Source: Bacteroidota bacterium (GTDB lineage Bacteria; Bacteroidota; Bacteroidia; B-17B0; Aurantibacillaceae). From it: a stretch of 64,000 bases of DNA. Location: positions 186,001-250,000 of the forward strand of contig JAUXZS010000015.1 in the NCBI GenBank assembly GCA_030692515.1. Reading direction: 5' to 3'. How positions within the stretch are numbered: the stretch's first letter is position 1; each line of letters starts with the position of its first letter. The notes under the pieces were generated by a model. The model saw nothing but the letters and a program-made list of their open reading frames with translations. It had not been told where the DNA came from and searched no databases. Made by a program: the position numbers and the translations under genes. Shown in pieces: positions 1 through 64,000 of this stretch.

Positions 1-937
1 AGTCTACTTTTTCATTAGAGGATAAAATAATTGGCTTCTGTAATTGTTTAGCTAATGTAGGGCTTGTTTGAATTTTCTCGGTATAATGTTTAAGCACATC
101 GGATAATCTTTTGTAACGCCCATCGTGCATATAAGGGTATGAAAACTCAACGTTTCTAAGTGTTGGAACTTTAAATTTTAATGAATCTGAATTTTTTTTA
201 GTCACTTTCATCCTACCAAAATCATTTAGACTTTTATCTAAAGCTAAACCATTATTTTCGAATTCAAGATTTGTAAATAATGGCTCTTTATGGCAAGAGG
301 AACAGTTTTTCTTAAATAAATTGTATCCGTTTTTTTCTTGCGCTGTAAATGTGCTTTGTTTTCGCATAACACTATCGTATTTAGAATTTGCCGAAACTAG
401 TGTTAGCATATATTGAGAAATAGCTTTTAGTGTATATTCTCCAGTTATCACAGTGTCTCCAAATGCTTTTTTAAATAAGCCTGGATAAATTTTAGATTTT
501 TGCAATTTAGTAACTACACTTTCAATTTTTTCATCCATTTCATCGGGATGATTAATTGGCGCAAGGGATTGAACATCTAAATGATTAATGGCGCCATCCC
601 ACATAAATAATTTATGCCAGGCTAAATTCATTAATGCTGGCGAATTGCGCGTACCAATTCTATCATCAATGCCATGACTCAAATCATGGTCTACATGTGT
701 AAAAGCTGTATATTGTGAATGGCAACTTGCACAAGAAATTGTATTGTTACGCGAAAGCATAGGTTCATAAAACAAAGCTCTTCCTAATTCAATTTTTTGG
801 GCAGACAAAGGGTTTTTTGAAAAATCATAATTGGCTTTCGGCCAATTTATAGGCTCAGTAAAAAAAATAGTTTCCTGTAATTTAAAAGCAACTAAGCAAA
901 AGCCACAAAAAATAAAAATGAGCAATTTTTTTTTCAT
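1..937 (-). CDS. MauG/MbnH-like di-heme cytochrome c peroxidase (C-terminus off window)
   Basis: The 312 visible residues start at the ATG at 937 and run off the left edge, so only the extreme C-terminus is missing. An N-terminal hydrophobic stretch (about residues 4-18) is a signal peptide or anchor. Two c-type heme motifs are present: C69-A-S-C72-H73 and C212-S-S-C215-H216. Near the visible end lies VPTLRNVEFSYPYMHDGR, the typical C-heme region of bacterial cytochrome c peroxidases. The family is periplasmic and uses hydrogen peroxide; the MbnH branch modifies a tryptophan in its partner MbnP. The gene starts 2 nt after the stop of an MbnP-like gene, which makes an MbnH-type role more likely than generic peroxide detoxification. 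The family call is firm; the MbnH role is inferred from context. Confidence 0.9.
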   Translation of the reverse strand, partial: MKKKLLIFIFCGFCLVAFKLQETIFFTEPINWPKANYDFSKNPLSAQKIELGRALFYEPMLSRNNTISCASCHSQYTAFTHVDHDLSHGIDDRIGTRNSPALMNLAWHKLFMWDGAINHLDVQSLAPINHPDEMDEKIESVVTKLQKSKIYPGLFKKAFGDTVITGEYTLKAISQYMLTLVSANSKYDSVMRKQSTFTAQEKNGYNLFKKNCSSCHKEPLFTNLEFENNGLALDKSLNDFGRMKVTKKNSDSLKFKVPTLRNVEFSYPYMHDGRYKRLSDVLKHYTEKIQTSPTLAKQLQKPIILSSNEKVD

Positions 938-939
938 GG

Positions 940-1635
940 TTATTTTATACTAAATAGTTGACTAATTTTTTTTGATAAAAAAACCGCTTCACTGCTAGGC
1001 GACATTATTTTATTTTGTTTAGAAAGATCAATTTCATTCATCAACTTTTGTAAGTCTATAACTACGCTAATTTTTTCAGGATTATTGATGTTTAGGGTTA
1101 TTGATTGCAAGGCAGAGTAGGGTGTTTGATAGCCCCCTAAATGAAAATGAAATTCATTATTCCGTGTTTTACATTTTTTGCTTTTACCTTCTAGTTTAAA
1201 ATTTATATAACCACTTTGCCAGGTCCAATACATTCCTTTTGTAGGGTCTAAATCTCCGCCAAGCACACCCGAAACATTTACTAAACTATCTATGCCTAAA
1301 TTAAATCTAATTTTATTACAAGTAATATTGGGTGGAATAACTAATTTTATTTTCATTGAAGTTGCAGAAGAAGCATCAACCAAATGAAAACTGTTTTTTT
1401 CTTGCCAAATAACTTTATCGTTATTCAAGAATTCAATATTAGAAATATAAAACTTTAAAGATTCGATTTTAATACTGTCTCCATTGTTTTTTGGATAAGT
1501 AGAATCGTTTAAAATTAAAGCAGCGTTTCCAAATTTTGGAATAAAATTAAGGGTTGTGACAATTTCACTTTGAGCAAGTGTATTTTGGATAAATAAAAAA
1601 TAAAGATTCAGAAGTATAAAAAACTTAAATTTCAT
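940..1635 (-). CDS. MbnP-like copper-associated periplasmic protein
   Basis: This 231-residue secreted protein has a signal peptide ending near LAQS (about residue 22). The body looks like the MbnP family: an early FIPKFGNAALILND segment, SIKIESLKFYISNIEFL, then LGIDSLVNVSGVLGGDLDP, and MYWTWQSGYINFKLEG, which is rich in tryptophan, followed by FHFHLGGY with several histidines. In characterised MbnP proteins a tryptophan is converted to kynurenine by the di-heme partner and copper is bound; the WTW motif and HFH cluster here are plausible sites, but this is inference. It sits directly upstream of the di-heme peroxidase (2-nt gap) and downstream of a Spy/CpxP-like gene, so the group is probably one envelope metal-stress operon. 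Confidence 0.82.
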   Translation of the reverse strand: MKFKFFILLNLYFLFIQNTLAQSEIVTTLNFIPKFGNAALILNDSTYPKNNGDSIKIESLKFYISNIEFLNNDKVIWQEKNSFHLVDASSATSMKIKLVIPPNITCNKIRFNLGIDSLVNVSGVLGGDLDPTKGMYWTWQSGYINFKLEGKSKKCKTRNNEFHFHLGGYQTPYSALQSITLNINNPEKISVVIDLQKLMNEIDLSKQNKIMSPSSEAVFLSKKISQLFSIK

Positions 1636-1651
1636 TTTTTCTCATTGTAAA

Positions 1652-2134
1652 TTAATTTAGTGGCCCATTTTTAGGCTCATTTGGTGGCCCAAAAAGATGT
1701 GTAAGTTCCAATACAAAGTTGTTGTACCTTTCTATTTGTTCGTTCTTGCAAATCGCCTTTATTTTTTGAAAGTGTTCAAAATTCAAATTATCTATTGCCT
1801 TTTGGTTGTTGGCTATTGTTTGGATGAGTGAATCTGAAATAGTTTTATCAATTGTGTTATTAATTAAAAGTGAGAAGAGATCATCGTGCAATTCCCTTGA
1901 TTTTTTATTGAGTTCTTTTGTCTTAGTTTTATGCTCTGTAATTATTACTTCATATTGTTTTTGTTGTTCGGCATCAAATTTTAATCTTTCAATTATTATT
2001 TTTTTAGGCCCCTCGCTATGAGCCATTTTACCCATTGGGGGAGGGCCATGTTTAAAAAACATAATGGCTAATATTCCCAAATTAATTAGGAGTAAACTAA
2101 TAACGGCTATGCCTAATAATCTTGTTTTATTCAT
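1652..2134 (-). CDS. Spy/CpxP/ZraP-like periplasmic heavy-metal sensor protein
   Basis: The protein has 160 residues. One N-terminal membrane segment (about residues 8-27) is followed by FKHGPPPMGKMAHSEGP, a His/Met/Pro-rich linker that could bind metal. The rest is an almost wholly helical charged domain (LKFDAEQQKQYEVIITEHKT and onward) ending in HLFGPPNEPKNGP. This matches membrane-anchored periplasmic proteins of the heavy-metal sensor (Spy/CpxP/ZraP) group, which damp envelope stress and often belong to sigma factor operons in Bacteroidota. It lies 4 nt downstream of the small membrane protein gene and 16 nt upstream of the MbnP-like gene. The exact function is unknown. Confidence 0.72.
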   Translation of the reverse strand: MNKTRLLGIAVISLLLINLGILAIMFFKHGPPPMGKMAHSEGPKKIIIERLKFDAEQQKQYEVIITEHKTKTKELNKKSRELHDDLFSLLINNTIDKTISDSLIQTIANNQKAIDNLNFEHFQKIKAICKNEQIERYNNFVLELTHLFGPPNEPKNGPLN

Positions 2135-2138
2135 AACG

Positions 2139-2432
2139 TTAATTATAATTAATTGTATTCTCGTTTATTAATTGGTATTGTTTTGCCACAATTTGCAAAT
2201 CAGAGTTGTTTTCAATGGCATTAGATTTACTTGTTGTTATAATAAACACATTTAATGTTATTATAACCACAAAAGAAGCGATGGAAGCCCATATAATTTT
2301 TGGAGACGTCTGGTCAACTCTTTCATTTAAGCGGTTAATTATTTTAGAATATAAGTATGGATTTACTTCAAGTGAATTAAGTCCATCCAGACTATTTTCA
2401 ACCTCATTTATCCATTTTTGTTTTGTGTTCAT
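2139..2432 (-). CDS. Small membrane protein, putative anti-sigma factor
   Basis: This 97-residue protein has a soluble charged N-terminus (WINEVENSLDGLNSLEVNPYL), a membrane segment at about residues 46-67 (IIWASIASFVVIITLNVFII) and a short C-terminal tail. It lacks an obvious zinc-binding anti-sigma HxxxCxxC motif. Size, topology and position directly after an ECF sigma gene (35-nt gap) suggest it holds the sigma factor at the membrane. That function rests on context only; no family is recognised. Confidence 0.6.
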   Translation of the reverse strand: MNTKQKWINEVENSLDGLNSLEVNPYLYSKIINRLNERVDQTSPKIIWASIASFVVIITLNVFIITTSKSNAIENNSDLQIVAKQYQLINENTINYN

Positions 2433-2467
2433 AGTTATTAGATGTTTATTGTTTTAAAAACTTGCGC

Positions 2468-3010
2468 TTACTTTTCATTTTTTTCGTAATAATTCCCTAA
2501 ATAGTTCTTTAAATTTTGTTTTGCTCTAAAAAGCAAAGATTCTACCGAGGAGTTAGATATTTTCATCACCTCGGCTATTTCTGAGTAACTTAAATCCTCA
2601 AGCTTACTTAAAATAAAGGCTGTTTTTTGGTTGTCGGGTAATTTATCAATAGCAGCAAATAAAACACTGGCCCGTTCTTTATTCTCTAAAACTACTCCCG
2701 GATGATAAAAGTGTGACGCTTCTGTTTTAATTTCTCCTTTTTCGTTTGTAAAAATCGATTGAATGAAGGCAAATCTCTTTTTGCGTTTTTTTGATCGGAT
2801 AAATTCTAAGGATTTTGTAACGGCAATGCGATAAATCCAAGTTGATATTTTTGATTCACCTTTAAATTGATGCAAAGAGTTATGAATGGCAATAAAAACT
2901 TCTTGTGTTATATCCTCTGCATCTTCAGTATTTTGTAAATACTTTAAACACAAATTAAACACCAGGTTCTTGTGTTGTTCGTACAAGGTGTTAAAATCGT
3001 AGCTTTCCAA
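2468..3010 (-). CDS. ECF-type RNA polymerase sigma factor
   Basis: The 180-residue protein has region 2 at about residues 8-78 (LYEQHKNLVFNLCLKYLQN, AEDITQEVF, STWIYRIAVTKSLEFIR) and region 4 at about 120-172 (LPDNQKTAFILSKLEDLSYSEIAEVMKISNSSVESLLFRAKQNL), with no region 1 or 3. This is the standard extracytoplasmic-function layout. It is the first gene of a minus-strand operon leading to the Spy-like, MbnP-like and MbnH-like genes, and so probably controls an envelope or metal stress response. The start follows about 157 nt of intergenic DNA. ECF genes often autoregulate, but I see no clear own-type promoter. Confidence 0.93.
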   Translation of the reverse strand: MESYDFNTLYEQHKNLVFNLCLKYLQNTEDAEDITQEVFIAIHNSLHQFKGESKISTWIYRIAVTKSLEFIRSKKRKKRFAFIQSIFTNEKGEIKTEASHFYHPGVVLENKERASVLFAAIDKLPDNQKTAFILSKLEDLSYSEIAEVMKISNSSVESLLFRAKQNLKNYLGNYYEKNEK

Positions 3011-3167
3011 AATAATTTTTTTCCATTCACAAGTTATTAATTATAATTTAATTAACATCAATAATTTATTTTGGCTTTTCAATTAAAAACAAAGTCACAT
3101 CGACTGTAGAAAAAAAATTTATAGGAATTTATATTTGGTCTAACTGTTATTGTGTTAAACGAAATTT

Positions 3168-3590
3168 TTACTGATATTCTGGAAAATATTTTTTAATTAT
3201 TCCTTCTAGCGTTAAAGGAGTCAGTGGTTTAGTAATAAATTCAGAAATAGCTGAAATATTTCCAGCTCTTTTTCTATCTGCAGGATTAAGCGATGTAGTA
3301 AGCATTACTACTATTGATTTCGAGTTTTGCAATTTCTGAAACTCTTCAATAAATTCCCATCCATCCATTATTGGCATGTTAATGTCTAAAAGAATAAGTT
3401 CGGGTTGTGTATTTTTTGCTTCGTTTCCTTCATACTTGTCTTTACCTGTTAAATAGTTTATGGCCTCTTTTCCATTTATTGTTATTTCAATTGAATCAGT
3501 AATATCTATAGCTTGAATTAGCATGCTATTTATAAAATTCACTCCAGCATCATCATCAACCAACAATATATTGCCTAATTTTTGTTTCAT
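3168..3590 (-). CDS. Single-domain response regulator
   Basis: This is a CheY-like receiver of 140 residues and nothing else. LLVDDDAG forms the acidic pocket, D69 in LLDINMPIMDGW is the phosphoacceptor, MLTTS holds the conserved Thr/Ser, and FITKPL the conserved Lys. I chose the ATG at 3590 because the frame open further upstream overlaps the kinase gene and adds residues without receiver character; from 3590 the gene begins 4 nt after the kinase stop. Without a DNA-binding domain it probably acts by protein interaction or phosphotransfer, as an output of the PAS kinase just upstream. Confidence 0.92.
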   Translation of the reverse strand: MKQKLGNILLVDDDAGVNFINSMLIQAIDITDSIEITINGKEAINYLTGKDKYEGNEAKNTQPELILLDINMPIMDGWEFIEEFQKLQNSKSIVVMLTTSLNPADRKRAGNISAISEFITKPLTPLTLEGIIKKYFPEYQ

Positions 3591-3594
3591 ATCT

Positions 3595-4677
3595 TTAATT
3601 GGTGTGAATTGTAAAATAAAATGTACTTCCTTCTCCAGGGGTAGAATCAACCCATATATTTCCGTTATGTATTTCTACAATTTTTTTGCAATAAGATAAG
3701 CCAACTCCTATACCACTATATTCGTCACGATTATGTAGCCGCTTAAAAAGAGTAAAAATCTTTTCTTTGTCATCTTTGTCAATCCCAATACCGTTGTCTT
3801 TTATTGAAAAAAGACAGCTATTGCCACTTTTTTCTGCTGAAATTACGATTTCAAGGTCTATGTCATTTCTTCTATATTTTAAAGCGTTGCTAATTAGATT
3901 TTGAAAAAGTTGTCTTAACTCAGTGGGATAGCCATTTATTTCCGGCAAATTTTTAACTAATATTAAAGCATCAGATTCTTTTATGCTATAATTTAAATCA
4001 GAAAGAACTTCATTTACAATTATATTACAATCAACTAACTTTATTTCAGGTTCTTTTCCAATCAAAGAATAATCCATTAAACCCTTTACCAAGTCTTGCA
4101 TACGCGAAGAAGATTGAAAAATAAATTCGAGATATTTATCACCTTGATCACCAAGTTTACCGGCAAATTCGTCTTTGATAAGCTTAACGAAGCTATTTAA
4201 TGTTTGTAGGGGCTCCCGAAGGTCATGTGAGGCTATATATGTAAACTGTTCTAGCTCCTTATTTTGGCTTTCAAGTTTTTTATATTGAACTGCAATTTCT
4301 TGCTCTATTTTTTTTCTTTCACTTACATCTCTAATCGCCGCCGACATAAGATTGGCATCTTTTAATTTAATTGGACTTAAACTTATTTCTACTGCAAACT
4401 CGCTCCCATCTTTTTTTAATGCCCAAAGATTTTTTTTCGCTCCCATTTCTCTTGCAGTAGGTGCATTTGCATAATCAGTGCGTTGTTCAGTGTGGTTGTG
4501 ATGAAAACGATTCGGAATTAATAATTCAATTTTTTTTCCAATTAATTCTTTTGCTTTGTATCCAAATAATTTTTCGATTTTATTATTTACCAATATTATT
4601 TCTCCGAGGTTATTAGTAACAATTAAGCCATCAGGTGCAGAATCAAACACTGCCTTATATGTTTCTAGTTCAAACAA
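3595..4677 (-). CDS. PAS domain sensor histidine kinase
   Basis: The 360-residue kinase has no transmembrane segment and is probably cytoplasmic. A PAS domain fills residues 1-125 (AVFDSAPDGLIVTNNLGEI, KLFGYKAKELIG). A coiled-coil linker follows (about 122-147), then a HisKA domain with H151 in ASHDLREPLQTL, and a HATPase domain at about 250-358 with N box FQNLISNALKYR, IKDNGIGID and GVGLSYCKKIVE. The signal is unknown; a PAS pocket could take heme, flavin or a small ligand, but no heme histidine can be assigned. It lies 3 nt after the FNR-like gene and just before the receiver gene, so the three form one operon. Confidence 0.94.
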   Translation of the reverse strand: MFELETYKAVFDSAPDGLIVTNNLGEIILVNNKIEKLFGYKAKELIGKKIELLIPNRFHHNHTEQRTDYANAPTAREMGAKKNLWALKKDGSEFAVEISLSPIKLKDANLMSAAIRDVSERKKIEQEIAVQYKKLESQNKELEQFTYIASHDLREPLQTLNSFVKLIKDEFAGKLGDQGDKYLEFIFQSSSRMQDLVKGLMDYSLIGKEPEIKLVDCNIIVNEVLSDLNYSIKESDALILVKNLPEINGYPTELRQLFQNLISNALKYRRNDIDLEIVISAEKSGNSCLFSIKDNGIGIDKDDKEKIFTLFKRLHNRDEYSGIGVGLSYCKKIVEIHNGNIWVDSTPGEGSTFYFTIHTN

Positions 4678-4680
4678 GGT

Positions 4681-5352
4681 TTAATTTTTTGTGATATTTG
4701 AAATTATCTTTAAAAGCTCATCAGAGTTTAAAATATTTACAGAACGCGGAAGTGTTTGAATTATTTTTCTTGAATTTAAACGACTTAAAATTCTTGAAAC
4801 AGTTTCTCTTGTGAGCCCTGTCATCAAGGCAATTTTTTCTTTTGTTACAGAAACAACTCCATCTGTTTTACCTAATGAAATTAAAGCTTGAGCTAATTTG
4901 GCCTCTGAATTTCCGGAAATCATTATAAGAAAGTGTTTGTAAATTTTTTCTTGAATTCTTAATAACTCTGCCACTAATTTGGAAGGAACTAATTGATTGC
5001 ATTTTGAGATTTTTTCAACGAATGATTTTGGAACTACACATATTTTTGAATCCTTTAAAAAAATGGCAGTTAAATAATGATTGTTTTGAGAATTTACCTC
5101 TAGCCCTAAAAATTCGCCCGAATTTGCTATTCGCATAATAATCGGCTGAGAATCATGATTTAAGTGTTCAAGCGAAATAGAACCCTTCTTAATAATGTAT
5201 AATTCGTTTGATTTTTGGTTTTCGCGATAAAGAATCTCCCCCTCTTTGAAAGCCTTGAAATAAATAATTTTTTCAAACTCAAGAAGCTCGTTTCCTTTTA
5301 ACGAAGATGCGATACACTTTTCAAATAAAACGCAAGAGGCACAATTCAACAT
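4681..5352 (-). CDS. FNR-like Crp/Fnr family transcription regulator with FNR-spaced cysteines
   Basis: The protein has 223 residues: an N-terminal cysteine cluster, a cyclic-nucleotide-binding-like barrel (about 25-140) and a C-terminal winged helix (about 150-220). The cluster is C4-x2-C7-x5-C13, the same spacing as the three N-terminal cysteines of E. coli FNR. A fourth, C105 in SKICVVPKSF, falls where FNR has Cys122 (VCEIPFET). The recognition helix reads LTRETVSRILSRL and includes the ExxSR motif of FNR. An oxygen-sensing [4Fe-4S] cluster is therefore plausible. The gene leads an operon with a PAS kinase and a receiver, and a perfect palindrome lies 74-93 nt upstream of its start. The family is certain; the iron-sulfur role is inferred. 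Confidence 0.92.
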   Translation of the reverse strand: MLNCASCVLFEKCIASSLKGNELLEFEKIIYFKAFKEGEILYRENQKSNELYIIKKGSISLEHLNHDSQPIIMRIANSGEFLGLEVNSQNNHYLTAIFLKDSKICVVPKSFVEKISKCNQLVPSKLVAELLRIQEKIYKHFLIMISGNSEAKLAQALISLGKTDGVVSVTKEKIALMTGLTRETVSRILSRLNSRKIIQTLPRSVNILNSDELLKIISNITKN

Positions 5353-5425
5353 GATGTTTCGTAAAACATAATCTTTAAAGATTTGATTTTAATGAATGTA
5401 AATTTCAGAATTATTAATAAATAAA

Positions 5426-5445
5426 AACGTGACTATTATCACGTT
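5426..5445. promoter_or_regulatory. Perfect inverted repeat, candidate Crp/Fnr-family operator
   Basis: The site reads AACGTGA-CTATTA-TCACGTT: two perfect 7-bp arms around a 6-bp spacer. This has the same geometry as Crp/Fnr sites (TGTGA-N6-TCACA). It lies 74-93 bp upstream of the FNR-like gene start, so autoregulation is the simplest reading. There is no poly-T run to suggest a terminator. Confidence 0.6.
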
Positions 5446-5511
5446 ATTTAGATTTTTTCTGATAAAAAATGTTAGACGAATAGTTGCCAATTCCCTTGGA
5501 AATAAAAGAGT

Positions 5512-5670
5512 CTAAAGCCATTTTTGTAAGTAATATTTCGGTTTTGGAATTCTAAAATAACAACAAATAGAAGTTGAATTATTTTCTTTTAACGTATTAA
5601 TATTATAACCAAGGCCTGCAGAAAATCTTATTTCCGATAAGCCTTTATGTATGGTATAATTGTTTTGACT
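5512..5670 (-). pseudogene. Possible C-terminal remnant of a decayed gene
   Basis: The gap 5353-5793 has no complete gene. On the minus strand a 52-codon stretch between two stops reads like real protein (LSEIRFSAGLGYNINTLKEN near its middle, ending YYLQKWL), but it lacks a start codon and its upstream continuation is broken by a stop at 5671-5673. It could be the remnant of a gene lost between the carbonic anhydrase and the FNR-like gene, or chance. I recognise no family. Confidence 0.25.
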
Positions 5671-5793
5671 TTAATTTTCATACTGAGCTCTATGAATTCG
5701 AACAGGATAAACTTAAAGAAGAATTAATGCAAGAGCATAAGCTACCAATGTCAGTGAAAATGTATTACAATGTTTTTTTATTTCAGTTTGTTG

Positions 5794-6417
5794 TTAATTG
5801 TAAAATGTTACAATGCCGGTTGATATATCGTGCATGCCACCCATAATTCCAATCTCGCCTTTATCAATCATATCTTTTAAAATCAGACTTCTTTCTTTAA
5901 CTGCAGTTACCGTTCTTTTTACATTAATTGCAGCCACGTTTTCTACAAAGTCAGCATTGCTTGAATTACGGTTTTTAGTTGTTGATGTTTCAGTTTCAAC
6001 TGCAGGCCTTATTTTTGTTAATAATGCCGTAAGGTTTCCCATTTCAACATGATCACAGGCCCCTTTTATTGCTCCGCATTTCGAGTGCCCTAACACAACA
6101 ATAATTTTTGCACCTGCAACTTTGCATGCAAATTCCATACTGCCAAGTATATCTTCGTTAATAACATTACCAGCAATTCTTACACTAAATACATCTCCAA
6201 GGCCTTGATCAAATATTAATTCGGCAGAGGTGCGTGAATCAATACAGCTCAAAATTACTGCAAAAGGATGTTGTCCATCTGATGTTTCATTTACTTGTTG
6301 CAAAAGATTGCGGTTAGCTTTTAAGTTATTTACGAATCTTTCATTTCCTTTTTTAAGTATCTCAAGTGATTGTTTTGGTGTTAATGCCGCTTGCATTTCT
6401 TTGGTTAACGTTTTCAT
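5794..6417 (-). CDS. Beta-class carbonic anhydrase
   Basis: The 207-residue enzyme interconverts CO2 and bicarbonate in the cytoplasm. Zinc ligands and the catalytic dyad are all present: C58, D60 and R62 in LSCIDSRT, and H111 and C114 in GHSKCGAI. The FSVRIAGNVINEDILGSMEFA block is typical of the family. No signal peptide is seen. It lies 11 nt downstream of the bestrophin-like gene, probably in one transcript, which suggests paired handling of bicarbonate (enzyme plus anion channel). The identification is secure; the joint role is inferred. Confidence 0.95.
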   Translation of the reverse strand: MKTLTKEMQAALTPKQSLEILKKGNERFVNNLKANRNLLQQVNETSDGQHPFAVILSCIDSRTSAELIFDQGLGDVFSVRIAGNVINEDILGSMEFACKVAGAKIIVVLGHSKCGAIKGACDHVEMGNLTALLTKIRPAVETETSTTKNRNSSNADFVENVAAINVKRTVTAVKERSLILKDMIDKGEIGIMGGMHDISTGIVTFYN

Positions 6418-6428
6418 ATTTATTGATT

Positions 6429-7322
6429 TTATGTAAGGTAAAATTTATTTTCCTGGTGTGGCTCTGGGACATTTGCTTCAGAAAGCAATTGTTTTATATT
6501 TATCTCAATTGTTCTTGCTATAGCAGTCATAGCTGTATCCGTTGGCATATTTTCGAAGGGGTCCTGCATATGTCTTGCAGATTTTTCTAATAGTAGAAAA
6601 ATAGAAGATAAAATTAACAGAAGTGGGATTTCAAAATACCAAACAGTATCAATTAATGATATATCAAGTGCAATTACAAAAAGATAAATCATAAAATGCA
6701 AAAATAATTTATATGTTACCGGAAAAACCGTGCCTTTTATGCGCTCTGCTCTACCCATTGAATCGCAAAGTCTCACAATTGTATCATCTAATTGTATATG
6801 GCAGAAAGTTTCTAATTGATTTTTTTCTTTTAATTTTTTTAAATCTTCTGAGTTTAACTGTAATATAGCTAGTGGTTTATTTTCGTGCTGCTTTAGTAAA
6901 TCAATATCTTCCGCAGACAACAATTCTTCGAGGTTGTTTAGTGGATTTGATTTTCTAAGTGTTTGCCCTAAAGAATAACACCATGCAATTTGTCTGTAGG
7001 CCATTTTTTTTATTGTTTTTTCATCACAATTCGTCGTTAAATTTTGAAGTTGTATAACAAAACTACGCGAATCATTAACAATAGCCCCCCAAATTTTTCT
7101 TGCTTCCCACCAACGGTCATAGGCTTGGTTGAGTTTAAATGACAAAAGAATAGAAATGGAAGTGCCAATAAATGCAGGAATAGCCAGTGGCATTTCTGGC
7201 ATTAAATGTTGAAAGTTATATGTTATAAGATAGGCTGTAAAATTAATTGCAAGCACAAGAATAAGATCATATTTTATTTTATTAAATATGTAATAAAAGG
7301 GTATTCGTCTGTTTAACAGCAT
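6429..7322 (-). CDS. Bestrophin-like anion channel (UPF0187 family)
   Basis: This 297-residue membrane protein has hydrophobic segments at about residues 18-38, 44-62, 205-222 and 226-245. The block SFKLNQAYDRWWEARKIWGAIVNDSR after the second segment is the family hallmark. The C-terminal part HMQDPFENMPTDTAMTAIARTIE holds the acidic DPFENxP motif, which in animal bestrophins is part of the calcium-sensing region. Bacterial homologues form pentameric ion channels. It is the upstream partner of the carbonic anhydrase gene. A minus-strand TATATTTG (7341-7348) 18 bp before the start is a candidate -7 promoter element. Confidence 0.92.
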   Translation of the reverse strand: MLLNRRIPFYYIFNKIKYDLILVLAINFTAYLITYNFQHLMPEMPLAIPAFIGTSISILLSFKLNQAYDRWWEARKIWGAIVNDSRSFVIQLQNLTTNCDEKTIKKMAYRQIAWCYSLGQTLRKSNPLNNLEELLSAEDIDLLKQHENKPLAILQLNSEDLKKLKEKNQLETFCHIQLDDTIVRLCDSMGRAERIKGTVFPVTYKLFLHFMIYLFVIALDISLIDTVWYFEIPLLLILSSIFLLLEKSARHMQDPFENMPTDTAMTAIARTIEINIKQLLSEANVPEPHQENKFYLT

Positions 7323-7717
7323 ATAATTTTAATTACTAGACAAATATAATCCAAAATATAAATATCCACACTCATTGACAACTAATATTATTGAAATGGC
7401 GCATTCCCAAAAATTTTACATGATTAGTCTTCTATCACTAACAGATTTTGGAGGTGCCAAAAACAAAAAAAAATTAGTCTCTTTTTTGGAAGATTTAGTT
7501 TTTGCAAGTATTGCCATTTGAGCAAAAAAATTTGGACTAAGAAGGCTGCTAATTTTTTTTGACATTCATAATTATATCCCTTTTAAATACGCCAACATTT
7601 CCAAAATGTCAGCCACTTATTTGCAATTGCCTACCGGATATATAAAAGCGCCAGACAAACCTTTCTTTTTGCCATCGGCATACGTATACATAAGTAGAAA
7701 CAAATAAATTAATAATT
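7323..7717. other. Divergent intergenic region with no clear gene
   Basis: This 395-bp AT-rich spacer separates the divergent bestrophin-like gene and a small membrane protein gene. It contains the minus-strand TATATTTG (7341-7348). A short plus-strand frame at 7606-7707 (33 codons with an ATG) is readable but has no recognisable motif, so I do not call it a gene. No strong terminator or repeat was found. Confidence 0.5.
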
Positions 7718-8011
7718 ATGGAAACAAAAGAAAGTGTAAGAAGGATTCCTAGGAGAATTATTCTTTTTAGCGCAACAATGTTACTAGCAATTTCGGCAAC
7801 TGCAAATACTCTTAATTTAACTCCAAACCCTATGAAAGAAAATATGTTCGTTTTCTATTTAACGGCAATTTTATTCTTTGCTTTATTTTTATTGCATATA
7901 GTAGTTTCGCGCTTAACAAAAAACAATATTGTTTTTGAGGGTGACGGTAAAGTAATTACATTTAGAAAAAAACGTCACCATTACAGAAAAGTGATTAAGA
8001 AAACTGCTTAA
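7718..8011 (+). CDS. Small membrane protein of unknown function
   Basis: This 97-residue basic protein has two likely membrane helices (about 13-30, RRIILFSATMLLAISATA; about 43-62, MFVFYLTAILFFALFLLHIV). It ends in a strongly basic tail (FRKKRHHYRKVIKKTA) with histidines. The topology suggests both termini are cytoplasmic. No family is recognised. The gene stands alone between a long upstream spacer and a convergent gene. Confidence 0.65.
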   Translation: METKESVRRIPRRIILFSATMLLAISATANTLNLTPNPMKENMFVFYLTAILFFALFLLHIVVSRLTKNNIVFEGDGKVITFRKKRHHYRKVIKKTA

Positions 8012-8064
8012 TACAAACACAATAAAACCGTACAGTGTTGAGTCTTCCTAATAGAAAATGTTAA

Positions 8065-8412
8065 TTATATTTCCACTTCTATCATGGGAGCTTTTGTTCC
8101 GGCAGGCCCAAATCTTAAATTGGCAATGGCCCCTTTCATAAACGATGTTTGTTCTAATAAAGGTTTTACTGTTTTAAATAAAGTTTCTGCATTAGGGCCG
8201 TACATAAAAAGGGTGGCATCTGTATCATCCATCGCTACTTCGTGGCCATCATAGTCGCCCGCTTTGTTATCCGAAATTATTTTCATCAGTCGTATTTCCA
8301 GTTCATGTAAAATATCCAGGTTGTTGTGCGGATAATGAAAATAGATAATAACGGCATGTTCATTGCCATATTTACTGGCAGAACCTTCTGAAAGATTTTC
8401 GAACAATTCCAT
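8065..8412 (-). CDS. Conserved-looking hypothetical soluble protein
   Basis: The protein has 115 residues, is acidic, and has no signal peptide or membrane segment. Alternating strands and helices (HAVIIYFHYPHNNLDILHEL, VAMDDTDATLFMYGPNAETLFKTVKPLL, ANLRFGPAGTKAPMIEVEI) suggest a small ferredoxin-like alpha/beta fold. No catalytic motif is recognised. It is transcribed convergently with the small membrane protein gene and divergently from glnN. The coding call rests on composition and structure-like periodicity; the function is unknown. Confidence 0.7.
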   Translation of the reverse strand: MELFENLSEGSASKYGNEHAVIIYFHYPHNNLDILHELEIRLMKIISDNKAGDYDGHEVAMDDTDATLFMYGPNAETLFKTVKPLLEQTSFMKGAIANLRFGPAGTKAPMIEVEI

Positions 8413-8608
8413 TTTTTTTTAGACTTAGAAATAAATGTAAAATTATTTTTTAAAGTTAGCAAGGTTGAGTGCAGGATTGAAAAAACTCGCCGCTTTTTTT
8501 TGGAAGTTGAGAGGTTGTAAACTAACCGTTAAGTGTTCCAAATATTTCAAACTATTTATTCCAATATCGGGCGATTATTGCCAAAATTTCTATAAAGTTG
8601 ATTATACA

Positions 8609-8718
8609 CCCCCTCTTTTTCAACAAAAATTTTCAAAAAAGTTAATATTTTGACTTGACACCCCCTATTTTTTGACTACATTTGTAAAAATTTTGATAAA
8701 AAACCCATTTAACCCCCT
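8609..8718 (+). promoter_or_regulatory. Three CCCCCT motifs at exact 52-bp spacing upstream of glnN
   Basis: CCCCCT occurs at 8609-8614, 8661-8666 and 8713-8718, each 52 bp apart, close to five helical turns. The first two share a longer core, ACACCCCCT followed by a T-rich run. The middle copy lies inside the -33/-7 spacer of the candidate glnN promoter and the third ends 5 nt before the start codon. Runs of five C are rare in such AT-rich DNA, so a regulatory role is possible but unproven. Confidence 0.4.
8655..8684 (+). promoter_or_regulatory. Bacteroidota-type promoter for glnN
   Basis: TTG (8655-8657) and TACATTTG (8677-8684) are separated by 19 bp, matching the phylum consensus of a -33 TTTG element and a -7 TAnnTTTG element. 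The -7 box is 39 bp before the glnN ATG. The rest of the 8413-8723 spacer has no convincing gene. Confidence 0.7.
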
Positions 8719-8723
8719 ATAAA

Positions 8724-10913
8724 ATGACAACCAGACGAATTTTAGCCCTCCAAGACGTTGTAAACCGTGTTCCGGTGGAGAATGACAAACCTAACCAACA
8801 AGTTTCACAATATTATGGCTCTGATGTTTTTGGTATGGATGCCATGCGCGAGTTTCTTTCTGAAGAAGCTTTTGAAAGCATTCAACAATCCATGAATCAA
8901 GGGACAATTGTTGAACGTAAAATGGCAGACCAAGTTGCCGCTTGCATGAAAGCTTGGGCTCAGAGTAAAGGCGTTACCCATTTTACCCATTGGTTTCAAC
9001 CTTTATCTGGTGCCACTGCCGAAAAACATGATGGATTTTTTGAACCCATTGAAGGTGGAAGAGCCATTGAGCGTTTCAGTGGTAATGCTTTAGTACAACA
9101 AGAACCAGATGCATCTTCATTTCCAAACGGTGGAATTCGCAATACTTTTGAAGCTCGTGGTTATACAGCATGGGATCCAACTTCCCCAGCTTTTATTTGG
9201 GGAGAAACTTTATGCATACCAACAATTTTTATTTCTTATACAGGCGAATCATTAGATTTTAAAACTCCTTTATTAAAGTCATTACATGCTCTTGACAAAG
9301 CCGCAACAGATGTTTGCCAATACTTTGATAAAAATGTAACTAAGGTAATTGCAACTTTAGGATGGGAACAAGAATATTTTTTAATTGATTCGGCATTATA
9401 TAATATTCGTTATGATTTACAGCAAACTGGGCGTACATTATTTGGACACGCTCCGGCAAAGGGACAACAGTTAGAAGATCATTACTGGGGTTCTATTCCT
9501 GAAAGAGTTGCGGCCTATATGCGCGATTTTGAATATGAGTCTCATTTATTAGGAATTCCTGTTCGTACACGTCATAACGAAGTAGCACCTGCACAATTTG
9601 AATGCGCTCCCGTTTTTGAAGAAACAAATTTAGCGGTTGACCATAATTTATTATTAATGGATATTATGGAAAAAGTTGCAATTCGTCATAATTTCAGAGT
9701 TTTATTGCACGAAAAACCTTACGCTGGTGTAAATGGAAGCGGTAAACATAATAACTGGAGTTTAGCAACCAACACAGGAAAAAATTTATTATCGCCTGGT
9801 AAAACTCCTAAAACAAATTTACAATTCTTAACCTTTTTTGTAAACACAGTAATGGCAGTTTATGAGCATGCAGATTTATTGCGCGCATCAATTGCCTCAG
9901 CAAACAATGATCATCGTCTTGGAGCCAATGAAGCACCTCCGGCAATTATGAGTGTTTTTCTTGGCCAACAATTATCTAAAGTATTAGATGAATTAGAAAA
10001 AGCAGTGCATAGTGGTAAAATGAGTCCTGAAGAAAAAACCGCTTTAAAAATGAATATTGGTAGAATACCGGATATTTTGTTGGATAATACAGATAGAAAT
10101 AGAACTTCACCTTTTGCTTTTACAGGAAATAAATTTGAGTTTAGAGCAGTTGGTTCTTCAGCTAATTGCGGTGGACCAATGACGGTTTTAAATTCGATAG
10201 TTGCCGAACAGTTAGTATCGTTTAAAAAAGAAGTGGATAGCCTAATGAATAATAAGGTTGAAAAAGATGAGGCTATTTTTCAGATATTAAAAAAATATAT
10301 TATTGCTAGTAAAAAAATTAGATTTGAAGGAAATGGTTACGGAGACGAATGGAAAGTGGAAGCAAAGAAGCGTGGCTTAAGTAATATCTCAACAACACCT
10401 GGTGCTTTAGAGGCAATGATTTCAAAAAAATCCTTAGCAATGTTTGAATCGCAAGGAATTTTAAATCACCGTGAGCAAGAAGCGAGATATGAAATTAGTT
10501 TAGAAACGTATACTAAAAAAATTCAAATCGAGTCTCGTATAATGGTAGATATGGTTAACAACCAAATTATTCCTGCGGCCTATGCATATCAAAAAAACCT
10601 AGTTGATAATGTTCGCGGCATGAAAGATATTTTGACTGACGAAGAATTTAAAAAAGTGGCGAGCACACAATTAGAATTAATAAAAGAAATTTCAGAGCGA
10701 GTAACTTTATTAAAAACTGAAGGTGATTTAATGACAGAGGAGCGAAAAAAAGCAAATACCTTAGACTCAGGTAAAAAACAAGCACATGCATATTGCGAAA
10801 AAGTAAAACCTTATTTTGAATCTATGCGTTATAATGTAGATAAGCTGGAGGGTATAGTAGATGATGCTACTTGGCCCCTGCCAAAATATAGAGAGATGTT
10901 ATATTTGAGATAA
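8724..10913 (+). CDS. glnN: Glutamine synthetase type III
   Basis: This 729-residue enzyme makes glutamine from glutamate, ammonia and ATP. Its length and motifs fit GSIII rather than the 450-residue GSI: an N-terminal block with FTHWFQPLSGATAEKHDGF, the glutamate/metal segment WEQEYFLID, TRHNEVAPAQFECAPVFEE, the ammonium/ATP region HEKPYAGVNGSGKHNNWS, and NNDHRLGANEAPPAI. The long C-terminal helical part (about 590-729) is normal for the family. It stands alone with its own promoter and a strong rho-independent terminator, so it is probably monocistronic and nitrogen-regulated. No PII or amt gene is nearby. Confidence 0.97.
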   Translation: MTTRRILALQDVVNRVPVENDKPNQQVSQYYGSDVFGMDAMREFLSEEAFESIQQSMNQGTIVERKMADQVAACMKAWAQSKGVTHFTHWFQPLSGATAEKHDGFFEPIEGGRAIERFSGNALVQQEPDASSFPNGGIRNTFEARGYTAWDPTSPAFIWGETLCIPTIFISYTGESLDFKTPLLKSLHALDKAATDVCQYFDKNVTKVIATLGWEQEYFLIDSALYNIRYDLQQTGRTLFGHAPAKGQQLEDHYWGSIPERVAAYMRDFEYESHLLGIPVRTRHNEVAPAQFECAPVFEETNLAVDHNLLLMDIMEKVAIRHNFRVLLHEKPYAGVNGSGKHNNWSLATNTGKNLLSPGKTPKTNLQFLTFFVNTVMAVYEHADLLRASIASANNDHRLGANEAPPAIMSVFLGQQLSKVLDELEKAVHSGKMSPEEKTALKMNIGRIPDILLDNTDRNRTSPFAFTGNKFEFRAVGSSANCGGPMTVLNSIVAEQLVSFKKEVDSLMNNKVEKDEAIFQILKKYIIASKKIRFEGNGYGDEWKVEAKKRGLSNISTTPGALEAMISKKSLAMFESQGILNHREQEARYEISLETYTKKIQIESRIMVDMVNNQIIPAAYAYQKNLVDNVRGMKDILTDEEFKKVASTQLELIKEISERVTLLKTEGDLMTEERKKANTLDSGKKQAHAYCEKVKPYFESMRYNVDKLEGIVDDATWPLPKYREMLYLR

Positions 10914-10920
10914 TAAAATT

Positions 10921-10947
10921 AAAAATCCGCTTAAAGGCGGATTTTTT
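10921..10947 (+). terminator. Rho-independent terminator of glnN
   Basis: AATCCGC and GCGGATT arms enclose a short loop and are followed by a T run. It begins 8 nt after the glnN stop codon. Confidence 0.88.
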
Positions 10948-11002
10948 GTTTAATAAAGTTGTATAGGAAGAGGAGGAATGCTCCTTTATCCTATGTATGC
11001 TA

Positions 11003-11410
11003 TCAAAACAAAAAGAAAAAATATACTGCTGCCCAATTAATTGAAATGTTTTTTGCGTAACCTATAATAATTTCATTTTGATTTTGTACTGTACCATCTT
11101 TTTTAATAGACCCTAAAAGTTTATTGCTCGAATCAAAGATTGTTCCATTGCTTTTAACTATGCCAATAATTTTGTGACTTTCATTTTCTATTGTCCCATC
11201 CGTTTTAATATAGCCAATAATTAAGGAATTTTTTCCGGTAACCATACCATCAGCTTTAAACTTCCCAATCTCACTATTTTCTTCATCTAAAACAGTTCCG
11301 TCGGTTTTTATCGTTCCAATAAATGTATTGTCGCTACCTTGCAAGGCTTGAGGATATACTTCAGTAGAAGTAAATAAAATTCCAATTGAAAAAATAAGTT
11401 GTTTAAACAT
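11003..11410 (-). CDS. Secreted five-repeat beta protein (beta-flower type)
   Basis: This 135-residue protein has a signal peptide (about 1-22) and five tandem beta repeats of 16-18 residues of the form IGxIKxDGTVxxxxxx (FIGTIKTDGTVLDEE, IGKFKADGMVTGKN, IGYIKTDGTIENE, IIGIVKSNGTIFDS, LLGSIKKDGTVQNQ). It ends in a hydrophobic tail, WAAVYFFFLF. The pattern resembles small Bacteroidota proteins annotated as 5-fold beta-flower proteins, whose function is unknown to me. The gene is convergent with glnN and downstream of a TPR protein on the same strand. Confidence 0.8.
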   Translation of the reverse strand: MFKQLIFSIGILFTSTEVYPQALQGSDNTFIGTIKTDGTVLDEENSEIGKFKADGMVTGKNSLIIGYIKTDGTIENESHKIIGIVKSNGTIFDSSNKLLGSIKKDGTVQNQNEIIIGYAKNISINWAAVYFFFLF

Positions 11411-11509
11411 AGTTGAATTGATTTACACTTAAATATAACAAATTAGATGCGTTAAAGTAATAATTAAAATCACAAAAAAACTAAAAGTTGTTTCGAGAAT
11501 TTAAGCAAG

Positions 11510-13126
11510 TTATTTTTTCCTTGAAAGTCTATCTAAATTTTTTTGAATATATTTTTCTGATGTAAGCATCGCGCTTTGTATACGTTTAGCATAATGAATG
11601 GAGTCTAAAATTTCTTTTTGTTTATGTTCAATTATTTCTTTTTGTTTTGATATCGCTTTATTTGCTTTTTGCTTTTGTAAGAAACTTTTATAGGCAAAAA
11701 TGGCAAAGGCAATCACTAAAATTAAAATTCCGCAGATAGACCAAATTATAATTTTTTGTTTTTTACTTTCTGCATTAGCAATTGCCTCTTTCTTTTCTTG
11801 TTCAAGTTTTGTGGCAGCTTCTTTTTTTTCAAAATCAAAATTCATTTCTAAACGAACTGACTTTTTTGTATTCTCTTCATTATTGGTACTATCCTTAGAG
11901 GCAATATATAATTTGTAATTTTCGAGAGACAATTTAAAGTCGTGTAATTTTTCATAGGCTTCAGATAGGTGTAAAAGTGCAATCTGTTCTTCTTGTTTAC
12001 TTTCTGTTTCTTTCGCCAAACCCAAGGCTTTTTCAAGGTATTCTTTTCCTTTTGCAGCTTGATTTACTTCCAGATAATGTCTTCCAATCCAATTGTATGT
12101 TTGGGCTTGCCCATGTAAATCTCCTATGTTTTCCCGTACCTTTAGTGCTTGATTATATTTTAAAATGGCCGCATCGTGATTATTTTGACTAGTATAAATT
12201 CCACCCATATTATTTAAACAAGTAGCCATTCCATCTAAGTCGCCTGCATTTTCCATTATTTCGTAGGCTTTTGTTAAATATTCTAATGCTTTATCATATT
12301 CTTTTTTATGAGCGTAAATACTTCCCATGTTATTATAACAAATAGACATGCCTTGTTTAGCACCAATATTTGCCGCGTATTTTAAAGCTAAAACATTGTG
12401 TTCAATAGCGCTGTTTAAGTTACCTTGATTATAATAAACCGCGGCTAATCCAATGTGAGCCATTGCCATTCCTTTTTCATCGTTATCTAACTCTGATAAT
12501 TTTAAAGCTTTAAAATAATAATTTAAGGCTTCAGGAAAATTACCTAAGTAATCATAGGTATTTGCAATACTGTTATAAGACGCACGTATAAGTTTATTTT
12601 CTCCAACTTCTTCTCTAAGTTTTAGTACAATAAAATATTTTTTTAATGCCTCGTTAAAATTACCTTTTGCATATTCTATTCCAGCAAGATTGTATAATGA
12701 ACTAGAGATGGTTTTCTTGCACTTTTTTATTAGTTCTAAATCACCTTTTTTTATTGCATCGTCTAGCATTTGTTCTTTTAATTTTAATGCAAACTGATGG
12801 TTTTTAAATGCATCGTTATAATTTCCAGTGTCGGCATAGCATTTCCCTAATAAGTTGTAAGACTCAGTAATCCCTTCTTGATAATTTATTTGTTGAGAGA
12901 GTTTTAAAGCGGCTTTAGCTAACACGAATGAACTATCATTTCCGGTTCTTGTATGTCTTAGTCCGGTTTTCAATAATAAGTTTACTTCCGATGAATCACT
13001 TTTCTGATTTATTGCTTGTGAAAAACAAAAAGCAGTGGTTAAACATAAAAAAACTAAAAGGTAAAATTTTGATATATAACCTGACATCATACTATAACAA
13101 ATATGGATTTTAGTTTTTAGCCGCAC
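11510..13126 (-). CDS. TPR-repeat membrane protein, SpoIIE-type sensor lacking the phosphatase domain
   Basis: The 538-residue protein has an N-terminal signal/anchor (about 15-37), roughly eight TPR units (about 50-410), a coiled-coil segment rich in K/E (about 425-462), one membrane helix (about 464-484, IIWSICGILILVIAFAIFAY) and a cytoplasmic coiled coil ending in SIHYAKRIQSAMLTSEKYIQ. In related Bacteroidota proteins that YAxRIQxAML linker leads into a SpoIIE/PP2C phosphatase domain. Here the protein stops 16 residues later (LDRLSRKK), and the 99 nt downstream do not encode such a domain. The start could alternatively be the Met at residue 13. It may act as a phosphatase-less adaptor or be a truncated gene. 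Confidence 0.85.
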   Translation of the reverse strand: MRLKTKIHICYSMMSGYISKFYLLVFLCLTTAFCFSQAINQKSDSSEVNLLLKTGLRHTRTGNDSSFVLAKAALKLSQQINYQEGITESYNLLGKCYADTGNYNDAFKNHQFALKLKEQMLDDAIKKGDLELIKKCKKTISSSLYNLAGIEYAKGNFNEALKKYFIVLKLREEVGENKLIRASYNSIANTYDYLGNFPEALNYYFKALKLSELDNDEKGMAMAHIGLAAVYYNQGNLNSAIEHNVLALKYAANIGAKQGMSICYNNMGSIYAHKKEYDKALEYLTKAYEIMENAGDLDGMATCLNNMGGIYTSQNNHDAAILKYNQALKVRENIGDLHGQAQTYNWIGRHYLEVNQAAKGKEYLEKALGLAKETESKQEEQIALLHLSEAYEKLHDFKLSLENYKLYIASKDSTNNEENTKKSVRLEMNFDFEKKEAATKLEQEKKEAIANAESKKQKIIIWSICGILILVIAFAIFAYKSFLQKQKANKAISKQKEIIEHKQKEILDSIHYAKRIQSAMLTSEKYIQKNLDRLSRKK

Positions 13127-13216
13127 GTTTTTAGTTTATGGCAAATTAAAATTTAAATATTCAAAATAGTTTAAGCCAAATAAAATACAAAACTCAACAT
13201 GTTTGCGTTTCTAATT

Positions 13217-13933
13217 TTATTTGTATTGTTGACTATGATAAATTGGTAAATCATTCACGAAATTTTTAATAATATAAGAATCCATCGAGCGGTTAATATT
13301 CCGTTTAACATAATTTGAATATCCCTTCACGTTTTTCCATTTTTCTATTTTCATTTTCTCGTCTTTCTCCAATCTTAAGGATAATAATTGATAGCCTAAG
13401 CCTGCTTCAAGTTCACGTTTTTCATCGTCGTAATTAATTTTATTTTTCGCTTTAGCTGTTAGTTGCTTAAAATACCAAGCAATGAAATCAAAAAAGCCCC
13501 CTGTTCTAAAATCTTCTATTCTACTTAATTGAGTTCCAATTAAACCTAATTGAGAATTTAGAGATAAATTTTTTAATAGAACGCTATCAATTGCAGTTCC
13601 ACTATAATTACTATAGTAGATTTTGTAAGTTCTTTGTTTTGGGGCTTTAAAAATTGAAGGAAAACTTGGTTTTATTGTTGCTATTTTTTGGGATTTTCTA
13701 AATTTAATTTTAATACTTTCAAATTCCATTTTTGGAAAAAATCGCATAACGTAAGAGAATTTATTTTTAAGATTCAACGAGGAGTCGCTATTGATAATTA
13801 TAATTTTATTGGCAGTATCTTTAAAGTGCGGTAAAATGGAATCGTTTACAGTTTTGTAATAAATATTTTGGGCAAAACTATTTTTTAGTAAAAAAAAAGT
13901 AATAAGAAAGAGGATAGAGAAGTATTTGTTCAT
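13217..13933 (-). CDS. Secreted hypothetical protein
   Basis: This 238-residue protein has a clear signal peptide (MNKYFSILFLITFFLLKNSFAQ) and a very lysine-rich body. Strand-like segments about 45-120 are followed by a helical part about 145-238 (DFIAWYFKQLTAKAKNKINYDDEKREL). No domain is recognised. It is divergent from the DMT transporter gene with 68 nt between starts, and could be periplasmic or outer-membrane associated. Confidence 0.7.
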   Translation of the reverse strand: MNKYFSILFLITFFLLKNSFAQNIYYKTVNDSILPHFKDTANKIIIINSDSSLNLKNKFSYVMRFFPKMEFESIKIKFRKSQKIATIKPSFPSIFKAPKQRTYKIYYSNYSGTAIDSVLLKNLSLNSQLGLIGTQLSRIEDFRTGGFFDFIAWYFKQLTAKAKNKINYDDEKRELEAGLGYQLLSLRLEKDEKMKIEKWKNVKGYSNYVKRNINRSMDSYIIKNFVNDLPIYHSQQYK

Positions 13934-14001
13934 ACATCAAAAATATAAAAATAAATTTTACTATTTGGCACAATAGGCATAAATTTACCTACACCTCATA
14001 A

Positions 14002-14880
14002 ATGATATATATAATTCTTACAATAGTTGTTTCTGTTTTGCTCTTATTGGTATTTAAGGCGTTTCAAAAACAGGAAGTTAATTCTATTGTAGCAATAGTT
14101 ATTAATTACGTGGTAGCGGGCATTACAGGTGTAATTTTTTTAGGTTCTAATATAAATGTCGACTTTCTTTTTAATTCTAATTGGATACTCATTTCTATAC
14201 CGTTGGGCTTTCTTTTTATTAGTATTTTTTATCTAATTTCTCAAACTGCCCAAAAAATAAGTATTTCAACTGCCTCAGTGGCTAATAAAATGAGTGTAAT
14301 TATGCCGGTGCTTTTTTCAGTTATTTTTTTAGGGCAGCAATTATCCATTTTGAAAATAATTGGGGTTGTTTTAGCAATGTTTGCCGTTTATCTTTCAACC
14401 CGCTCTTATAATAAAGAAAAGGGCGAACAAAATTTATTCTGGTTACCAATATTAGTTTTTATAGGAAGCGGATTAATTGATATCACAATAAATGCTTGTA
14501 ATGCATTATATATTAAATCTACAGATGAAAGTGCGGTGTTTAGTATTTGTACCTTTCTATCTGCGTTTATTATCGGAACTTTTGTTTTAATGTATTTAAT
14601 AATTTTTAAAAAATCCATTTTAATTAAAGATGTATTTAATTCAAAAAATATTTTGGGAGGTGTGTTATTGGGTGTTCCAAATTACTTTAGTATTTATTTT
14701 ATTTTCAAATCTCTTGAAACTAATGTATTACAGAGTGCACAATTGTTTCCTGTGCTAAACCTTGCAAATGTTGCTTTATCGGCTTTTTTGGGTTGGTTAG
14801 TATATAAAGAAAAATTGGCGCCGGTAAATTTAATGGGGATTGTATTAGCTATTATATCTATTGTATTAATTTCGTTTTAA
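14002..14880 (+). CDS. DMT-superfamily (EamA-like) transporter
   Basis: The 292-residue inner-membrane protein has about ten hydrophobic segments in two halves of five, the EamA duplication. Examples are MIYIILTIVVSVLLLLVF, IISIVLISF at the C-terminus, and SVANKMSVIMPVLFSVIFL. The first half ends with a Tyr/Lys-rich cytosolic loop (STRSYNKEKGEQN). The substrate is not predictable; relatives export amino acids or metabolites. Its stop is immediately followed by the start of yigZ, so the two are cotranscribed. Confidence 0.88.
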   Translation: MIYIILTIVVSVLLLLVFKAFQKQEVNSIVAIVINYVVAGITGVIFLGSNINVDFLFNSNWILISIPLGFLFISIFYLISQTAQKISISTASVANKMSVIMPVLFSVIFLGQQLSILKIIGVVLAMFAVYLSTRSYNKEKGEQNLFWLPILVFIGSGLIDITINACNALYIKSTDESAVFSICTFLSAFIIGTFVLMYLIIFKKSILIKDVFNSKNILGGVLLGVPNYFSIYFIFKSLETNVLQSAQLFPVLNLANVALSAFLGWLVYKEKLAPVNLMGIVLAIISIVLISF

Positions 14881-15495
14881 ATGCTTTTTTCTGATTCTTA
14901 TTTTACCGTTAAAACAAAACACGAAGCGCTATTTAAAGAACGTGGCTCGAAGTTTTTAGCATTTATTTTTCCTGTTAAAAACGAAGAGGAAATTAAAAAT
15001 AATTTACAGATTTTAAAAAAAGAACATCCTAATGCAAATCACCATTGTTATGCTTGGCGACTAGGTGCAGACAAATTAGCTTTTAGAGCTAACGACGATG
15101 GCGAGCCAAGTAACACTGCCGGAAAACCAATATTAGGTCAAATTCAAGCCAATGATTTAACAAATGTATTAGTTGTAGTGGTGCGTTATTTTGGCGGAAC
15201 ACTTTTGGGTGTTGGTGGATTAATTAGTGCGTATAAAACTTCGGCGGCACTTGTAATTAGTGGCACTGAAATTTTCGAGAACTTTATTTTATTTGAATAT
15301 AAAGTTGATTTTGATGAAGGAAGTATAAATTTGGTTATGCGAATTTTGAAAGAAAATGAGGCAAAAATAATCGCGCATACTTATGAAAACTATAATTCAA
15401 TTATTTTTCAAATAAAAAAACAAAATTCAATTAAACTTGAAAAAGATTTTACTGAACTTTACACTTCCAAATTAACTAGTCTTAGAACATTATAG
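14881..15495 (+). CDS. yigZ: YigZ/IMPACT family protein
   Basis: This 204-residue protein has the UPF0029/IMPACT signature: HHCYAWRLG, then RANDDGEPSNTAGKPILGQI, and VVVVRYFGGTLLGVGGLISAYK. The C-terminal 60 residues match the second YigZ domain. Biochemical function is poorly known in bacteria; eukaryotic IMPACT modulates GCN2. The ATG abuts the preceding stop with no gap, and the next gene follows after 3 nt, so it lies in a three-gene operon. Confidence 0.92.
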   Translation: MLFSDSYFTVKTKHEALFKERGSKFLAFIFPVKNEEEIKNNLQILKKEHPNANHHCYAWRLGADKLAFRANDDGEPSNTAGKPILGQIQANDLTNVLVVVVRYFGGTLLGVGGLISAYKTSAALVISGTEIFENFILFEYKVDFDEGSINLVMRILKENEAKIIAHTYENYNSIIFQIKKQNSIKLEKDFTELYTSKLTSLRTL

Positions 15496-15498
15496 AAT

Positions 15499-16446
15499 AT
15501 GAAAAAAGAAAACTCTGAATACGATTTGTTAAAACAAATGTGTTTCATGCATGCCCCTAGCGGTAGCGAAGTAGGTATGAAAATTTTTATACTAAACTAT
15601 ATAAAAGAAAATTCTAAAAATTGGAAACACAAACCAAAAGTTATTTTTGGCGATGGATTTCATGATAATGTTATTTTGATTTTTGGGAAACCACGCACAG
15701 CCGTTTTTGCACACATGGATAGTATTGGTTTTACTGTGCGTTATGGCGAGCAATTAGTGAAAATTGGCGGTCCGGTTACAAAAAGCGGATTTAAACTAAT
15801 TGGCTCTGATAGTAAAGGTTTGCAAGAAGTAGAATTAAAAGTTACTGATAATAAGAAAACCGGTGCTAGAAGTTTATCTTATAAAGGCAAAAGAAATTTT
15901 GAGACAGGAACAGAACTTACATTTAAACCAAATTGGCGAGAAGATAAAAATCATATTCAGTGTTGTTATATGGATAACCGCCTAGGTGTTTACAATGCAT
16001 TAAAAATTGCCGCAACATTAAAAGATGGCGCTATTGTTTTTAGTACTTATGAGGAACATGGTGGGGGAAGTGTAAGTTATCTTCAAAAATATTTACAAGA
16101 TAAATACAAAATATCTCAAGCGTTAATCTCTGACATTTCTTGGATATCCGATGGTGTCAGTTATGCAAAAGGACCAGTGATAAGCATGCGCGATAGCTTA
16201 ATACCTCGAAGAAGTTATGTTAACAAAATAATTTCAATCGCAAAAAAAAATAAATGCGCTTTTCAATTAGAGGTTGAAGGTAGCGGAGGTAGTGATGCTA
16301 AAGAACTGCAGATGGCTGAATATCCATGGGATTGGTGTTTTGTTGGGGCTGCCGAAGAAAATGTTCATACCCCTGATGAAAAAGTTCATAAAAAAGATGT
16401 GGAAGGAATGATAAAACTGTATGAAGTTTTAATGAAAGAACTTTAA
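15499..16446 (+). CDS. M42/M20-like metallo-aminopeptidase
   Basis: The 315-residue protein carries the binuclear zinc ligand pattern of M42 aminopeptidases: AVFAHMDSIGF (His-x-Asp), YMDNRLGVYNAL (bridging Asp), STYEEHGG (catalytic Glu and a ligand Glu), LISDISW (Asp ligand) and EENVHTPDE (His ligand). Start residues 1-20 (LLKQMCFMHAPSGSE) match the usual N-terminus. The predicted role is cytoplasmic peptide trimming. It is the last gene of the DMT transporter-yigZ operon and converges on the DUF1571 gene with 3 nt between stop codons. Confidence 0.87.
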   Translation: MKKENSEYDLLKQMCFMHAPSGSEVGMKIFILNYIKENSKNWKHKPKVIFGDGFHDNVILIFGKPRTAVFAHMDSIGFTVRYGEQLVKIGGPVTKSGFKLIGSDSKGLQEVELKVTDNKKTGARSLSYKGKRNFETGTELTFKPNWREDKNHIQCCYMDNRLGVYNALKIAATLKDGAIVFSTYEEHGGGSVSYLQKYLQDKYKISQALISDISWISDGVSYAKGPVISMRDSLIPRRSYVNKIISIAKKNKCAFQLEVEGSGGSDAKELQMAEYPWDWCFVGAAEENVHTPDEKVHKKDVEGMIKLYEVLMKEL

Positions 16447-16449
16447 AAA

Positions 16450-17295
16450 TTAAAAGCCGTAATTTTTATTGTCACGATTAAACTCATCCTCTAAAAACGG
16501 TTTGTTTATTTGTACATTTGAAAAATCGTAGCTTTCAAATAACCCTTTGTCATCATATAAGCTCAAAGAAATCGGCACCATTAGGTGGTCATCAATAAAT
16601 AAGTTAGCTTTTTTGCAATAAAGAGTTGGAACTTTTAAAGTTGTGCCTTTTTTTAAATAGCCAAAATCATTTAATAAATCGTTTTTGTGTCGTAATAAAT
16701 AATCATTTACATTAAGTTTATAGGCTATGCTGGTTGCAGTTTCTTTTTCGCAAACTACATAGTCTATATAGGCGTAATTTTTATTTTCATACTGTAAAAA
16801 ATAACAAGAGTATCCGTTTTTATTAGCTTTTCCTAAATACGTAAAATTATTTAAGCCATTTTTGTCTTTACTAATTGTTAAGGCAATTGAATTACCAATA
16901 AAAGTGTATCCCAACTCATTAATAGAATAATGTTGGTTTTTACGCATAATATTGCCAGTGGGGTCAAGGCTTATTGTAAAATATGGAAAGACATGAGGTT
17001 TAACCAAAGCTTTGCGCCCATATAATTCTGTGTTAAATAAAACCTCCAATTTTTTATCAGGATTACGGAAATATAATTTTCTTGGACGGGTTTGTACTTT
17101 ATATTCAGAGTTTGCAGAGGAAAAATTTTCTTCTAAACGTTCAACGGAAGAAACTTTTACCCGGAGTGTTTTTATGTTTTGTATCGAATCATACATCTGA
17201 TGCAAAATCATCGCCGGTTTAATATCAATTGGGGTTCTAAAAGAAAAACCAATTAGAAGCGCTGAAAATAGGGATATGATAAGTTTAATATTCAC
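16450..17295 (-). CDS. DUF1571-like secreted protein
   Basis: This 281-residue protein has an N-terminal signal peptide (LIISLFSALLIGFSF). The middle (LHQMYDSIQNIKTLRVKVSSVER, RKLYFRNPDKKLEVLF) resembles DUF1571 proteins, which look like the lipoprotein-carrier LolA fold. A LysM-like stretch near 190-220 (SIAYKLNVNDYLLRHKNDLL, LKKGTTLKVPTL) precedes the C-terminal FIDDHLMVPISLSLYD. A periplasmic or outer-membrane role tied to peptidoglycan is possible. The family call is tentative. Confidence 0.72.
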   Translation of the reverse strand: MNIKLIISLFSALLIGFSFRTPIDIKPAMILHQMYDSIQNIKTLRVKVSSVERLEENFSSANSEYKVQTRPRKLYFRNPDKKLEVLFNTELYGRKALVKPHVFPYFTISLDPTGNIMRKNQHYSINELGYTFIGNSIALTISKDKNGLNNFTYLGKANKNGYSCYFLQYENKNYAYIDYVVCEKETATSIAYKLNVNDYLLRHKNDLLNDFGYLKKGTTLKVPTLYCKKANLFIDDHLMVPISLSLYDDKGLFESYDFSNVQINKPFLEDEFNRDNKNYGF

Positions 17296-17364
17296 TTTTA
17301 AGAAACAATAAAAATAGATAATAGTTTTTAGTTATTTTTGGGAATCGGTTAAAAAAAAGTTAAT

Positions 17365-18108
17365 ATGTCAATAATAGGAATAATTCCAGCTCGCTTCGCT
17401 TCTACACGCTTTCCGGGTAAACCACTTGTAGAAATCAAAGGAAAATCTATGATACAAAGGGTTTTCGAGCAAACTAAAAAATCAAATCTTTTAAATAAAA
17501 TAATTATTGCAACAGATGATAATAGAATTGCCGAACATGTTAAAAGTTTTGGAGCGGAAGCAATATTAACTAAGGCAGAGCACCCAAGCGGAACTGATAG
17601 ATGTTATGAGGCATATCAATTGTTAGGACAAACGTTCGATTATGTTTTAAATATTCAAGGCGATGAACCATTTTTAGACCCAGAACAAATAAATTCTTTA
17701 GCAAAAGTATGTAATGGTGATGTTGAAATTGCCACGCAAATGATTAAATGTACTGATAATGATGTGCTTTTTGATAAAGGAGAAGTGAAAATTGTTTTAA
17801 GCCAAAATAAAGAAGCGCTTTACTTTAGTAGAAATGTTATTCCGCACATCAAAGGAAAAGACGAAAAAGAATGGCATAAACATTTTGATTATTATAGGCA
17901 TGTTGGCATGTATGTTTATCGCACTGATATTTTAGAAAAAATAACCAAGCTTAAACCTTCAGCATTGGAGTTAGCAGAATCATTAGAGCAATTGCGTTGG
18001 TTAGAGAATGGTTATAAAATAAATTGTGTTGACACAACATACGATAGCCATTGTATTGATACGCCGGAAGACATTGAAAAGGTATTGCGCTTAATGAATA
18101 TTCAATAA
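17365..18108 (+). CDS. kdsB: 3-deoxy-manno-octulosonate cytidylyltransferase (CMP-KDO synthetase)
   Basis: The 247-residue enzyme activates KDO with CTP for lipid A core synthesis. Motifs: N-terminal GIIPARFASTRFPGKPL (nucleotide binding), IIATDDNRIAEH, NIQGDEPFLDPEQI, YFSRNVIPHIKG, and YRHVGMYVYRTDILE. Length is normal. A candidate -7 box TATTTTTG (17333-17340) lies 24 bp before the ATG. queA follows after 13 nt, so they may be cotranscribed although functionally unrelated. This shows the cell makes KDO-containing lipopolysaccharide. Confidence 0.97.
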   Translation: MSIIGIIPARFASTRFPGKPLVEIKGKSMIQRVFEQTKKSNLLNKIIIATDDNRIAEHVKSFGAEAILTKAEHPSGTDRCYEAYQLLGQTFDYVLNIQGDEPFLDPEQINSLAKVCNGDVEIATQMIKCTDNDVLFDKGEVKIVLSQNKEALYFSRNVIPHIKGKDEKEWHKHFDYYRHVGMYVYRTDILEKITKLKPSALELAESLEQLRWLENGYKINCVDTTYDSHCIDTPEDIEKVLRLMNIQ

Positions 18109-18121
18109 TTTTTTTACCTAA

Positions 18122-19339
18122 ATGAGCTTTCATCCTTCTTCCATTGCAATAGCGGATTATACTTATGATTTACCGCAGGAAAAAATTGCAGAGTATCCTT
18201 TAGTAAAGAGGGATGATGCTAAATTATTAATTTTTAAAAACGAAACCATTACCGAGTCTGTTTTTAAAAACATTACAGATTTTTTACCAGAGGAAAGTAT
18301 TTTGATATTTAATAATACACGCGTTGTTCAGGCAAGATTATATTTTCAAAACATAAAAGGACAAAAGCTAGAGATTTTTTGTTTGGAGCCATACCAAACT
18401 GATATTGATATTACTCAAGCAATGTTGGTGACCAAAAAAATAATGTGGAAATGTTTGGTTGGAAATTTAAAAAAATGGCGAGATGAAGTTTTAGTTGTGA
18501 CGGTTAACAATGTTACTTTATCAGCCAAACTAATCGAAAAAAGCAATGAAGATGTAACTATTGAATTTGAATGGGAGCCTTCTAATCTTTGTTTTGCAGA
18601 GGTGTTAGAGAAAATCGGCGAAATGCCCATACCGCCATACTTAAAACGAAAAAGTGATGAGTCAGATTTGCTGAGATATCAAACTATTTATGCAACACAA
18701 AAAGGTTCGGTTGCAGCACCAACAGCTGGTTTGCATTTTACGCCAAACGTTACCGAAAAATTAAAACGCAAAAATCATAAATCTCTTTTTGTTACACTAC
18801 ATGTTGGGGCTGGCACTTTTAAGCCAGTAAAGAGTGATACGTTAGTTGATCATGATATGCATGCCGAATGGCTGAGTGTTAGCAAAGAAACGATAGTTGA
18901 ATTATTAAAAAACAAGGATAAAAAGAAAATTGCTGTTGGTACAACTTCTTTAAGAACACTTGAATCCCTTTATTGGATGGGCTTAAAAGTTATTTATAAT
19001 AACGATATTGATATAAATGAGTTAGAAATTAAACAATGGGAACCCTATAGTTTAAAAGAAAAAGAAGTGTCATTAGAGAAAAGTTTAGAAGCTTTAATAA
19101 ATTGGTTAGATAACCATCAGTTAAATTACATCACCTGCAAAACACAAATTTTATTAGCGCCTCCTTATCAATTAAAATTGGCAGATGGGATAATCACTAA
19201 TTTTCATCAGCCGCAAAGTACCTTGTTGTTATTAATAAGTTGTATTGTGGGCGTTAATTGGAAAAAAATTTATGAATATGCACTTAAACATGATTTCCGT
19301 TTTTTAAGTTATGGTGATAGTTCACTTTTATTGAAATAA
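18122..19339 (+). CDS. queA: S-adenosylmethionine:tRNA ribosyltransferase-isomerase
   Basis: The 405-residue enzyme converts preQ1 to epoxyqueuosine in tRNA. Recognisable blocks are the N-terminal YDLPQEKIAEYPLVKRDDAKLL, LIFNNTRVVQARL, GEMPIPPYLKR, the central YQTIYATQKGSVAAPTAGLHFT, HVGAGTFKPVKSD, and the C-terminal ADGIITNFHQPQSTLLLL. It is slightly longer than the E. coli enzyme (356), with extra residues in the middle, which is usual in Bacteroidota. A weak hairpin follows the gene. Confidence 0.96.
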   Translation: MSFHPSSIAIADYTYDLPQEKIAEYPLVKRDDAKLLIFKNETITESVFKNITDFLPEESILIFNNTRVVQARLYFQNIKGQKLEIFCLEPYQTDIDITQAMLVTKKIMWKCLVGNLKKWRDEVLVVTVNNVTLSAKLIEKSNEDVTIEFEWEPSNLCFAEVLEKIGEMPIPPYLKRKSDESDLLRYQTIYATQKGSVAAPTAGLHFTPNVTEKLKRKNHKSLFVTLHVGAGTFKPVKSDTLVDHDMHAEWLSVSKETIVELLKNKDKKKIAVGTTSLRTLESLYWMGLKVIYNNDIDINELEIKQWEPYSLKEKEVSLEKSLEALINWLDNHQLNYITCKTQILLAPPYQLKLADGIITNFHQPQSTLLLLISCIVGVNWKKIYEYALKHDFRFLSYGDSSLLLK

Positions 19340-19354
19340 GTAATCATCTATGTG

Positions 19355-19380
19355 TAGCTTATTCGTAAAAGCTATTTTCT
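19355..19380 (+). terminator. Weak hairpin terminator after queA
   Basis: TAGCTT and AAGCTA arms with an 8-nt loop precede a TTTTCT run 15 nt downstream of the queA stop. The stem is only 6 bp, so confidence is low. The rest of 19340-19532 holds no gene; TATTTTTG at 19502-19509 is a candidate -7 element for the next gene. Confidence 0.45.
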
Positions 19381-19532
19381 ATCATAATCAAGTTATATTG
19401 ATAGAACTCAATGTTTCTATCTATTGAAAAAAATCGAGTCGTCAAACAAATGAAATTCTAAGTTTTGCTGTTAAAAATTAAAACAGTTCCATTATTTTTA
19501 ATATTTTTGGTAAAACAAATAATTATAAAAAA

Positions 19533-20549
19533 ATGAAAAAAATTTACTCTACACTTTTCTTATCAATTGGTATTTTATGTGTTAATGCGCAAACATTAAC
19601 CGAGGCCAATCATTCTCCTGTTGCTGGCGATATGTATACGACCTATCAATGCGATTCATTAAATGTTAATCCCGGGGCTTCTGGAGCAGGAGCCGTTTGG
19701 AATTTTTCTACAGTAGTTACACATAGTAATGTAATTAATAATTACACGGCAGTTGCAAATTCTAATGCATCTTATCCGATTCCTGGTGTAGCGCTAGCTT
19801 CATCTGTTAATAATATTTCTTATTATAAATCTACTACAAGTGATTTAAAATATTGGGGTGGTAATATTGTTGTTGGACCAGTAGCAGCAACGTTGATTTA
19901 TACTACTGCTGCCGTTGTAGCGGCTTATCCAATGAGCATAACAACCTCAAGTTCTTCTGCAACAGGAGGAACAATTAACACAACTGCGCCATTGCCTCAA
20001 GCAGGGACTTTTGTTGGAAATAGTGGAACTATTGCAGATGGAACCGGAACTTTGATATTGCCAACCGGAACTTTTACGAATGTAATAAGAGTAGTAACAA
20101 CTCAAACTATAGATTTTATCGTTCCTTTAGCAACGGGGACTGTTACGCAAATGAATTTTGATTATTATAACATAGGCACCAAAGAATCTTTATTTACTAT
20201 TTCCACTTCAACGGTTTTAACTAGCTTATCACCAACACCTTCTACTCAAACAATTGTTACAAGAAGTGTGCCAACACCAGTTGGTATTAAAGAGAATAGA
20301 CAATCTCTTATTGATTTAGTTGTTTTTCCTAATCCTTCTTCCAACCAAGTGAATTTTGTGACGGAGAGCAAAGAGGCAAAGCAATTGGTAATTTATGATG
20401 TTACAGGTAAATTAATCGAGCAACATAATTTTGTTGACGGTAAATTAATATTAAGTGTTTTAGATTATAATAAAGGAATGTATTTGTATTCTATTCTTGG
20501 AAATAGCAATCAAACTCTAAAATCAGGAAAAATAACAGTTAGTCATTAA
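19533..20549 (+). CDS. Secreted protein with T9SS type A sorting domain (paralogue 1)
   Basis: The 338-residue protein has a Sec signal peptide ending near VNAQ (about 20), a Thr/Ser/Gly-rich beta body with a GDMYTTYQCDSLNVNPGASG opening, and a C-terminal type IX sorting domain (about 262-338): VVFPNPSSNQVNF, KQLVIYDVTGKLIEQ, GMYLYSILG and ending SGKITVSH. The type IX system would export it and attach it to the surface or release it. The function of the body is unknown. A close paralogue follows at 20917; the two share most residues through the whole length, so they are a tandem duplication. Confidence 0.88.
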   Translation: MKKIYSTLFLSIGILCVNAQTLTEANHSPVAGDMYTTYQCDSLNVNPGASGAGAVWNFSTVVTHSNVINNYTAVANSNASYPIPGVALASSVNNISYYKSTTSDLKYWGGNIVVGPVAATLIYTTAAVVAAYPMSITTSSSSATGGTINTTAPLPQAGTFVGNSGTIADGTGTLILPTGTFTNVIRVVTTQTIDFIVPLATGTVTQMNFDYYNIGTKESLFTISTSTVLTSLSPTPSTQTIVTRSVPTPVGIKENRQSLIDLVVFPNPSSNQVNFVTESKEAKQLVIYDVTGKLIEQHNFVDGKLILSVLDYNKGMYLYSILGNSNQTLKSGKITVSH

Positions 20550-20567
20550 ATAGATTGTTTTTTATTG

Positions 20568-20597
20568 AAAGCCATTCTGAAAGGAGTGGCTTTTTTT
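20568..20597 (+). terminator. Rho-independent terminator
   Basis: AAGCCA and TGGCTT arms with an inner TTCT/GGAG pairing are followed by seven T. It lies about 19 nt after the stop of the first T9SS paralogue. Confidence 0.75.
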
Positions 20598-20611
20598 GTT
20601 GTTAAAAAATA

Positions 20612-20757
20612 AACCACATAGAGACATAGTTAAGGCGTATGATTATACTTATAATTATAGTGTCGCATAGTTTTCTTCGTCCTGGACGAAGAAAACCCTA
20701 TGATTTTCTTTCTAAGACGATGCTTATTTCTAAGAGACTTATGTTTCTATGTGGTTA
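20612..20757. repeat. Imperfect palindromic repeat, CCACATAG family copy 1
   Basis: Outer arms AACCACATAGAGACATAG (from 20612) and CTTATGTTTCTATGTGGTT (to 20756) are near-perfect inverted copies. Inside is a second hairpin, 20670-20706, with TTTTCTTCGTC and GACGAAGAAAA arms flanked by CATAG and CTATG. A related element lies at 47796-47904. No coding content. This is a non-autonomous palindromic repeat of unknown mobility. Confidence 0.8.
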
Positions 20758-20916
20758 ATAAAAATCGTTGGCTTTACTGTTTTAGCGATCTTAGGCCGCA
20801 TTTAATTAAAAACCAATTTGTTTGTTAAAACAGCCTCATTTTAAAGCTTTTCAGGTAAAAACCTAAAAAGCACGTGTTTTTTTTATATTTTTGATGAAAT
20901 ACTTAATTAAAAAATT

Positions 20917-21927
20917 ATGAAAAAAATTTACTTAGCAATTTTTACAGCATTAGCGGGATTATCGTTAAACGCTCAAACATTAACAGATGCAAATCATTCG
21001 CCGGTTGCAGGAGATATGTATGCAACTTACCAATGCGATTCATTAACAGTTACTCCTGGAGCTTCCGGCGCTGGTGCATTATGGAATTTTGGCACAATTG
21101 TAACTCATAGTAGTATTGTAAATAATTATACTGCCTCTGCAAACTCTAACGCTTCTTATCCTATCCCGGGTGTGCAATTGGGTTCTGCAGCGAGTAATTT
21201 ATCTTATTACAAATCTTCAGCTACAGATTTAAAATATTGGGGCGGTAACATCACAATTGCTTCTATTGCATCGTCATTTGTTTATACAACTGCGGCTGTT
21301 ATAGCGGCCTATCCAATGTCGTTAAGCACAACTAGTACCGCTGTTACGGGCGGAAGCGTATCTATCCCTTCTTTATCTCAAACAGGAACGTTTACGGGAA
21401 ATAGCGGCACAATTGCTGATGGAACTGGAACTTTAGTAATACCAACCGGAACTTTTAACAATGTAGTTCGTGTGGTAACTACTCAAACAATTAATTTTAA
21501 TGTGCAGCTTGGCTCAGGTTCGGTTACTCAAAAAAATTGGGATTATTATAGTGTAGGCACTAAGGAAGCGTTGTTTACTATTACAACTGCAACTATTGTA
21601 GCGCCTTTAGCAGGTACTTCAACTCAAACTCTTGTTACTCGTGCAAAACCGATTATTACGGGTGTTAGTGAAAGTGTCAATAACACATTAAGTTTAGCTG
21701 TTTTTCCTAATCCTTCAAGCACAATAGTAAATTTTATTACTGAAAGTAACGAAGCAAAACAGGTATTGATTTATGATATTACAGGTAAATTAGTTGAAAA
21801 ACAAAATCTTGTAGATGGGAGATTAAAATTAGATGTTTCTTCTTACACTACAGGTTTATATATGTATACTGTAGTTGGAAATGCTAATCAAACTTTAAAG
21901 TCTGGTAAAATTACAGTGAGTCACTAA
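20917..21927 (+). CDS. Secreted protein with T9SS type A sorting domain (paralogue 2)
   Basis: The 336-residue protein has a signal peptide ending near LNAQ and a body collinear with the upstream paralogue (GDMYATYQCDSLTVTPGASG; YPIPGVQLGS; SYYKSSATDLKYWGGN). The C-terminal sorting domain contains LAVFPNPSSTIVNF, KQVLIYDITGKLVEK and an ending TLKSGKITVSH that is identical in its last 12 residues to paralogue 1. Candidate -7 box TATTTTTG at 20886-20893. No known ligand or enzyme motif; a structural or adhesive surface protein is the likeliest class. Confidence 0.88.
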   Translation: MKKIYLAIFTALAGLSLNAQTLTDANHSPVAGDMYATYQCDSLTVTPGASGAGALWNFGTIVTHSSIVNNYTASANSNASYPIPGVQLGSAASNLSYYKSSATDLKYWGGNITIASIASSFVYTTAAVIAAYPMSLSTTSTAVTGGSVSIPSLSQTGTFTGNSGTIADGTGTLVIPTGTFNNVVRVVTTQTINFNVQLGSGSVTQKNWDYYSVGTKEALFTITTATIVAPLAGTSTQTLVTRAKPIITGVSESVNNTLSLAVFPNPSSTIVNFITESNEAKQVLIYDITGKLVEKQNLVDGRLKLDVSSYTTGLYMYTVVGNANQTLKSGKITVSH

Positions 21928-21947
21928 TTATAGAAGACCCATTTTTT

Positions 21948-22010
21948 AGCCACAGATTTTACAAGATTCACATAGATTTATTTCCTATGTAAATTTGTAA
22001 GTCTGTGGTT
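21948..22010. repeat. Palindromic repeat, GCCACAGATT family
   Basis: AGCCACAGATTTTACAAG begins the left arm and GTAAGTCTGTGGTT ends the right arm; after reversal the arms match at most positions over 26 bp, with CACATAG/CTATG at the centre. A T run follows, so it could also terminate transcription of paralogue 2. No gene inside. Confidence 0.7.
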
Positions 22011-22057
22011 ATTTTTTTTAAATAATTTTTTATTACCAAACAATTTGTTTTTTGCGT

Positions 22058-22127
22058 ATATATCTGTGTCATCGTTGAAATCTGCAGTTTATTTTGTGCA
22101 ATTAGTGCAATTCGTGGCTTATTACCT
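22058..22127. repeat. Single-arm remnants of two palindromic repeat families
   Basis: ATATCTGTGTCATCGTTGAA resembles one arm of the 21948 element, and TGCAATTAGTGCAATTCG followed by TGGCTTA matches the right arm of the 53846-53929 element. No opposing arms are visible, so these look like decayed copies. They occupy the spacer upstream of yqeY. Confidence 0.5.
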
Positions 22128-22145
22128 CAATCGTTAAAATAATTT

Positions 22146-22153
22146 TATCTTTG
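22146..22153 (+). promoter_or_regulatory. Candidate -7 promoter element of yqeY
   Basis: TATCTTTG fits the TAnnTTTG consensus and lies 23 bp before the ATG. A matching -33 TTG at the right distance is not clear. Confidence 0.45.
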
Positions 22154-22176
22154 TAGTAAAATAAAACAACGTTGAA

Positions 22177-22617
22177 ATGAATATTGAAGAAAAAATAAAT
22201 GGCGAAATTAAAACTGCCATGCTTGCAAAGGATGCTAAAAAATTAGAGGCGTTACGCGCTATCAAATCGGTTATCTTATTATTAAAAACGTCTCCCGAAG
22301 GATTAACGGAAGATTCGGTTGCAAAAGCTTTACAAAAAGAAGTGAAAAAAAGAAAAGAATCTGCCGATATATATACAAGTCAAAGTCGTGCAGATTTAGC
22401 TGAAGTTGAAATGACACAAGCCGCTGTGATTGAAGAATATTTGCCAAAACAAATGGGTGAAGAAGAGGTAAAAGCAGAGTTAATTAAAATTATTGCCTCT
22501 GTTGGAGCGACTAGCGCGGCCGATATGGGAAAAGTAATGGGCGCAGCATCAAAAGCATTAGCGGGTAAAGCAGATAATAAGCTAGTTTCTGTTTTGGTAA
22601 AACAATTATTAGGATAA
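22177..22617 (+). CDS. yqeY: GatB/YqeY domain protein
   Basis: The 146-residue protein fits the YqeY family in length and content: N-terminal helical INGEIKTAMLAKDAKKLEALRAIKSVI, a central KALQKEVKKRKESADIY, then VIEEYLPKQMGEEEV and C-terminal ADMGKVMGAASKALAGKADNKLVS, which is the tRNA-binding-like domain shared with GatB. The exact role is unknown. In many Bacteroidota it sits near ftsZ; here it is 20 kb away, alone, and ends at a bidirectional terminator. Confidence 0.93.
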   Translation: MNIEEKINGEIKTAMLAKDAKKLEALRAIKSVILLLKTSPEGLTEDSVAKALQKEVKKRKESADIYTSQSRADLAEVEMTQAAVIEEYLPKQMGEEEVKAELIKIIASVGATSAADMGKVMGAASKALAGKADNKLVSVLVKQLLG

Positions 22618-22657
22618 AGTAAAATTGTAAATCTATTTCAAAAAATTTTTAAACTAA

Positions 22658-22685
22658 AAAGACCAAGCATTGCTTGGTCTTTTTC
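22658..22685. terminator. Bidirectional rho-independent terminator
   Basis: AAAGACCAAGC and GCTTGGTCTTT arms with a 4-nt loop are flanked by A and T runs, so it can serve both yqeY (plus) and the TonB gene (minus). Confidence 0.85.
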
Positions 22686-22711
22686 ACATATTAACAACAC
22701 ACAAATTTTTA

Positions 22712-23527
22712 TTAATTTAATTTAAACTTAATGGGTAATTGGTAATACACTTTTACAGCTTCACCTTTTACTTTTGCTGGCGATTTAAAATTTGGTATCA
22801 TGGCAATAACTCTTAAAGCTTCTTCATCCATGCCATAACCAACATTATTCAATAATGTTAAGCGGCCTACCTTTCCTTTTTCGTCCACTACAAATTTTAC
22901 ATAAACTGTTCCGCCTTTTCCGTTTTCAGAAGCCCCAACAGGATATTTTACATTAGCAGAAACAAATTTATAAAGAGCACTCAGTCCTCCTTCAAATTCA
23001 GGCGCTGAATCTACAAACACTAATTCTGTAGGGTTTGTAGTAACTGTAGTAGTTGTAGTTCCTGTTCCTCCTCCGGTTGCTACTACTGTTTCATTCCCGG
23101 TTCCGGTAGTTGCTGAATTTGTTGTTGTAGTTAGATTGGTATTGTTTAAAACAGAATGTGTTTCAACGCTAACAGTATCACTTATATTTACCAATGTATT
23201 TTCAGGAGGCGTTGTTGTCGCTGGCGCAGAACTTCCTTTCTCAGGTTGTTTTAATTCAAGAGGTTCGTCTGGTTTAAGATTACAAATAATAGTAACACTA
23301 GTGTCTGCCTTAATTACCGGAAAATTATTTTGCTCGGGGCTATTGTTTCTATTACTAAAATAAAAAGCTAAAGACATAAAAGTTCCAAATCCTAAAATCA
23401 TTATCGATAAGGATTTAAAAATAGTATTTCCATATTCAGAACGAATAACATAAGCACCATAACTTTTGTTGCGGTTAGCAAAAATAACCTCGTTTAAATT
23501 TTGCTGGTTGTTGATTGAATAGCTCAT
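22712..23527 (-). CDS. TonB family energy transducer
   Basis: The 271-residue protein has a cytoplasmic start with NLNEVIFANRNKSYGAYVIR, the typical Bacteroidota TonB opening, one membrane helix (about 36-57), a Thr/Gly/Pro-rich periplasmic linker (about 90-165; low-complexity GTGTTTTTVTTNPT) and a C-terminal TonB domain (about 178-270; GGLSALYKFVSANVKYP, GTVYVKFVVDEKGKV, YYQLPIKFKL). It transmits proton-motive force to TonB-dependent outer-membrane transporters. No exbB/exbD or receptor gene is adjacent. It is followed by a strong terminator. Confidence 0.93.
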   Translation of the reverse strand: MSYSINNQQNLNEVIFANRNKSYGAYVIRSEYGNTIFKSLSIMILGFGTFMSLAFYFSNRNNSPEQNNFPVIKADTSVTIICNLKPDEPLELKQPEKGSSAPATTTPPENTLVNISDTVSVETHSVLNNTNLTTTTNSATTGTGNETVVATGGGTGTTTTTVTTNPTELVFVDSAPEFEGGLSALYKFVSANVKYPVGASENGKGGTVYVKFVVDEKGKVGRLTLLNNVGYGMDEEALRVIAMIPNFKSPAKVKGEAVKVYYQLPIKFKLN

Positions 23528-23711
23528 AATCTTAGTTTTTAAAGGTTAAATCCATTTCATGTATTTATTCTTTAATACAATTCTGAATCTTATTGTAAAA
23601 TTACAGCGAAGTAGATTAAATTAAAACCAACTACTTAAATGTGGTAGCATTTGTTTTTTAAGTGGATTAAAATAAGAAGAAAATGGTATACTGATAATTT
23701 AAGCGGGAAAA

Positions 23712-24668
23712 TTAAAAAGTACAGTCTGATACGTTGAGTTTAACTGCGTTTTCAGTCATCTCACCACCAAATAAAGGCGAGAAGCTGATCATTATTTCAA
23801 AAGTGTTTGGCGAGCCACGGAAAACTTTATTTATAGAAAGGTCGTACGCTAATCCCACATTAAGATTTTTAACTAATCTGAATTGTACAATAGCGGAGGC
23901 AAAATTTTTGCTTCTTATACTTGCGCCAAGAGCAAAGCGTTTATTATAATAATTGATAACAGTTAATTCAGCCGATGGTAAACTGGTAATTGAACTATGC
24001 AAGTTCATAGCAACCATTAAATTATCGAAGTCGTTAATTTTTATTTTTTTTCCGGCACTAAAATTATAATGTGGTAATAATTTAGAAGGCGAACCAATTT
24101 GACCGCCGATACCCGATTGTTTAAAAATAGAAACCTGTTGAATTGAAAAATCCACAAAAAACTTTTTATTTGTAAGTCTAACTCCTGGCACCAAATCGGG
24201 ATAAGCAATAACAGAAGCATCGCTATTAGAAACGGCGGGGTCATTTCTGTCTAAATTATTTTTTGTTAATTTAAATTGTTTTATTCCCGCAAATAAACCA
24301 ACCGACATAATTGTTTTTTTAGCAAGCAGTAAATGAAAGGTATAAGATAACCAAACATCATTATGTACAAAATTTCCTGCCTGATCTTGATCAACATACA
24401 CGCCTACATTGTGCCATTTGGTAACCTTACGCTTAGGAATAAAATTGTAGTTAAACGAAACAAATGCCGATTTAGGATTATTTGTAAAGCCAAACCATTG
24501 GGTTCTTGCTCCAATAATAAGTTCATAGGGTGCGTTTATGGATGTGCCTGACGCCGCGGGATTATAACCTATTTTATTAAAAATAAATTGCGTGTATTGC
24601 GGAAACTGTTGGGCAACTAACCAGTTAAACAAAAAATTAAAAAATATAACTGCAATTATTTTTTTCAT
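23712..24668 (-). CDS. PorP/SprF family type IX secretion outer-membrane protein
   Basis: The 318-residue protein has a signal peptide and an opening QFPQYTQFIFNKIGYNPAASG, the PorP/SprF signature, followed by alternating beta strands of a barrel (YELIIGARTQWFGF, VSFNYNFIPKRK, VGLFAGIKQFKL, LNVGLAYDLSIN, FEIMISFSP). In gliding Bacteroidota such proteins are partners of specific type IX cargo such as SprB. It overlaps by 4 nt the upstream gene encoding a type B sorting-domain protein, the usual pairing of cargo and SprF. Confidence 0.93.
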   Translation of the reverse strand: MKKIIAVIFFNFLFNWLVAQQFPQYTQFIFNKIGYNPAASGTSINAPYELIIGARTQWFGFTNNPKSAFVSFNYNFIPKRKVTKWHNVGVYVDQDQAGNFVHNDVWLSYTFHLLLAKKTIMSVGLFAGIKQFKLTKNNLDRNDPAVSNSDASVIAYPDLVPGVRLTNKKFFVDFSIQQVSIFKQSGIGGQIGSPSKLLPHYNFSAGKKIKINDFDNLMVAMNLHSSITSLPSAELTVINYYNKRFALGASIRSKNFASAIVQFRLVKNLNVGLAYDLSINKVFRGSPNTFEIMISFSPLFGGEMTENAVKLNVSDCTF

Positions 24669-25264
24669 CTTAAAATTGTAATATCTCCTTTAAGAACTTT
24701 GTTTTTGTTTCCAGAATCGTAATAAAAAATATAGTAGTATGTTTGGTCTAAAACATTTATTCCATTCCAAGTACCATTCCATGGTGTATAATTTTCTTTT
24801 TGTGAATGAACTTGCTGCCCCCATTTATTAAAAATATATAATTCAAACTTAGGGTAAAATTGAATGTTAGCTATTTGAAGATAATCATTATAATTATCAC
24901 CGTTAGGCGTAAAATGGTTGGATACCACAACGGGACAATCTAATTTTTCAATTTTAAAATAAATTGTTGTGTCTATTTTTGTAATAAGAACGCTATCAGG
25001 TTGTTCTTTAATTACAACATGCACCGAAAAATCTCCTGTCTCAAGATCCTTAATCGAAAAAACATTGCTTTGCCCATTACTCCAATTAATAGTTAATTGA
25101 TCGTTTGTCTTAAGAGTATCTATTTGAATTCCTGCCGCTCCTTTTACGCAGATTTCATCTAATTTTGAAAATATGAAGCTGTAACTAGTTTGCCCCAAGG
25201 TTGCTTTTACTAAAAAACATAAAAACACCAAAGTTAATTTTTTATAAAGTAGTAAGTTGTACAT
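24665..25264 (-). CDS. Small secreted protein with type B gliding-motility sorting domain
   Basis: The 199-residue protein has a signal peptide (about 1-24), a short middle domain with INWSNGQSNVFSIKDLETGD (SprB-repeat-like, about 40-90) and a C-terminal type B sorting domain (about 112-199): VSNHFTPNGDNYNDYLQI, FELYIFNKWGQQV, NGTWNGINVLDQTYYYIFYY, ending LKGDITILR. It is short for this class and looks like a minimal SprB-type cargo. It overlaps by 4 nt with the PorP/SprF gene, which probably encodes its secretion partner. Confidence 0.88.
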   Translation of the reverse strand: MYNLLLYKKLTLVFLCFLVKATLGQTSYSFIFSKLDEICVKGAAGIQIDTLKTNDQLTINWSNGQSNVFSIKDLETGDFSVHVVIKEQPDSVLITKIDTTIYFKIEKLDCPVVVSNHFTPNGDNYNDYLQIANIQFYPKFELYIFNKWGQQVHSQKENYTPWNGTWNGINVLDQTYYYIFYYDSGNKNKVLKGDITILR

Positions 25265-25364
25265 AACTAATTATGGTTAAAGATAATTAAAAAAGAGGCA
25301 TTAATAAATTATCAGATTAATTAAAAATCTATTTTTTTTTAATTGTATATTTACACTTAGACTT

Positions 25365-26306
25365 ATGGAGAATATTATTGAACAAGTAAGCAAAGAAGCG
25401 CTTTTAAGTGAGTTAACAAAAGAGCGCTATGTACGTAAGACTAATAATGGAAATAATGAAATATACATTATTACTCATCACAATTCACCAAATGTTATGC
25501 GTGAAATTGGCAGATTACGCGAAGTTACCTTTAGACATGCCGGTGGCGGAACTGGAAAATCGATAGACATTGATGAGTTTGATACAAGTTCGCACCCTTA
25601 TCAGCAATTATTAGTTTGGAATCCAGAAGATAAAGAAATTGTTGGCGCATATCGTTTTATTTTATGTAAAGACGCTGAATATATAAATGGAAAAGTTCAA
25701 ATAGCAACCACGGAGTTGTTTAATTTTAATGAGCAATTTTATGCAAAATATTTGCCGTATACTATAGAGTTAGGACGTTCATTTATTCAGCCATTATATC
25801 AACCAAGCGAGCAATTCAGAAAAGGCTTGTTTAGTTTGGATAATTTATGGGATGGTTTAGGAGCCTTAGTAATTGATAATCCTTCTCAAAAATATTTTTA
25901 TGGTAAAGTAACCATGTATACAGATTTTAATGTAACAGCTAGAGATTATATTCTAGCTTTTATTGCGCATTATTTTCCCGATCCCGAAAAGCTTGTTACT
26001 CCGATACATGCAGTGGATGTTAAAACGGATGTTACCCAATTTTTAAACGAATTAAAAAATTTAGATTATAAAGCAGGTCACGCGCATTTAAATAAATTAG
26101 TGCGGGCATTGGGAGAAAATATTCCTCCATTAATGAATGCCTATATGAATTTAAGTAGTACTATGAAAAGTTTTGGTACAGCTATTAACCCTACATTTGG
26201 TGGCGTTGAAGAAACAGGTATTTTGGTAGAAATAAAAGATGTATACCAAAGTAAAAAAGAAAGACACTTTAATTCATACCTAATTGAAAAAGGGATTTTA
26301 AAATAA
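25365..26306 (+). CDS. GNAT-like N-acyltransferase (ornithine/glycine lipid type)
   Basis: The 313-residue protein shows REIGRLREVTFRHAGGGTGK, DIDEFD, YQQLLVWNPEDKEIVGAYRFIL, and TIELGRSFIQPLYQ, the motif order of acyl-ACP-dependent N-acyltransferases related to OlsB and to the glycine-lipid enzyme GlsB of Bacteroidota. It is predicted to transfer a hydroxy-fatty acyl group to an amino acid in membrane lipid synthesis. No partner O-acyltransferase is adjacent; engB follows after 1 nt. Confident to superfamily; the substrate is inferred. Confidence 0.8.
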   Translation: MENIIEQVSKEALLSELTKERYVRKTNNGNNEIYIITHHNSPNVMREIGRLREVTFRHAGGGTGKSIDIDEFDTSSHPYQQLLVWNPEDKEIVGAYRFILCKDAEYINGKVQIATTELFNFNEQFYAKYLPYTIELGRSFIQPLYQPSEQFRKGLFSLDNLWDGLGALVIDNPSQKYFYGKVTMYTDFNVTARDYILAFIAHYFPDPEKLVTPIHAVDVKTDVTQFLNELKNLDYKAGHAHLNKLVRALGENIPPLMNAYMNLSSTMKSFGTAINPTFGGVEETGILVEIKDVYQSKKERHFNSYLIEKGILK

Positions 26307-26307
26307 C

Positions 26308-26982
26308 ATGATAATTAAAAAAGCCACATTTAAACAAAGTGCTTCAAGCATATTTGGATGCCCGAAGCCAAGTTTACCCGAATTTGCTTTTATAGGAAGA
26401 AGTAACGTAGGCAAGTCTTCTTTAATAAACATGCTTTGCAATAATAATAAATTAGCAAAAACATCTGCAACACCTGGCAAAACCCAATTAATTAATCATT
26501 TTACTATTAATGATAATTGGTACTTAGTAGATTTACCCGGATATGGCTATGCAAAAACTAGTAAAGATAATCGCGCCAAGTTAGAAACAATTATTTATGA
26601 CTATTGTAAAAAACGCGAAACGTTAGTGTGTTTATTTGTATTAATTGATAGTCGCATTCCTTTACAACAAATTGATAAAGATTTTATGTTGTGGTGTGGA
26701 GAGAATCAAATTCCATTTAGTATTATTTACACTAAAACAGACAAGAACTCTAAATTAGAATTAGCGAAAAATATTAAAAATATAGAAACTGAACTTTTAA
26801 AATTGTGGGAGGATTTACCAAATAGTTTTATTTCTTCGGCAGAAAAAAAAGTGGGAAAGGAAGATATTTTGGATTTTATTTATCACCATCAACAACAAGT
26901 GCAAGCCACAAGAGTAATGCTGCCCGACTTAAATGAAGGCGAATTTGATGAGGATGACGAAGAGTCTGATGAACAAGAATAA
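26308..26982 (+). CDS. engB: Ribosome biogenesis GTPase EngB/YsxC
   Basis: This 224-residue Era-like GTPase acts in 50S subunit assembly. G1 is GRSNVGKSSLIN (about 30-41), G2 the threonine region TSATPGKTQLIN, G3 DLPGYGYAKT, G4 TKTDKNSK and G5 SSAEKK. An acidic C-terminal tail (EGEFDEDDEESDEQE) extends about 20 residues past the usual end. It starts 1 nt after the acyltransferase stop codon, so they are cotranscribed. Confidence 0.96.
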   Translation: MIIKKATFKQSASSIFGCPKPSLPEFAFIGRSNVGKSSLINMLCNNNKLAKTSATPGKTQLINHFTINDNWYLVDLPGYGYAKTSKDNRAKLETIIYDYCKKRETLVCLFVLIDSRIPLQQIDKDFMLWCGENQIPFSIIYTKTDKNSKLELAKNIKNIETELLKLWEDLPNSFISSAEKKVGKEDILDFIYHHQQQVQATRVMLPDLNEGEFDEDDEESDEQE

Positions 26983-26989
26983 TTTTACG

Positions 26990-27030
26990 GTCTGTCTAAT
27001 AACTATTAACTAACACCTATTAACTATATT
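26990..27030. repeat. Short word repeat in intergenic DNA
   Basis: The spacer holds CTATTAACTAACACC followed by TATTAACTATATT, near-tandem copies of an AACTATTAAC word. It is of the same kind as the AT-rich word repeats at 38148 and 41799. Function unknown. Confidence 0.4.
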
Positions 27031-27032
27031 GA

Positions 27033-27362
27033 ATGGCAAGTGATTGGGAGAGACTCCAGATAAAACTAAAAGAGCGTTTTGATGGCGAAATGGATTACGA
27101 TTCTATTTTATTTATGATTGGCTTGCAAGAATTAAGTAAGCCTTTCAAGAAGTATAAAAAAGATGAGAAATTAGAAGTAATGCACATTGCAATTTGTACT
27201 TTATTAGAGCCATATGGATTTTATGAATTCTTAGGAAGAGATGAAGACGGTTGGCCTCACTGGAAATTAGTTCAAAACCTTCCCCATTTAGATTCCAAAC
27301 AACAAAATAAATTAATCATCGATTCTATCATCGATTATTTTAAAAAAGAAGAATTTATTTAA
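27033..27362 (+). CDS. Small conserved-type hypothetical protein
   Basis: This 109-residue soluble protein has a helical start (SDWERLQIKLKERFDGEMDY), LFMIGLQELSKPFKKYKKDEK, and TLLEPYGFYEFLGRDEDGWPHWKLV. No domain is recognised and no signal peptide is present. It lies between engB and the mraZ promoter region and may be cotranscribed with engB. Sequence order and composition look genuinely coding. Confidence 0.75.
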   Translation: MASDWERLQIKLKERFDGEMDYDSILFMIGLQELSKPFKKYKKDEKLEVMHIAICTLLEPYGFYEFLGRDEDGWPHWKLVQNLPHLDSKQQNKLIIDSIIDYFKKEEFI

Positions 27363-27635
27363 ATTTTTTGCTTTAAAGTTCAGTATCAATTCCCGTAAAT
27401 TTCGAGGTTAATTTTTCTAAAAACCTTACAAAAACACACCTTAAATTTGGTTTAAGTTTAAAAACCTAAATTGTTAATATCCTGTTTAGAAACCTGTTTA
27501 AAAATCAGACTTCAAATTTTACTTTCAATCTTTAAAGCTCTTACCAACTCTACATTCTAAGGCATAAATTAAATTTAACTAACTGATTGTTAGGGTTATT
27601 AACATTGTTTAAAACCTCTAATTTTTCAACAATAG
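27363..27635. other. Leader region before the dcw cluster
   Basis: This AT-rich spacer has no gene. It contains two copies of CCTGTTTA 12 bp apart (27481-27488, 27493-27500), and a small imperfect palindrome near 27450 (CCTTAAATTTGG, then TTTAAG). It may carry upstream regulatory sites for the dcw operon. Confidence 0.4.
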
Positions 27636-27669
27636 TGGTAAAAAATGGCTTAAAGTGGTAAAAAGTGGG
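27636..27669 (+). promoter_or_regulatory. MraZ operator: four TGG boxes at 10-bp spacing
   Basis: TGGT, TGGC, TGGT and TGGG begin at 27636, 27646, 27656 and 27666, an exact 10-bp period. MraZ proteins are known to bind repeated TGGGN boxes spaced 10 bp apart upstream of their own gene. The array ends 11 bp before a -7 element and so would overlap the -33 region and block RNA polymerase. Confidence 0.8.
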
Positions 27670-27680
27670 AATATTATCCA

Positions 27681-27688
27681 TATTTTTG
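27681..27688 (+). promoter_or_regulatory. Candidate -7 element of the dcw operon promoter
   Basis: TATTTTTG fits TAnnTTTG and is 22 bp before the mraZ ATG. The -33 position falls within the MraZ boxes, and no TTG is seen there. Confidence 0.55.
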
Positions 27689-27710
27689 CTCAGATCAAAG
27701 AAAACTACTA

Positions 27711-28181
27711 ATGGCCAGTATGATAGGGGAATACGATTGTAAAGTGGACGCAAAAGGGCGTTTCATGTTTCCTGTCGACCTTAGAAAGCAGCTAGAAGCA
27801 ATTTTTGAAAATGGATTTGTAATCAACCGAAATCTTCACCAAAAATGTTTGGTTTTATACCCTTTAAAAGAGTGGGAAAAACTAAATAAAAAATTAAGCA
27901 AACTAAATCGCTTAATAAAAGCAAACGATGTTTTTGTTAGAAAATTTACTGGCGGAGCAACTAATGTTGAAGCAGATAATTCCGGGCGTTTATTGTTACC
28001 AAAATCTTTAACAGATTATGCTGATATAAAATCAGATTTAAAAGTTTTAGGAAGTAACAACGTAATAGAGTTGTGGGATAAACAATTGTACGAAGAATTC
28101 TTAAGCCAAGATATTGATATTGAAAAATTAGCTGAAGATGTTTTAGGAGGAATAAATTTTAATGATGTTGACGATGAGTAA
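27711..28181 (+). CDS. mraZ: Transcriptional regulator MraZ
   Basis: The 156-residue protein has two tandem AbrB-like halves, each with the family motif: GEYDCKVDAKGRFMFPVDLR (about 5-24) and NVEADNSGRLLLPKSL (about 85-100). It forms rings that bind the repeated TGG boxes upstream and repress the dcw operon. A start at the Met four codons in (27720) is also possible. It is the first gene of the division and cell wall cluster; the next gene overlaps its 3' end. Confidence 0.96.
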   Translation: MASMIGEYDCKVDAKGRFMFPVDLRKQLEAIFENGFVINRNLHQKCLVLYPLKEWEKLNKKLSKLNRLIKANDVFVRKFTGGATNVEADNSGRLLLPKSLTDYADIKSDLKVLGSNNVIELWDKQLYEEFLSQDIDIEKLAEDVLGGINFNDVDDE

Positions 28182-29082
28182 CGCTTATCACAACCCCGTT
28201 CTTTTACAAGCTTGTATTGATAATTTAAACATTAAGCCCGATGGCGTTTATGTTGATTTAACTTTTGGTGGTGGAGGACATTCTGCACACATTTTAAAGC
28301 AATTAAACGAAAAAGGAAAATTATTTGCTTTTGATCAGGATGAAGACGCGAAAAAAAATAGTATAAATGATTCGCGCTTTACTTTAATACCACATAATTT
28401 CAGACACTTAAAAAATTATCTGAGATTATATGGAATTAATCAAGTAGATGGAATACTTGGCGACCTTGGTGTTTCGTCTCATCAATTTGATGAAGCCTCA
28501 CGCGGTTTTTCTATTCGTTTTGATTCTGAGTTGGATATGCGTATGAATCAACAAAACGCCTTAACTGCAAAAAAAATAGTGAATGAATATTCCGATAAAC
28601 AACTCATTCATATTTTTAAAACTTATGGCGAAATACATAACGCAGGGCGTTTGGCTTTTGTTATTTGTGCCGCAAGAGAAGAAAAAGAAATAGCTACAAC
28701 TAACGAACTGAAGGCTGCAATTTCGTCTTGCACACCAAAATTTGAAGAGCACAAATATTTAGCAAAAGTTTTTCAGGCATTAAGAATAGAAGTTAATCAA
28801 GAATTAGAAGCATTAAAAGAATGTTTAACACAATGTGTTGAAATTCTTAAAAGTGAAGGAAGGTTAGTTGTAATATCCTATCATAGCTTGGAAGATAGAC
28901 TAGTTAAAAATATTATTAGAGCTGGCAATGTAGAGGGGATAGAAGAAAAGGATGTGATTTTTGGAACTAGTAAAAAGATATTTAAAAATTTAACATCAAA
29001 ACCAATTTTACCATCAGAAGAAGAAATTAAAAATAATACAAGAGCACGTAGTGCAAAATTAAGAGTAGCAATAAAAATTTAA
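28174..29082 (+). CDS. rsmH: 16S rRNA (cytosine-1402 N4)-methyltransferase
   Basis: The enzyme methylates C1402 in the ribosomal P site. The SAM-binding start is YVDLTFGGGGHSAHIL, followed by FAFDQDEDA, GILGDLGVSSHQFDEASRGFS, RLAFVICAAREEKEI, FQALRIEVNQEL and VVISYHSLEDRLVKN, all characteristic. I prefer the ATG at 28174 (MSNAYHNPVLL) because it matches the usual N-terminus; ATGs at 28162 and 28165 are also in frame. The gene overlaps the end of mraZ in another frame, so translation is probably coupled. Confidence 0.96.
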   Translation: MSNAYHNPVLLQACIDNLNIKPDGVYVDLTFGGGGHSAHILKQLNEKGKLFAFDQDEDAKKNSINDSRFTLIPHNFRHLKNYLRLYGINQVDGILGDLGVSSHQFDEASRGFSIRFDSELDMRMNQQNALTAKKIVNEYSDKQLIHIFKTYGEIHNAGRLAFVICAAREEKEIATTNELKAAISSCTPKFEEHKYLAKVFQALRIEVNQELEALKECLTQCVEILKSEGRLVVISYHSLEDRLVKNIIRAGNVEGIEEKDVIFGTSKKIFKNLTSKPILPSEEEIKNNTRARSAKLRVAIKI

Positions 29083-29112
29083 GAAATACATAAGTCAAAG
29101 AATAAATAATAA

Positions 29113-29571
29113 GTGGCCAATAAGTACAGGGAAATAACCACAGAGGAACCAGAAGTAATAGAACAAGAAATTGTTGTTGAAAAAACGACCGACTCTAAAC
29201 CTCAAAAAACTTCTAAGCCACGTAAAAGAGGAGTTCTCGGCAAAGGTCTTTCGGCTGTTTTTAGCGGCACATTTCTTACTAATGATAAAACCTTAAAACA
29301 TTTACCTTTTATTCTTTTCTTGGCATTTATCGCCATTCTATATATCGCAAACGGATATTACGCGGATGATAAAATTCGTGAAGTAAATAAAATTTCAAAT
29401 CAACTTAAAGAACTTCGATCGGAATACATTTCTACTAAAAGCGATTTAATGTTTGCGAGTAAACAAAGCGAAGTTGCTAAAGCCGCTGAAAAATTAGGTT
29501 TAAAAGAGCCTGTTGTTCCACCAATAAAAATTAAAGTAGATAGTTTGCAATTATATAAATCTGGTAATTAA
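29113..29571 (+). CDS. FtsL-like division protein
   Basis: This 152-residue bitopic protein starts with GTG at 29113. A charged cytoplasmic region with basic SKPRKRGVLGKGLSAVF (about 34-52) precedes one membrane helix (about 67-83, LPFILFLAFIAILYIANG), then a periplasmic coiled coil (IREVNKISNQLKELRSEYIST). Position between rsmH and ftsI, topology and the coiled coil identify it as the FtsL counterpart, which links FtsI/FtsW to the divisome. Its cytoplasmic extension is longer than in E. coli FtsL, as in other Bacteroidota. Confidence 0.85.
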   Translation: MANKYREITTEEPEVIEQEIVVEKTTDSKPQKTSKPRKRGVLGKGLSAVFSGTFLTNDKTLKHLPFILFLAFIAILYIANGYYADDKIREVNKISNQLKELRSEYISTKSDLMFASKQSEVAKAAEKLGLKEPVVPPIKIKVDSLQLYKSGN

Positions 29572-29573
29572 GC

Positions 29574-31718
29574 TTGAACGAAAAGAAAAATATTCTATCC
29601 CGTACCTATCTCGTATATATATTTATGTGCGTATTTGCAATTGGAATATTGTATCGCATTTGTGTGATTCAATTTGTACAAGGTGAGGAATGGAGAAATA
29701 AAGCTGAAGCTTACACAACCAAACTAGATTCTGTTGAAGCGGTTCGGGGTAATATTTTCGATGCTAACGGTGCTTTGCTTGCGACATCATTACCCTATTA
29801 TGAAATTGCGGTTGATATCAATGCACCCAGCATTACCGAAAAATTATATAAAAGCAATAGAGATTCTCTAGCTTATTTATTGAGCAATTTATTTGGTGAT
29901 AAAACAGAAAGAGATTATTTAAAAATTTTAAATAAGGCTAGAAAAAATAATGACAGGTATGTTTTGCTACAGCGAAATGTTTCTTATAAAGATTTACAAA
30001 TCTTAAAAGCGTTTCCAATTTTCAGAAAAGGTAGAAGAGGAGGTTTAGTAACGTTACAAACTAACCGTCGCGAACGTCCTTTCCAAATGCTTGCCGGCAG
30101 GACAATCGGAATGGCTAGAACCGGCATTAAACCTGTTGGTTTGGAAGGTGCCTTTGACAGTATTTTAAGTGGCATAAGTGGTAAACGTTTAATGCAACAA
30201 ATTGCCGGCGGTGTATGGAGACCTATTAATGATGAAAATGAGGTTGAGCCTAAAGATGGTAATGATTTATATACTACCATAGATATAAATATTCAAGATG
30301 TTGCTCAACAAGCATTAATGAAGTCGTTACAAAAAAATAGTGCATCACACGGCTGCGCAATTTTAATGGAAGTAAAAACAGGCGCAATAAAAGCAATTGT
30401 AAATCTCACTAAAAGTACTCGCGACACAAATAGTTATAATGAAAGTTTTAATTATGCCATTGGTTATCCAACTGAGCCTGGATCAACATTTAAGCTTGCA
30501 TCTATGCTTGCTGTAATTGATGAATTTAATGTGAGTTTGGATGAAAAAGTAGCGGTTGGTAATGGTGAGTGCATGTATTTTGATAAAAAAGTTAAAGATT
30601 CTCATGCTCCAGAAAGTCCAACTTTAACTCTTCAGCGTGTATTTGAAACATCTTCCAATGTTGGAGTAAGTAAAATTATTACAAAGTATTATTCTAAAAA
30701 TCCACAACAATTCGCCAATAAATTAAACTCGTTTCATTTAAATGAAAAATTGGGTTTATCAATACCTGGAGAGGGTAAAGGAGTTATTCCGCAAACAAGA
30801 ACAAGGTTTTGGTCTGGAGTTACATTACCTCAATTAAGTTACGGATATGAAAGTTTAATAACACCTCTTCAAACATTAACCTTATACAATGCGGTTGCCA
30901 ATGATGGTAAAATGGTTAAGCCCCGGTTTATAAAAGAAATTAAACGAAATGGTGTTGTAATAAAAACCTATGGCACAGAAATAATAGAGGAACAAATTGT
31001 AAAAAAGGAAACAATTGTAAAAGCAAAAAAGTTATTAGAGGGTGTAGTAAAAAATGGTTCTGGTAAAACATTAAATATTACTGCTTTTAATGTTGGTGGT
31101 AAAACAGGTACCGCACAAATTGCTAAAACTGGCGCCAAAAAAGTTAAAGGTAAATCTGTTTATGGCGAAGTTGGTGATCGTAATTATCAAGCTTCTTTTG
31201 TTGGATATTTTCCTGCAGAAAATCCATTGTACTCTTGTATTGTTGTTATTAATTCACCTGTAAATGGTGTTTATTATGGTGCTGCCGTGGCGGGTCCGGT
31301 TTTTAAGGAAATTGCCGAAAAAGTATATTCAGGAAGTTTAGATTTTATACATCCAATTAATAATAATAAAAATTTAATTACAAAATTACCAAACACAATT
31401 ATAACCAAGGGAAATGAACTTAGTTCGATGGCCAAGTTTTTTTCTATTCCTTCTTCTAATTCAGATAATGTAAAATTTGTAAGTCGTGATACAAAAGATA
31501 CAGCTAAGATAATTTTTTCAGACAATAATATTGAATCGCAATTAAAAAAGGGAATTATGCCAAGCTTACATGGTTTATCGGCTAAGGACGCAATATTTTT
31601 ATTAGAGAATAATGGTGTACATGTTCAACTACAAGGCTTTGGTAGTGTACAGAAACAAAGTATTGAAGTAGGACAGAAATTTACTAAAGGAAATAAAATA
31701 GTATTAACGTTAATATGA
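29574..31718 (+). CDS. ftsI: Penicillin-binding protein / peptidoglycan transpeptidase FtsI
   Basis: The 714-residue division transpeptidase cross-links septal peptidoglycan. Start is TTG at 29574, 2 nt after the ftsL-like stop. A membrane helix lies at about 11-28. The dimerisation domain includes VRGNIFDANGALLATS. The transpeptidase has SxxK in PGSTFKLASM, SxN in ETSSNVGVSK and KTG in GGKTGTAQIAK. A C-terminal PASTA domain (about 655-714, MPSLHGLSAKDAIFLLENNG) is present, as in Bacteroidota and Gram-positive homologues but not in E. coli. murE overlaps by 4 nt. Confidence 0.95.
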   Translation: MNEKKNILSRTYLVYIFMCVFAIGILYRICVIQFVQGEEWRNKAEAYTTKLDSVEAVRGNIFDANGALLATSLPYYEIAVDINAPSITEKLYKSNRDSLAYLLSNLFGDKTERDYLKILNKARKNNDRYVLLQRNVSYKDLQILKAFPIFRKGRRGGLVTLQTNRRERPFQMLAGRTIGMARTGIKPVGLEGAFDSILSGISGKRLMQQIAGGVWRPINDENEVEPKDGNDLYTTIDINIQDVAQQALMKSLQKNSASHGCAILMEVKTGAIKAIVNLTKSTRDTNSYNESFNYAIGYPTEPGSTFKLASMLAVIDEFNVSLDEKVAVGNGECMYFDKKVKDSHAPESPTLTLQRVFETSSNVGVSKIITKYYSKNPQQFANKLNSFHLNEKLGLSIPGEGKGVIPQTRTRFWSGVTLPQLSYGYESLITPLQTLTLYNAVANDGKMVKPRFIKEIKRNGVVIKTYGTEIIEEQIVKKETIVKAKKLLEGVVKNGSGKTLNITAFNVGGKTGTAQIAKTGAKKVKGKSVYGEVGDRNYQASFVGYFPAENPLYSCIVVINSPVNGVYYGAAVAGPVFKEIAEKVYSGSLDFIHPINNNKNLITKLPNTIITKGNELSSMAKFFSIPSSNSDNVKFVSRDTKDTAKIIFSDNNIESQLKKGIMPSLHGLSAKDAIFLLENNGVHVQLQGFGSVQKQSIEVGQKFTKGNKIVLTLI

Positions 31719-33178
31719 AACTGTTAAGCGACATAATATATAAAGTTAGACTTGAAGAAATTATAGGGTCTACTCATATGGCTATTTCTTCAGTTACTTT
31801 CGATTCAAGAAAGGTAAAAAAGGATTCTTTATTTATTGCTACAAGAGGCACTGCTGTTGATGGGCATGTTTATATTGATAAAGCTATTGAATTAGGAGCA
31901 ATTGCAATTTTATGCGAAGAACTACCGGAAAACAAAAACAAGAATGTAACTTATATTAAAGTAAAAGATTCATCTTATTCTTTAGGGATAATAGCATGTA
32001 ATTTTTTCGACAATCCCTCAAATAAATTAAAACTTGTTGGTATTACTGGTACTAACGGCAAAACAACCACCGTTACATTGCTTTTTAATTTATTTAAATC
32101 TTTAGGTTATTCAGTTGGCTTACTTTCTACAGTTGAAAATAAAATTAATAACACGGTTATTACCGCAACCCATACAACTCCAGATGCTTTGGCATTAAAT
32201 GAATTGTTAAGTAAAATGCATGCTGAAGGTTGTGAATACGTATTTATGGAAGTTAGTTCTCACGCAATAGTTCAAAATCGTATTGCAGGATTAAGTTTTA
32301 CGGGTGCTATTTTCAGCAACATTACCCATGATCATTTGGATTATCACAAAACTTTTGATGAATATATTAAAGCCAAAAAAACGTTTTTTGATCAATTACC
32401 AAGTACAGCTTTCGCTTTAATAAATCGTGATGACCGCAACGGTTTGATTATGTTGCAAAATACTAAAGCGCAAAAGTATACTTACGGACTTCAAAGCATC
32501 GCCGATTTTAAATGTAAAATTCTTGAGAATCAATTAAACGGGTTGTTACTAAACATAGATAATGTTGAGGTATGGGTAAAATTGATAGGAACATTTAATG
32601 CTTATAATGTTTTAGCGGTTTATGCCGCAGCAGTATTATTAAAACAAAATAAAACAAATGTTTTAACAGCATTAAGCAATCTTAATTCGGTTGAAGGACG
32701 TTTTCAATATTTTAAATCACCAAAAGGTATTATTGGAATTGTGGATTACGCTCACACCCCTGATGCTTTAAAAAATGTTTTAGAAACTATAAAAGATTTA
32801 AGGGCAGGAAATGAACAGGTAATTTCTTTAGTTGGTTGCGGTGGAGATAGAGATGCAGCCAAACGTCCGGTTATGGCAGCAATTGCTTGTCAGTATAGTA
32901 ATAAAGTTATTCTTACTTCAGATAATCCACGAAGCGAAGATCCCGAAGAAATTTTAAATCAAATGCAAAAGGGTATCAGTCCTGTTGATAGTAAAAAAAC
33001 ATTAAGGATAACAGATAGAAAAGAAGCTATTAAAGCAGCTTGTTCATTGAGTAAGCCGGGTGATATTATTTTAATCGCGGGTAAAGGTCATGAGAAATAC
33101 CAAGAAATTAAAGGAATAAAACAACCATTTGATGATTTTGAAATTTTAAAAGAAACTATTAAAACGCTAGATATATAA
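31715..33178 (+). CDS. murE: UDP-N-acetylmuramoyl-tripeptide synthetase MurE
   Basis: The 487-residue ligase adds the third amino acid to the cell wall precursor. ATP loop [15 protein letters not shown], central [13 protein letters not shown] and [13 protein letters not shown], and the specificity motif [11 protein letters not shown] near the C-terminus. DNPR is the signature of meso-diaminopimelate-specific enzymes, so the wall is predicted to contain DAP. The ATG overlaps the ftsI stop (ATGA), indicating translational coupling. Confidence 0.97.
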
Positions 33179-33179
33179 C

Positions 33180-34445
33180 ATGTTATATTATTTCTTTCAA
33201 TATTTAGATAAGACTTTAGATTTCCCGGGTGCAGGAGTATTTCAATATATTTCATTTCGCGCAGCTTTGGCGTTAATTACTTCTTTAATTATTTCATTAT
33301 TATTTGGAAAAAAAATTATTGAGTTTATTCGTAAGAAACAAATAGGAGAAACTATTCGTGAATTAGGATTAGAAGGACAAAATAAAAAATCGGGAACTCC
33401 AACAATGGGTGGGATAATTATTATTGCGGCAATTATTATTCCAACATTATTATTTGCGAAAGTATTAAATGTTTATATCGTATTAATGTTGATTTCTACA
33501 TTGTGGTTAGGCGGAATTGGTTTTTTAGATGATTACATTAAAGTATTCAAAAAAAATAAGGAAGGTTTACAAGGGAAATTTAAAATTATTGGTCAAATAG
33601 GAATCGGATTAATTGTTGGATGCGTTTTTTATTTTCATCCTGATGTGGTTGTAAAAGAACGTTTAACGCATAATGAAAAAACTGTGTGGGCAAATTCAAA
33701 TCCGAATGCGCAGCAAGATATTAAAATTCCAAAGTACGCTGATCAACCGGTGAAGAATTTAAAAACTACAATTCCATTCACAAAAAATAATGAATTGGAT
33801 TATGGCAGTTTTATTTCTTGGATGTGTGATGATTGCGCTAAGTATGGCTGGATAATTTTTATTCCAATGGTAATATTAATTGTTACTGCCGTGTCTAATG
33901 GCGCAAATATAACAGATGGCATTGATGGTTTAGCCGCGGGAACTAGTGCGATTATTGGTACGGTGCTTGGTATTTTGGCTTATGTTTCCGGTAACACTGT
34001 TTTTGCTGATTATCTCAATATTATGTACATCCCAAATTCTGGAGAATTAGTTGTGTTTATGGCAGCATTTATTGGTGCATGTATTGGCTTTTTATGGTAT
34101 AATTCTTTTCCTGCACAAGTGTTTATGGGCGACACAGGAAGTTTGGCAATTGGTGGAATAATTGCGGTTTATGCAATTGCTATTCGCAAAGAATTATTAA
34201 TCCCAATTTTGTGTGGTGTTTTTTTAGTTGAAAATATTTCGGTAATACTTCAGGTGGTTTATTTCAAGTACCAAAAGAAAAGAAGAGGAATTGAATATGC
34301 AAGCGCAAATAGATTGTTTAAAATGGCACCGCTTCATCATCATTATCAAAAAAGTGGTTTTCACGAATCAAAAATTGTAATGCGTTTTTTTATTATAGGA
34401 ATTATGTTGGCGGTATTAACATTTGTAACTCTAAAATTAAGATAG
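33180..34445 (+). CDS. mraY: Phospho-N-acetylmuramoyl-pentapeptide transferase
   Basis: The 421-residue integral membrane enzyme makes lipid I. Motifs: [13 protein letters not shown], the aspartate motif [35 protein letters not shown], and [18 protein letters not shown] near the end. It is about 60 residues longer than E. coli MraY because of a hydrophilic periplasmic insert (about 155-210, including [13 protein letters not shown]) typical of Bacteroidota. Ten hydrophobic segments can be seen. It follows murE by 1 nt and precedes murD directly. Confidence 0.97.
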
Positions 34446-35792
34446 TTGAGTAAGCGAATTGTAATACTTGGAAGTGGAGAGAGTGGAGTAGGTAGCGCTA
34501 TTCTCGCTAAACAAAAAGGTTTCGACGTTTTTGTCAGCGATAAGTCATTAATAAAAGAAAAATATAAAAAACAATTAATTGAAGAGAATATTTTGTTTGA
34601 AGAAGGAGTACATACCGAAAATAAAATTCTTAATGCTGATGAGGTAATTAAGAGCCCGGGTATTCCTGATAAAATAGAATTAATACAAAAACTAAAGAAC
34701 AAAAAAACACCTGTAATTTCTGAAATTGAATTTGCAGGAAGATATACTAATGCAAAAAAAATATGTATTACGGGTTCAAATGGTAAAACAACAACTACAC
34801 TTTTAACTTATCATATTCTTAAAAAGGCGGGATACAACGTTGGTCTTGGAGGAAATGTTGGAAAAAGTTTTGCATTACAAGTTGCTCGTGAAAAGCATGA
34901 TTACTATGTTTTAGAACTAAGCAGTTTTCAGTTGGATGGCATGTTTGATTTTAAGGCAGATATAGCTGTTCTTTTAAATATTACACCAGATCATTTAGAT
35001 AGATATGAATATAAATTTGAAAATTATGTAGCATCAAAATTTAGAATTACACAAAACCAAAGTAAAAATGATGCTTTTGTTTATTGTGCGGATGATCTAA
35101 CCATTCAGTCGTACATGCAAGAGCATCAAATTGCTGCCGAGCTCGTTCCTTTTAGCATCAAAAAACCAATTGATGGCTCAGGCGCATTTTTAACCCAAAA
35201 CCAAATAACCATCAATTATAAACCAAACCAACAACCCTTAATTATGACAATTGAAGAATTAGCACTCCAAGGTAAACACAACGTTTACAACAGTATGGCA
35301 GCATCGCTTGCCACTCGCATAGTAGATGTGAGAAAAGAAGTTATTCGTGAATCATTACAAGATTTTCAGAATGTCGAACATCGTTTAGAATTTATTGCCA
35401 CTATTAATGGTATTGAATTTATTAATGATTCAAAAGCAACCAACGTTAATTCAACTTGGTATGCGCTTGAAAGTATGCAAAAACCAGTAGTTTGGATTTG
35501 CGGCGGTCAAGATAAAGGAAATGATTACAACGAATTATTTGATCTTGTAAAAGAAAAAGTAAAAGCAATTGTTTGTTTAGGCAAAGATAACAGCAAGATT
35601 ATTGCAGCCTTTAAAGATGCAGTAGAACTTATTGTTGAAACTGATAACGCCAATGATGCTGTTGCCGCTTCTTACAAAATCGGTAAAAAAGGCGACGTAG
35701 TTTTAATGTCTCCTGCTTGCGCGAGTTTTGATTTGTTTCAAAATTACGAAGATAGAGGGATGCAATTTAAACGCGCCGTAAAAGGACTGTAA
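34446..35792 (+). CDS. murD: UDP-N-acetylmuramoyl-L-alanine--D-glutamate ligase
   Basis: The 448-residue ligase adds D-glutamate. Starts with TTG at 34446, immediately after the mraY stop. N-terminal Rossmann ILGSGESGVGSAILAKQ binds UDP; ATP loop ITGSNGKTTTTLLTYH; ELSSFQLDG and NITPDHLDRY follow; NDSKATNVNSTWYAL is the conserved late motif, and the C-terminus has LMSPACASFDLFQNYEDRG. A 104-nt gap follows before ftsW, the longest within the murE-murG stretch. Confidence 0.97.
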   Translation: MSKRIVILGSGESGVGSAILAKQKGFDVFVSDKSLIKEKYKKQLIEENILFEEGVHTENKILNADEVIKSPGIPDKIELIQKLKNKKTPVISEIEFAGRYTNAKKICITGSNGKTTTTLLTYHILKKAGYNVGLGGNVGKSFALQVAREKHDYYVLELSSFQLDGMFDFKADIAVLLNITPDHLDRYEYKFENYVASKFRITQNQSKNDAFVYCADDLTIQSYMQEHQIAAELVPFSIKKPIDGSGAFLTQNQITINYKPNQQPLIMTIEELALQGKHNVYNSMAASLATRIVDVRKEVIRESLQDFQNVEHRLEFIATINGIEFINDSKATNVNSTWYALESMQKPVVWICGGQDKGNDYNELFDLVKEKVKAIVCLGKDNSKIIAAFKDAVELIVETDNANDAVAASYKIGKKGDVVLMSPACASFDLFQNYEDRGMQFKRAVKGL

Positions 35793-35820
35793 TTTTTAAT
35801 CTACACTTTCTTTAATTAAA

Positions 35821-35869
35821 AACGCAGTAAATTACTATGTACGTTAAATCAATGTATATATGCTGCGTT
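35821..35869. repeat. Short inverted repeat between murD and ftsW
   Basis: Arms AACGCAG and CTGCGTT enclose a 35-nt AT-rich loop with internal TATGTACGTTAAATCAATG. No T run follows, so it is not a clear terminator. It may be an mRNA processing or attenuating hairpin inside the operon. Confidence 0.4.
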
Positions 35870-35896
35870 AAATGATTAAAAGTAATAATTAAAAAA

Positions 35897-37051
35897 ATGA
35901 AACTGTTTAACTATTTAAAAGGTGATAAAGTTATCTGGGCAATAATGTTCTTATTGTCTTTATTATCTATTCTCGTAGTTTATAGCGCGGTGGTTACTCT
36001 TGCTCACAAGTTTCAGCAGGGTAATACCGAGTATTATTTATTTAAACATTTTGTAATTATTGCATTAGGTTTTGGAATTGCATTTATTTTCCACAAAATT
36101 AAGTACACTATATTTTCTAAGGTGGCTCAAATAGGTTTTGTTTTATCTATTCCACTTTTAATTTATACTTTACTTAAAGGTGTTAGCGCCGGTGAAGCTT
36201 CGCGTTGGTTAGAAATTCCCGGACTTGGTTTAACTTTTCAGTCTTCTGATGTTGCAAAATTAATGTTGTTAATTTACGTTGCACGCATCTTAGCTTTAAA
36301 AACAAAAGAGTTACAAGATTTTAAATCTGTATTAAAGCAGCTTCTGCTTCCTATTGGTTTAGTTTGCGTCTTAATTTTGCCGGCTAATTTTTCAACTGCG
36401 GCTTTGTTGTTTTTTAATTGTTTAGTGTTAATGTTTGTTGGTGGAATTAATATTAAAATAATTTTAAAAATTTTAGCTATTTGTGTTTTATGCGCTTCTT
36501 TATTTTTCTCTTGGGTTTGGCTATTGCCGGAAAGTATTCCGGGAGGTAGAGGTGTAACCTGGAAATCAAGAGTCGAAAGTTTTAGTAGTGGTGATACAAA
36601 AAGTAATTATCAAAGTGAGCAGGCAAAAATTGCCATTGCCACAGGGGGCGTTATTGGTAAAGGACCAGGTAACAGCACACAAAGAGCTTTTTTGCCGCAA
36701 GCCTCATCCGATTTTATTTATGCAATAATTATTGAAGAGTATGGTTTGCTTACCGGTTTTGGTATTTTATTTTTATACATGATATTATTATACCGAGGCA
36801 TAAAAATTTTACGCGATAACGATAAACCTTTTGGTGCTTTTGTGGCTGTTGGTTTAGCATTTAATTTGGTATTTCAGGCATTAGTAAACATGGCTGTCGC
36901 AGTAAATTTATTTCCAGTTACTGGTCAGCCACTACCGTTAATAAGTATGGGAGGAACATCCATTTGGTTTACCATGATTGCCATGGGAATAATATTAAGT
37001 ATCAGTAGAAGCGTAGAAGATAAAACAGAAGAAAAACTTGAAACAGCTTAA
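35897..37051 (+). CDS. ftsW: Lipid II polymerase FtsW (SEDS family)
   Basis: The 384-residue SEDS protein is the septal peptidoglycan glycosyltransferase that works with FtsI. About ten membrane helices are seen. The region SRWLEIPGLGLTFQSSDVAKL is the SEDS signature, including the conserved Lys/Asp area; QAKIAIATGGVIGKGPGNSTQRAFLPQASSDFIYAIIIEE and the C-terminal VTGQPLPLISMGGTS are typical. The catalytic-type aspartate in the SSDF motif is present. Its 3' end overlaps murG by 14 nt. Confidence 0.96.
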   Translation: MKLFNYLKGDKVIWAIMFLLSLLSILVVYSAVVTLAHKFQQGNTEYYLFKHFVIIALGFGIAFIFHKIKYTIFSKVAQIGFVLSIPLLIYTLLKGVSAGEASRWLEIPGLGLTFQSSDVAKLMLLIYVARILALKTKELQDFKSVLKQLLLPIGLVCVLILPANFSTAALLFFNCLVLMFVGGINIKIILKILAICVLCASLFFSWVWLLPESIPGGRGVTWKSRVESFSSGDTKSNYQSEQAKIAIATGGVIGKGPGNSTQRAFLPQASSDFIYAIIIEEYGLLTGFGILFLYMILLYRGIKILRDNDKPFGAFVAVGLAFNLVFQALVNMAVAVNLFPVTGQPLPLISMGGTSIWFTMIAMGIILSISRSVEDKTEEKLETA

Positions 37052-38147
37052 AGTTATATTAAGTGGGGGCGGTACGGGCGGACATATTTTTCCGGCCGTT
37101 GCAATTGCTAATGAAATAAAAAGGTTAGTGCCAGATTCTGAAATTTTATTTGTTGGCGCCTTAGGTAAAATGGAAATGGAAAAAGTTCCGGCAGCGGGTT
37201 ATAAAATTATTGGTATTCCCATTGCAGGTCTTCAACGTAAGTTTACGTTTTCAAATTTTAAATTACCATTTTTAATTATTAGAAGCTTATTAAAAACCAG
37301 AAAAATAATTAACGAATTTAAGCCTGATGTAGTTGTTGGAACTGGTGGATATGCTAGCGGTCCATTGTTAAGAGCTGCAGTATCAAAAGGTATTCCGGCA
37401 TTAATTCAGGAGCAAAATTCATACGCTGGCATTACTAATAAAATTCTTTCAAAAAAAGTAAATAAAATTTGTGTTGCTTATGAAGGAATGGAAAAATTCT
37501 TTCCAAAAGAAAAAATATTATTAACCGGAAATCCTGTAAGACAAGATATTAAAAATATTAACGAAAAAAGAAACGAAGCTATTTCTTTTTTTAAGTTAGA
37601 CCCAACCAAAAAAACAGTTTTAGTTATTGGTGGAAGTCTTGGTGCAAAAGCTATAAACGAAGCAATAGGTCAGGGTTTGAAACAATTTGCTGACAACAAC
37701 ATACAATTAGTCTGGCAAACAGGAAAAATATATTTTGAAACAGCTAAAAAGCAAACGGCAGATTTCGCGGAAAAAAATATTACAGCAATAGACTTTATAG
37801 CAAGAATGGATCTTGCTTATGCTTTTGCCGACACGGTAGTTTCGCGAGCCGGTGCAGGAGCAATATCCGAGTTATGTATTGTTCAAAAACCATGCATTTT
37901 GGTTCCTTTGCCAACCGCAGCAGAAGATCATCAAACAAAAAACGCAATGGCATTGGTAAATAAAAATGCGGCAATTTTAATTAAAGATTCTGAAGCATCT
38001 AAAAAATTAGTGGAAAGAGCAATTCAATTAGTGAACGATGCAAATGAGCAAGAGCAATTAAAAATAAACATGAAACAATTGGCTTTTTTAAACTCTGCTA
38101 ATGTGATAGCAAATGAGGTTTTAAAATTAGCGAATTATAAAATATAA
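37038..38147 (+). CDS. murG: UDP-GlcNAc--undecaprenyl-P-P-MurNAc-pentapeptide transferase
   Basis: The 369-residue GT-B enzyme makes lipid II on the inner membrane. The start is TTG at 37038 inside ftsW, giving the glycine-rich loop VILSGGGTGGHIFPAVAIA right at the N-terminus. The second loop VVVGTGGYASGPLL, ALIQEQNSYAGITN, TGNPVRQDI, VIGGSLGAKAINEA and VSRAGAGAISELC, then PLPTAAEDHQTKNA, are all standard. No other start would keep the first loop with less overlap. Confidence 0.97.
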   Translation: MKQLKVILSGGGTGGHIFPAVAIANEIKRLVPDSEILFVGALGKMEMEKVPAAGYKIIGIPIAGLQRKFTFSNFKLPFLIIRSLLKTRKIINEFKPDVVVGTGGYASGPLLRAAVSKGIPALIQEQNSYAGITNKILSKKVNKICVAYEGMEKFFPKEKILLTGNPVRQDIKNINEKRNEAISFFKLDPTKKTVLVIGGSLGAKAINEAIGQGLKQFADNNIQLVWQTGKIYFETAKKQTADFAEKNITAIDFIARMDLAYAFADTVVSRAGAGAISELCIVQKPCILVPLPTAAEDHQTKNAMALVNKNAAILIKDSEASKKLVERAIQLVNDANEQEQLKINMKQLAFLNSANVIANEVLKLANYKI

Positions 38148-38222
38148 TGATACAGGATAAATGATTTAGGATAAAAGACAAACTAACCAATCTTTAATCC
38201 TTAATCTTTCATCTTTAATCCG
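38148..38222. repeat. Word repeat with imperfect inverted symmetry
   Basis: ACAGGATAAATGATTTAGG lies on the left, and TCTTTAATCCTTAATC followed by TTTCATCTTTAATCC on the right, so the right half reversed (GGATTAAAGATGAAAG) echoes the left. It fills the murG-murC gap. Resembles other AT-rich word repeats at 26990 and 41799. Confidence 0.45.
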
Positions 38223-38231
38223 TTTTAAGAA

Positions 38232-39620
38232 ATGAACATACTTAATTATAAACTATATTATTTTCTTGGTGTTGGTGGCATTGGTATGAGTGCTTTGGCG
38301 CGCTTCTTTAATCATTATAATAAAGAAGTAATCGGCTACGATAAAACCCCAACTTTTTTAACTAACCAATTACAAGATGAAGGAATTGCTTGCCATTTTG
38401 ATGATAATGTAAATGCTTTAGAATCTATTTTAGCTTCTTATTCAAAAGATGAAGTATTGGTTGTTTATACTCCTGCTGTTCCAAAAGAACATAACGAGTT
38501 TCAATTTCTTTTAAGAAATAATTATACTCTTTTAAAACGCTCTGTTGTTTTAGGCGAAATAACTAAACAATTTAAAACAATTGCAATTGCAGGAACTCAT
38601 GGTAAAACAACTACAACAACTCTTGTAACTCATTTGTTAAAAAGTGCAGGAATCAATTGTTTTTCATTTATGGGGGGCATATCTAATAATTATAATACCA
38701 ATTTATTACTTGGAGATGTTAATGACAAGGATGCTTATATAGTTGTTGAGGCTGATGAGTACGACCGATCTTTTTTAACATTACACCCCGAAATAGCTGT
38801 TATTACTAGTGTAGACGCCGATCATCTGGATATATATGGAAATGCAGATCATGTTAAAGAGGGTTATGCTTTGTTCGCGAAACAAGTAAAAAGCGACGGA
38901 ATCCTGATTGTTAAAAAAAATGTTGATAACGATTTGACACTGAGTAATAAACGTCTCATCTACTCGCTAAATTTAGATACGGAATATTGTGCAGAATCGA
39001 TAACTATTAATAATGCACAATTTTCTTATAACATTAAAAGTCCGGTTGAGGCTATAAATGATGTTACGCTTGGTTTACCGGGCCTACACAACATTGAAAA
39101 TTCAATTGCAGCAGTTGCAATTGCGCAACAAATTGGGATAAATAAAGATGTTATAAAAAATGCTTTACGTTCTTTTAGCGGGGTAAAACGCCGTTTTGAT
39201 TATAGGGTGAAAACCGAAAATGTAGTTTATATAGATGATTATGCACATCATCCAGAGGAATTAAGAGCTACAATTGAATCGGTAAGAAAATTATATCCTA
39301 CAAAAAAAATAACGGGCATTTTTCAACCGCACTTATTTAGTCGCACAAGAGATTTTGTAGATGATTTTGCTACAAGTCTGGATATGTTAGATGAGTGTAT
39401 TTTATTGGAAATTTATCCGGCAAGAGAAAAACCAATTGAAGGCGTTACCGCCGATTGGTTGTTGAGTAAGATGAAAATACAAAACAAAAAAGTAATGACT
39501 AAACAACAAGTAGTAGATAGCGTGAAAGAGAATGTACCCGAAGTATTATTAACAATGGGTGCTGGAGACATAGATTCGCTCATTGAGCCACTTGAAACAC
39601 TGCTAAAAACTAAAGTTTGA
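38232..39620 (+). CDS. murC: UDP-N-acetylmuramate--L-alanine ligase
   Basis: The 462-residue ligase adds L-alanine to UDP-MurNAc. N-terminal YFLGVGGIGMSALARFF binds UDP; ATP loop AIAGTHGKTTTTTLVTHL; then VVEADEYDRSFLTLHP, ITSVDADHLDIYG, and YIDDYAHHPEELRATI followed by FQPHLFSRTRDF. Length is normal. The ftsQ start overlaps its stop codon. Confidence 0.97.
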   Translation: MNILNYKLYYFLGVGGIGMSALARFFNHYNKEVIGYDKTPTFLTNQLQDEGIACHFDDNVNALESILASYSKDEVLVVYTPAVPKEHNEFQFLLRNNYTLLKRSVVLGEITKQFKTIAIAGTHGKTTTTTLVTHLLKSAGINCFSFMGGISNNYNTNLLLGDVNDKDAYIVVEADEYDRSFLTLHPEIAVITSVDADHLDIYGNADHVKEGYALFAKQVKSDGILIVKKNVDNDLTLSNKRLIYSLNLDTEYCAESITINNAQFSYNIKSPVEAINDVTLGLPGLHNIENSIAAVAIAQQIGINKDVIKNALRSFSGVKRRFDYRVKTENVVYIDDYAHHPEELRATIESVRKLYPTKKITGIFQPHLFSRTRDFVDDFATSLDMLDECILLEIYPAREKPIEGVTADWLLSKMKIQNKKVMTKQQVVDSVKENVPEVLLTMGAGDIDSLIEPLETLLKTKV

Positions 39621-40429
39621 AAAAACTTAATTATAAAAAAATTTTAATTACCGTTCTTTGGATTATTGCCATTGCAGGCCTAACAAGTTCTTGGGCCTTC
39701 GTTTCAAAAAGCGAAAGAAATATTATTGCTAAAAGTTTAAATATTTCGATTCACAATAATGATGAAAATTTATTTTTGAGCGAAAAAGATATTAAACAGT
39801 TTTTTATTGAAAGAAAAGATTCTATTCTGCTTAATCAATACAAAAACATTAATATACCTGAGTTAGAAAAAAGTTTAAATTCTCATCCGGCGATTGAAAA
39901 CGCTGAGGTTGCAGCTAACATAAATGGAGAAATTAAAATCGATATTACACAACGAACACCGGTTTTGAGGATAATAAACCGAAATGGAGAGAGTTTTTAT
40001 GTTGATTCGCAAACTAAGTTAATGCCACTGAATCAAAATTATTCTGCGCGAGTAATTGTTGCAAGCGGATTTATTTATGAACCGTTCTCTCGAAGGTATC
40101 AGTATTCGATTGAGCAAATTAAGAAGAATGAAATATTTAGGGAGCTTAGTATGTTGGATGATATTTATGAAGTAGCAAATTTTATAAATAAAGATTCTCT
40201 ACTAGTGAATCTAATACATCAAATTTATGTTAACGAAGAAAAAGAAATCGAGCTATTTCCCGCAATTGGCAATCAAAAAATTGTTTTCGGTAACGCAATA
40301 AATGTTGCCGAAAAATTTAATAAACTGAAATTATTTTACACCGAAGGATTAAATAAATCTGATAGTTGGACAAAATATTCAAACATTAATTTAAAATATA
40401 AAAACTTAGTAGTTTGTACTAAAAAATAA
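39617..40429 (+). CDS. ftsQ: Cell division protein FtsQ/DivIB-like
   Basis: This 270-residue bitopic protein has one N-terminal membrane helix (about 8-26, ILITVLWIIAIAGLTSSWAF), a POTRA-like region (FLSEKDIKQFFIERKDS, LEKSLNSHPAIENAEVAANINGEIKIDITQRTPVLRI) and the FtsQ beta domain ending VVCTKK. It starts with TTG at 39617, which shares bases with the murC TGA, so translation is coupled. It bridges the FtsL and FtsA parts of the divisome. Sequence is divergent but position and topology settle the call. Confidence 0.92.
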   Translation: MKKLNYKKILITVLWIIAIAGLTSSWAFVSKSERNIIAKSLNISIHNNDENLFLSEKDIKQFFIERKDSILLNQYKNINIPELEKSLNSHPAIENAEVAANINGEIKIDITQRTPVLRIINRNGESFYVDSQTKLMPLNQNYSARVIVASGFIYEPFSRRYQYSIEQIKKNEIFRELSMLDDIYEVANFINKDSLLVNLIHQIYVNEEKEIELFPAIGNQKIVFGNAINVAEKFNKLKLFYTEGLNKSDSWTKYSNINLKYKNLVVCTKK

Positions 40430-40434
40430 AAGTT

Positions 40435-41793
40435 ATGGAAAAAACAACAAATCAAAGCAGCCCAAATTTAGCCTCAGAACTTGTGGTTGGAGTGGATATT
40501 GGAACAACTAAAATTGCTGCTATTGTTGGCCGTAAAAATGAATTTGGTAAAATAGAAATTTTAGGAATCGGTAAATCAGAATCACTTGGTGTAAACCGTG
40601 GCGTGGTTGTAAATATCGAACAAACTGTTGGCTCAATAAAAGCTGCTGTTTCTATGGCTGCAGATAATGCAGGTGTTGATATTGGTGAGGTAATTGTTGG
40701 TATCGCAGGGCAGCATATTAAAAGTATGCAGCATCGTGGCATGATTATTCGTCAGAGTTTAGATGAAGAAATTAATCAAAAAGACATTGACAATTTAATT
40801 GATAACATGCACCGTTTGGTTATGAGCCCGGGTGAAGAAATTATTCATGTTATTCCCCAAGAATATATTATTGACAATGAGTCTGGAATAAAAAACCCAA
40901 TTGGTCATGCAGGTATTCGTCTAGAAGGAAATTTCCATATCATTACGGGACAAATTTCCGCTGTTAAAAATATTTTTAAATGCATTACGCGCGCAAGTTT
41001 AGAAACAGTTGATTTGCACCTCGAGCCTCTTGCAAGCGCAGATGCAGTTTTAAGTGATGAAGAAAAAGAAGCTGGAGTTGTTTTGGTTGATATTGGTGGC
41101 GGTACTACCGATGTTGCAATTTTTTATGATGGAATAATTCGTCATACCGCGGTTATTCCTTTTGGTGGAAATATTATTACCGAAGATATTAAAGAAGGCT
41201 GTGGTATTATTAAAACACAAGCCGAGCAATTAAAAATGCGTTTCGGTTCTGCATTATCTCAAGAAAATCAAGAAAACGAAATTATTTCTATTCCAGGATT
41301 ACGTGGTCGTCCGCATAAAGAAATTTCAGTGAAGTTTTTGGCGCAAATTATTCAAGCGCGTATGGAAGAAATTTTAGAGTTTGTTTTATTTGAAATTAAA
41401 AGTAGTGGTTTTGAACGTAAGTTAGCTGCAGGCATCGTTGTTACCGGTGGAGGCGCTTTATTAAAACATTTACCACAATTAGTTATGCTAACTACTGGAA
41501 TGGATTGTCGTATCGGCACACCAAACGAACATTTAGCGGGCAGCGATGATGAGTTAAAAAATCCATTATACGCAACCGGAGTTGGTTTAGTAATGAAAGG
41601 TATTGAAAAGTATGAGCGTGATTCGAAGCGTGGCGTTAATACAATTAAGGTAGAGAATGAAACTTTAACAAAAGAAGAAGTAAAGAAAAAAGAACAGAAA
41701 ACAATTGCTGGCCACTCAAAGAAAAAAATTGGAAGCTATTTTACTGATTTAATTGGTAGAACTAAAGATTGGATGAGTGACGATATTGAATAA
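40435..41793 (+). CDS. ftsA: Cell division protein FtsA
   Basis: The 452-residue actin-like ATPase anchors FtsZ to the membrane. Phosphate 1 motif VVGVDIGTTKIAAIVG, SHS2/1C domain with GQHIKSMQHRGMIIR, phosphate 2 VVLVDIGGGTTDVAIF, adenosine motif GIVVTGGGALLKHLP, and a C-terminal amphipathic membrane-targeting helix (about 435-452, YFTDLIGRTKDWMSDDIE). It follows ftsQ by 5 nt. The C-terminal linker is lysine-rich (VKKKEQKTIAGHSKKK). Confidence 0.97.
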   Translation: MEKTTNQSSPNLASELVVGVDIGTTKIAAIVGRKNEFGKIEILGIGKSESLGVNRGVVVNIEQTVGSIKAAVSMAADNAGVDIGEVIVGIAGQHIKSMQHRGMIIRQSLDEEINQKDIDNLIDNMHRLVMSPGEEIIHVIPQEYIIDNESGIKNPIGHAGIRLEGNFHIITGQISAVKNIFKCITRASLETVDLHLEPLASADAVLSDEEKEAGVVLVDIGGGTTDVAIFYDGIIRHTAVIPFGGNIITEDIKEGCGIIKTQAEQLKMRFGSALSQENQENEIISIPGLRGRPHKEISVKFLAQIIQARMEEILEFVLFEIKSSGFERKLAAGIVVTGGGALLKHLPQLVMLTTGMDCRIGTPNEHLAGSDDELKNPLYATGVGLVMKGIEKYERDSKRGVNTIKVENETLTKEEVKKKEQKTIAGHSKKKIGSYFTDLIGRTKDWMSDDIE

Positions 41794-41798
41794 CAGAC

Positions 41799-41868
41799 GT
41801 AGGATACAAGACTAAAGAATACAAGACTAACAACTATAGACTATAAACTAACGACTAATAATTAATAA
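41799..41868. repeat. Intergenic word repeat (ACAAGACTAA type)
   Basis: GGATACAAGACTAAAGAATA is followed by CAAGACTAACAACTATAGAC and AACTAACGACTAATAAT: degenerate tandem copies of GACTAAnGA/ACTAACGAC words. The same words occur inside leuS at 46798-46842. It occupies the ftsA-ftsZ gap. Confidence 0.55.
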
Positions 41869-41885
41869 CCCTTAAAATAAAAAGC

Positions 41886-43451
41886 ATGATGCAATTTGAA
41901 TTACCACAAGAAGATAAATCAATCATTAAAGTGATTGGTGTTGGTGGCGGCGGAAGTAACGCTGTAAACCATATGTACCGTTTAGGTATTAAAGGGGTAG
42001 ATTTCATTGTTTGTAATACAGATAAGCAAGCCTTAGAAAAAAGCCCCGTTCCTTTTAAAATACAATTAGGAGAGCTTTCTACTAAAGGATTAGGCGCAGG
42101 TTCAATTCCAGATGTTGGAAGAGATGCAGCTCTTGAATCAATTGATGAAATAAAAAGTTATTTAACAGATAGCACGCAAATGGTTTTTATTACCGCTGGT
42201 TTAGGCGGTGGTACTGGTACCGGAGCTGCTCCAGTAATTGCTAGCGTTGCAAAAGAGTTAGGTATACTAACGGTTGGCATTGTTACAATTCCGTTTTCAT
42301 TTGAAGGGAAGAAACGTCGTGCGCAAGCAGAGGCAGGTTTAGAGGAAATGAAAAAGTATGTAGATACTTTATTGGTAATTGGTAATGATAAGTTACGCGA
42401 AATTTACGGTAATTTAAAAATGAGCGAAGCTTTTGAACATGCTGATGATGTTTTAACAGGTGCTGCAAAAAGTATTGCTGAAATTATTAGTTTACACATG
42501 CATATAAATGTAGATTTTAATGATGTTAAAACAGTGATGAAAGATAGTGGAGTTGCGATTATGGGTTCTGCAATTGCAAGTGGTGAAAAGCGCGCAATAA
42601 AAGCAGTTGAACAAGCTTTAAATTCTCCTTTATTAAATGATAATGATATTAGTGGTGCTCGTCATGTGTTATTAAACATTATGAGTGGAACTGATGATAT
42701 TGATATGGATGAATTTGGAGAAATTACAGATTATATTCAGGAAGCTGCTGGCGGTACTGCTGAATTAATTACTGGATATGGTACCGATGCTTCTTTAGGC
42801 GATAATGTTAGTGTTACAATTATTGCAACGGGATTTAAATCAAAACAAAGTACAGGTTTTGAAGCAATGACTTTTAAAGATCGTAAGGTTGTAAATTTAG
42901 ATGAGAAAGAAACTGAAGCTCCAGTTGCAGAAGTTGTTCAAACTACCATCATTGATGAAATTCAAAAGGTTGAGCCATTTGTTTTTATTAAAGAAGAAAC
43001 AATAGAGACTCAAAAAGAAATAAATAGTGTGAGTTCGTTAGACGAGATTCAAAACGAAACTGATTATACCGTTACTTCTTCTGTTGAAGAAACAAAAACT
43101 GTAATTACTGAATTTACCTTTAATGAAGTTGCTTCTGAAGAAACAAAAACGGTTTCTAATCAAACAAAAGAAGAGCCAACATTTGAGCAAGGTACTATTA
43201 GTAGAGAAGAGCAAATTAAATTAGCTCAAGATCGTATTCGCAAATTAAAAGAGATTACACTTAAAATGAAAAGCCCTGAAGGGTTAGCTGCTTTAGAAAA
43301 ACAAACAGCATTTGAGCGTAAAAATATTAGCTTAGAACACAAAACACCAAGTACAGAATCAAGTGTTTCAAGATTTACTTTAGGCGAAAGCGATGATAAA
43401 AAAATCGAAATTCGTCCGAATAATTCTTTTTTACATGATAATGTAGATTAA
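41886..43451 (+). CDS. ftsZ: Cell division GTPase FtsZ
   Basis: The 521-residue tubulin homologue forms the Z ring. N-terminal IKVIGVGGGGSNAVNHMY, the tubulin signature AGLGGGTGTGAAPVIA (about 104-119), and the T7 region VDFNDVKTVM. The C-terminal part is long (about 330-521) with an acidic, Glu/Thr-rich linker, and ends in the conserved tail IRPNNSFLHDNVD that binds FtsA in this phylum. E. coli FtsZ has 383 residues; the extended linker is normal for Bacteroidota. A start 3 nt later (41889) is equally possible. Last gene of the cluster, closed by a strong terminator. Confidence 0.97.
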   Translation: MMQFELPQEDKSIIKVIGVGGGGSNAVNHMYRLGIKGVDFIVCNTDKQALEKSPVPFKIQLGELSTKGLGAGSIPDVGRDAALESIDEIKSYLTDSTQMVFITAGLGGGTGTGAAPVIASVAKELGILTVGIVTIPFSFEGKKRRAQAEAGLEEMKKYVDTLLVIGNDKLREIYGNLKMSEAFEHADDVLTGAAKSIAEIISLHMHINVDFNDVKTVMKDSGVAIMGSAIASGEKRAIKAVEQALNSPLLNDNDISGARHVLLNIMSGTDDIDMDEFGEITDYIQEAAGGTAELITGYGTDASLGDNVSVTIIATGFKSKQSTGFEAMTFKDRKVVNLDEKETEAPVAEVVQTTIIDEIQKVEPFVFIKEETIETQKEINSVSSLDEIQNETDYTVTSSVEETKTVITEFTFNEVASEETKTVSNQTKEEPTFEQGTISREEQIKLAQDRIRKLKEITLKMKSPEGLAALEKQTAFERKNISLEHKTPSTESSVSRFTLGESDDKKIEIRPNNSFLHDNVD

Positions 43452-43477
43452 TTTTTTTAGGGGTAAATTAATTAATA

Positions 43478-43512
43478 AAAAAATGCGGTTCAATTTGAAC
43501 CGCATTTTTTGT
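43478..43512 (+). terminator. Rho-independent terminator of the dcw cluster
   Basis: AAAATGCGGTTC and GAACCGCATTTT arms with a short loop are followed by T-rich DNA, 27 nt after the ftsZ stop. The stem is 12 bp, one of the strongest in the window. Confidence 0.9.
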
Positions 43513-43571
43513 TTTGTTGAGTAGGAATTTTTTAGGATTTACACCAAAGTAAAATAAAAAACAATTCAAGT

Positions 43572-43636
43572 ATTGTCATGCTGACAAAGGAAGCATCCGT
43601 TCTAAGCCAGATTCCTCCTTTGTCGGAATGACAATT
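43572..43636. repeat. Palindromic repeat, TTGTCATGCTGAC family
   Basis: Left arm ATTGTCATGCTGACAAAGG and right arm CCTTTGTCGGAATGACAAT are inverted copies with two mismatches, around a GAAGCATCCG centre. This resembles palindromic elements with GTCATnCTGA ends seen in many bacterial genomes. No coding content. Confidence 0.7.
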
Positions 43637-43662
43637 GGGATAAACATTAATTCATATTGATG

Positions 43663-44232
43663 TTATTTAAACGAAATTTTTAAAACGGTTTCTTTATAAC
43701 TATCCAGCGCTTTTATTTCTTTTGTAATTTTAGTTTCCCACTCCCTTTGTTTTTCTCCATTCATAGAACCATCTGTTTCATCATCATATAAGTCTTGATA
43801 TACATCCATTTTAATGTCGATAATTTTATAAAGGGAATCTGTTTCAGATTCAAGATTAGTTATTGAGGAATATGAATTGTCTAGAATTAATTTTCTAAGT
43901 TTTCTTGAAAATAATTCTACTATATCAAAATGTTTTTGTTCGTGTTTTAAAACAGAGTTGTTTACCCATTGTTTCTTTTTCCAAGAACTTTCACAAAAAA
44001 AGACAGCTTCAATTTTTACAGAAGCTGTTTCTGAATTTATTTTTTTTACTTCTTTAACAATATCATAACTTGTAGATGCTGCGGCAAATCTTCTTTCTGG
44101 CTTACCTTTAAAATCATCCCAACTTAATGGCCTGTTTTCATTCCATGTAATAATTTTTTCATTTACTGACGGATTAAATGAAGATAAAACTATTAAAAGA
44201 AAAATAAATAGAAATGACAATTTGAAATTCAT
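43663..44232 (-). CDS. DUF922-like secreted putative zinc protease
   Basis: This 189-residue protein has a signal peptide (FLFIFLLIVLSSFNPS) and the DUF922 pattern: ITWNENRPLSWDDFKGKP near the N-terminus and VLKHEQKHFDIVELF with an HExxH-like HEQKH motif followed by a downstream Glu region (SSITNLESETDSLYK). The family is predicted to be a periplasmic Zn-dependent protease; no substrate is known. It lies convergent with ftsZ, between a palindromic repeat and leuS. Confidence 0.8.
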   Translation of the reverse strand: MNFKLSFLFIFLLIVLSSFNPSVNEKIITWNENRPLSWDDFKGKPERRFAAASTSYDIVKEVKKINSETASVKIEAVFFCESSWKKKQWVNNSVLKHEQKHFDIVELFSRKLRKLILDNSYSSITNLESETDSLYKIIDIKMDVYQDLYDDETDGSMNGEKQREWETKITKEIKALDSYKETVLKISFK

Positions 44233-44354
44233 TTTAACTACTAATTGATACTATTAAAAATAAGCAAACTAATTAGAAATAAAAAGTAAGCATAAATATT
44301 GTCTAGCAAATAAAAGTTAAATTATGAGTTAGAATCTGCTTTTGCCGTAATGAT

Positions 44355-47300
44355 TTAAATCACAATATTCACAATCTTCTTTGGAACAATAATAATTTTC
44401 TTAGGTGTTTTACCTTCTAAATATTTTTGTACATCTTCTCTGCTCATTACTTCTTTTTCAATTTCTTGAACGGTTAATGTTGCAGCAAGTTCAATATTTA
44501 AACGCATTTTACCATTAAATGAAATAGGATAGATAAAACTATCATCCACTAAATACTCTTCGTTATGTAATGGGAAAGTAGCAAAAGCAATACTTTCTTT
44601 ATGTCCCAATAAGCTCCAAAGCTCTTCGGTAATGTGCGGCGCATATGGTGATAAACAAATTAACAAAGGCTCTAAAATTGCACGCTTGTTACATTTTAAA
44701 TCGCCTAATTCATTTACGCAAATCATAAAATTACTTACAGAAGTGTTAAACGAAAAGCGCTCAATATCTTCAGTAATTTTTTTGATCATTTTATGCAATG
44801 TTTTTAATTCTGCTTTTGAAGCCCCCTCCAAACCTCCCCCGGGGGTGGAGGCTTTCTCAGATTCAATAACTAGAATACCTAAGCGCCATAATTTTTTTAA
44901 GAAACCTGCAACACCGGTAATACCATTCGTATTCCATGGTTTACTTTGCTCTAAAGGACCTAAAAACATTTCGTATAAACGTAAAGTATCTGCGCCAAAT
45001 TTTTCACCAATGTCATCAGGGGAAACAACATTCCATTTTGACTTAGACATTTTTTCTACTATTGGTATAGCTTCAAGTTTATTATTGTCAAGCTGAAATT
45101 GGTCAAATTCTCCGGGGAATTCAAACGAGTTGTTGTTAAATAATTCATAGTTTCTCAAATGAGGATACTTGGCCTTAGATAAATTAAGAACTTCTTGGTC
45201 AATAAAATACTTCCCACCTTCAAATTTCACATAGTCCACGGGAAAGTTCAGTTTGCCTATTTTTATTACTGATGTTTTACTATTTGAGGGCATAATAATG
45301 GTCTTAGCCCCATCTTCAATACTAGACGGATTATGAGAATGTATAACACTTACTTCCATACTTGTTCCCTGTATCATCCCTTGGTTAATCAACTTCTTAG
45401 CTGGTTCGTCAATTGCAATGTGCCCAAGGTCTTTTAAAAATTTGGTCCAAAATCGCACGTACAATAAATGGCCGGTGGCATGTTCGCTGCCGCCAATATA
45501 TAAATCAACTTGTTTCCAATACTCTGTTAATTTTTTATCGGCAAATACAGAACCGTTATGAGGGTCCATATAACGCAAAAAATACCAAGAGCTTCCTGCC
45601 CAACCTGGCATGGTGCTGTGTTCGTAATCGTAAGCCCCTCCTAAATCCTCCCCTTGGGGGAGGACTTGTAGGTGCTGCCTAATTTCGGCAACAACATTAT
45701 CGATGTCTGAAAAAACTCTTTTGTTTTCAAAACGAATTACTTTATAGCCTTCTTTTTCAAGTTCTAAAGTTCTTGCATCATCATATTCCTTTTGGTAATT
45801 ATGAATTTCGCCATCAACTTCAATAATTAATTTTTTATCCAGACAAACAAAATCAACAATATTAAATCCTATTACTTGTTGCCTGCGAAATTTATAACCT
45901 AACTGATTATTTTTAATCTGTTGCCACAATGCAACTTCTGCGTTTGTTTGATTGTTTCTTAATTCTTTTGCACGCTCTTTCATTTCTTGCCAACCAGAAT
46001 TTGCTGCAGTTTGCCAACGAGGTTTTGTTCTATCCTCTCCCCCTTGGGGAGAGTTAGAGAGGGGCTCTGGTCTGTACTTCCAATCTTTTGCTCTCGCCAA
46101 AGGTGGTTCGCCATCTTCGGTTGGTAAATATTTATCTACTTCAGGTAAAACCAAAGGCAATTCATTATCGTTTAGTGCATACGGAATTCCGTTTTTATAA
46201 TAAATAGGAATTGGTTCTCCCCAATAACGTTGTCTGCCAAATACAGCATCACGTAAACGAAAATTTATTTTCTTTTTCCCTAAATTTTTATTTTCAATTT
46301 CTTCTATTGCTTTTTTAATGGCGGCTTTTACATCTAGTCCATTTAAAAAATCGGAGTTAATTAATGTACCTTCTTTTTCGCCCCAAGCATCTTTTGCAAA
46401 ATCGTGTTCTTTATTTGGTTCTATAACTTTAGGTAAAGGCAAACCAAAATAATTCGCAAATTTAAAATCACGCTCGTCATGCGCCGGCACTGCCATAACC
46501 GCGCCAGTTCCATATCCCGCTAATACATAATCGCCCACCCAAATAGGAATTTGTTTTCCGGTAAAAGGATGCAAAACATAAGAGCCGGTAAACACTCCAG
46601 ATATTTTTGTTACATCTGCTTGTCGCTCGCGCTCACTTCTGTTTTTTGAAACAGTTACATAATCATCTACAGCTTTTTTATTTTCTGCTGTTGTTAAAAC
46701 AGAAACTAATTCATGCTCAGGAGCAAGTGTCACAAACGCAACACCAAATATTGTATCGGGTCTTGTAGTAAAAACTTCTATTTCTTTAGTCGCAAGTTGT
46801 ATGTCGTTAGTCTTTAGTCCTGCGTCCTGTATCTTAAAACGTAACGATGTTCCTTCACTTCTTCCAATCCAATAACGTTGCGATTCTTTTAAACTTTCTG
46901 TCCAATCTAAAGTGTCTAAGCCATCTAATAATCGTTGTGCATAAGCGGAAATACGCATACTCCATTGTTTCATGAGTTTGCGTTCAACGGGATGTCCGCC
47001 GCGTTCGCTTACACCATCTTTTACTTCATCGTTTGCTAAAACGGTTCCTAAAGCTGGACACCAATTCACATATGCTTCGCCTAAATAAGTTAAGCGATAA
47101 GCCATTAAAATATCTGATTGTTCTTTTTCTGAAAATGATTTCCAATTTTCGGCAGTAAATGATTTTACGTTTTCATCGCAAACCGCATTTATTTTTGTAT
47201 TTCCATTAATTTCAAATTCTTTTATTAATGAAGAAATATTTTCTGCTTTATCACTTGTTTTATTGTACCACGAATTAAAAATCTGTATAAAAATCCATTG

Positions 47301-47705
47301 AGTCCATTTATAATATTCAGGGTCTGATGTTCTAACTTCCCTATCCCAATCAAAACTAAAACCAATTTTATCCATTTGCTGACGATAGCGCGCAATGTTT
47401 TCTTCGGTAGTAATTTTTGGATGTTGCCCAGTTTGTATGGCATATTGTTCTGCAGGTAAACCAAAACTATCGTAACCCATTGGATGCAAAACATTAAAGC
47501 CTTTATGACGTTTATAGCGTGCAATAATATCAGAGGCAATATATCCTAATGGATGTCCAACATGTAAGCCCGCACCAGAAGGATAGGGAAACATATCCAA
47601 TACATAATATTTTGGTTTAATAGAAGAATCTTCCGCTTTAAAAGTTTTATTCGTTGCCCAAAAATGTTGCCATTTTTTTTCTATATCGGTAAAATTATAT
47701 TCCAT
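44355..47705 (-). CDS. leuS: Leucyl-tRNA synthetase with three in-frame repeat-derived insertions
   Basis: The 1,116-residue synthetase charges tRNA-Leu. HIGH-type motif in [16 protein letters not shown], editing domain with [15 protein letters not shown] and [38 protein letters not shown], and KMSKS at about 885-889. Usual length in the phylum is roughly 920-950. The excess comes from three segments: about 289-302 (word repeat), about 547-691 (DUF559 element, see 45634-46067) and about 951-963 (palindrome). All preserve the frame and lie between conserved blocks, at surface-loop positions, so the enzyme is probably active. The gene is essential and I see no second leuS in the window. No intein splice residues are present. 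Confidence 0.95.
44818..44856. repeat. Intragenic GC-rich palindrome in leuS
   Basis: GAAGCCCCCTCCAAACCTCC and then CCCGGGGGTGGAGGCTTTC form an imperfect palindrome centred on CCCCCGGGGG. On the minus strand it encodes [13 protein letters not shown], a low-complexity insert of 13 residues between conserved helices of LeuRS. Its ends (AGCCCCCTCC, GGAGGCTT) resemble those of the nuclease element 0.8 kb away. Confidence 0.8.
45634..46067 (-). mobile_element. Palindrome-flanked DUF559 endonuclease element inserted in leuS
   Basis: The element spans about 434 bp and both ends carry palindromes: 46034-46067 with CCTCTCCCCCTTGGGGAGAG, and 45634-45666 with CCTCCCCTTGGGGGAGG, each extended by an AGAGGGGCT/AGCCCCTCC outer end. 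Between them is a DUF559 domain (restriction-endonuclease-like fold), LeuRS residues about 575-685: [61 protein letters not shown]. Likely catalytic acids D618, E629 and D631 are intact. The Met at 575 could start a separate nuclease. It is read in frame with leuS, without splicing signals. Confidence 0.85.
46798..46842. repeat. Copy of an intergenic word repeat inside leuS
   Basis: Minus strand: ATACAGGACGCAGGACTAA, then AGACTAACGACATACAACTT, encoding [14 protein letters not shown] (about residues 289-302). Homologues go directly from the beta strand (SLRFKI) to [10 protein letters not shown]. The words GACTAAAGA and ACTAACGAC recur in the ftsA-ftsZ spacer at 41799-41868. Confidence 0.65.
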
Positions 47706-47795
47706 TTTAAGAACTTTATTTTTTTAATAAATAGATAACAAAGATAAGATTTTAAGGGGCTTTGGCAAATGGCAATTTAATGGAGTAAAACGAAA

Positions 47796-47904
47796 TTAAA
47801 CCACATAGAAACATAGAAAAGTTCTTTGCTTGATTTTCTTCCTCCTCCGTGCTTTGCAACACCTCCTCAATGAGGAGAATAGGCTATGTATCTATGTGTT
47901 TAAC
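47796..47904. repeat. Imperfect palindromic repeat, CCACATAG family copy 2
   Basis: Left arm TTAAACCACATAGAAACATAG and right arm GGCTATGTATCTATGTGTTTA are inverted copies; the centre differs from the copy at 20612 but also contains a hairpin-like CCTCCTC/GAGGAG pair. It fills most of the 211-bp gap between leuS and the omega-amidase gene. Confidence 0.78.
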
Positions 47905-47916
47905 TCTGTTGGGTAT

Positions 47917-48696
47917 TTATTTCAACTCAAAATCATCAGAATCTAAAGCAACAGGAAATAGTTTTCGAAACTCTTCTAAATATGTTTTATCTAAGGAAAT
48001 GGTTTCAATACTTTCTTCGTTTGCTTTTGTTTTACTAATAATTTCACCACGGGGGTTAATCACCATGCTATCACCCGAGTGATTAAAATCGTTGCCATCT
48101 TTTCCAATTCTGTTTACACCAATTACATAACATTGGTTTTCGATAGCGCGTGCAATCAACAATTGTTTCCAAGGATAATTTCTCACCTCTGGCCAATTAG
48201 CAACATAAATTAAAACATCATATGTTGCTTTGTGATTTTTAAAATTTCTGCTCCAAACCGGAAAGCGCAAATCATAACATACCAAAGGCATTATTTTCCA
48301 GTCGCCAAAAGTTTTTATTATTTTTTCTTTTCCTGCAGTATATTTTTCATCTTCTTTTGCCATTCTAAATAAATGACGCTTGTCGTAAAAAGAGGAATTA
48401 CCATTTGGCTCTACCCAATGTAAACGATTAAAAAAATTGCCGTCCTCTTTTGTAGCAATACTTCCAGTAATGATGGTATTTTTTTCTTTTGCTTTTTTTA
48501 ATAGCCAATTATAAGAAGTGCTTAAATGTTGCTCAGCGATTTTTTCTGGATTCATACTAAATCCGGTAGTAAACATTTCTGGTAATACAATTAAATCTGT
48601 AGGTTCATTTATTTTATCAATGAGAGAATTAAAGTGTTCGAGATTTTTATCTCGGTCTTCCCAAAATAATTTGGTTTGAATAATTGTTACTTTCAT
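47917..48696 (-). CDS. Carbon-nitrogen hydrolase, omega-amidase (YafV/NIT2 type)
   Basis: This 259-residue nitrilase-fold enzyme has the catalytic triad Glu in VLPEMFTTGFSM, Lys in YDKRHLFRM and Cys in PLVCYDLRFPVWSRN. The TTGFSM and LRFPVWSRN motifs match omega-amidases that hydrolyse alpha-ketoglutaramate in glutamine/methionine recycling rather than nitrilases. No signal peptide. It overlaps by 4 nt the upstream TPR membrane protein gene, so the two are cotranscribed despite unlike functions. Confidence 0.92.
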   Translation of the reverse strand: MKVTIIQTKLFWEDRDKNLEHFNSLIDKINEPTDLIVLPEMFTTGFSMNPEKIAEQHLSTSYNWLLKKAKEKNTIITGSIATKEDGNFFNRLHWVEPNGNSSFYDKRHLFRMAKEDEKYTAGKEKIIKTFGDWKIMPLVCYDLRFPVWSRNFKNHKATYDVLIYVANWPEVRNYPWKQLLIARAIENQCYVIGVNRIGKDGNDFNHSGDSMVINPRGEIISKTKANEESIETISLDKTYLEEFRKLFPVALDSDDFELK

Positions 48697-50522
48697 CTAC
48701 AATATTTATTAAACGCATCTACTGCGGGTTGAAAATTGTTTTGTGCGGCTATTTTAAAATCTTCGCAAGCATTTTGTTTTAAATTTATTTTAGCTACACC
48801 TCTCCAGTAGTATGCCTCAAAGAAATTTGGATTCAATAATAAACAAACATTTATTTGGTTGATACTGTTTTTAAAATCTTGCTTTTTGCCAAATACAATT
48901 GCTCGCTTAAAATAAAACTCTGCCTCATCTTTTTCAAACTCAATGCATTTATTGTATTCTTTTAATGCATCGTCTAATCTATTTAAGTCGTTGTAACAAT
49001 TACCTAAAATAAAATGTGCTTTGGTATTATTTTCTTCTAATTCCAAAACATAGTTGGCATCATTTATTGCTTTGGGAAAATCGCCAAGCATATAGTACGC
49101 AGAGGCTCTGCCAATATAAGCCTTTGGATAATTATATAATTCTAATGTTTGATTAAAACTTTTTATTGCTTGCTCGGGCTGATTGTTTTTTAAATATAAT
49201 AAACCTCGGTTATAAAATCCTTTATAATTTCTTGGCGCAACAGAAACAGCCATGTTTAAATAATCTAAAGCTTTGTTGTCTTCATTTAAAAACATGCTTT
49301 CAACGCCCATACTATTTAAAACCAAAAATTGATTTGGATATTTTTTATTGATGTCTTCATAAAGTGTTAATGCATTTTTCCAATCATTGCCTCTTGCAAA
49401 TGAAAAAACAGAAAAAATAATTATACAAACAAAAGCAATTATATTTGTTTGAATTTTTAATTTTGAAATAGTCAAACCAGTTAACCATCCAAAGCCAACT
49501 AGCGGTAAATACATATATCGGTCGGCATAAAGCACCTCACCAAAAGGTAAAAGTTGTAAAACCAAAATTAAATTTGCGATTATAAATAAAACGATGGCTA
49601 AGGCTTGATATTTTTTTTGCTTAATAAAAACAAAAAGCAATAAAGCAACGCTTAAAATGCCAGCATAACCAACAGCAAAAACAGAAGTGTTAATTTCGGG
49701 ATAGGGGTATATTACACTTAGATTAACAGGTAATAAAAATAACACAAGGTATTTTAGTAGTGCAAAACCTGCAAAACCAATTCTTTGATAATAGGGAAAT
49801 TCATGCGCATGATTAATAAATAAATCTGCCGTTTGAGTTTTAATATTTATTATACCAAATAAAATAGCTAAAAGAAGAAAAGGTATTTTATTAAGAATAT
49901 ATTTAGTGGATATTTTTTTGTGGATTAAAATATCTAAACAAATTAATGTTATAGGAAAAATAACAACCGACGATTTGCTTAAACAACCTAAAACAAAAAG
50001 TAAAAGGCATAAAATATAATCTTGTGTTTTAGAAGTTTCGGTGAAATTTAAATAACTTAAAATTCCTGCTAAATAAAAAGTAGCAGAAAGTACATTTTTT
50101 AATTCGCTAATCCATCCAACAGACTCCACCTGCATTGGATGCAATAGAAATATAAGAGCGCCAATATTGGCAATACTGTTGTTTTTAAAAAGTCGTTGCC
50201 CAATTTTATAAACCAAAATGCCGTTGGTTAAATGAAATAGAAGATTAATTAAATGATGTGCGCCATCATTATTTTCAAAAAGCAACCAAGCTATTGAATG
50301 AGTAAACATTGTTATTGGAATATAATTTCCTACAAAGTGATTCGTGAATAGCCCTTTTATATCAAACTCCTTTACAAATTTGTTTTTAAAAACCATTTCT
50401 GGGTCATCCCAACTAATGTGGCCGAAAAATAAAAATTTGTAGTAAACAATACAGGTAACAATTAATGCTACCGTTAACACAAGGTTTTGACTGATTATTT
50501 TTTTTATTTGACTAAACAACAC
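48693..50522 (-). CDS. TPR membrane protein, GT-C/PMT-like glycosyltransferase type
   Basis: The 609-residue protein has about ten membrane helices in residues 13-370 and about six TPR units in 390-600 (FYNRGLLYLKNNQPEQAIKSFNQTLELYN is one). The first loop holds HISWDDPEMV with a DD pair, and TNHFVGNYIPITMFTHSI, as in GT-C glycosyltransferases of the O-mannosyltransferase/TMTC kind. It may glycosylate exported proteins, which is common in Bacteroidota. The glycosyltransferase genes are divergent at the next position. Substrate unknown. Confidence 0.82.
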   Translation of the reverse strand: MLFSQIKKIISQNLVLTVALIVTCIVYYKFLFFGHISWDDPEMVFKNKFVKEFDIKGLFTNHFVGNYIPITMFTHSIAWLLFENNDGAHHLINLLFHLTNGILVYKIGQRLFKNNSIANIGALIFLLHPMQVESVGWISELKNVLSATFYLAGILSYLNFTETSKTQDYILCLLLFVLGCLSKSSVVIFPITLICLDILIHKKISTKYILNKIPFLLLAILFGIINIKTQTADLFINHAHEFPYYQRIGFAGFALLKYLVLFLLPVNLSVIYPYPEINTSVFAVGYAGILSVALLLFVFIKQKKYQALAIVLFIIANLILVLQLLPFGEVLYADRYMYLPLVGFGWLTGLTISKLKIQTNIIAFVCIIIFSVFSFARGNDWKNALTLYEDINKKYPNQFLVLNSMGVESMFLNEDNKALDYLNMAVSVAPRNYKGFYNRGLLYLKNNQPEQAIKSFNQTLELYNYPKAYIGRASAYYMLGDFPKAINDANYVLELEENNTKAHFILGNCYNDLNRLDDALKEYNKCIEFEKDEAEFYFKRAIVFGKKQDFKNSINQINVCLLLNPNFFEAYYWRGVAKINLKQNACEDFKIAAQNNFQPAVDAFNKYCR

Positions 50523-50563
50523 AACAAAAATAGCATTTCTTTAAAAATTGGTATTTTTAACCC

Positions 50564-51331
50564 GTGATAAAGTTGTCGGTTGTTATAATTACTTTTAACG
50601 AAGAAAAGAATATTGAGCGCTGTTTGCTCTCTATTAAAGAGATTGCGGACGAAATCGTAGTTTTAGATTCGTTTAGTAAGGATAAAACGCAAGAAATTTG
50701 TGAAAAGCATGGTGTAAAATTTTTCCAGCATGCTTTTGATGGGCATATTCAGCAAAAAAACCGCTCAATTACTTATGCCTCCCATCCCTATGTTCTTTCT
50801 TTGGATGCCGATGAGGCCCTAGATGCCGCACTTAAAACCTCAATTCTTGAAGTGAAGAATAATTTTGTTAAAGAGGGCTATTATATGAATCGATTAACTA
50901 ATTACTGTGGGCATTGGGTTAAATACTGTGGTTGGTATCCGGATACAAAATTGCGTTTATGGGATAAATCAAAAGGCCAATGGACGGGGATTAATCCACA
51001 CGATAAATATGAATTATTTTCTGGAGACAAAAATACGGGTCATTTGAAAGGAGATATTTTACATTACAGTTATTATTCGGTTGAAGACCATTATAAACAA
51101 GTTGAGTATTTTACAAATATTGCTGCAAAAGCTTTTTTTGAAAATGGGAAAAAGGCTCCTTTATATAAATTGATTGTAAATCCTGTAGCGAAATTTATTG
51201 ATCATTATTTTTTAAAGTTGGGTTTTTTAGATGGAAAAGCAGGCTTTCTCATTTCAAAAATTTCGGCATACGCCACCTACTTAAAATATAAAAAACTAAG
51301 AAATTTATATCATCAAAAAATTAGCAAATAA
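50564..51331 (+). CDS. Glycosyltransferase family 2 (LPS core WaaE/KdtX-like)
   Basis: This 255-residue GT-A enzyme starts with GTG at 50564, giving MIKLSVVIITFNEEKNIERCL. EIVVLDSFSKDKT and the metal-binding SLDADEALD are standard; GHWVKYCGWYPDTKLRLWDKSKGQW and HLKGDILHYSYYS match the WaaE/KdtX beta-1,4-glucosyltransferase group acting on the lipopolysaccharide inner core. It is the first gene of an operon with a GT9 gene and an SDR gene. The downstream GT9 frame overlaps its end. Confidence 0.92.
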   Translation: MIKLSVVIITFNEEKNIERCLLSIKEIADEIVVLDSFSKDKTQEICEKHGVKFFQHAFDGHIQQKNRSITYASHPYVLSLDADEALDAALKTSILEVKNNFVKEGYYMNRLTNYCGHWVKYCGWYPDTKLRLWDKSKGQWTGINPHDKYELFSGDKNTGHLKGDILHYSYYSVEDHYKQVEYFTNIAAKAFFENGKKAPLYKLIVNPVAKFIDHYFLKLGFLDGKAGFLISKISAYATYLKYKKLRNLYHQKISK

Positions 51332-52316
51332 CTTCAAGATTATTTTAAGCAGAACCGATAGTATTGGTGATGTAGTATTAACCTTGCCAATGGCGGGGTT
51401 TATAAAAGAACATTTCCCAGAATGTAAAATTATTTTTTTAGGAAGAAGCTACACTAAAGATGTTATTGCAATAAGCGAGCATGTGGATGAATTTATTAAT
51501 TACGATGAATTGGAGAAATTACCAAATCAAGAAAGGATAGTTCAATTAGAAAAAATTAAAGCAGATGTTTTTGTACATGTGTTTCCGAAAAAAGAAATTG
51601 CTCAATTAGCCAAGGCTGCTGATATTCCTTTGCGTGTTGGAACAACTAACAGAATTTATCATTGGCTTACTTGTAATAAGTTAATTAAGCTTTCACGAAA
51701 AAATTCAGAATTGCACGAGGCCCAATTAAATTTTAAATTGCTTGAGTTTTTAAATATTAATACAACTGTTTCAATCAAAAAAATATCAGATTATTATGGT
51801 TTTACTAAAATCCCTCTGTTGAATAATGAGTTTAAAGATTTAATTGATCCAAATAAATTTAATATCATTCTTCATCCAAAATCAAAAGGCAGCGCCAAAG
51901 AGTGGGGGGTAACTAATTTTGAAAAACTAATTGAACTTCTTTCAAAAGAAAAATTTAAAATTTTCATTAGCGGAACAGAACAAGAAGGAAGGTTGATGCC
52001 GGAACTTTTGAAAAATAATAACATCATTGATTTAACTGGTAAATTATCGTTACAACAATACATTGCTTTCATTAACAATTGTAATGGTTTGGTGGCTGCA
52101 AGTACCGGTCCTCTGCATATTGCGGCGGCATTAAATAAAAAAGCAATTGGTTTATTTATTCCTAAAAGGCCCATGCATCCCGGACGTTGGATGCCAATTG
52201 GGAAAGATGCCCATTATGTAGTGTTTGATAAAGATTGTATGGATTGTAAAAATGGAAAAGATTGTAATTGTATTACTAAAATTACTGCAAAACAAATTGT
52301 AGATTTATTGCAATAA
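51312..52316 (+). CDS. Glycosyltransferase family 9 (heptosyltransferase-like), start codon unclear
   Basis: The protein resembles ADP-heptose:LPS heptosyltransferases: KIILSRTDSIGDVVLTLPMAG at the N-terminus, HPKSKGSAKEWG (nucleotide-sugar binding), and SLQQYIAFINNCNGLVAASTGPLHIAAAL. The first canonical start in frame (TTG at 51384) would cut off the conserved N-terminal RTDSIGD motif. The frame is open back to 51300, overlapping the GT2 gene end, with no ATG, GTG or TTG. Possible starts are ATC at 51312 (IKKLANNFKII) or ATT at 51339. I placed it at 51312, giving 334 residues. Alternatively a +1 shift in the A6 run at 51315-51320 fuses it to GT2. Confidence 0.85.
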   Translation: MKKLANNFKIILSRTDSIGDVVLTLPMAGFIKEHFPECKIIFLGRSYTKDVIAISEHVDEFINYDELEKLPNQERIVQLEKIKADVFVHVFPKKEIAQLAKAADIPLRVGTTNRIYHWLTCNKLIKLSRKNSELHEAQLNFKLLEFLNINTTVSIKKISDYYGFTKIPLLNNEFKDLIDPNKFNIILHPKSKGSAKEWGVTNFEKLIELLSKEKFKIFISGTEQEGRLMPELLKNNNIIDLTGKLSLQQYIAFINNCNGLVAASTGPLHIAAALNKKAIGLFIPKRPMHPGRWMPIGKDAHYVVFDKDCMDCKNGKDCNCITKITAKQIVDLLQ

Positions 52317-52318
52317 AA

Positions 52319-53116
52319 ATGGGCGAATTTAAAGATAAAGTTATTTGGATAACCGGAGCTTCCTCAGGAATTGGAGAAGCATTAGCACTTGAATTTGCAA
52401 AACAAGAGGCCCGCTTAATATTATCTTCAAGACGAGAGGATGAATTAAAACGAGTTGGCGCTTTAACCAAATTACCAGAGTTGGATTTATTGATTTTACC
52501 TTTTGATTTAGCAGACACTTCAAATGCCTCTGGACTAAGCGCTCAAATAATGAACAAATTTGGACGAATTGATATTTTAATAAACAATGGTGGTATTAGT
52601 CAGCGTTCTGAAGCAATTGAAACACCGATTGAAATTGATAGACAATTGATGGAGGTAAATTATTTTTCTTATATAGCTTTAACAAAAGCTGTATTGCCAT
52701 ATATGAAACGTCAAAAAAGCGGTCGTATAATAGCCATAAGTAGTATTGCCGGAAAGTTTGGTTTTTATTTGCGATCATCCTATAGTGCGGCAAAACACGC
52801 TCTGCATGGTTTTTACGAATCTTTGAGATTAGAAACTGAATCTTTCGGAATAAAAACTTTAGTTGTTTGTCCTGGAAAAATAAAGACTAACGTTTCGTTA
52901 AATGCCGTAACCGCAACGGGAAAAGGTCATAATAAAATGGACGAAAGTCATGAAAACGCTATGAGTGCTGAGGATTGTGCGAAACAAATAATTAAAGGCA
53001 TTTTAAATAATAAAGAAGAAATTTTTATTGGTGGTAAAGAAATTTTAATGGTTAAAATAAAAAGGTTCTTACCAAAATTATTTTCTAAACTGATAAGGAA
53101 GCAAAGTCCTTATTAA
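52319..53116 (+). CDS. Short-chain dehydrogenase/reductase
   Basis: The 265-residue Rossmann enzyme has TGxxxGIG in VIWITGASSGIGEALAL, the NNGG motif DILINNGGISQRSE, and the catalytic Ser and YxxxK in SSIAGKFGFYLRSSYSAAKHA. It resembles DHRS7-like SDRs. The substrate cannot be told. ATG at 52319 is 2 nt after the GT9 stop, so it belongs to the same operon. Its end overlaps the convergent lipB by 4 nt. Confidence 0.93.
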   Translation: MGEFKDKVIWITGASSGIGEALALEFAKQEARLILSSRREDELKRVGALTKLPELDLLILPFDLADTSNASGLSAQIMNKFGRIDILINNGGISQRSEAIETPIEIDRQLMEVNYFSYIALTKAVLPYMKRQKSGRIIAISSIAGKFGFYLRSSYSAAKHALHGFYESLRLETESFGIKTLVVCPGKIKTNVSLNAVTATGKGHNKMDESHENAMSAEDCAKQIIKGILNNKEEIFIGGKEILMVKIKRFLPKLFSKLIRKQSPY

Positions 53117-53820
53117 ATAAACTCTGCTTCAAATAATTTCGCAAAATTCTTTTGTAATTTTTCTTTTATTTCATTCATATCCACATCGCGCCCAAGCTCT
53201 TTATTTAAACTTGTTACTGCTTTATTGTTAATGCCGCAAGGAATAATATTATTAAAATAATTTAAGTCTGCATTCACATTAAATCCCCAACCATGCATGG
53301 TTACCCATCTGCTGCAACGCACTCCCATGGCGCAAATTTTACGTGTGTTAGTTTTCCCCTCAGAATCTAACCAAACGCCGGTTTCACCTTCGCTTCTGGC
53401 GCTTTGAATTCCGTATTCTTTTAGAGTTTCAATTATTGTTTCTTCTAATAAGCGTAAGTATTTATGAATATCAGTAAAAAAATTATCCAAATCCAAAATA
53501 GGATAAGCTACTAATTGTCCTGGGCCATGGTAAGTGATATCTCCGCCACGGTTTATTTTATAATAATTAGCTTGTTTATCAGAAAGTTGTTTTTCGTTCA
53601 GTAATAAATTTTTCTCGTCACCACTTTTACCTAAAGTATAAACGTGTGGATGTTCTACAAACAATAAATAATTTTTTGTTGGAGTTTGTTTTTCTGGAGA
53701 AAGATCTCTGTTTAAAATTTTTTGCTGTACGGTTTCATTAAAAAGCTTTTCCTGATAATCCCAGCAAGCTTTATAATCCATTAAACCTAAGTCTTGAAAT
53801 ATGATTTTTTTATTTTGCAA
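53113..53820 (-). CDS. lipB: Lipoyl(octanoyl) transferase
   Basis: The 235-residue enzyme moves octanoate from acyl carrier protein to lipoyl domains. Motifs: LFVEHPHVYTLGKSG, NRGGDITYHGPGQLVAYPILDL (signature), GVRCSRWVTMHGWGFNVNADL and IIPCGINNKAVTSL, which contains the catalytic Cys and Lys. The 4-nt overlap with the convergent SDR gene is at the stop codons only. No lipA gene is nearby. Confidence 0.96.
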   Translation of the reverse strand: MQNKKIIFQDLGLMDYKACWDYQEKLFNETVQQKILNRDLSPEKQTPTKNYLLFVEHPHVYTLGKSGDEKNLLLNEKQLSDKQANYYKINRGGDITYHGPGQLVAYPILDLDNFFTDIHKYLRLLEETIIETLKEYGIQSARSEGETGVWLDSEGKTNTRKICAMGVRCSRWVTMHGWGFNVNADLNYFNNIIPCGINNKAVTSLNKELGRDVDMNEIKEKLQKNFAKLFEAEFI

Positions 53821-53845
53821 CTGTGTATGCTTTACCTTTAATTAT

Positions 53846-53929
53846 AGCCACTAATTTCACGAATTAACACGAATTTATTTTTAGATATTTTGCACATTGG
53901 GTTTAGTGAAATTAGTGCAATTCGTGGCT
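53846..53929. repeat. Palindromic repeat, GCCACTAATTTCACGAA family
   Basis: Left arm AGCCACTAATTTCACGAATT and right arm ATTAGTGCAATTCGTGGCT; reversed, the right arm reads AGCCACGAATTGCACTAAT. The arms share the words in shuffled order (CTAATTTCAC, GAATT). A right-arm-only copy is at 22095-22127. It fills the gap between lipB and the isomerase. Confidence 0.7.
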
Positions 53930-53945
53930 GATGTAGAACAGTAGT

Positions 53946-54926
53946 TTAAAATTTCGCGAGTTCACCTTTTAAGTGATTAATGACATTAACTTCTACTGGA
54001 TCAATATCTCGTAAGTCAGCAATATAACAGCTTATCCAATCACCAATATTTATCAAGTATAAAAACTGTTCTAATTTACTCTCTCCTTTTGCCACGATAT
54101 CAATTACACCGCTAGAATATTTTTCAAAAATTGGTTTGCAAATAGCATAACGTTTTTTTGTGCGGGTGTAATCAAAAGAAGTATGAAAAGTAACTACAAC
54201 TAAATTTTCATTTTTCACAGTCCAGCCTACTAATTCGTTATGATTCATTTCAGGAAAAACATGATGCCAGCAAAGCATTTTACTGTTTTCATTAATCTGC
54301 TGCCTAAATCTAACAACTGCTCCTTCGCAAGTGCCTAAAGAATAAATAACGCAGATTTTATTTAATAATTTTTCCGCTATTTTTTGCGAGTCCGCTTTAA
54401 TACTTTCGTTTTCCTTATCTAATAATTCAATAGCCTTTTCTAAATCTGTAAATAGCTTATTATCTGCAAAGCCTTTAGCGACTAATACTTTTATTAATTG
54501 TACTAAAGAATAACCAATGCAAGAGCGTGGAGGATTTCCACCTGGAATTTCAATAAAATCAAATTGATGTTGTTTTGCTAATTCTAAAACTTTACCACCG
54601 CTTGTAATGCAAACAATTTGTGCTTTTTCGGAAATAGCTTGTTGCATAGCGCTTAAAGTTTCCTCAGTATTACCAGAATAACTTGAAACGATTAATAATG
54701 TGTTTTCGTTAACAAAAGCAGGTAAAAAATAATCTTTATTTACTAAGATAGGAACGTTACAAGAATCTGAAATTAATTCAGAAATAATAGTGCCACCAAT
54801 TCCAGAACCACCAAGTCCGGTAATTACAATGTTTTGGATATTTTGTGAGGAAGAAATAATTGCTTTGTCAGCAATAATTTTCGCCTCAATTAATTGTTTT
54901 GTAAAATTTTGAACAAGTGTTTTCAT
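53946..54926 (-). CDS. Bifunctional phosphoglucose/phosphomannose isomerase (SIS domain)
   Basis: From the ATG at 54926 the protein has 326 residues, the family's usual length. A longer frame reaches 55025 but its extra 33 residues are hydrophobic, untypical and overlap the NUDIX gene, so I rejected them. SIS-domain motifs are NIVITGLGGSGIGGTIISEL, LIVSSYSGNTEETLSA and ICITSGGKVLELA; then PGGNPPRSCIGYSLVQL and the C-terminal EMNHNELVGW, containing the catalytic Glu/His of the PGI/PMI group. It interconverts glucose- or mannose-6-P and fructose-6-P. Confidence 0.92.
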   Translation of the reverse strand: MKTLVQNFTKQLIEAKIIADKAIISSSQNIQNIVITGLGGSGIGGTIISELISDSCNVPILVNKDYFLPAFVNENTLLIVSSYSGNTEETLSAMQQAISEKAQIVCITSGGKVLELAKQHQFDFIEIPGGNPPRSCIGYSLVQLIKVLVAKGFADNKLFTDLEKAIELLDKENESIKADSQKIAEKLLNKICVIYSLGTCEGAVVRFRQQINENSKMLCWHHVFPEMNHNELVGWTVKNENLVVVTFHTSFDYTRTKKRYAICKPIFEKYSSGVIDIVAKGESKLEQFLYLINIGDWISCYIADLRDIDPVEVNVINHLKGELAKF

Positions 54927-55008
54927 TTTTGTAGACAGTAAAAGTAGAAATAAAATCTGTAATATGAAGGCGTGAAGTAAGTAAAGTCTTAATTTAAAAC
55001 AATGTTGG

Positions 55009-55569
55009 TTAAAGTTTTCCTTCATCCATTAATATTTTTGCTTTTAAGATTGCTATCATGCTAAGAGAGTCAGTAATTTTACCTGTCAATACCATGTTGT
55101 AGGCTTCAATAAATGGTAATTTTTTAATTTGTAAATCTTCGCTTTCTTCGGGCTCTGCTTCATGAAACTCAAGATCTTGCGCCACAAATAAAATTGCATA
55201 CTCTGTTGTAGCTGAATTACTTGTGTGCATTCTTGCTAACTCAGTGTATTTTTTCGCAACAATTCCTGTTTCTTCTTTTAACTCTCTTTTAGCAGAATCT
55301 AAAGGTTTTTCGTCTAATGGACCACCACCTTCGGGAATTTCCCAGCTATATTGGTCTAAAGGATATCGCCATTGCCCAACCAACCAGGTATTATTTTCGT
55401 TATCAATTGGTATGACTCCAATAGCTAAGTTCTTGAAAGTTACAACACCATATAAACCAGGGTTACCGGCAGGGTTTAGGATATCATGCTTAGTCACTTT
55501 TATCCAAGGAGTTTCAAATTTAACTTCTGTAGATAATGTTTTCCAAGGATTTTTTTCTTTATCGCTCAT
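55009..55569 (-). CDS. NUDIX hydrolase (ADP-ribose pyrophosphatase type)
   Basis: The 186-residue enzyme has a perfect Nudix box, G-x5-E-x7-REL-x2-EE-x-GI, in GGGPLDEKPLDSAKRELKEE followed by TGI. Upstream LVGQWRYPLDQYSWEIPEGG is the arrangement of ADP-ribose and nucleotide-sugar pyrophosphatases. Its proposed role is clearing ADP-ribose or sugar nucleotides, which fits with the adjacent sugar-phosphate isomerase. Gap of 82 nt to that gene. Confidence 0.93.
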   Translation of the reverse strand: MSDKEKNPWKTLSTEVKFETPWIKVTKHDILNPAGNPGLYGVVTFKNLAIGVIPIDNENNTWLVGQWRYPLDQYSWEIPEGGGPLDEKPLDSAKRELKEETGIVAKKYTELARMHTSNSATTEYAILFVAQDLEFHEAEPEESEDLQIKKLPFIEAYNMVLTGKITDSLSMIAILKAKILMDEGKL

Positions 55570-55691
55570 AGTTAGTTTGTTATGCCCTTTTCAAATATTA
55601 AAGTTTGCACAGTTAGATTGTTAATTATGTTATTTTTTGTTGTAAATTAGTAACCAATTAAACTATATTTTCGTAAAATAAGTTAAATTAT

Positions 55692-58600
55692 ATGTATTTG
55701 GGAAAGAAAAGATTTATACTTTTTATTTTAGGTTGTTTTGCTTTTCTTGCGTTTAACGCACAATCTTTTTATTGGGTTGGTGGTAGCGGAAATTTTAATG
55801 ATGGGAACCATTGGAGTTTAACTTCAGGAGGAGTATCTGTAAATAAAATCCCAAATTCTAACACCGATGTTATTTTTGACGATAATGCAACGTCTAATTA
55901 TAGTAATCCTGTTGTTAATTTTGTAGGCGTAAATCATTGTAAGTCTTTAAAATTTACAAATGATTTTATAAATTATACTATTACTGGAACAAAGTATACG
56001 GAAATAAATATTTCAGGAGATTTTGAATTAAACGCAAAAACAAATTTTAAAACAAACTCTAAATTAATATTTAATTCTGGTTCTAGTCAATACAAAACTG
56101 TTCGTTTTAATTCCACTTCTTATGAAGGTGATGTTGTTTTTGAGAATGGAAATTGGAATATTAAATACATAAATATTGATAATTCGAATTCGTTGACTAT
56201 TAATTCTGGGAATTACAAAATAGCATCTTCTACAATAAAAACTGGAAATTTTTACGCGAATAAAGGTCAGGTAAACTTTGATATTACTAGTGGAAAGTTA
56301 GATGTAAAAAACATTATTGATATTGGTACAAACTCAAAATTTGCATCCAATAAGTTTTTAATAAAAGCAGATCAAAATAACAATATTAATTATAAAATTA
56401 ACCCTCAAGTTAATTTAGGTAATGATTTTAAAATTCTAAATTCGAGCAATTCTCAAGTAATGGCCTGTGGCGCAACGCTTACCGCTGTTGGTATTTCTTG
56501 TTCGGGTGTGTGCGACGGAAAATTAATATTAGATATTGATGCTTCCTGCGCGGCTGGGCCATATAATTTACAGTGGAATAATCCATCATGCGTTACTCCG
56601 ACACTTTTAGTTGTTCCTGGCCCAGGTAGTTATACAATTACAAATTTATGTTCTTGTGTCGATTTTTTTGATGTAATTGTTTTTACTGGAGCAATACCAA
56701 TAGCATTTTCTAATGCTGCCCAAATTGTGGGTGTATCAGCAATAAATTTTGTTCCGTTTACTTTTGTTCAGCCAAAATGCTTTGGAGATTGCAACGGTTC
56801 AATTACTGGTAATATTAATGGAAGCGTTGGGCCATATACTGTAACGGTAAACGGTACTTCAACATTCGCTGTTCCATCAGGCGTTTCCACTTTCACAAAC
56901 TTATGCGCTGGCGTTAATACTTTTGCAATTGTAGATACTAAAGGCTGTACTAGAACTTTTACGCCTTCGCTTTCACAACCTGCTGCACTTAGCACAACTT
57001 CAATTACGTCAAGTGTAACATGTAACGCTGCTTGTAACGGTTCAATATCTTTATCTCCAATAAATGGGACAGCGGGTTATACTGTAGTTTTTAGTCCGGG
57101 TGGTACTTTTACCGTTCCTGCGGCAGGCTCTGCCACGTTAGGTAATTTATGTCCAAGCGTTGTATCGTATACTATTACTGATTCTCAAGGGTGTTTTATT
57201 AATTCAAATTTCAACATTACGCAACCACCAGCGTTAACAGTTACTCCAACTCAAACTGCAATTACATGTGGAGGATTATGCACAGGAGCAGCCTCGGTTA
57301 ATGTTACAGGCGGAACAACTCCATATAGTTATACTTGGTCACCAGGACCAGGAAATTCTGCTGGAATTGTTAATTTATGTTCTGGGAATCATACTGTTTC
57401 AATTCTAGACAATAATAATTGCCCCATTTCACAAACTTTTACTTTAAATGCTCCTCCTCCAATAACAATAACACCAACATTTACAAATGCGTCTTGCAAT
57501 GGTTTATGTAATGGGTCTGCTTCTGTTAGTGCTTCTGGTGGAACAGGAGCGATAACCTTTACGTGGATAGCTACTGGGCCCTCTACGATTGCAGCAAACT
57601 CTTCATCCGTTAATAATTTATGTGCTGGAGTTTATACCGTGTTTGCTTTAGATGCAGCAGGTTGTTCCACCACAGCTATTGTAACCATCAATCAGCCCCC
57701 AGCACTTAGCATAACCGCAACTTCTCAAAGCATCACTTGTTTCGGATTATGTAATGGAGGAGCTACTGTTTCTCCTTCTGGTGGTAATGGTGCTCCATTC
57801 AATTTTACCTGGACGCCTGTTCCTCCAACAGGGCAGGGAACAGCGACTATTTCCAATATTTGTAATGCTGGAGTATATACTGTTTCGGTAACTGATGGTT
57901 CCCTTTGCCCTATTTCTACAACTATTAGTATAACTCAACCCTCTAGTGTTACGCCAAACATTGTAACCACGAGTGTTAGCTGTAATGGAGGTAATAATGG
58001 CTCAATAAATGCAAATCCTACCCCTCTAGCTTCAGGACCGTTTAGTTATACTTTAGCTTCTACAACGGCTACAATATTTACTGCTCCACCATACCCAAAC
58101 TTAACTGCAGGAATTTATACTTTAAGTATTGGATACGGCGCAGGTTGTATACAAACGTTTACGGTTAACATTCTTCAACCAAATCCATTAATTCCATCAA
58201 TAAGTTCCACTTCCATAACTTGTTTTAATCAATGCGACGGTACTCTTGCTGGAAGTGCAATTGGAGGTACGCCAGCCTACACTTTTATTTGGGCAACACC
58301 AACCGGAACAGTTGCTGGTGGAGCTCTTGCTGGGCAATGTGTTGGTAATTATACCTTTAATGTAACTGATGCAAATGGTTGTACAGCTTCTTCAACAATC
58401 ACTCTTGCCCAGCCCCCAGATATAATTGTTGGCGTTAATTCAGCTACTGTTTCTTGTTTCTCTAGTTGTAACGGTGCGCTTTCGGCCACGGTTTCTGGAG
58501 GAACTCCTGGATATACTTTAACTTGGTCAAATGGCCCAACAGGTAATCCAAATGTGGGTTTGTGCGCGGGATCTTATACAGTAGTAGTAGTTGATACAAA

Positions 58601-61600
58601 AGGATGTACTAAAACTGCAACCGCAACAGTATCTGCACCACTTGCTATCACTCTGACTCAAAATACAACTTCAACTTCATGCGCGGGTGGATGCGATGGT
58701 TCAGCTACAATTACTGCGCTAGGCGGAACGCCTCCATTTACTTTTCAATTTAATACTGTTCCTGCAACAGTAAATGCTACAGGTATTATTAGTGGTTTGT
58801 GTGCAGGAAATTATATTGCAAATGTTACTGATGCAAATGGTTGCGCACAGTCAATAAATTTTTCAATTAGCTCACCTATTGCTTTATCGGCTGCAATTAC
58901 TGGCATACAATCAAGTTGTAATGCTTGTACAGGTGCGTCAACTGTTACCGCATCGAATGGTACACCTGGTTACACATTTGTTTGGACAAATTCACTTGCT
59001 GTTTCTGTTGGAACAAATAATATTGCGACTTCCTTGTGTCCAGGAAGTTATACCGCAACAGTAACTGACAGCAAGGGTTGTACGGCAACCGCAACAGCTA
59101 ACATTGTTCAAACAGTAAGTGTTACAGTTGTGACTGCGGGTGCTGGAATTCAATGTTTTGGAGCTTTTACTGGTTCGGCTACAGCTAATGCTTTAGGGGG
59201 AACTTTGCCTTATACCTATACTTGGACTCCAACTGCGCCAACTCAAACTACCCAAACGGCAACGGGTTTGGGGGCCGGTAATTATACTGTTTTGGTAATG
59301 GATCAATTAGGGTGTTCAAATACGGGAACTATTTCTTTTGCAAACCCTCCTGCCATTACAATTGCGCCTACACAAACAAATATTAATTGTTTTGGTAATT
59401 GTAACGGTGCAATAAATTCAAATGCATCGGGTGGTACAGGAGCGCTCACTTATTCATGGAGTCCGGGAGCTCTTAACACGCCAAACATTAATAATTTATG
59501 TACCGGCAATTATACATTGATAGTTACGGATGCTAATTCTTGTTCAAATACTCAAACATTCAACATAGCTACCTCTCCCTCAATTAGCGCTACTTTTACT
59601 ACAACAAACCCTTCTGCTTGTATTGTTAATAACGGAAGTATTTGCGTAACTCCTAGCGGAGGTACAGGAGCAGGATACACGTTTACTTGGAGTCCGCCAG
59701 GAGGAATAGGAGGAAATACGAGTTGTTATTCAGGTTTATCTGCCGGACCATATTCGTTAATTTTAGCAGATGGAGCTGGTTGTACTAATACTTTATCATC
59801 TATAATAACTAATCCCGCAGGACCAATTCTAAACGTTACTACCCAGTCGGTTACTTGTTTTGGTTCTAACACAGGCGCCGCTACAGTAACCGCAGTTGGT
59901 GGAGGACCCTTTACGTTTACCTGGACCCCTGTAGTTGGATTTGTAACAATAGGAAACACCACTACGGCAAGTGGTTTAATTACCGGCACTTATAATATTT
60001 CTGTAACAAATATTCCTACAGGATGTATTACAACTCAATCAATTGTAATTGCCCAACCTGCAGCTTCGCTCACCATTAACTCTACAGTTACAGCCGCTAA
60101 ATGTTTTGCTTCTTGTAATGGTTCAATAACTATTGTTGCCGCCGGCGGCACACCTGGATACAATTATAGTTGGTTACCTATAGCACCTCCTATTACAGGT
60201 CAAAATACGCCAACCGTTACTAACTTATGTCAGGGTAATTATACTTTAAATATTACGGATGCTAATTTATGTCCTAGACAATTTACATTTGTAATTACAC
60301 AACCTACAGCGTTAACACTAACTACTACTGCAAGTAACGTATTGTGTAATGCCGCATGTAACGGAACCATTAACGTTGCTGGAAGTGGAGGAACCGCTCC
60401 AATTACTTTTACTTGGTTACCTGTGGGAACTTTTACTGGCTCTACAAATCCAAATATTTTTAATTTATGTCCTGCTGCTTATTCTGTAAACGCGAGCGAC
60501 TTAAATGGATGTCCTATTTCTACCGTTGTTAATATAACTCAACCTACTGCATTAACTAGTACTCTTGTCTTTGTAAATGCAAGTTGCTCTAATTCATGTA
60601 ATGCAACTGCCTCAATAAGTGTTGGTGGTGGAACTCCTACCTATAGTTTTAGTTGGTCAAATGGACCGGCAACTACCTCGAGTATTGGAGGTTTGTGTGC
60701 AGGGAACTATACTGGAACAGTTGTGGATGGGAATGGATGTATTTCAGCAAATGGATTTACTGTTGTTCCTCCAGCTGCTTTTAATGTGACTCTTACACCA
60801 ACTAACCCTTTATGTAATGCCGCATGTAACGGAAGTATTGCAACACTCTTTGCAGGCAATCAAGGAACAGTAAGTTTTAATTGGGTGGCTACAGGTACCG
60901 GTCAAAACCCAACTAATTTATGCGCGAACAATTATACTTTAACCGCAACTGATGCTAATGGTTGTGTTGCGTCAGGAGTTACAAGTCTAGTTAATCCTCC
61001 GGCAGTTTTAGCTAATGTAACAACAACCAATCCAGCCTGTAATGGCAACTGTAATGGAATTGCCATTAGTACACCAGCCAATACTACCGGCACAGTAAGT
61101 TATAGTTGGCTTCCTGCAATACCTCCAATAATAGGACAAGGAACTCAAACTGTTTCAAGTTTATGTTCTGGAAATTATTCGGTTACTATTCAAGATGCCA
61201 ATGGTTGTCAAGCTAATCAAACATTTACTTTGAACAACCCTCCAGTATTAAGTGTTAATGCATCGGTTGGACCAGCTACTTGCGGATCTCCAAATGGATC
61301 TATTACAGCTATTCCGGTTGGCGGAACACCTGCTTACACATTCTCGTGGACTGCCCCAGTATCTAGTACAAATGCAGCAGTTGTTGGATTACCTGCAGGT
61401 GTTTATACAGTTATAGTAACAGATGCCAATAGTTGTACAAATACTTTAACAATACCATTAAGTAATTCAAATGGACCAAGTTCTGCGCCTATTACATCTT
61501 CTAGTATTTCTTGTAATGCTCAATGTACAGGTGCCGCTTCAATAAATATTGGTGGAATTATTGGAGGTACTCCCGGATATACGGTTACATGGGTAGTTCC

Positions 61601-64000
61601 GCCATCTAGTTCATCGGTTAACCCACAAACAAATTTATGTGCTGGTACATATTCAGCTCAAATAAACGACGCAAATGGTTGCTTGTTATTTAACTCTGTT
61701 GTTATTTCCGAACCACCAGCGATTTCAATTTTACAAAATCTAACTTTCCCAACTTGTAATGGTGTTTGTAATGGTTCAATCACTTTAACTACTTCTGGTG
61801 GAACTGGACCTTATTCTTATACTTGGAATCCAGGCGCTTCTGCAAACGCAACTTTAACAAATGCGTGCGCAGGAAATTACACTGTCAATATTTCTGATGT
61901 TAATCTTTGTCCTTCTACTTTAACTCTTAATTTACCTGCTGCACAAAACATGACGGCAACTGCTTTGACTACAAGTAATACTTGTTTTGGAAACTGTTTA
62001 GGAACCGCAAGCATTACTTCAATTGTGGGGAGCCCTAATTTGCCTATCACTTATTTATGGAGTAATTCTCAATCTGGACCTTCTGCAACAAATTTATGTA
62101 ATGGTGTTTATACTTACACAGCAACAGACGCATTAGGATGTTTTAATAGCTTTACAACAAACATAGTTTCTCCAACCCAAATCACCTCAACTAACTCGAT
62201 CGCCTCTCCTTCTTGTAATATGTGTAATGGCTCGTCAACAATTACTGCCGCTGGCGGAGTAGGACCATTTACTTATAGTTGGACATCTAGTGCAGTTGGT
62301 TCTGTTGCTTCAAATTTATGCGCTGGATTATACCAAGTTTTAATAACAGATAATAATCTTTGTACTCAATTACAAAATGTGTTAATTAGTAGTTCAAGCG
62401 GAATTACTGGAGAAACGGCAACGATACAAAACGAAATTTGTGCAGGACAGTGTAATGGTGCTGCAACTGTTGTAGCAATAGGAGGAACAAATCCAATATC
62501 ATATAGTTGGGTAAACCCCGCCGTATCTAATTCGGTTATAACAAATTTATGCGCTGGCAATTATTTTTTGCAGATGACCGATGCGCAAGGTTGTATTCGA
62601 ACCACTTCGGTAAATATTGCCGCGGCATCTAACTTAACACTAACTCCAACAATTATTGCTCCTGCATGTACTTTAGCAAATGGAACAATAAGCATTGTTC
62701 CGAGTGGCGGAAATCCTTTGCCGTTTTATAATTTTTCTTGGGCACCTGTTGTTGGAATTACTTCTTCATTAACTAATATTTCAGCCGGAAATTATACTGT
62801 TACTGTTACTGATGGATCTGGTTGTCAAAAAACTCAAGTGTTTGCAATTAGTAATTCAAGTGGTCCTGTCATTACTTTTACTCAAAATAACATTCCTTGT
62901 TTTAACGATTGCACCGGTGCAATAACAGCTTTAGGAACTAGTACCTCCGCACCAATAACCTATAATTGGAGTAACGGAAACAATACGCCAACCGTTAGCG
63001 GTTTATGTAAAGGTTTAATTACATTAACGGTTACTACGCCTGCAAATGGATGTGTTAGCGTTCAATCATTTAGTGTAACTGATAATCCTGCGTTACAATT
63101 AAGTCTTACAAATATTACCCAACCTAAATGTCATAATGATTGTGATGGCGCAATAACTTTAGTGCCCAGTGGTGGAACTTTACCTTACACTTTCACATGG
63201 TCGCCTTCTGGTTCAAGTAACCCTCAATTCTCTTTATGCCCAGGGCCATCAACTGCAGCAATTGTTTACTCTGCGACTATTACTGATGCTAATGGATGTA
63301 CGGTTTCTACTAGCACCACATTAATAAATCCTGCGTCTATTGTATTAACTCCTACGGTGGTTAACTCTTCTTGTAGTTCCGTTCCAGATGGTTCATTAAG
63401 TCTTGGTGTAAATGGTGGAACTCCAATTTATACTTTTACTTGGACAGGCCCATCAGCATTTACTGCTAACACTCAAAATGTAGGGGCTTTATTTGCCGGA
63501 ACTTATTCTGTAAGCATTACTGATTTTAATGGGTGTTTAAAAGATACCGTTTTAGATGTGGTGCCAACAATTAGTATTGTGGCGCAGGCTGGAAATGATG
63601 TAACGGTTTGTCCTACACCTTCAGTAATATTAACAGGAACTAATTCTTTTGGTGGAGTTTCATTTGATTGGTTTTTACTTCCAAACAATACAAATACAGT
63701 TGCCAATACGCCAACTTTTTTAGCGCAAACTCCAAACCTCGCGCCAGGATCATTTACGTATGTATTAGTCACTACATCTTCTGTTTCAGGATGTGCAGAT
63801 TTTGATACAGTTGTTGTAAATACATTTGCCTTACCTTTTGTAGAAGCCGGACCATCATTCACAATTCCGGTATTTACAAATGTTACCATTGGTGGTAACC
63901 CAACAGCTATGGGTTCTTTCTCGTTAAACTGGTCACCTTCCTTCTTTTTAGATGACCCTAGTATTCAAAACCCTTCAGCTTCAAATACTTTACAAACAAC
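55692..64000 (+). CDS. Giant SprB-like repeat adhesin (C-terminus off window)
   Basis: The frame is open from the ATG at 55692 to the right edge, over 2,769 codons without a stop. A signal peptide (1-24) is followed by YWVGGSGNFNDGNHWS and a beta-rich region (about 25-255) of the kind seen at the start of large gliding/adhesin proteins. Then come about 30 repeats of about 79 residues, from 56470 to 63570, with the form SC-x4-CNGS...GGTxPYTYTWS...NLCAGNYTVTVTDANGC, i.e. SprB repeats. The final 430 nt change to a PKD-like region with VEAGPSFTIPVFTNVTIGGNP. SprB-type proteins are moved on the surface by the gliding machinery after T9SS export; a type B sorting domain is expected downstream but not visible. 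Confidence 0.93.
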   Translation, partial: MYLGKKRFILFILGCFAFLAFNAQSFYWVGGSGNFNDGNHWSLTSGGVSVNKIPNSNTDVIFDDNATSNYSNPVVNFVGVNHCKSLKFTNDFINYTITGTKYTEINISGDFELNAKTNFKTNSKLIFNSGSSQYKTVRFNSTSYEGDVVFENGNWNIKYINIDNSNSLTINSGNYKIASSTIKTGNFYANKGQVNFDITSGKLDVKNIIDIGTNSKFASNKFLIKADQNNNINYKINPQVNLGNDFKILNSSNSQVMACGATLTAVGISCSGVCDGKLILDIDASCAAGPYNLQWNNPSCVTPTLLVVPGPGSYTITNLCSCVDFFDVIVFTGAIPIAFSNAAQIVGVSAINFVPFTFVQPKCFGDCNGSITGNINGSVGPYTVTVNGTSTFAVPSGVSTFTNLCAGVNTFAIVDTKGCTRTFTPSLSQPAALSTTSITSSVTCNAACNGSISLSPINGTAGYTVVFSPGGTFTVPAAGSATLGNLCPSVVSYTITDSQGCFINSNFNITQPPALTVTPTQTAITCGGLCTGAASVNVTGGTTPYSYTWSPGPGNSAGIVNLCSGNHTVSILDNNNCPISQTFTLNAPPPITITPTFTNASCNGLCNGSASVSASGGTGAITFTWIATGPSTIAANSSSVNNLCAGVYTVFALDAAGCSTTAIVTINQPPALSITATSQSITCFGLCNGGATVSPSGGNGAPFNFTWTPVPPTGQGTATISNICNAGVYTVSVTDGSLCPISTTISITQPSSVTPNIVTTSVSCNGGNNGSINANPTPLASGPFSYTLASTTATIFTAPPYPNLTAGIYTLSIGYGAGCIQTFTVNILQPNPLIPSISSTSITCFNQCDGTLAGSAIGGTPAYTFIWATPTGTVAGGALAGQCVGNYTFNVTDANGCTASSTITLAQPPDIIVGVNSATVSCFSSCNGALSATVSGGTPGYTLTWSNGPTGNPNVGLCAGSYTVVVVDTKGCTKTATATVSAPLAITLTQNTTSTSCAGGCDGSATITALGGTPPFTFQFNTVPATVNATGIISGLCAGNYIANVTDANGCAQSINFSISSPIALSAAITGIQSSCNACTGASTVTASNGTPGYTFVWTNSLAVSVGTNNIATSLCPGSYTATVTDSKGCTATATANIVQTVSVTVVTAGAGIQCFGAFTGSATANALGGTLPYTYTWTPTAPTQTTQTATGLGAGNYTVLVMDQLGCSNTGTISFANPPAITIAPTQTNINCFGNCNGAINSNASGGTGALTYSWSPGALNTPNINNLCTGNYTLIVTDANSCSNTQTFNIATSPSISATFTTTNPSACIVNNGSICVTPSGGTGAGYTFTWSPPGGIGGNTSCYSGLSAGPYSLILADGAGCTNTLSSIITNPAGPILNVTTQSVTCFGSNTGAATVTAVGGGPFTFTWTPVVGFVTIGNTTTASGLITGTYNISVTNIPTGCITTQSIVIAQPAASLTINSTVTAAKCFASCNGSITIVAAGGTPGYNYSWLPIAPPITGQNTPTVTNLCQGNYTLNITDANLCPRQFTFVITQPTALTLTTTASNVLCNAACNGTINVAGSGGTAPITFTWLPVGTFTGSTNPNIFNLCPAAYSVNASDLNGCPISTVVNITQPTALTSTLVFVNASCSNSCNATASISVGGGTPTYSFSWSNGPATTSSIGGLCAGNYTGTVVDGNGCISANGFTVVPPAAFNVTLTPTNPLCNAACNGSIATLFAGNQGTVSFNWVATGTGQNPTNLCANNYTLTATDANGCVASGVTSLVNPPAVLANVTTTNPACNGNCNGIAISTPANTTGTVSYSWLPAIPPIIGQGTQTVSSLCSGNYSVTIQDANGCQANQTFTLNNPPVLSVNASVGPATCGSPNGSITAIPVGGTPAYTFSWTAPVSSTNAAVVGLPAGVYTVIVTDANSCTNTLTIPLSNSNGPSSAPITSSSISCNAQCTGAASINIGGIIGGTPGYTVTWVVPPSSSSVNPQTNLCAGTYSAQINDANGCLLFNSVVISEPPAISILQNLTFPTCNGVCNGSITLTTSGGTGPYSYTWNPGASANATLTNACAGNYTVNISDVNLCPSTLTLNLPAAQNMTATALTTSNTCFGNCLGTASITSIVGSPNLPITYLWSNSQSGPSATNLCNGVYTYTATDALGCFNSFTTNIVSPTQITSTNSIASPSCNMCNGSSTITAAGGVGPFTYSWTSSAVGSVASNLCAGLYQVLITDNNLCTQLQNVLISSSSGITGETATIQNEICAGQCNGAATVVAIGGTNPISYSWVNPAVSNSVITNLCAGNYFLQMTDAQGCIRTTSVNIAAASNLTLTPTIIAPACTLANGTISIVPSGGNPLPFYNFSWAPVVGITSSLTNISAGNYTVTVTDGSGCQKTQVFAISNSSGPVITFTQNNIPCFNDCTGAITALGTSTSAPITYNWSNGNNTPTVSGLCKGLITLTVTTPANGCVSVQSFSVTDNPALQLSLTNITQPKCHNDCDGAITLVPSGGTLPYTFTWSPSGSSNPQFSLCPGPSTAAIVYSATITDANGCTVSTSTTLINPASIVLTPTVVNSSCSSVPDGSLSLGVNGGTPIYTFTWTGPSAFTANTQNVGALFAGTYSVSITDFNGCLKDTVLDVVPTISIVAQAGNDVTVCPTPSVILTGTNSFGGVSFDWFLLPNNTNTVANTPTFLAQTPNLAPGSFTYVLVTTSSVSGCADFDTVVVNTFALPFVEAGPSFTIPVFTNVTIGGNPTAMGSFSLNWSPSFFLDDPSIQNPSASNTLQT

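Follow-up and report, generated by a model that had tools for sequence, protein, structure and literature searches.

The leuS gene of the window, that is, of the whole 64-kb stretch of DNA analysed, raises the question of how a nuclease domain bracketed by palindromes came to lie within leucyl-tRNA synthetase (LeuRS), and whether it is part of the enzyme or a genetic element lodged in it. In the ORF list of the window, the gene was one unbroken frame of 1116 codons on the minus strand. Its product scored 923.9 bits against TIGR00396 (leuS_bact) in the NCBIfam profile search, kept both LeuRS signature motifs (HVGH at residue 48 and KMSKS at residue 885) and was the only leuS match of the window's genome at E 1e-50 or better. 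The reading frame continues through the segment 45634-46067, an insert of about 430 bp. The features concerned were the following:

44355..47705, minus strand: leuS, leucyl-tRNA synthetase, the host gene, 1116 aa (ORF and TIGR00396)
45634..46067, minus strand: palindrome-nuclease element, in frame, at what is called here LeuRS site B (sequence and empty sites in relatives)
45669..45986, minus strand: DUF559 nuclease core, LeuRS residues 574-679 (PF04480; fold match to 3hrl and 3r3p; six invariant residues)
46035..46053, minus strand: hairpin within the upstream end unit, coding-sense sequence CTCTCCCC-aag-GGGGAGAG (pattern, alignment of ends, folding)
46054..46067, minus strand: tail lying outside the upstream hairpin, read as GCCCCTCTCTAA in coding sense and mirroring the arm of that hairpin (end comparison)
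45646..45664, minus strand: hairpin of the downstream end unit (pattern, end comparison, folding)
45633..45645, minus strand: tail lying outside the downstream hairpin, read as TTTAGGAGGGGCT in coding sense, its orientation opposite to that of the upstream tail (sequence; right-side mirror test over elements)
44820..44855, minus strand: third palindrome in leuS, without nuclease, with similar peptides there in two relatives, G011 and G020 (pattern; weak folding); probably a decayed solo unit

Read in coding sense, the order of the element is tail, hairpin, nuclease, hairpin, inverted tail. A search for an empty site in relatives, proposed by the initial annotation of this DNA, found most of the 64 family LeuRS read to be empty at site B, the commonest empty form being of type KDWKYKGEFDYEHTTMPGW, 144 aa shorter than the LeuRS of the window. 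The best structure match, 1h3n, which we take to be Thermus LeuRS, aligned to the protein without the site-B segment; an AlphaFold2 model of the entire LeuRS, built from 4 sequences, had a mean pLDDT of 31. The initial annotation had held that the same domain in all relatives without palindromes, or a second leuS, would speak against a mobile element. Neither condition applied: the nuclease was found in 5 of 64, the rest being mostly empty, palindromes flank it, and a single leuS was detected.

The enclosed domain matched PF04480 (DUF559) over residues 574-679 with E values of 4.8e-35 in the whole protein and 1.7e-36 alone, its score of 124.8 bits lying above the curated cut-off of 20.6. Together with the single 1116-codon ORF, this match corroborated the in-frame fusion of a DUF559 domain that had been proposed for leuS. 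D618, E629 and D631 are retained as stated at the outset, and E590, H635 and D642 can be added as putative active-site residues kept in the insert. At core positions 17, 45, 56, 58, 62 and 69, the corresponding E, D, E, D, H and D did not vary in any of the 104 in-frame or the 52 stand-alone rows, cores shorter than 85 aa having been excluded beforehand and the in-frame label, here as in the 161-domain tree below, including two C-terminal fusions and some proteins with an unnamed host family. The AlphaFold2 model of the insert had a mean pLDDT of 62.7 and was fair in the core only; with the core model, Foldseek retrieved 3hrl (E 2.5e-7) and I-Bth0305I (3r3p, E 3.3e-5), the latter also being a weak sequence match to the domain (E 0.0018), and Vsr itself weakly (E 0.14). 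Judged from the pairwise dN/dS of inserts, which was 0.04-0.36 where dS was not saturated (several pairs were saturated), the nuclease domain is under purifying selection. The insert domain is best described as a Vsr-fold (DUF559) nuclease with an intact putative active site, presumably active.

An in-frame ATG of its own within the 32 codons before the core was present in 39 of 100 in-frame inserts, on which count a conserved own start codon was rejected; the figure was 67 of 100 when GTG and TTG were included. Since many inserts lack such a start, independent expression is not general. No PADLOC match indicating a defence system was found at E 0.01 or better. Carriage by phages was considered and discarded, the viral contigs holding one relative (37% identity) and the best PHROGs match (E 3e-8) being of unknown function; relatives occurred in 32 plasmid records, all below 60% identity.

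The initial annotation had stated that intein splice residues are missing, and no intein or Hint splicing domain was found among the Pfam and NCBIfam matches of LeuRS. Group I or II intron RNA was likewise not detected, there being no Rfam match at E up to 1 across 44300-47800, and in the LeuRS rows listed the frame was open over both insert ends, without a stop. As the searches gave no splicing apparatus, joint translation of nuclease and host protein, with the nuclease kept as an extra domain, is most likely; mature LeuRS would then carry it between Pro/Ser/Gly-rich linkers encoded by the palindromes.

Pattern matches and hairpin folding agreed with the GC-rich palindromes first noticed at both ends of the insert. 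The pattern CTCCCC(N0-8)GGGG had 6 matches in the window versus 0.04 expected, the strand-wise matches falling at three places, all within leuS; a general repeat search of the window did not list these short leuS hairpins. Elsewhere in the window, a long stretch of imperfect repeats with a spacing of about 225-240 bp or multiples (56700-63800), perhaps an adhesin gene, and a segment in two diverged copies spaced about 1380 bp apart (19460-21930) were observed. Single-strand DNA folding compared with shuffles gave z scores of -2.7 at one element end and -5.5 at the other, the palindrome at 44820-44855 being no better than shuffles (z -0.2). Over the elements of many genomes, for which 102 of 110 long-ORF inserts were used, the best hairpin in the 130-nt flanks had a median score of 22 on the left and 21.5 on the right, versus 13 for 398 control windows taken from those host ORFs, and a score of at least 24 on at least one side was reached by 46 of 102 inserts versus 4 of 398 single control windows.

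The commonest form of the ends was a tail CCTCACCCC-NA followed by CCCCTCTCC-nnn-GGAGAGGGG, the opposite end carrying the inverse. Variants exist, including the GCCCCTCTCTAA-CTCTCCCC-aag-GGGGAGAG of the window, and a minority of flanks were without such a hairpin. Hairpin units with an asymmetric tail, set in inverted pairs, correspond to a REP-type anatomy. The tail was a mirror of the hairpin arm and co-varied with it by element: among ends having a perfect stem of score at least 17 (81 left and 79 right), the mean match was 0.88 on the left (n=81), versus 0.73 with the arms of other elements (maximum 0.761 in 200), 0.757 with the unmirrored arm and 0.736 with shuffled letters, and 0.871 on the right (n=79), versus 0.715 swapped and 0.727 unmirrored. 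Left and right arms within one element were also similar (0.884 versus 0.779 swapped, n=63), 8 of the 63 standing at 0.75 or less. As a mirror repeat cannot form an ordinary hairpin, a triplex-type fold is a possible reason for the tail, and the mirror repeat might allow an intramolecular triplex. A target site duplication, the mark of a DDE-type transposon or MITE, was not found in 24 elements, those with tails fitting the pattern: the mean longest flank repeat was 1.17 versus 1.38 when shuffled, and none of the 24 had 5 or more.

The distribution of the domain was analysed at several taxonomic levels. Within the family, 55 of 87 genomes held 94 DUF559 matches, 29 of them in ORFs of at least 810 aa and 65 in ORFs no longer than 222 aa, so that 29/94 represents the unselected in-frame figure; the order-level genome set was made up of the same 87 genomes. 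By their flanks, the 29 long-ORF matches belonged to LeuRS site A (15), LeuRS site B (5), MetH (6) and urocanate hydratase (3), and one genome of the family, G076, had the nuclease at both LeuRS sites. No stop was present inside these 29 copies, which were recognised through their open frame. With GIY-YIG as control nuclease in the same 87 genomes, only two among the matches listed were in ORFs above 300 aa (391 and 352). Matches were present in 129 of 395 sampled genomes of the class at E 1e-27, and in 101 of 296 genomes of the phylum at 1e-28, long-frame matches outside the class included. Two genomes of one contig each (G217 and G391) have the domain in LeuRS, and G391 in RecG too, and chimeric assembly of metagenome bins is therefore not the general cause. 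Five more one-contig genomes (G499, G547, G551, G566 and G657) contain matches within ORFs longer than 1100 aa. On these sequence comparisons the phenomenon is phylum-wide, and leuS of the window is one case of it.

The class-level loci were chosen for long ORFs or high scores, and their proportions are not frequencies. Of 123 distinct domains, 110 were in frames of at least 220 aa, which formed about 25 clusters, an approximate count as cluster 6 merges IcmF and an unrelated protein. Hosts named by HMM were MetH, AcsA, RecG, IleRS, RecJ, IcmF, HutU, MutS and HisF, together with a pseudouridine synthase, a family III CoA-transferase, UvrD, TsaD, a PurL-type amidotransferase domain, an M23 peptidase, HsdR and an N-formylglutamate amidohydrolase; a SiaA-like phosphatase matched its HMM below the cut-off. 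The domain was N-terminal in HisF and the pseudouridine synthase, and C-terminal in the amidotransferase and amidohydrolase proteins. Counting named frames only, the M23 peptidase apart, internal inserts were found in at least 14 host families, LeuRS included. Insertion points sit between conserved segments, in RecG for instance after DEQHRFGVAQR and before TATPIPRT. Palindromic inserts thus lie in frame in unrelated conserved genes, as in RPE-like elements.

The search for palindrome-flanked DUF559 genes that the initial annotation had suggested gave in-frame copies in many other enzymes, and also hairpins around stand-alone copies. Among 41 stand-alone domains at 40 loci, which were chosen for high rank in the lists so that proportions are not frequencies, 33 had a hairpin score of at least 19 on the left side and 28 had one on the right; flanks were wider than for inserts and the figures are not directly comparable. 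A tandem pair of DUF559 genes was seen at one locus (L239), with similar hairpins between and around them, resembling a repeat-driven duplication. In a record of Candidatus Saganbacteria (L074), the palindrome-like peptide VPPLPEGEGDL precedes a DUF559 frame, and the association may thus extend beyond this phylum. A further tree, of 161 domains, gave 8 changes for the in-frame label versus 46.9 when shuffled; one of its groups, with 107 rows, comprised 97 in-frame and 9 stand-alone rows plus 1 N-terminal row. In-frame copies being recognised by a long open frame, antisense or gene-breaking copies would count as stand-alone in this comparison; as far as this tree tells, in-frame copies are mostly from one lineage, with exceptions on both sides.

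Occupancy of the two LeuRS sites was read in 64 of the 87 family genomes (83 had a LeuRS match, and at least G018, G024 and G057 were cut by contig ends). Flank patterns read site A in 61 of 64 and site B in 61 of 64, the other three at each site being of 915-948 aa and hence without nuclease. Site A was filled in 15 of 64, needing 14 changes on the LeuRS tree, and site B in 5 of 64, needing 5, neither figure improving on shuffled labels. G026, the sister to the window's genome, lacked the nuclease and had a short possible scar, KYMPSEGGAF, at site B. Intermediate states were also seen: G070 resembled an internal deletion form of the insert of G076, site A of G020 held a unit pair without nuclease, and site B of G050 and G057 held single units. 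Of 37 hairpins scoring at least 22 in the 64 leuS genes, 34 fell within site A or site B, and many of these were element ends. Other repeat-like peptides (RHPELVSGSQEMLKQVQHD, FDSAQGDK) were noted at site A in L129 (G071), L089 (G022) and L128 (G070), and short tandem repeats in other genomes; the site A loop may serve repeats in general as a landing place.

In a first domain tree (121 of 123 domains), which left out cores under 85 aa and so favours intact copies, elements of different hosts interleaved: LeuRS-A (35 rows) needed 10 changes, LeuRS-B (14 rows) 6 and Acs (7 rows) 4, many forks being weakly supported. With moderate support, an Acs element fell within a LeuRS-B group and LeuRS-B elements next to MetH ones. 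The AU test rejected a single clade for LeuRS-A (p 0.018), and not for LeuRS-B (p 0.19) or Acs (p 0.355). For 34 of the 35 site-A elements, insert and LeuRS alignments rejected each other's tree (p-AU 8.9e-5 and 6.8e-5) and the two trees shared 9 of 31 splits. Only 1 of 14 well-supported insert splits conflicted with a well-supported LeuRS split, and insert and LeuRS distances correlated (Mantel r 0.43, with 0 of 999 permutations as high), so that the conflict may partly be noise from some 106 columns and there is some vertical signal.

Between the window's genome (G000) and G011, the closest pair, the proportion of synonymous differences was 0.50 in the insert core versus 0.585 in the rest of leuS, not clearly lower. 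For the whole insert, dS was 0.63 versus 1.10 for leuS in this pair and 0.72 versus 1.18 in G060/G062, the nuclease core alone giving 0.47 versus 0.58 in the latter. A lower insert dS is not claimed, as for G000/G011 it weakened when only the core was used. Sliding synonymous differences in G000/G011 and the other pairs tried gave no co-conversion or low-divergence tract round the insert, and recent homing in the lineage of the window was rejected on this ground.

The window's own genome held one DUF559 copy by profile search and seven sites of the palindrome pattern: the two leuS ends, one site each in MetH and IleRS, another close to the end of a 431-aa frame, and two outside frames of at least 100 aa. 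The solo palindromes of MetH (L005, about 1484-1530, G000:C41) and IleRS (L002, 1501-1515, G000:C18) were both in frame, the former at the loop that holds DUF559 in other genomes. A bacterial genome being mostly coding, palindromes in frames are no enrichment by themselves, and it is the shared MetH loop that matters. The same genome had four Y1_Tnp matches, and by exact pattern no element unit was found within about 1.5 kb of any of these loci, one of which ends at a contig edge and has an unrelated hairpin. A RAYT as mover in this genome was rejected, as none of these palindromes was seen at its Y1_Tnp loci.

Several known systems share parts of this anatomy. REPINs and their RAYTs consist of paired hairpin units with a tail round a nuclease gene, and the inverted pairs of hairpin units with a conserved asymmetric tail round a nuclease gene found here are alike in this respect; here, however, the nuclease is a Vsr-fold DUF559 rather than a Y1 transposase and is often embedded in host enzymes. 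Inteins with homing endonucleases also bring a nuclease in frame into conserved genes, at recurrent sites and with a patchy distribution, but no splicing domain was found here and the protein seems to retain the insert. I-Bth0305I, alike in fold and weakly in sequence, is a mobile intron protein according to PDB, whereas here no intron was found and nuclease and host protein share one frame. Stand-alone DUF559/Vsr-like nucleases, such as VsrA of Caulobacter and 3hrl of Neisseria, are of the same domain family but are free proteins, the present domain lying within another enzyme and being bracketed by palindromes. In the accessible text of its report, VsrA is a DUF559 protein predicted to be a Vsr-like mismatch-repair endonuclease and is linked to a solitary cytosine methyltransferase (PMC12907096). 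Rickettsia palindromic elements comprise 44 in-frame insertions (PMC10969869, citing Ogata et al. 2000), and REPs have been described within repair genes, tRNA synthetases and pseudouridine synthases (PMC3733652). Both resemble the present elements as palindromic DNA in frame in conserved genes, occurring as singles and inverted pairs; they differ in that their coding inserts are of 20-82 aa or about 150 bp, with no nuclease gene mentioned in the accessible text of these sources, while here a nuclease frame between the units forms an internal domain (PMC10969869, PMC3733652). In-frame palindromes and DUF559 as a Vsr-like nuclease are thus already known; no prior report of nuclease-bearing in-frame elements was found in the accessible text of the open-licence literature on DUF559.

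The segment is probably a mobile or formerly mobile selfish palindrome-nuclease element persisting as an unspliced internal domain. This reading draws on the anatomy, the open frame, the conservation, the patchy occupancy, the multiple hosts and, at the same loops, the forms that hold palindromes only or resemble deletions; it sustains the initial idea of a selfish element in a tolerant loop of an essential gene, mobility being argued by comparison from patchy occupancy and many hosts. The element would consist of two inverted REP-like hairpin units with a Vsr-fold (DUF559) nuclease frame between them, lodging in frame in tolerant loops of conserved enzymes. The nuclease may nick or cut palindromes in hairpin or cruciform form, upon which repair, templated by a filled copy, would carry the element into an unfilled one, for the most part at the same site, in a homing-like manner relying on homology of the host gene or of the palindromes. 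Now and then copying might reach another palindrome-bearing loop, and deletion between the palindromes would turn a site back into a scar. As only precise in-frame losses survive, an essential host would, in this proposal, shield the element.

The chief rival explanation holds that the palindromic units are mobile through another enzyme, such as a RAYT/Y1 transposase, or through recombination, DUF559 being their cargo. It can call on the units and pairs without nuclease in the same loops, on the four Y1_Tnp matches of the window's genome and on the nuclease-free in-frame palindromes already in print. Its difficulties are that none of the four Y1_Tnp loci has units within about 1.5 kb by exact pattern, that the putative active site is invariant in a domain under purifying selection, and that stand-alone DUF559 genes are often hairpin-bracketed themselves. 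We regard it as rather unlikely; the conserved nuclease and the lack of a linked Y1 in the window's genome speak against it and little else decides. Repeated loss of an old vertical domain, already present in ancestral LeuRS, MetH, Acs and others, appears improbable: site filling is scattered like shuffled labels, a single site-A clade is rejected (p 0.018), insert and LeuRS trees conflict, elements of different hosts interleave in one tree with moderate support, and 1h3n aligns without the site-B segment. Such a history would nevertheless fit the scars and deletion-like form at site B in G026, G012 and G070, an insert-core synonymous divergence not clearly below that of leuS and the correlated insert and host distances (r 0.43).

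Removal of the insert at RNA or protein level, by an unrecognised intron, bypass or a novel intein, would leave mature LeuRS without it and account for its tolerance in an essential enzyme. With no intein or Hint domain in Pfam or NCBIfam matches, no Rfam match at E up to 1, and a frame open over both ends without a stop in the LeuRS rows listed (other hosts were partly selected by long frames), it seems still less probable. A domesticated nuclease giving LeuRS and other enzymes a second job, for instance in defence or repair, would be consistent with the invariant putative active site and with the predicted repair role of the DUF559 protein VsrA of Caulobacter (PMC12907096). This host function, envisaged as moonlighting in the initial annotation, gained no support from a patchy distribution over many unrelated hosts, sporadic among close relatives, nor from PADLOC (no match at E 0.01 or better), and we consider it very improbable.

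Known selfish nuclease genes in essential genes survive by splicing out, as introns or inteins. Staying in the protein would be another survival route for such genes, besides splicing. Tentatively, and as a serious possibility rather than a probability, palindrome-nuclease elements could form a distinct homing-like selfish class without RNA or protein splicing: a permanent Vsr-fold nuclease domain found across Bacteroidota, with hairpin and mirror-tail (triplex-capable) ends and landing sites, hopping among LeuRS, IleRS, MetH, AcsA, MutS, RecG, RecJ, TsaD and others. The finding raises the questions of how a housekeeping enzyme tolerates a nuclease domain and of what moves palindromic repeats without a linked RAYT. 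If true, many important Bacteroidota enzymes would hold an internal nuclease domain with an intact putative active site, the unusually long synthetases, methionine synthases and repair proteins of these bacteria would be element-bearing forms, and protein loops would be a habitat for mobile DNA.
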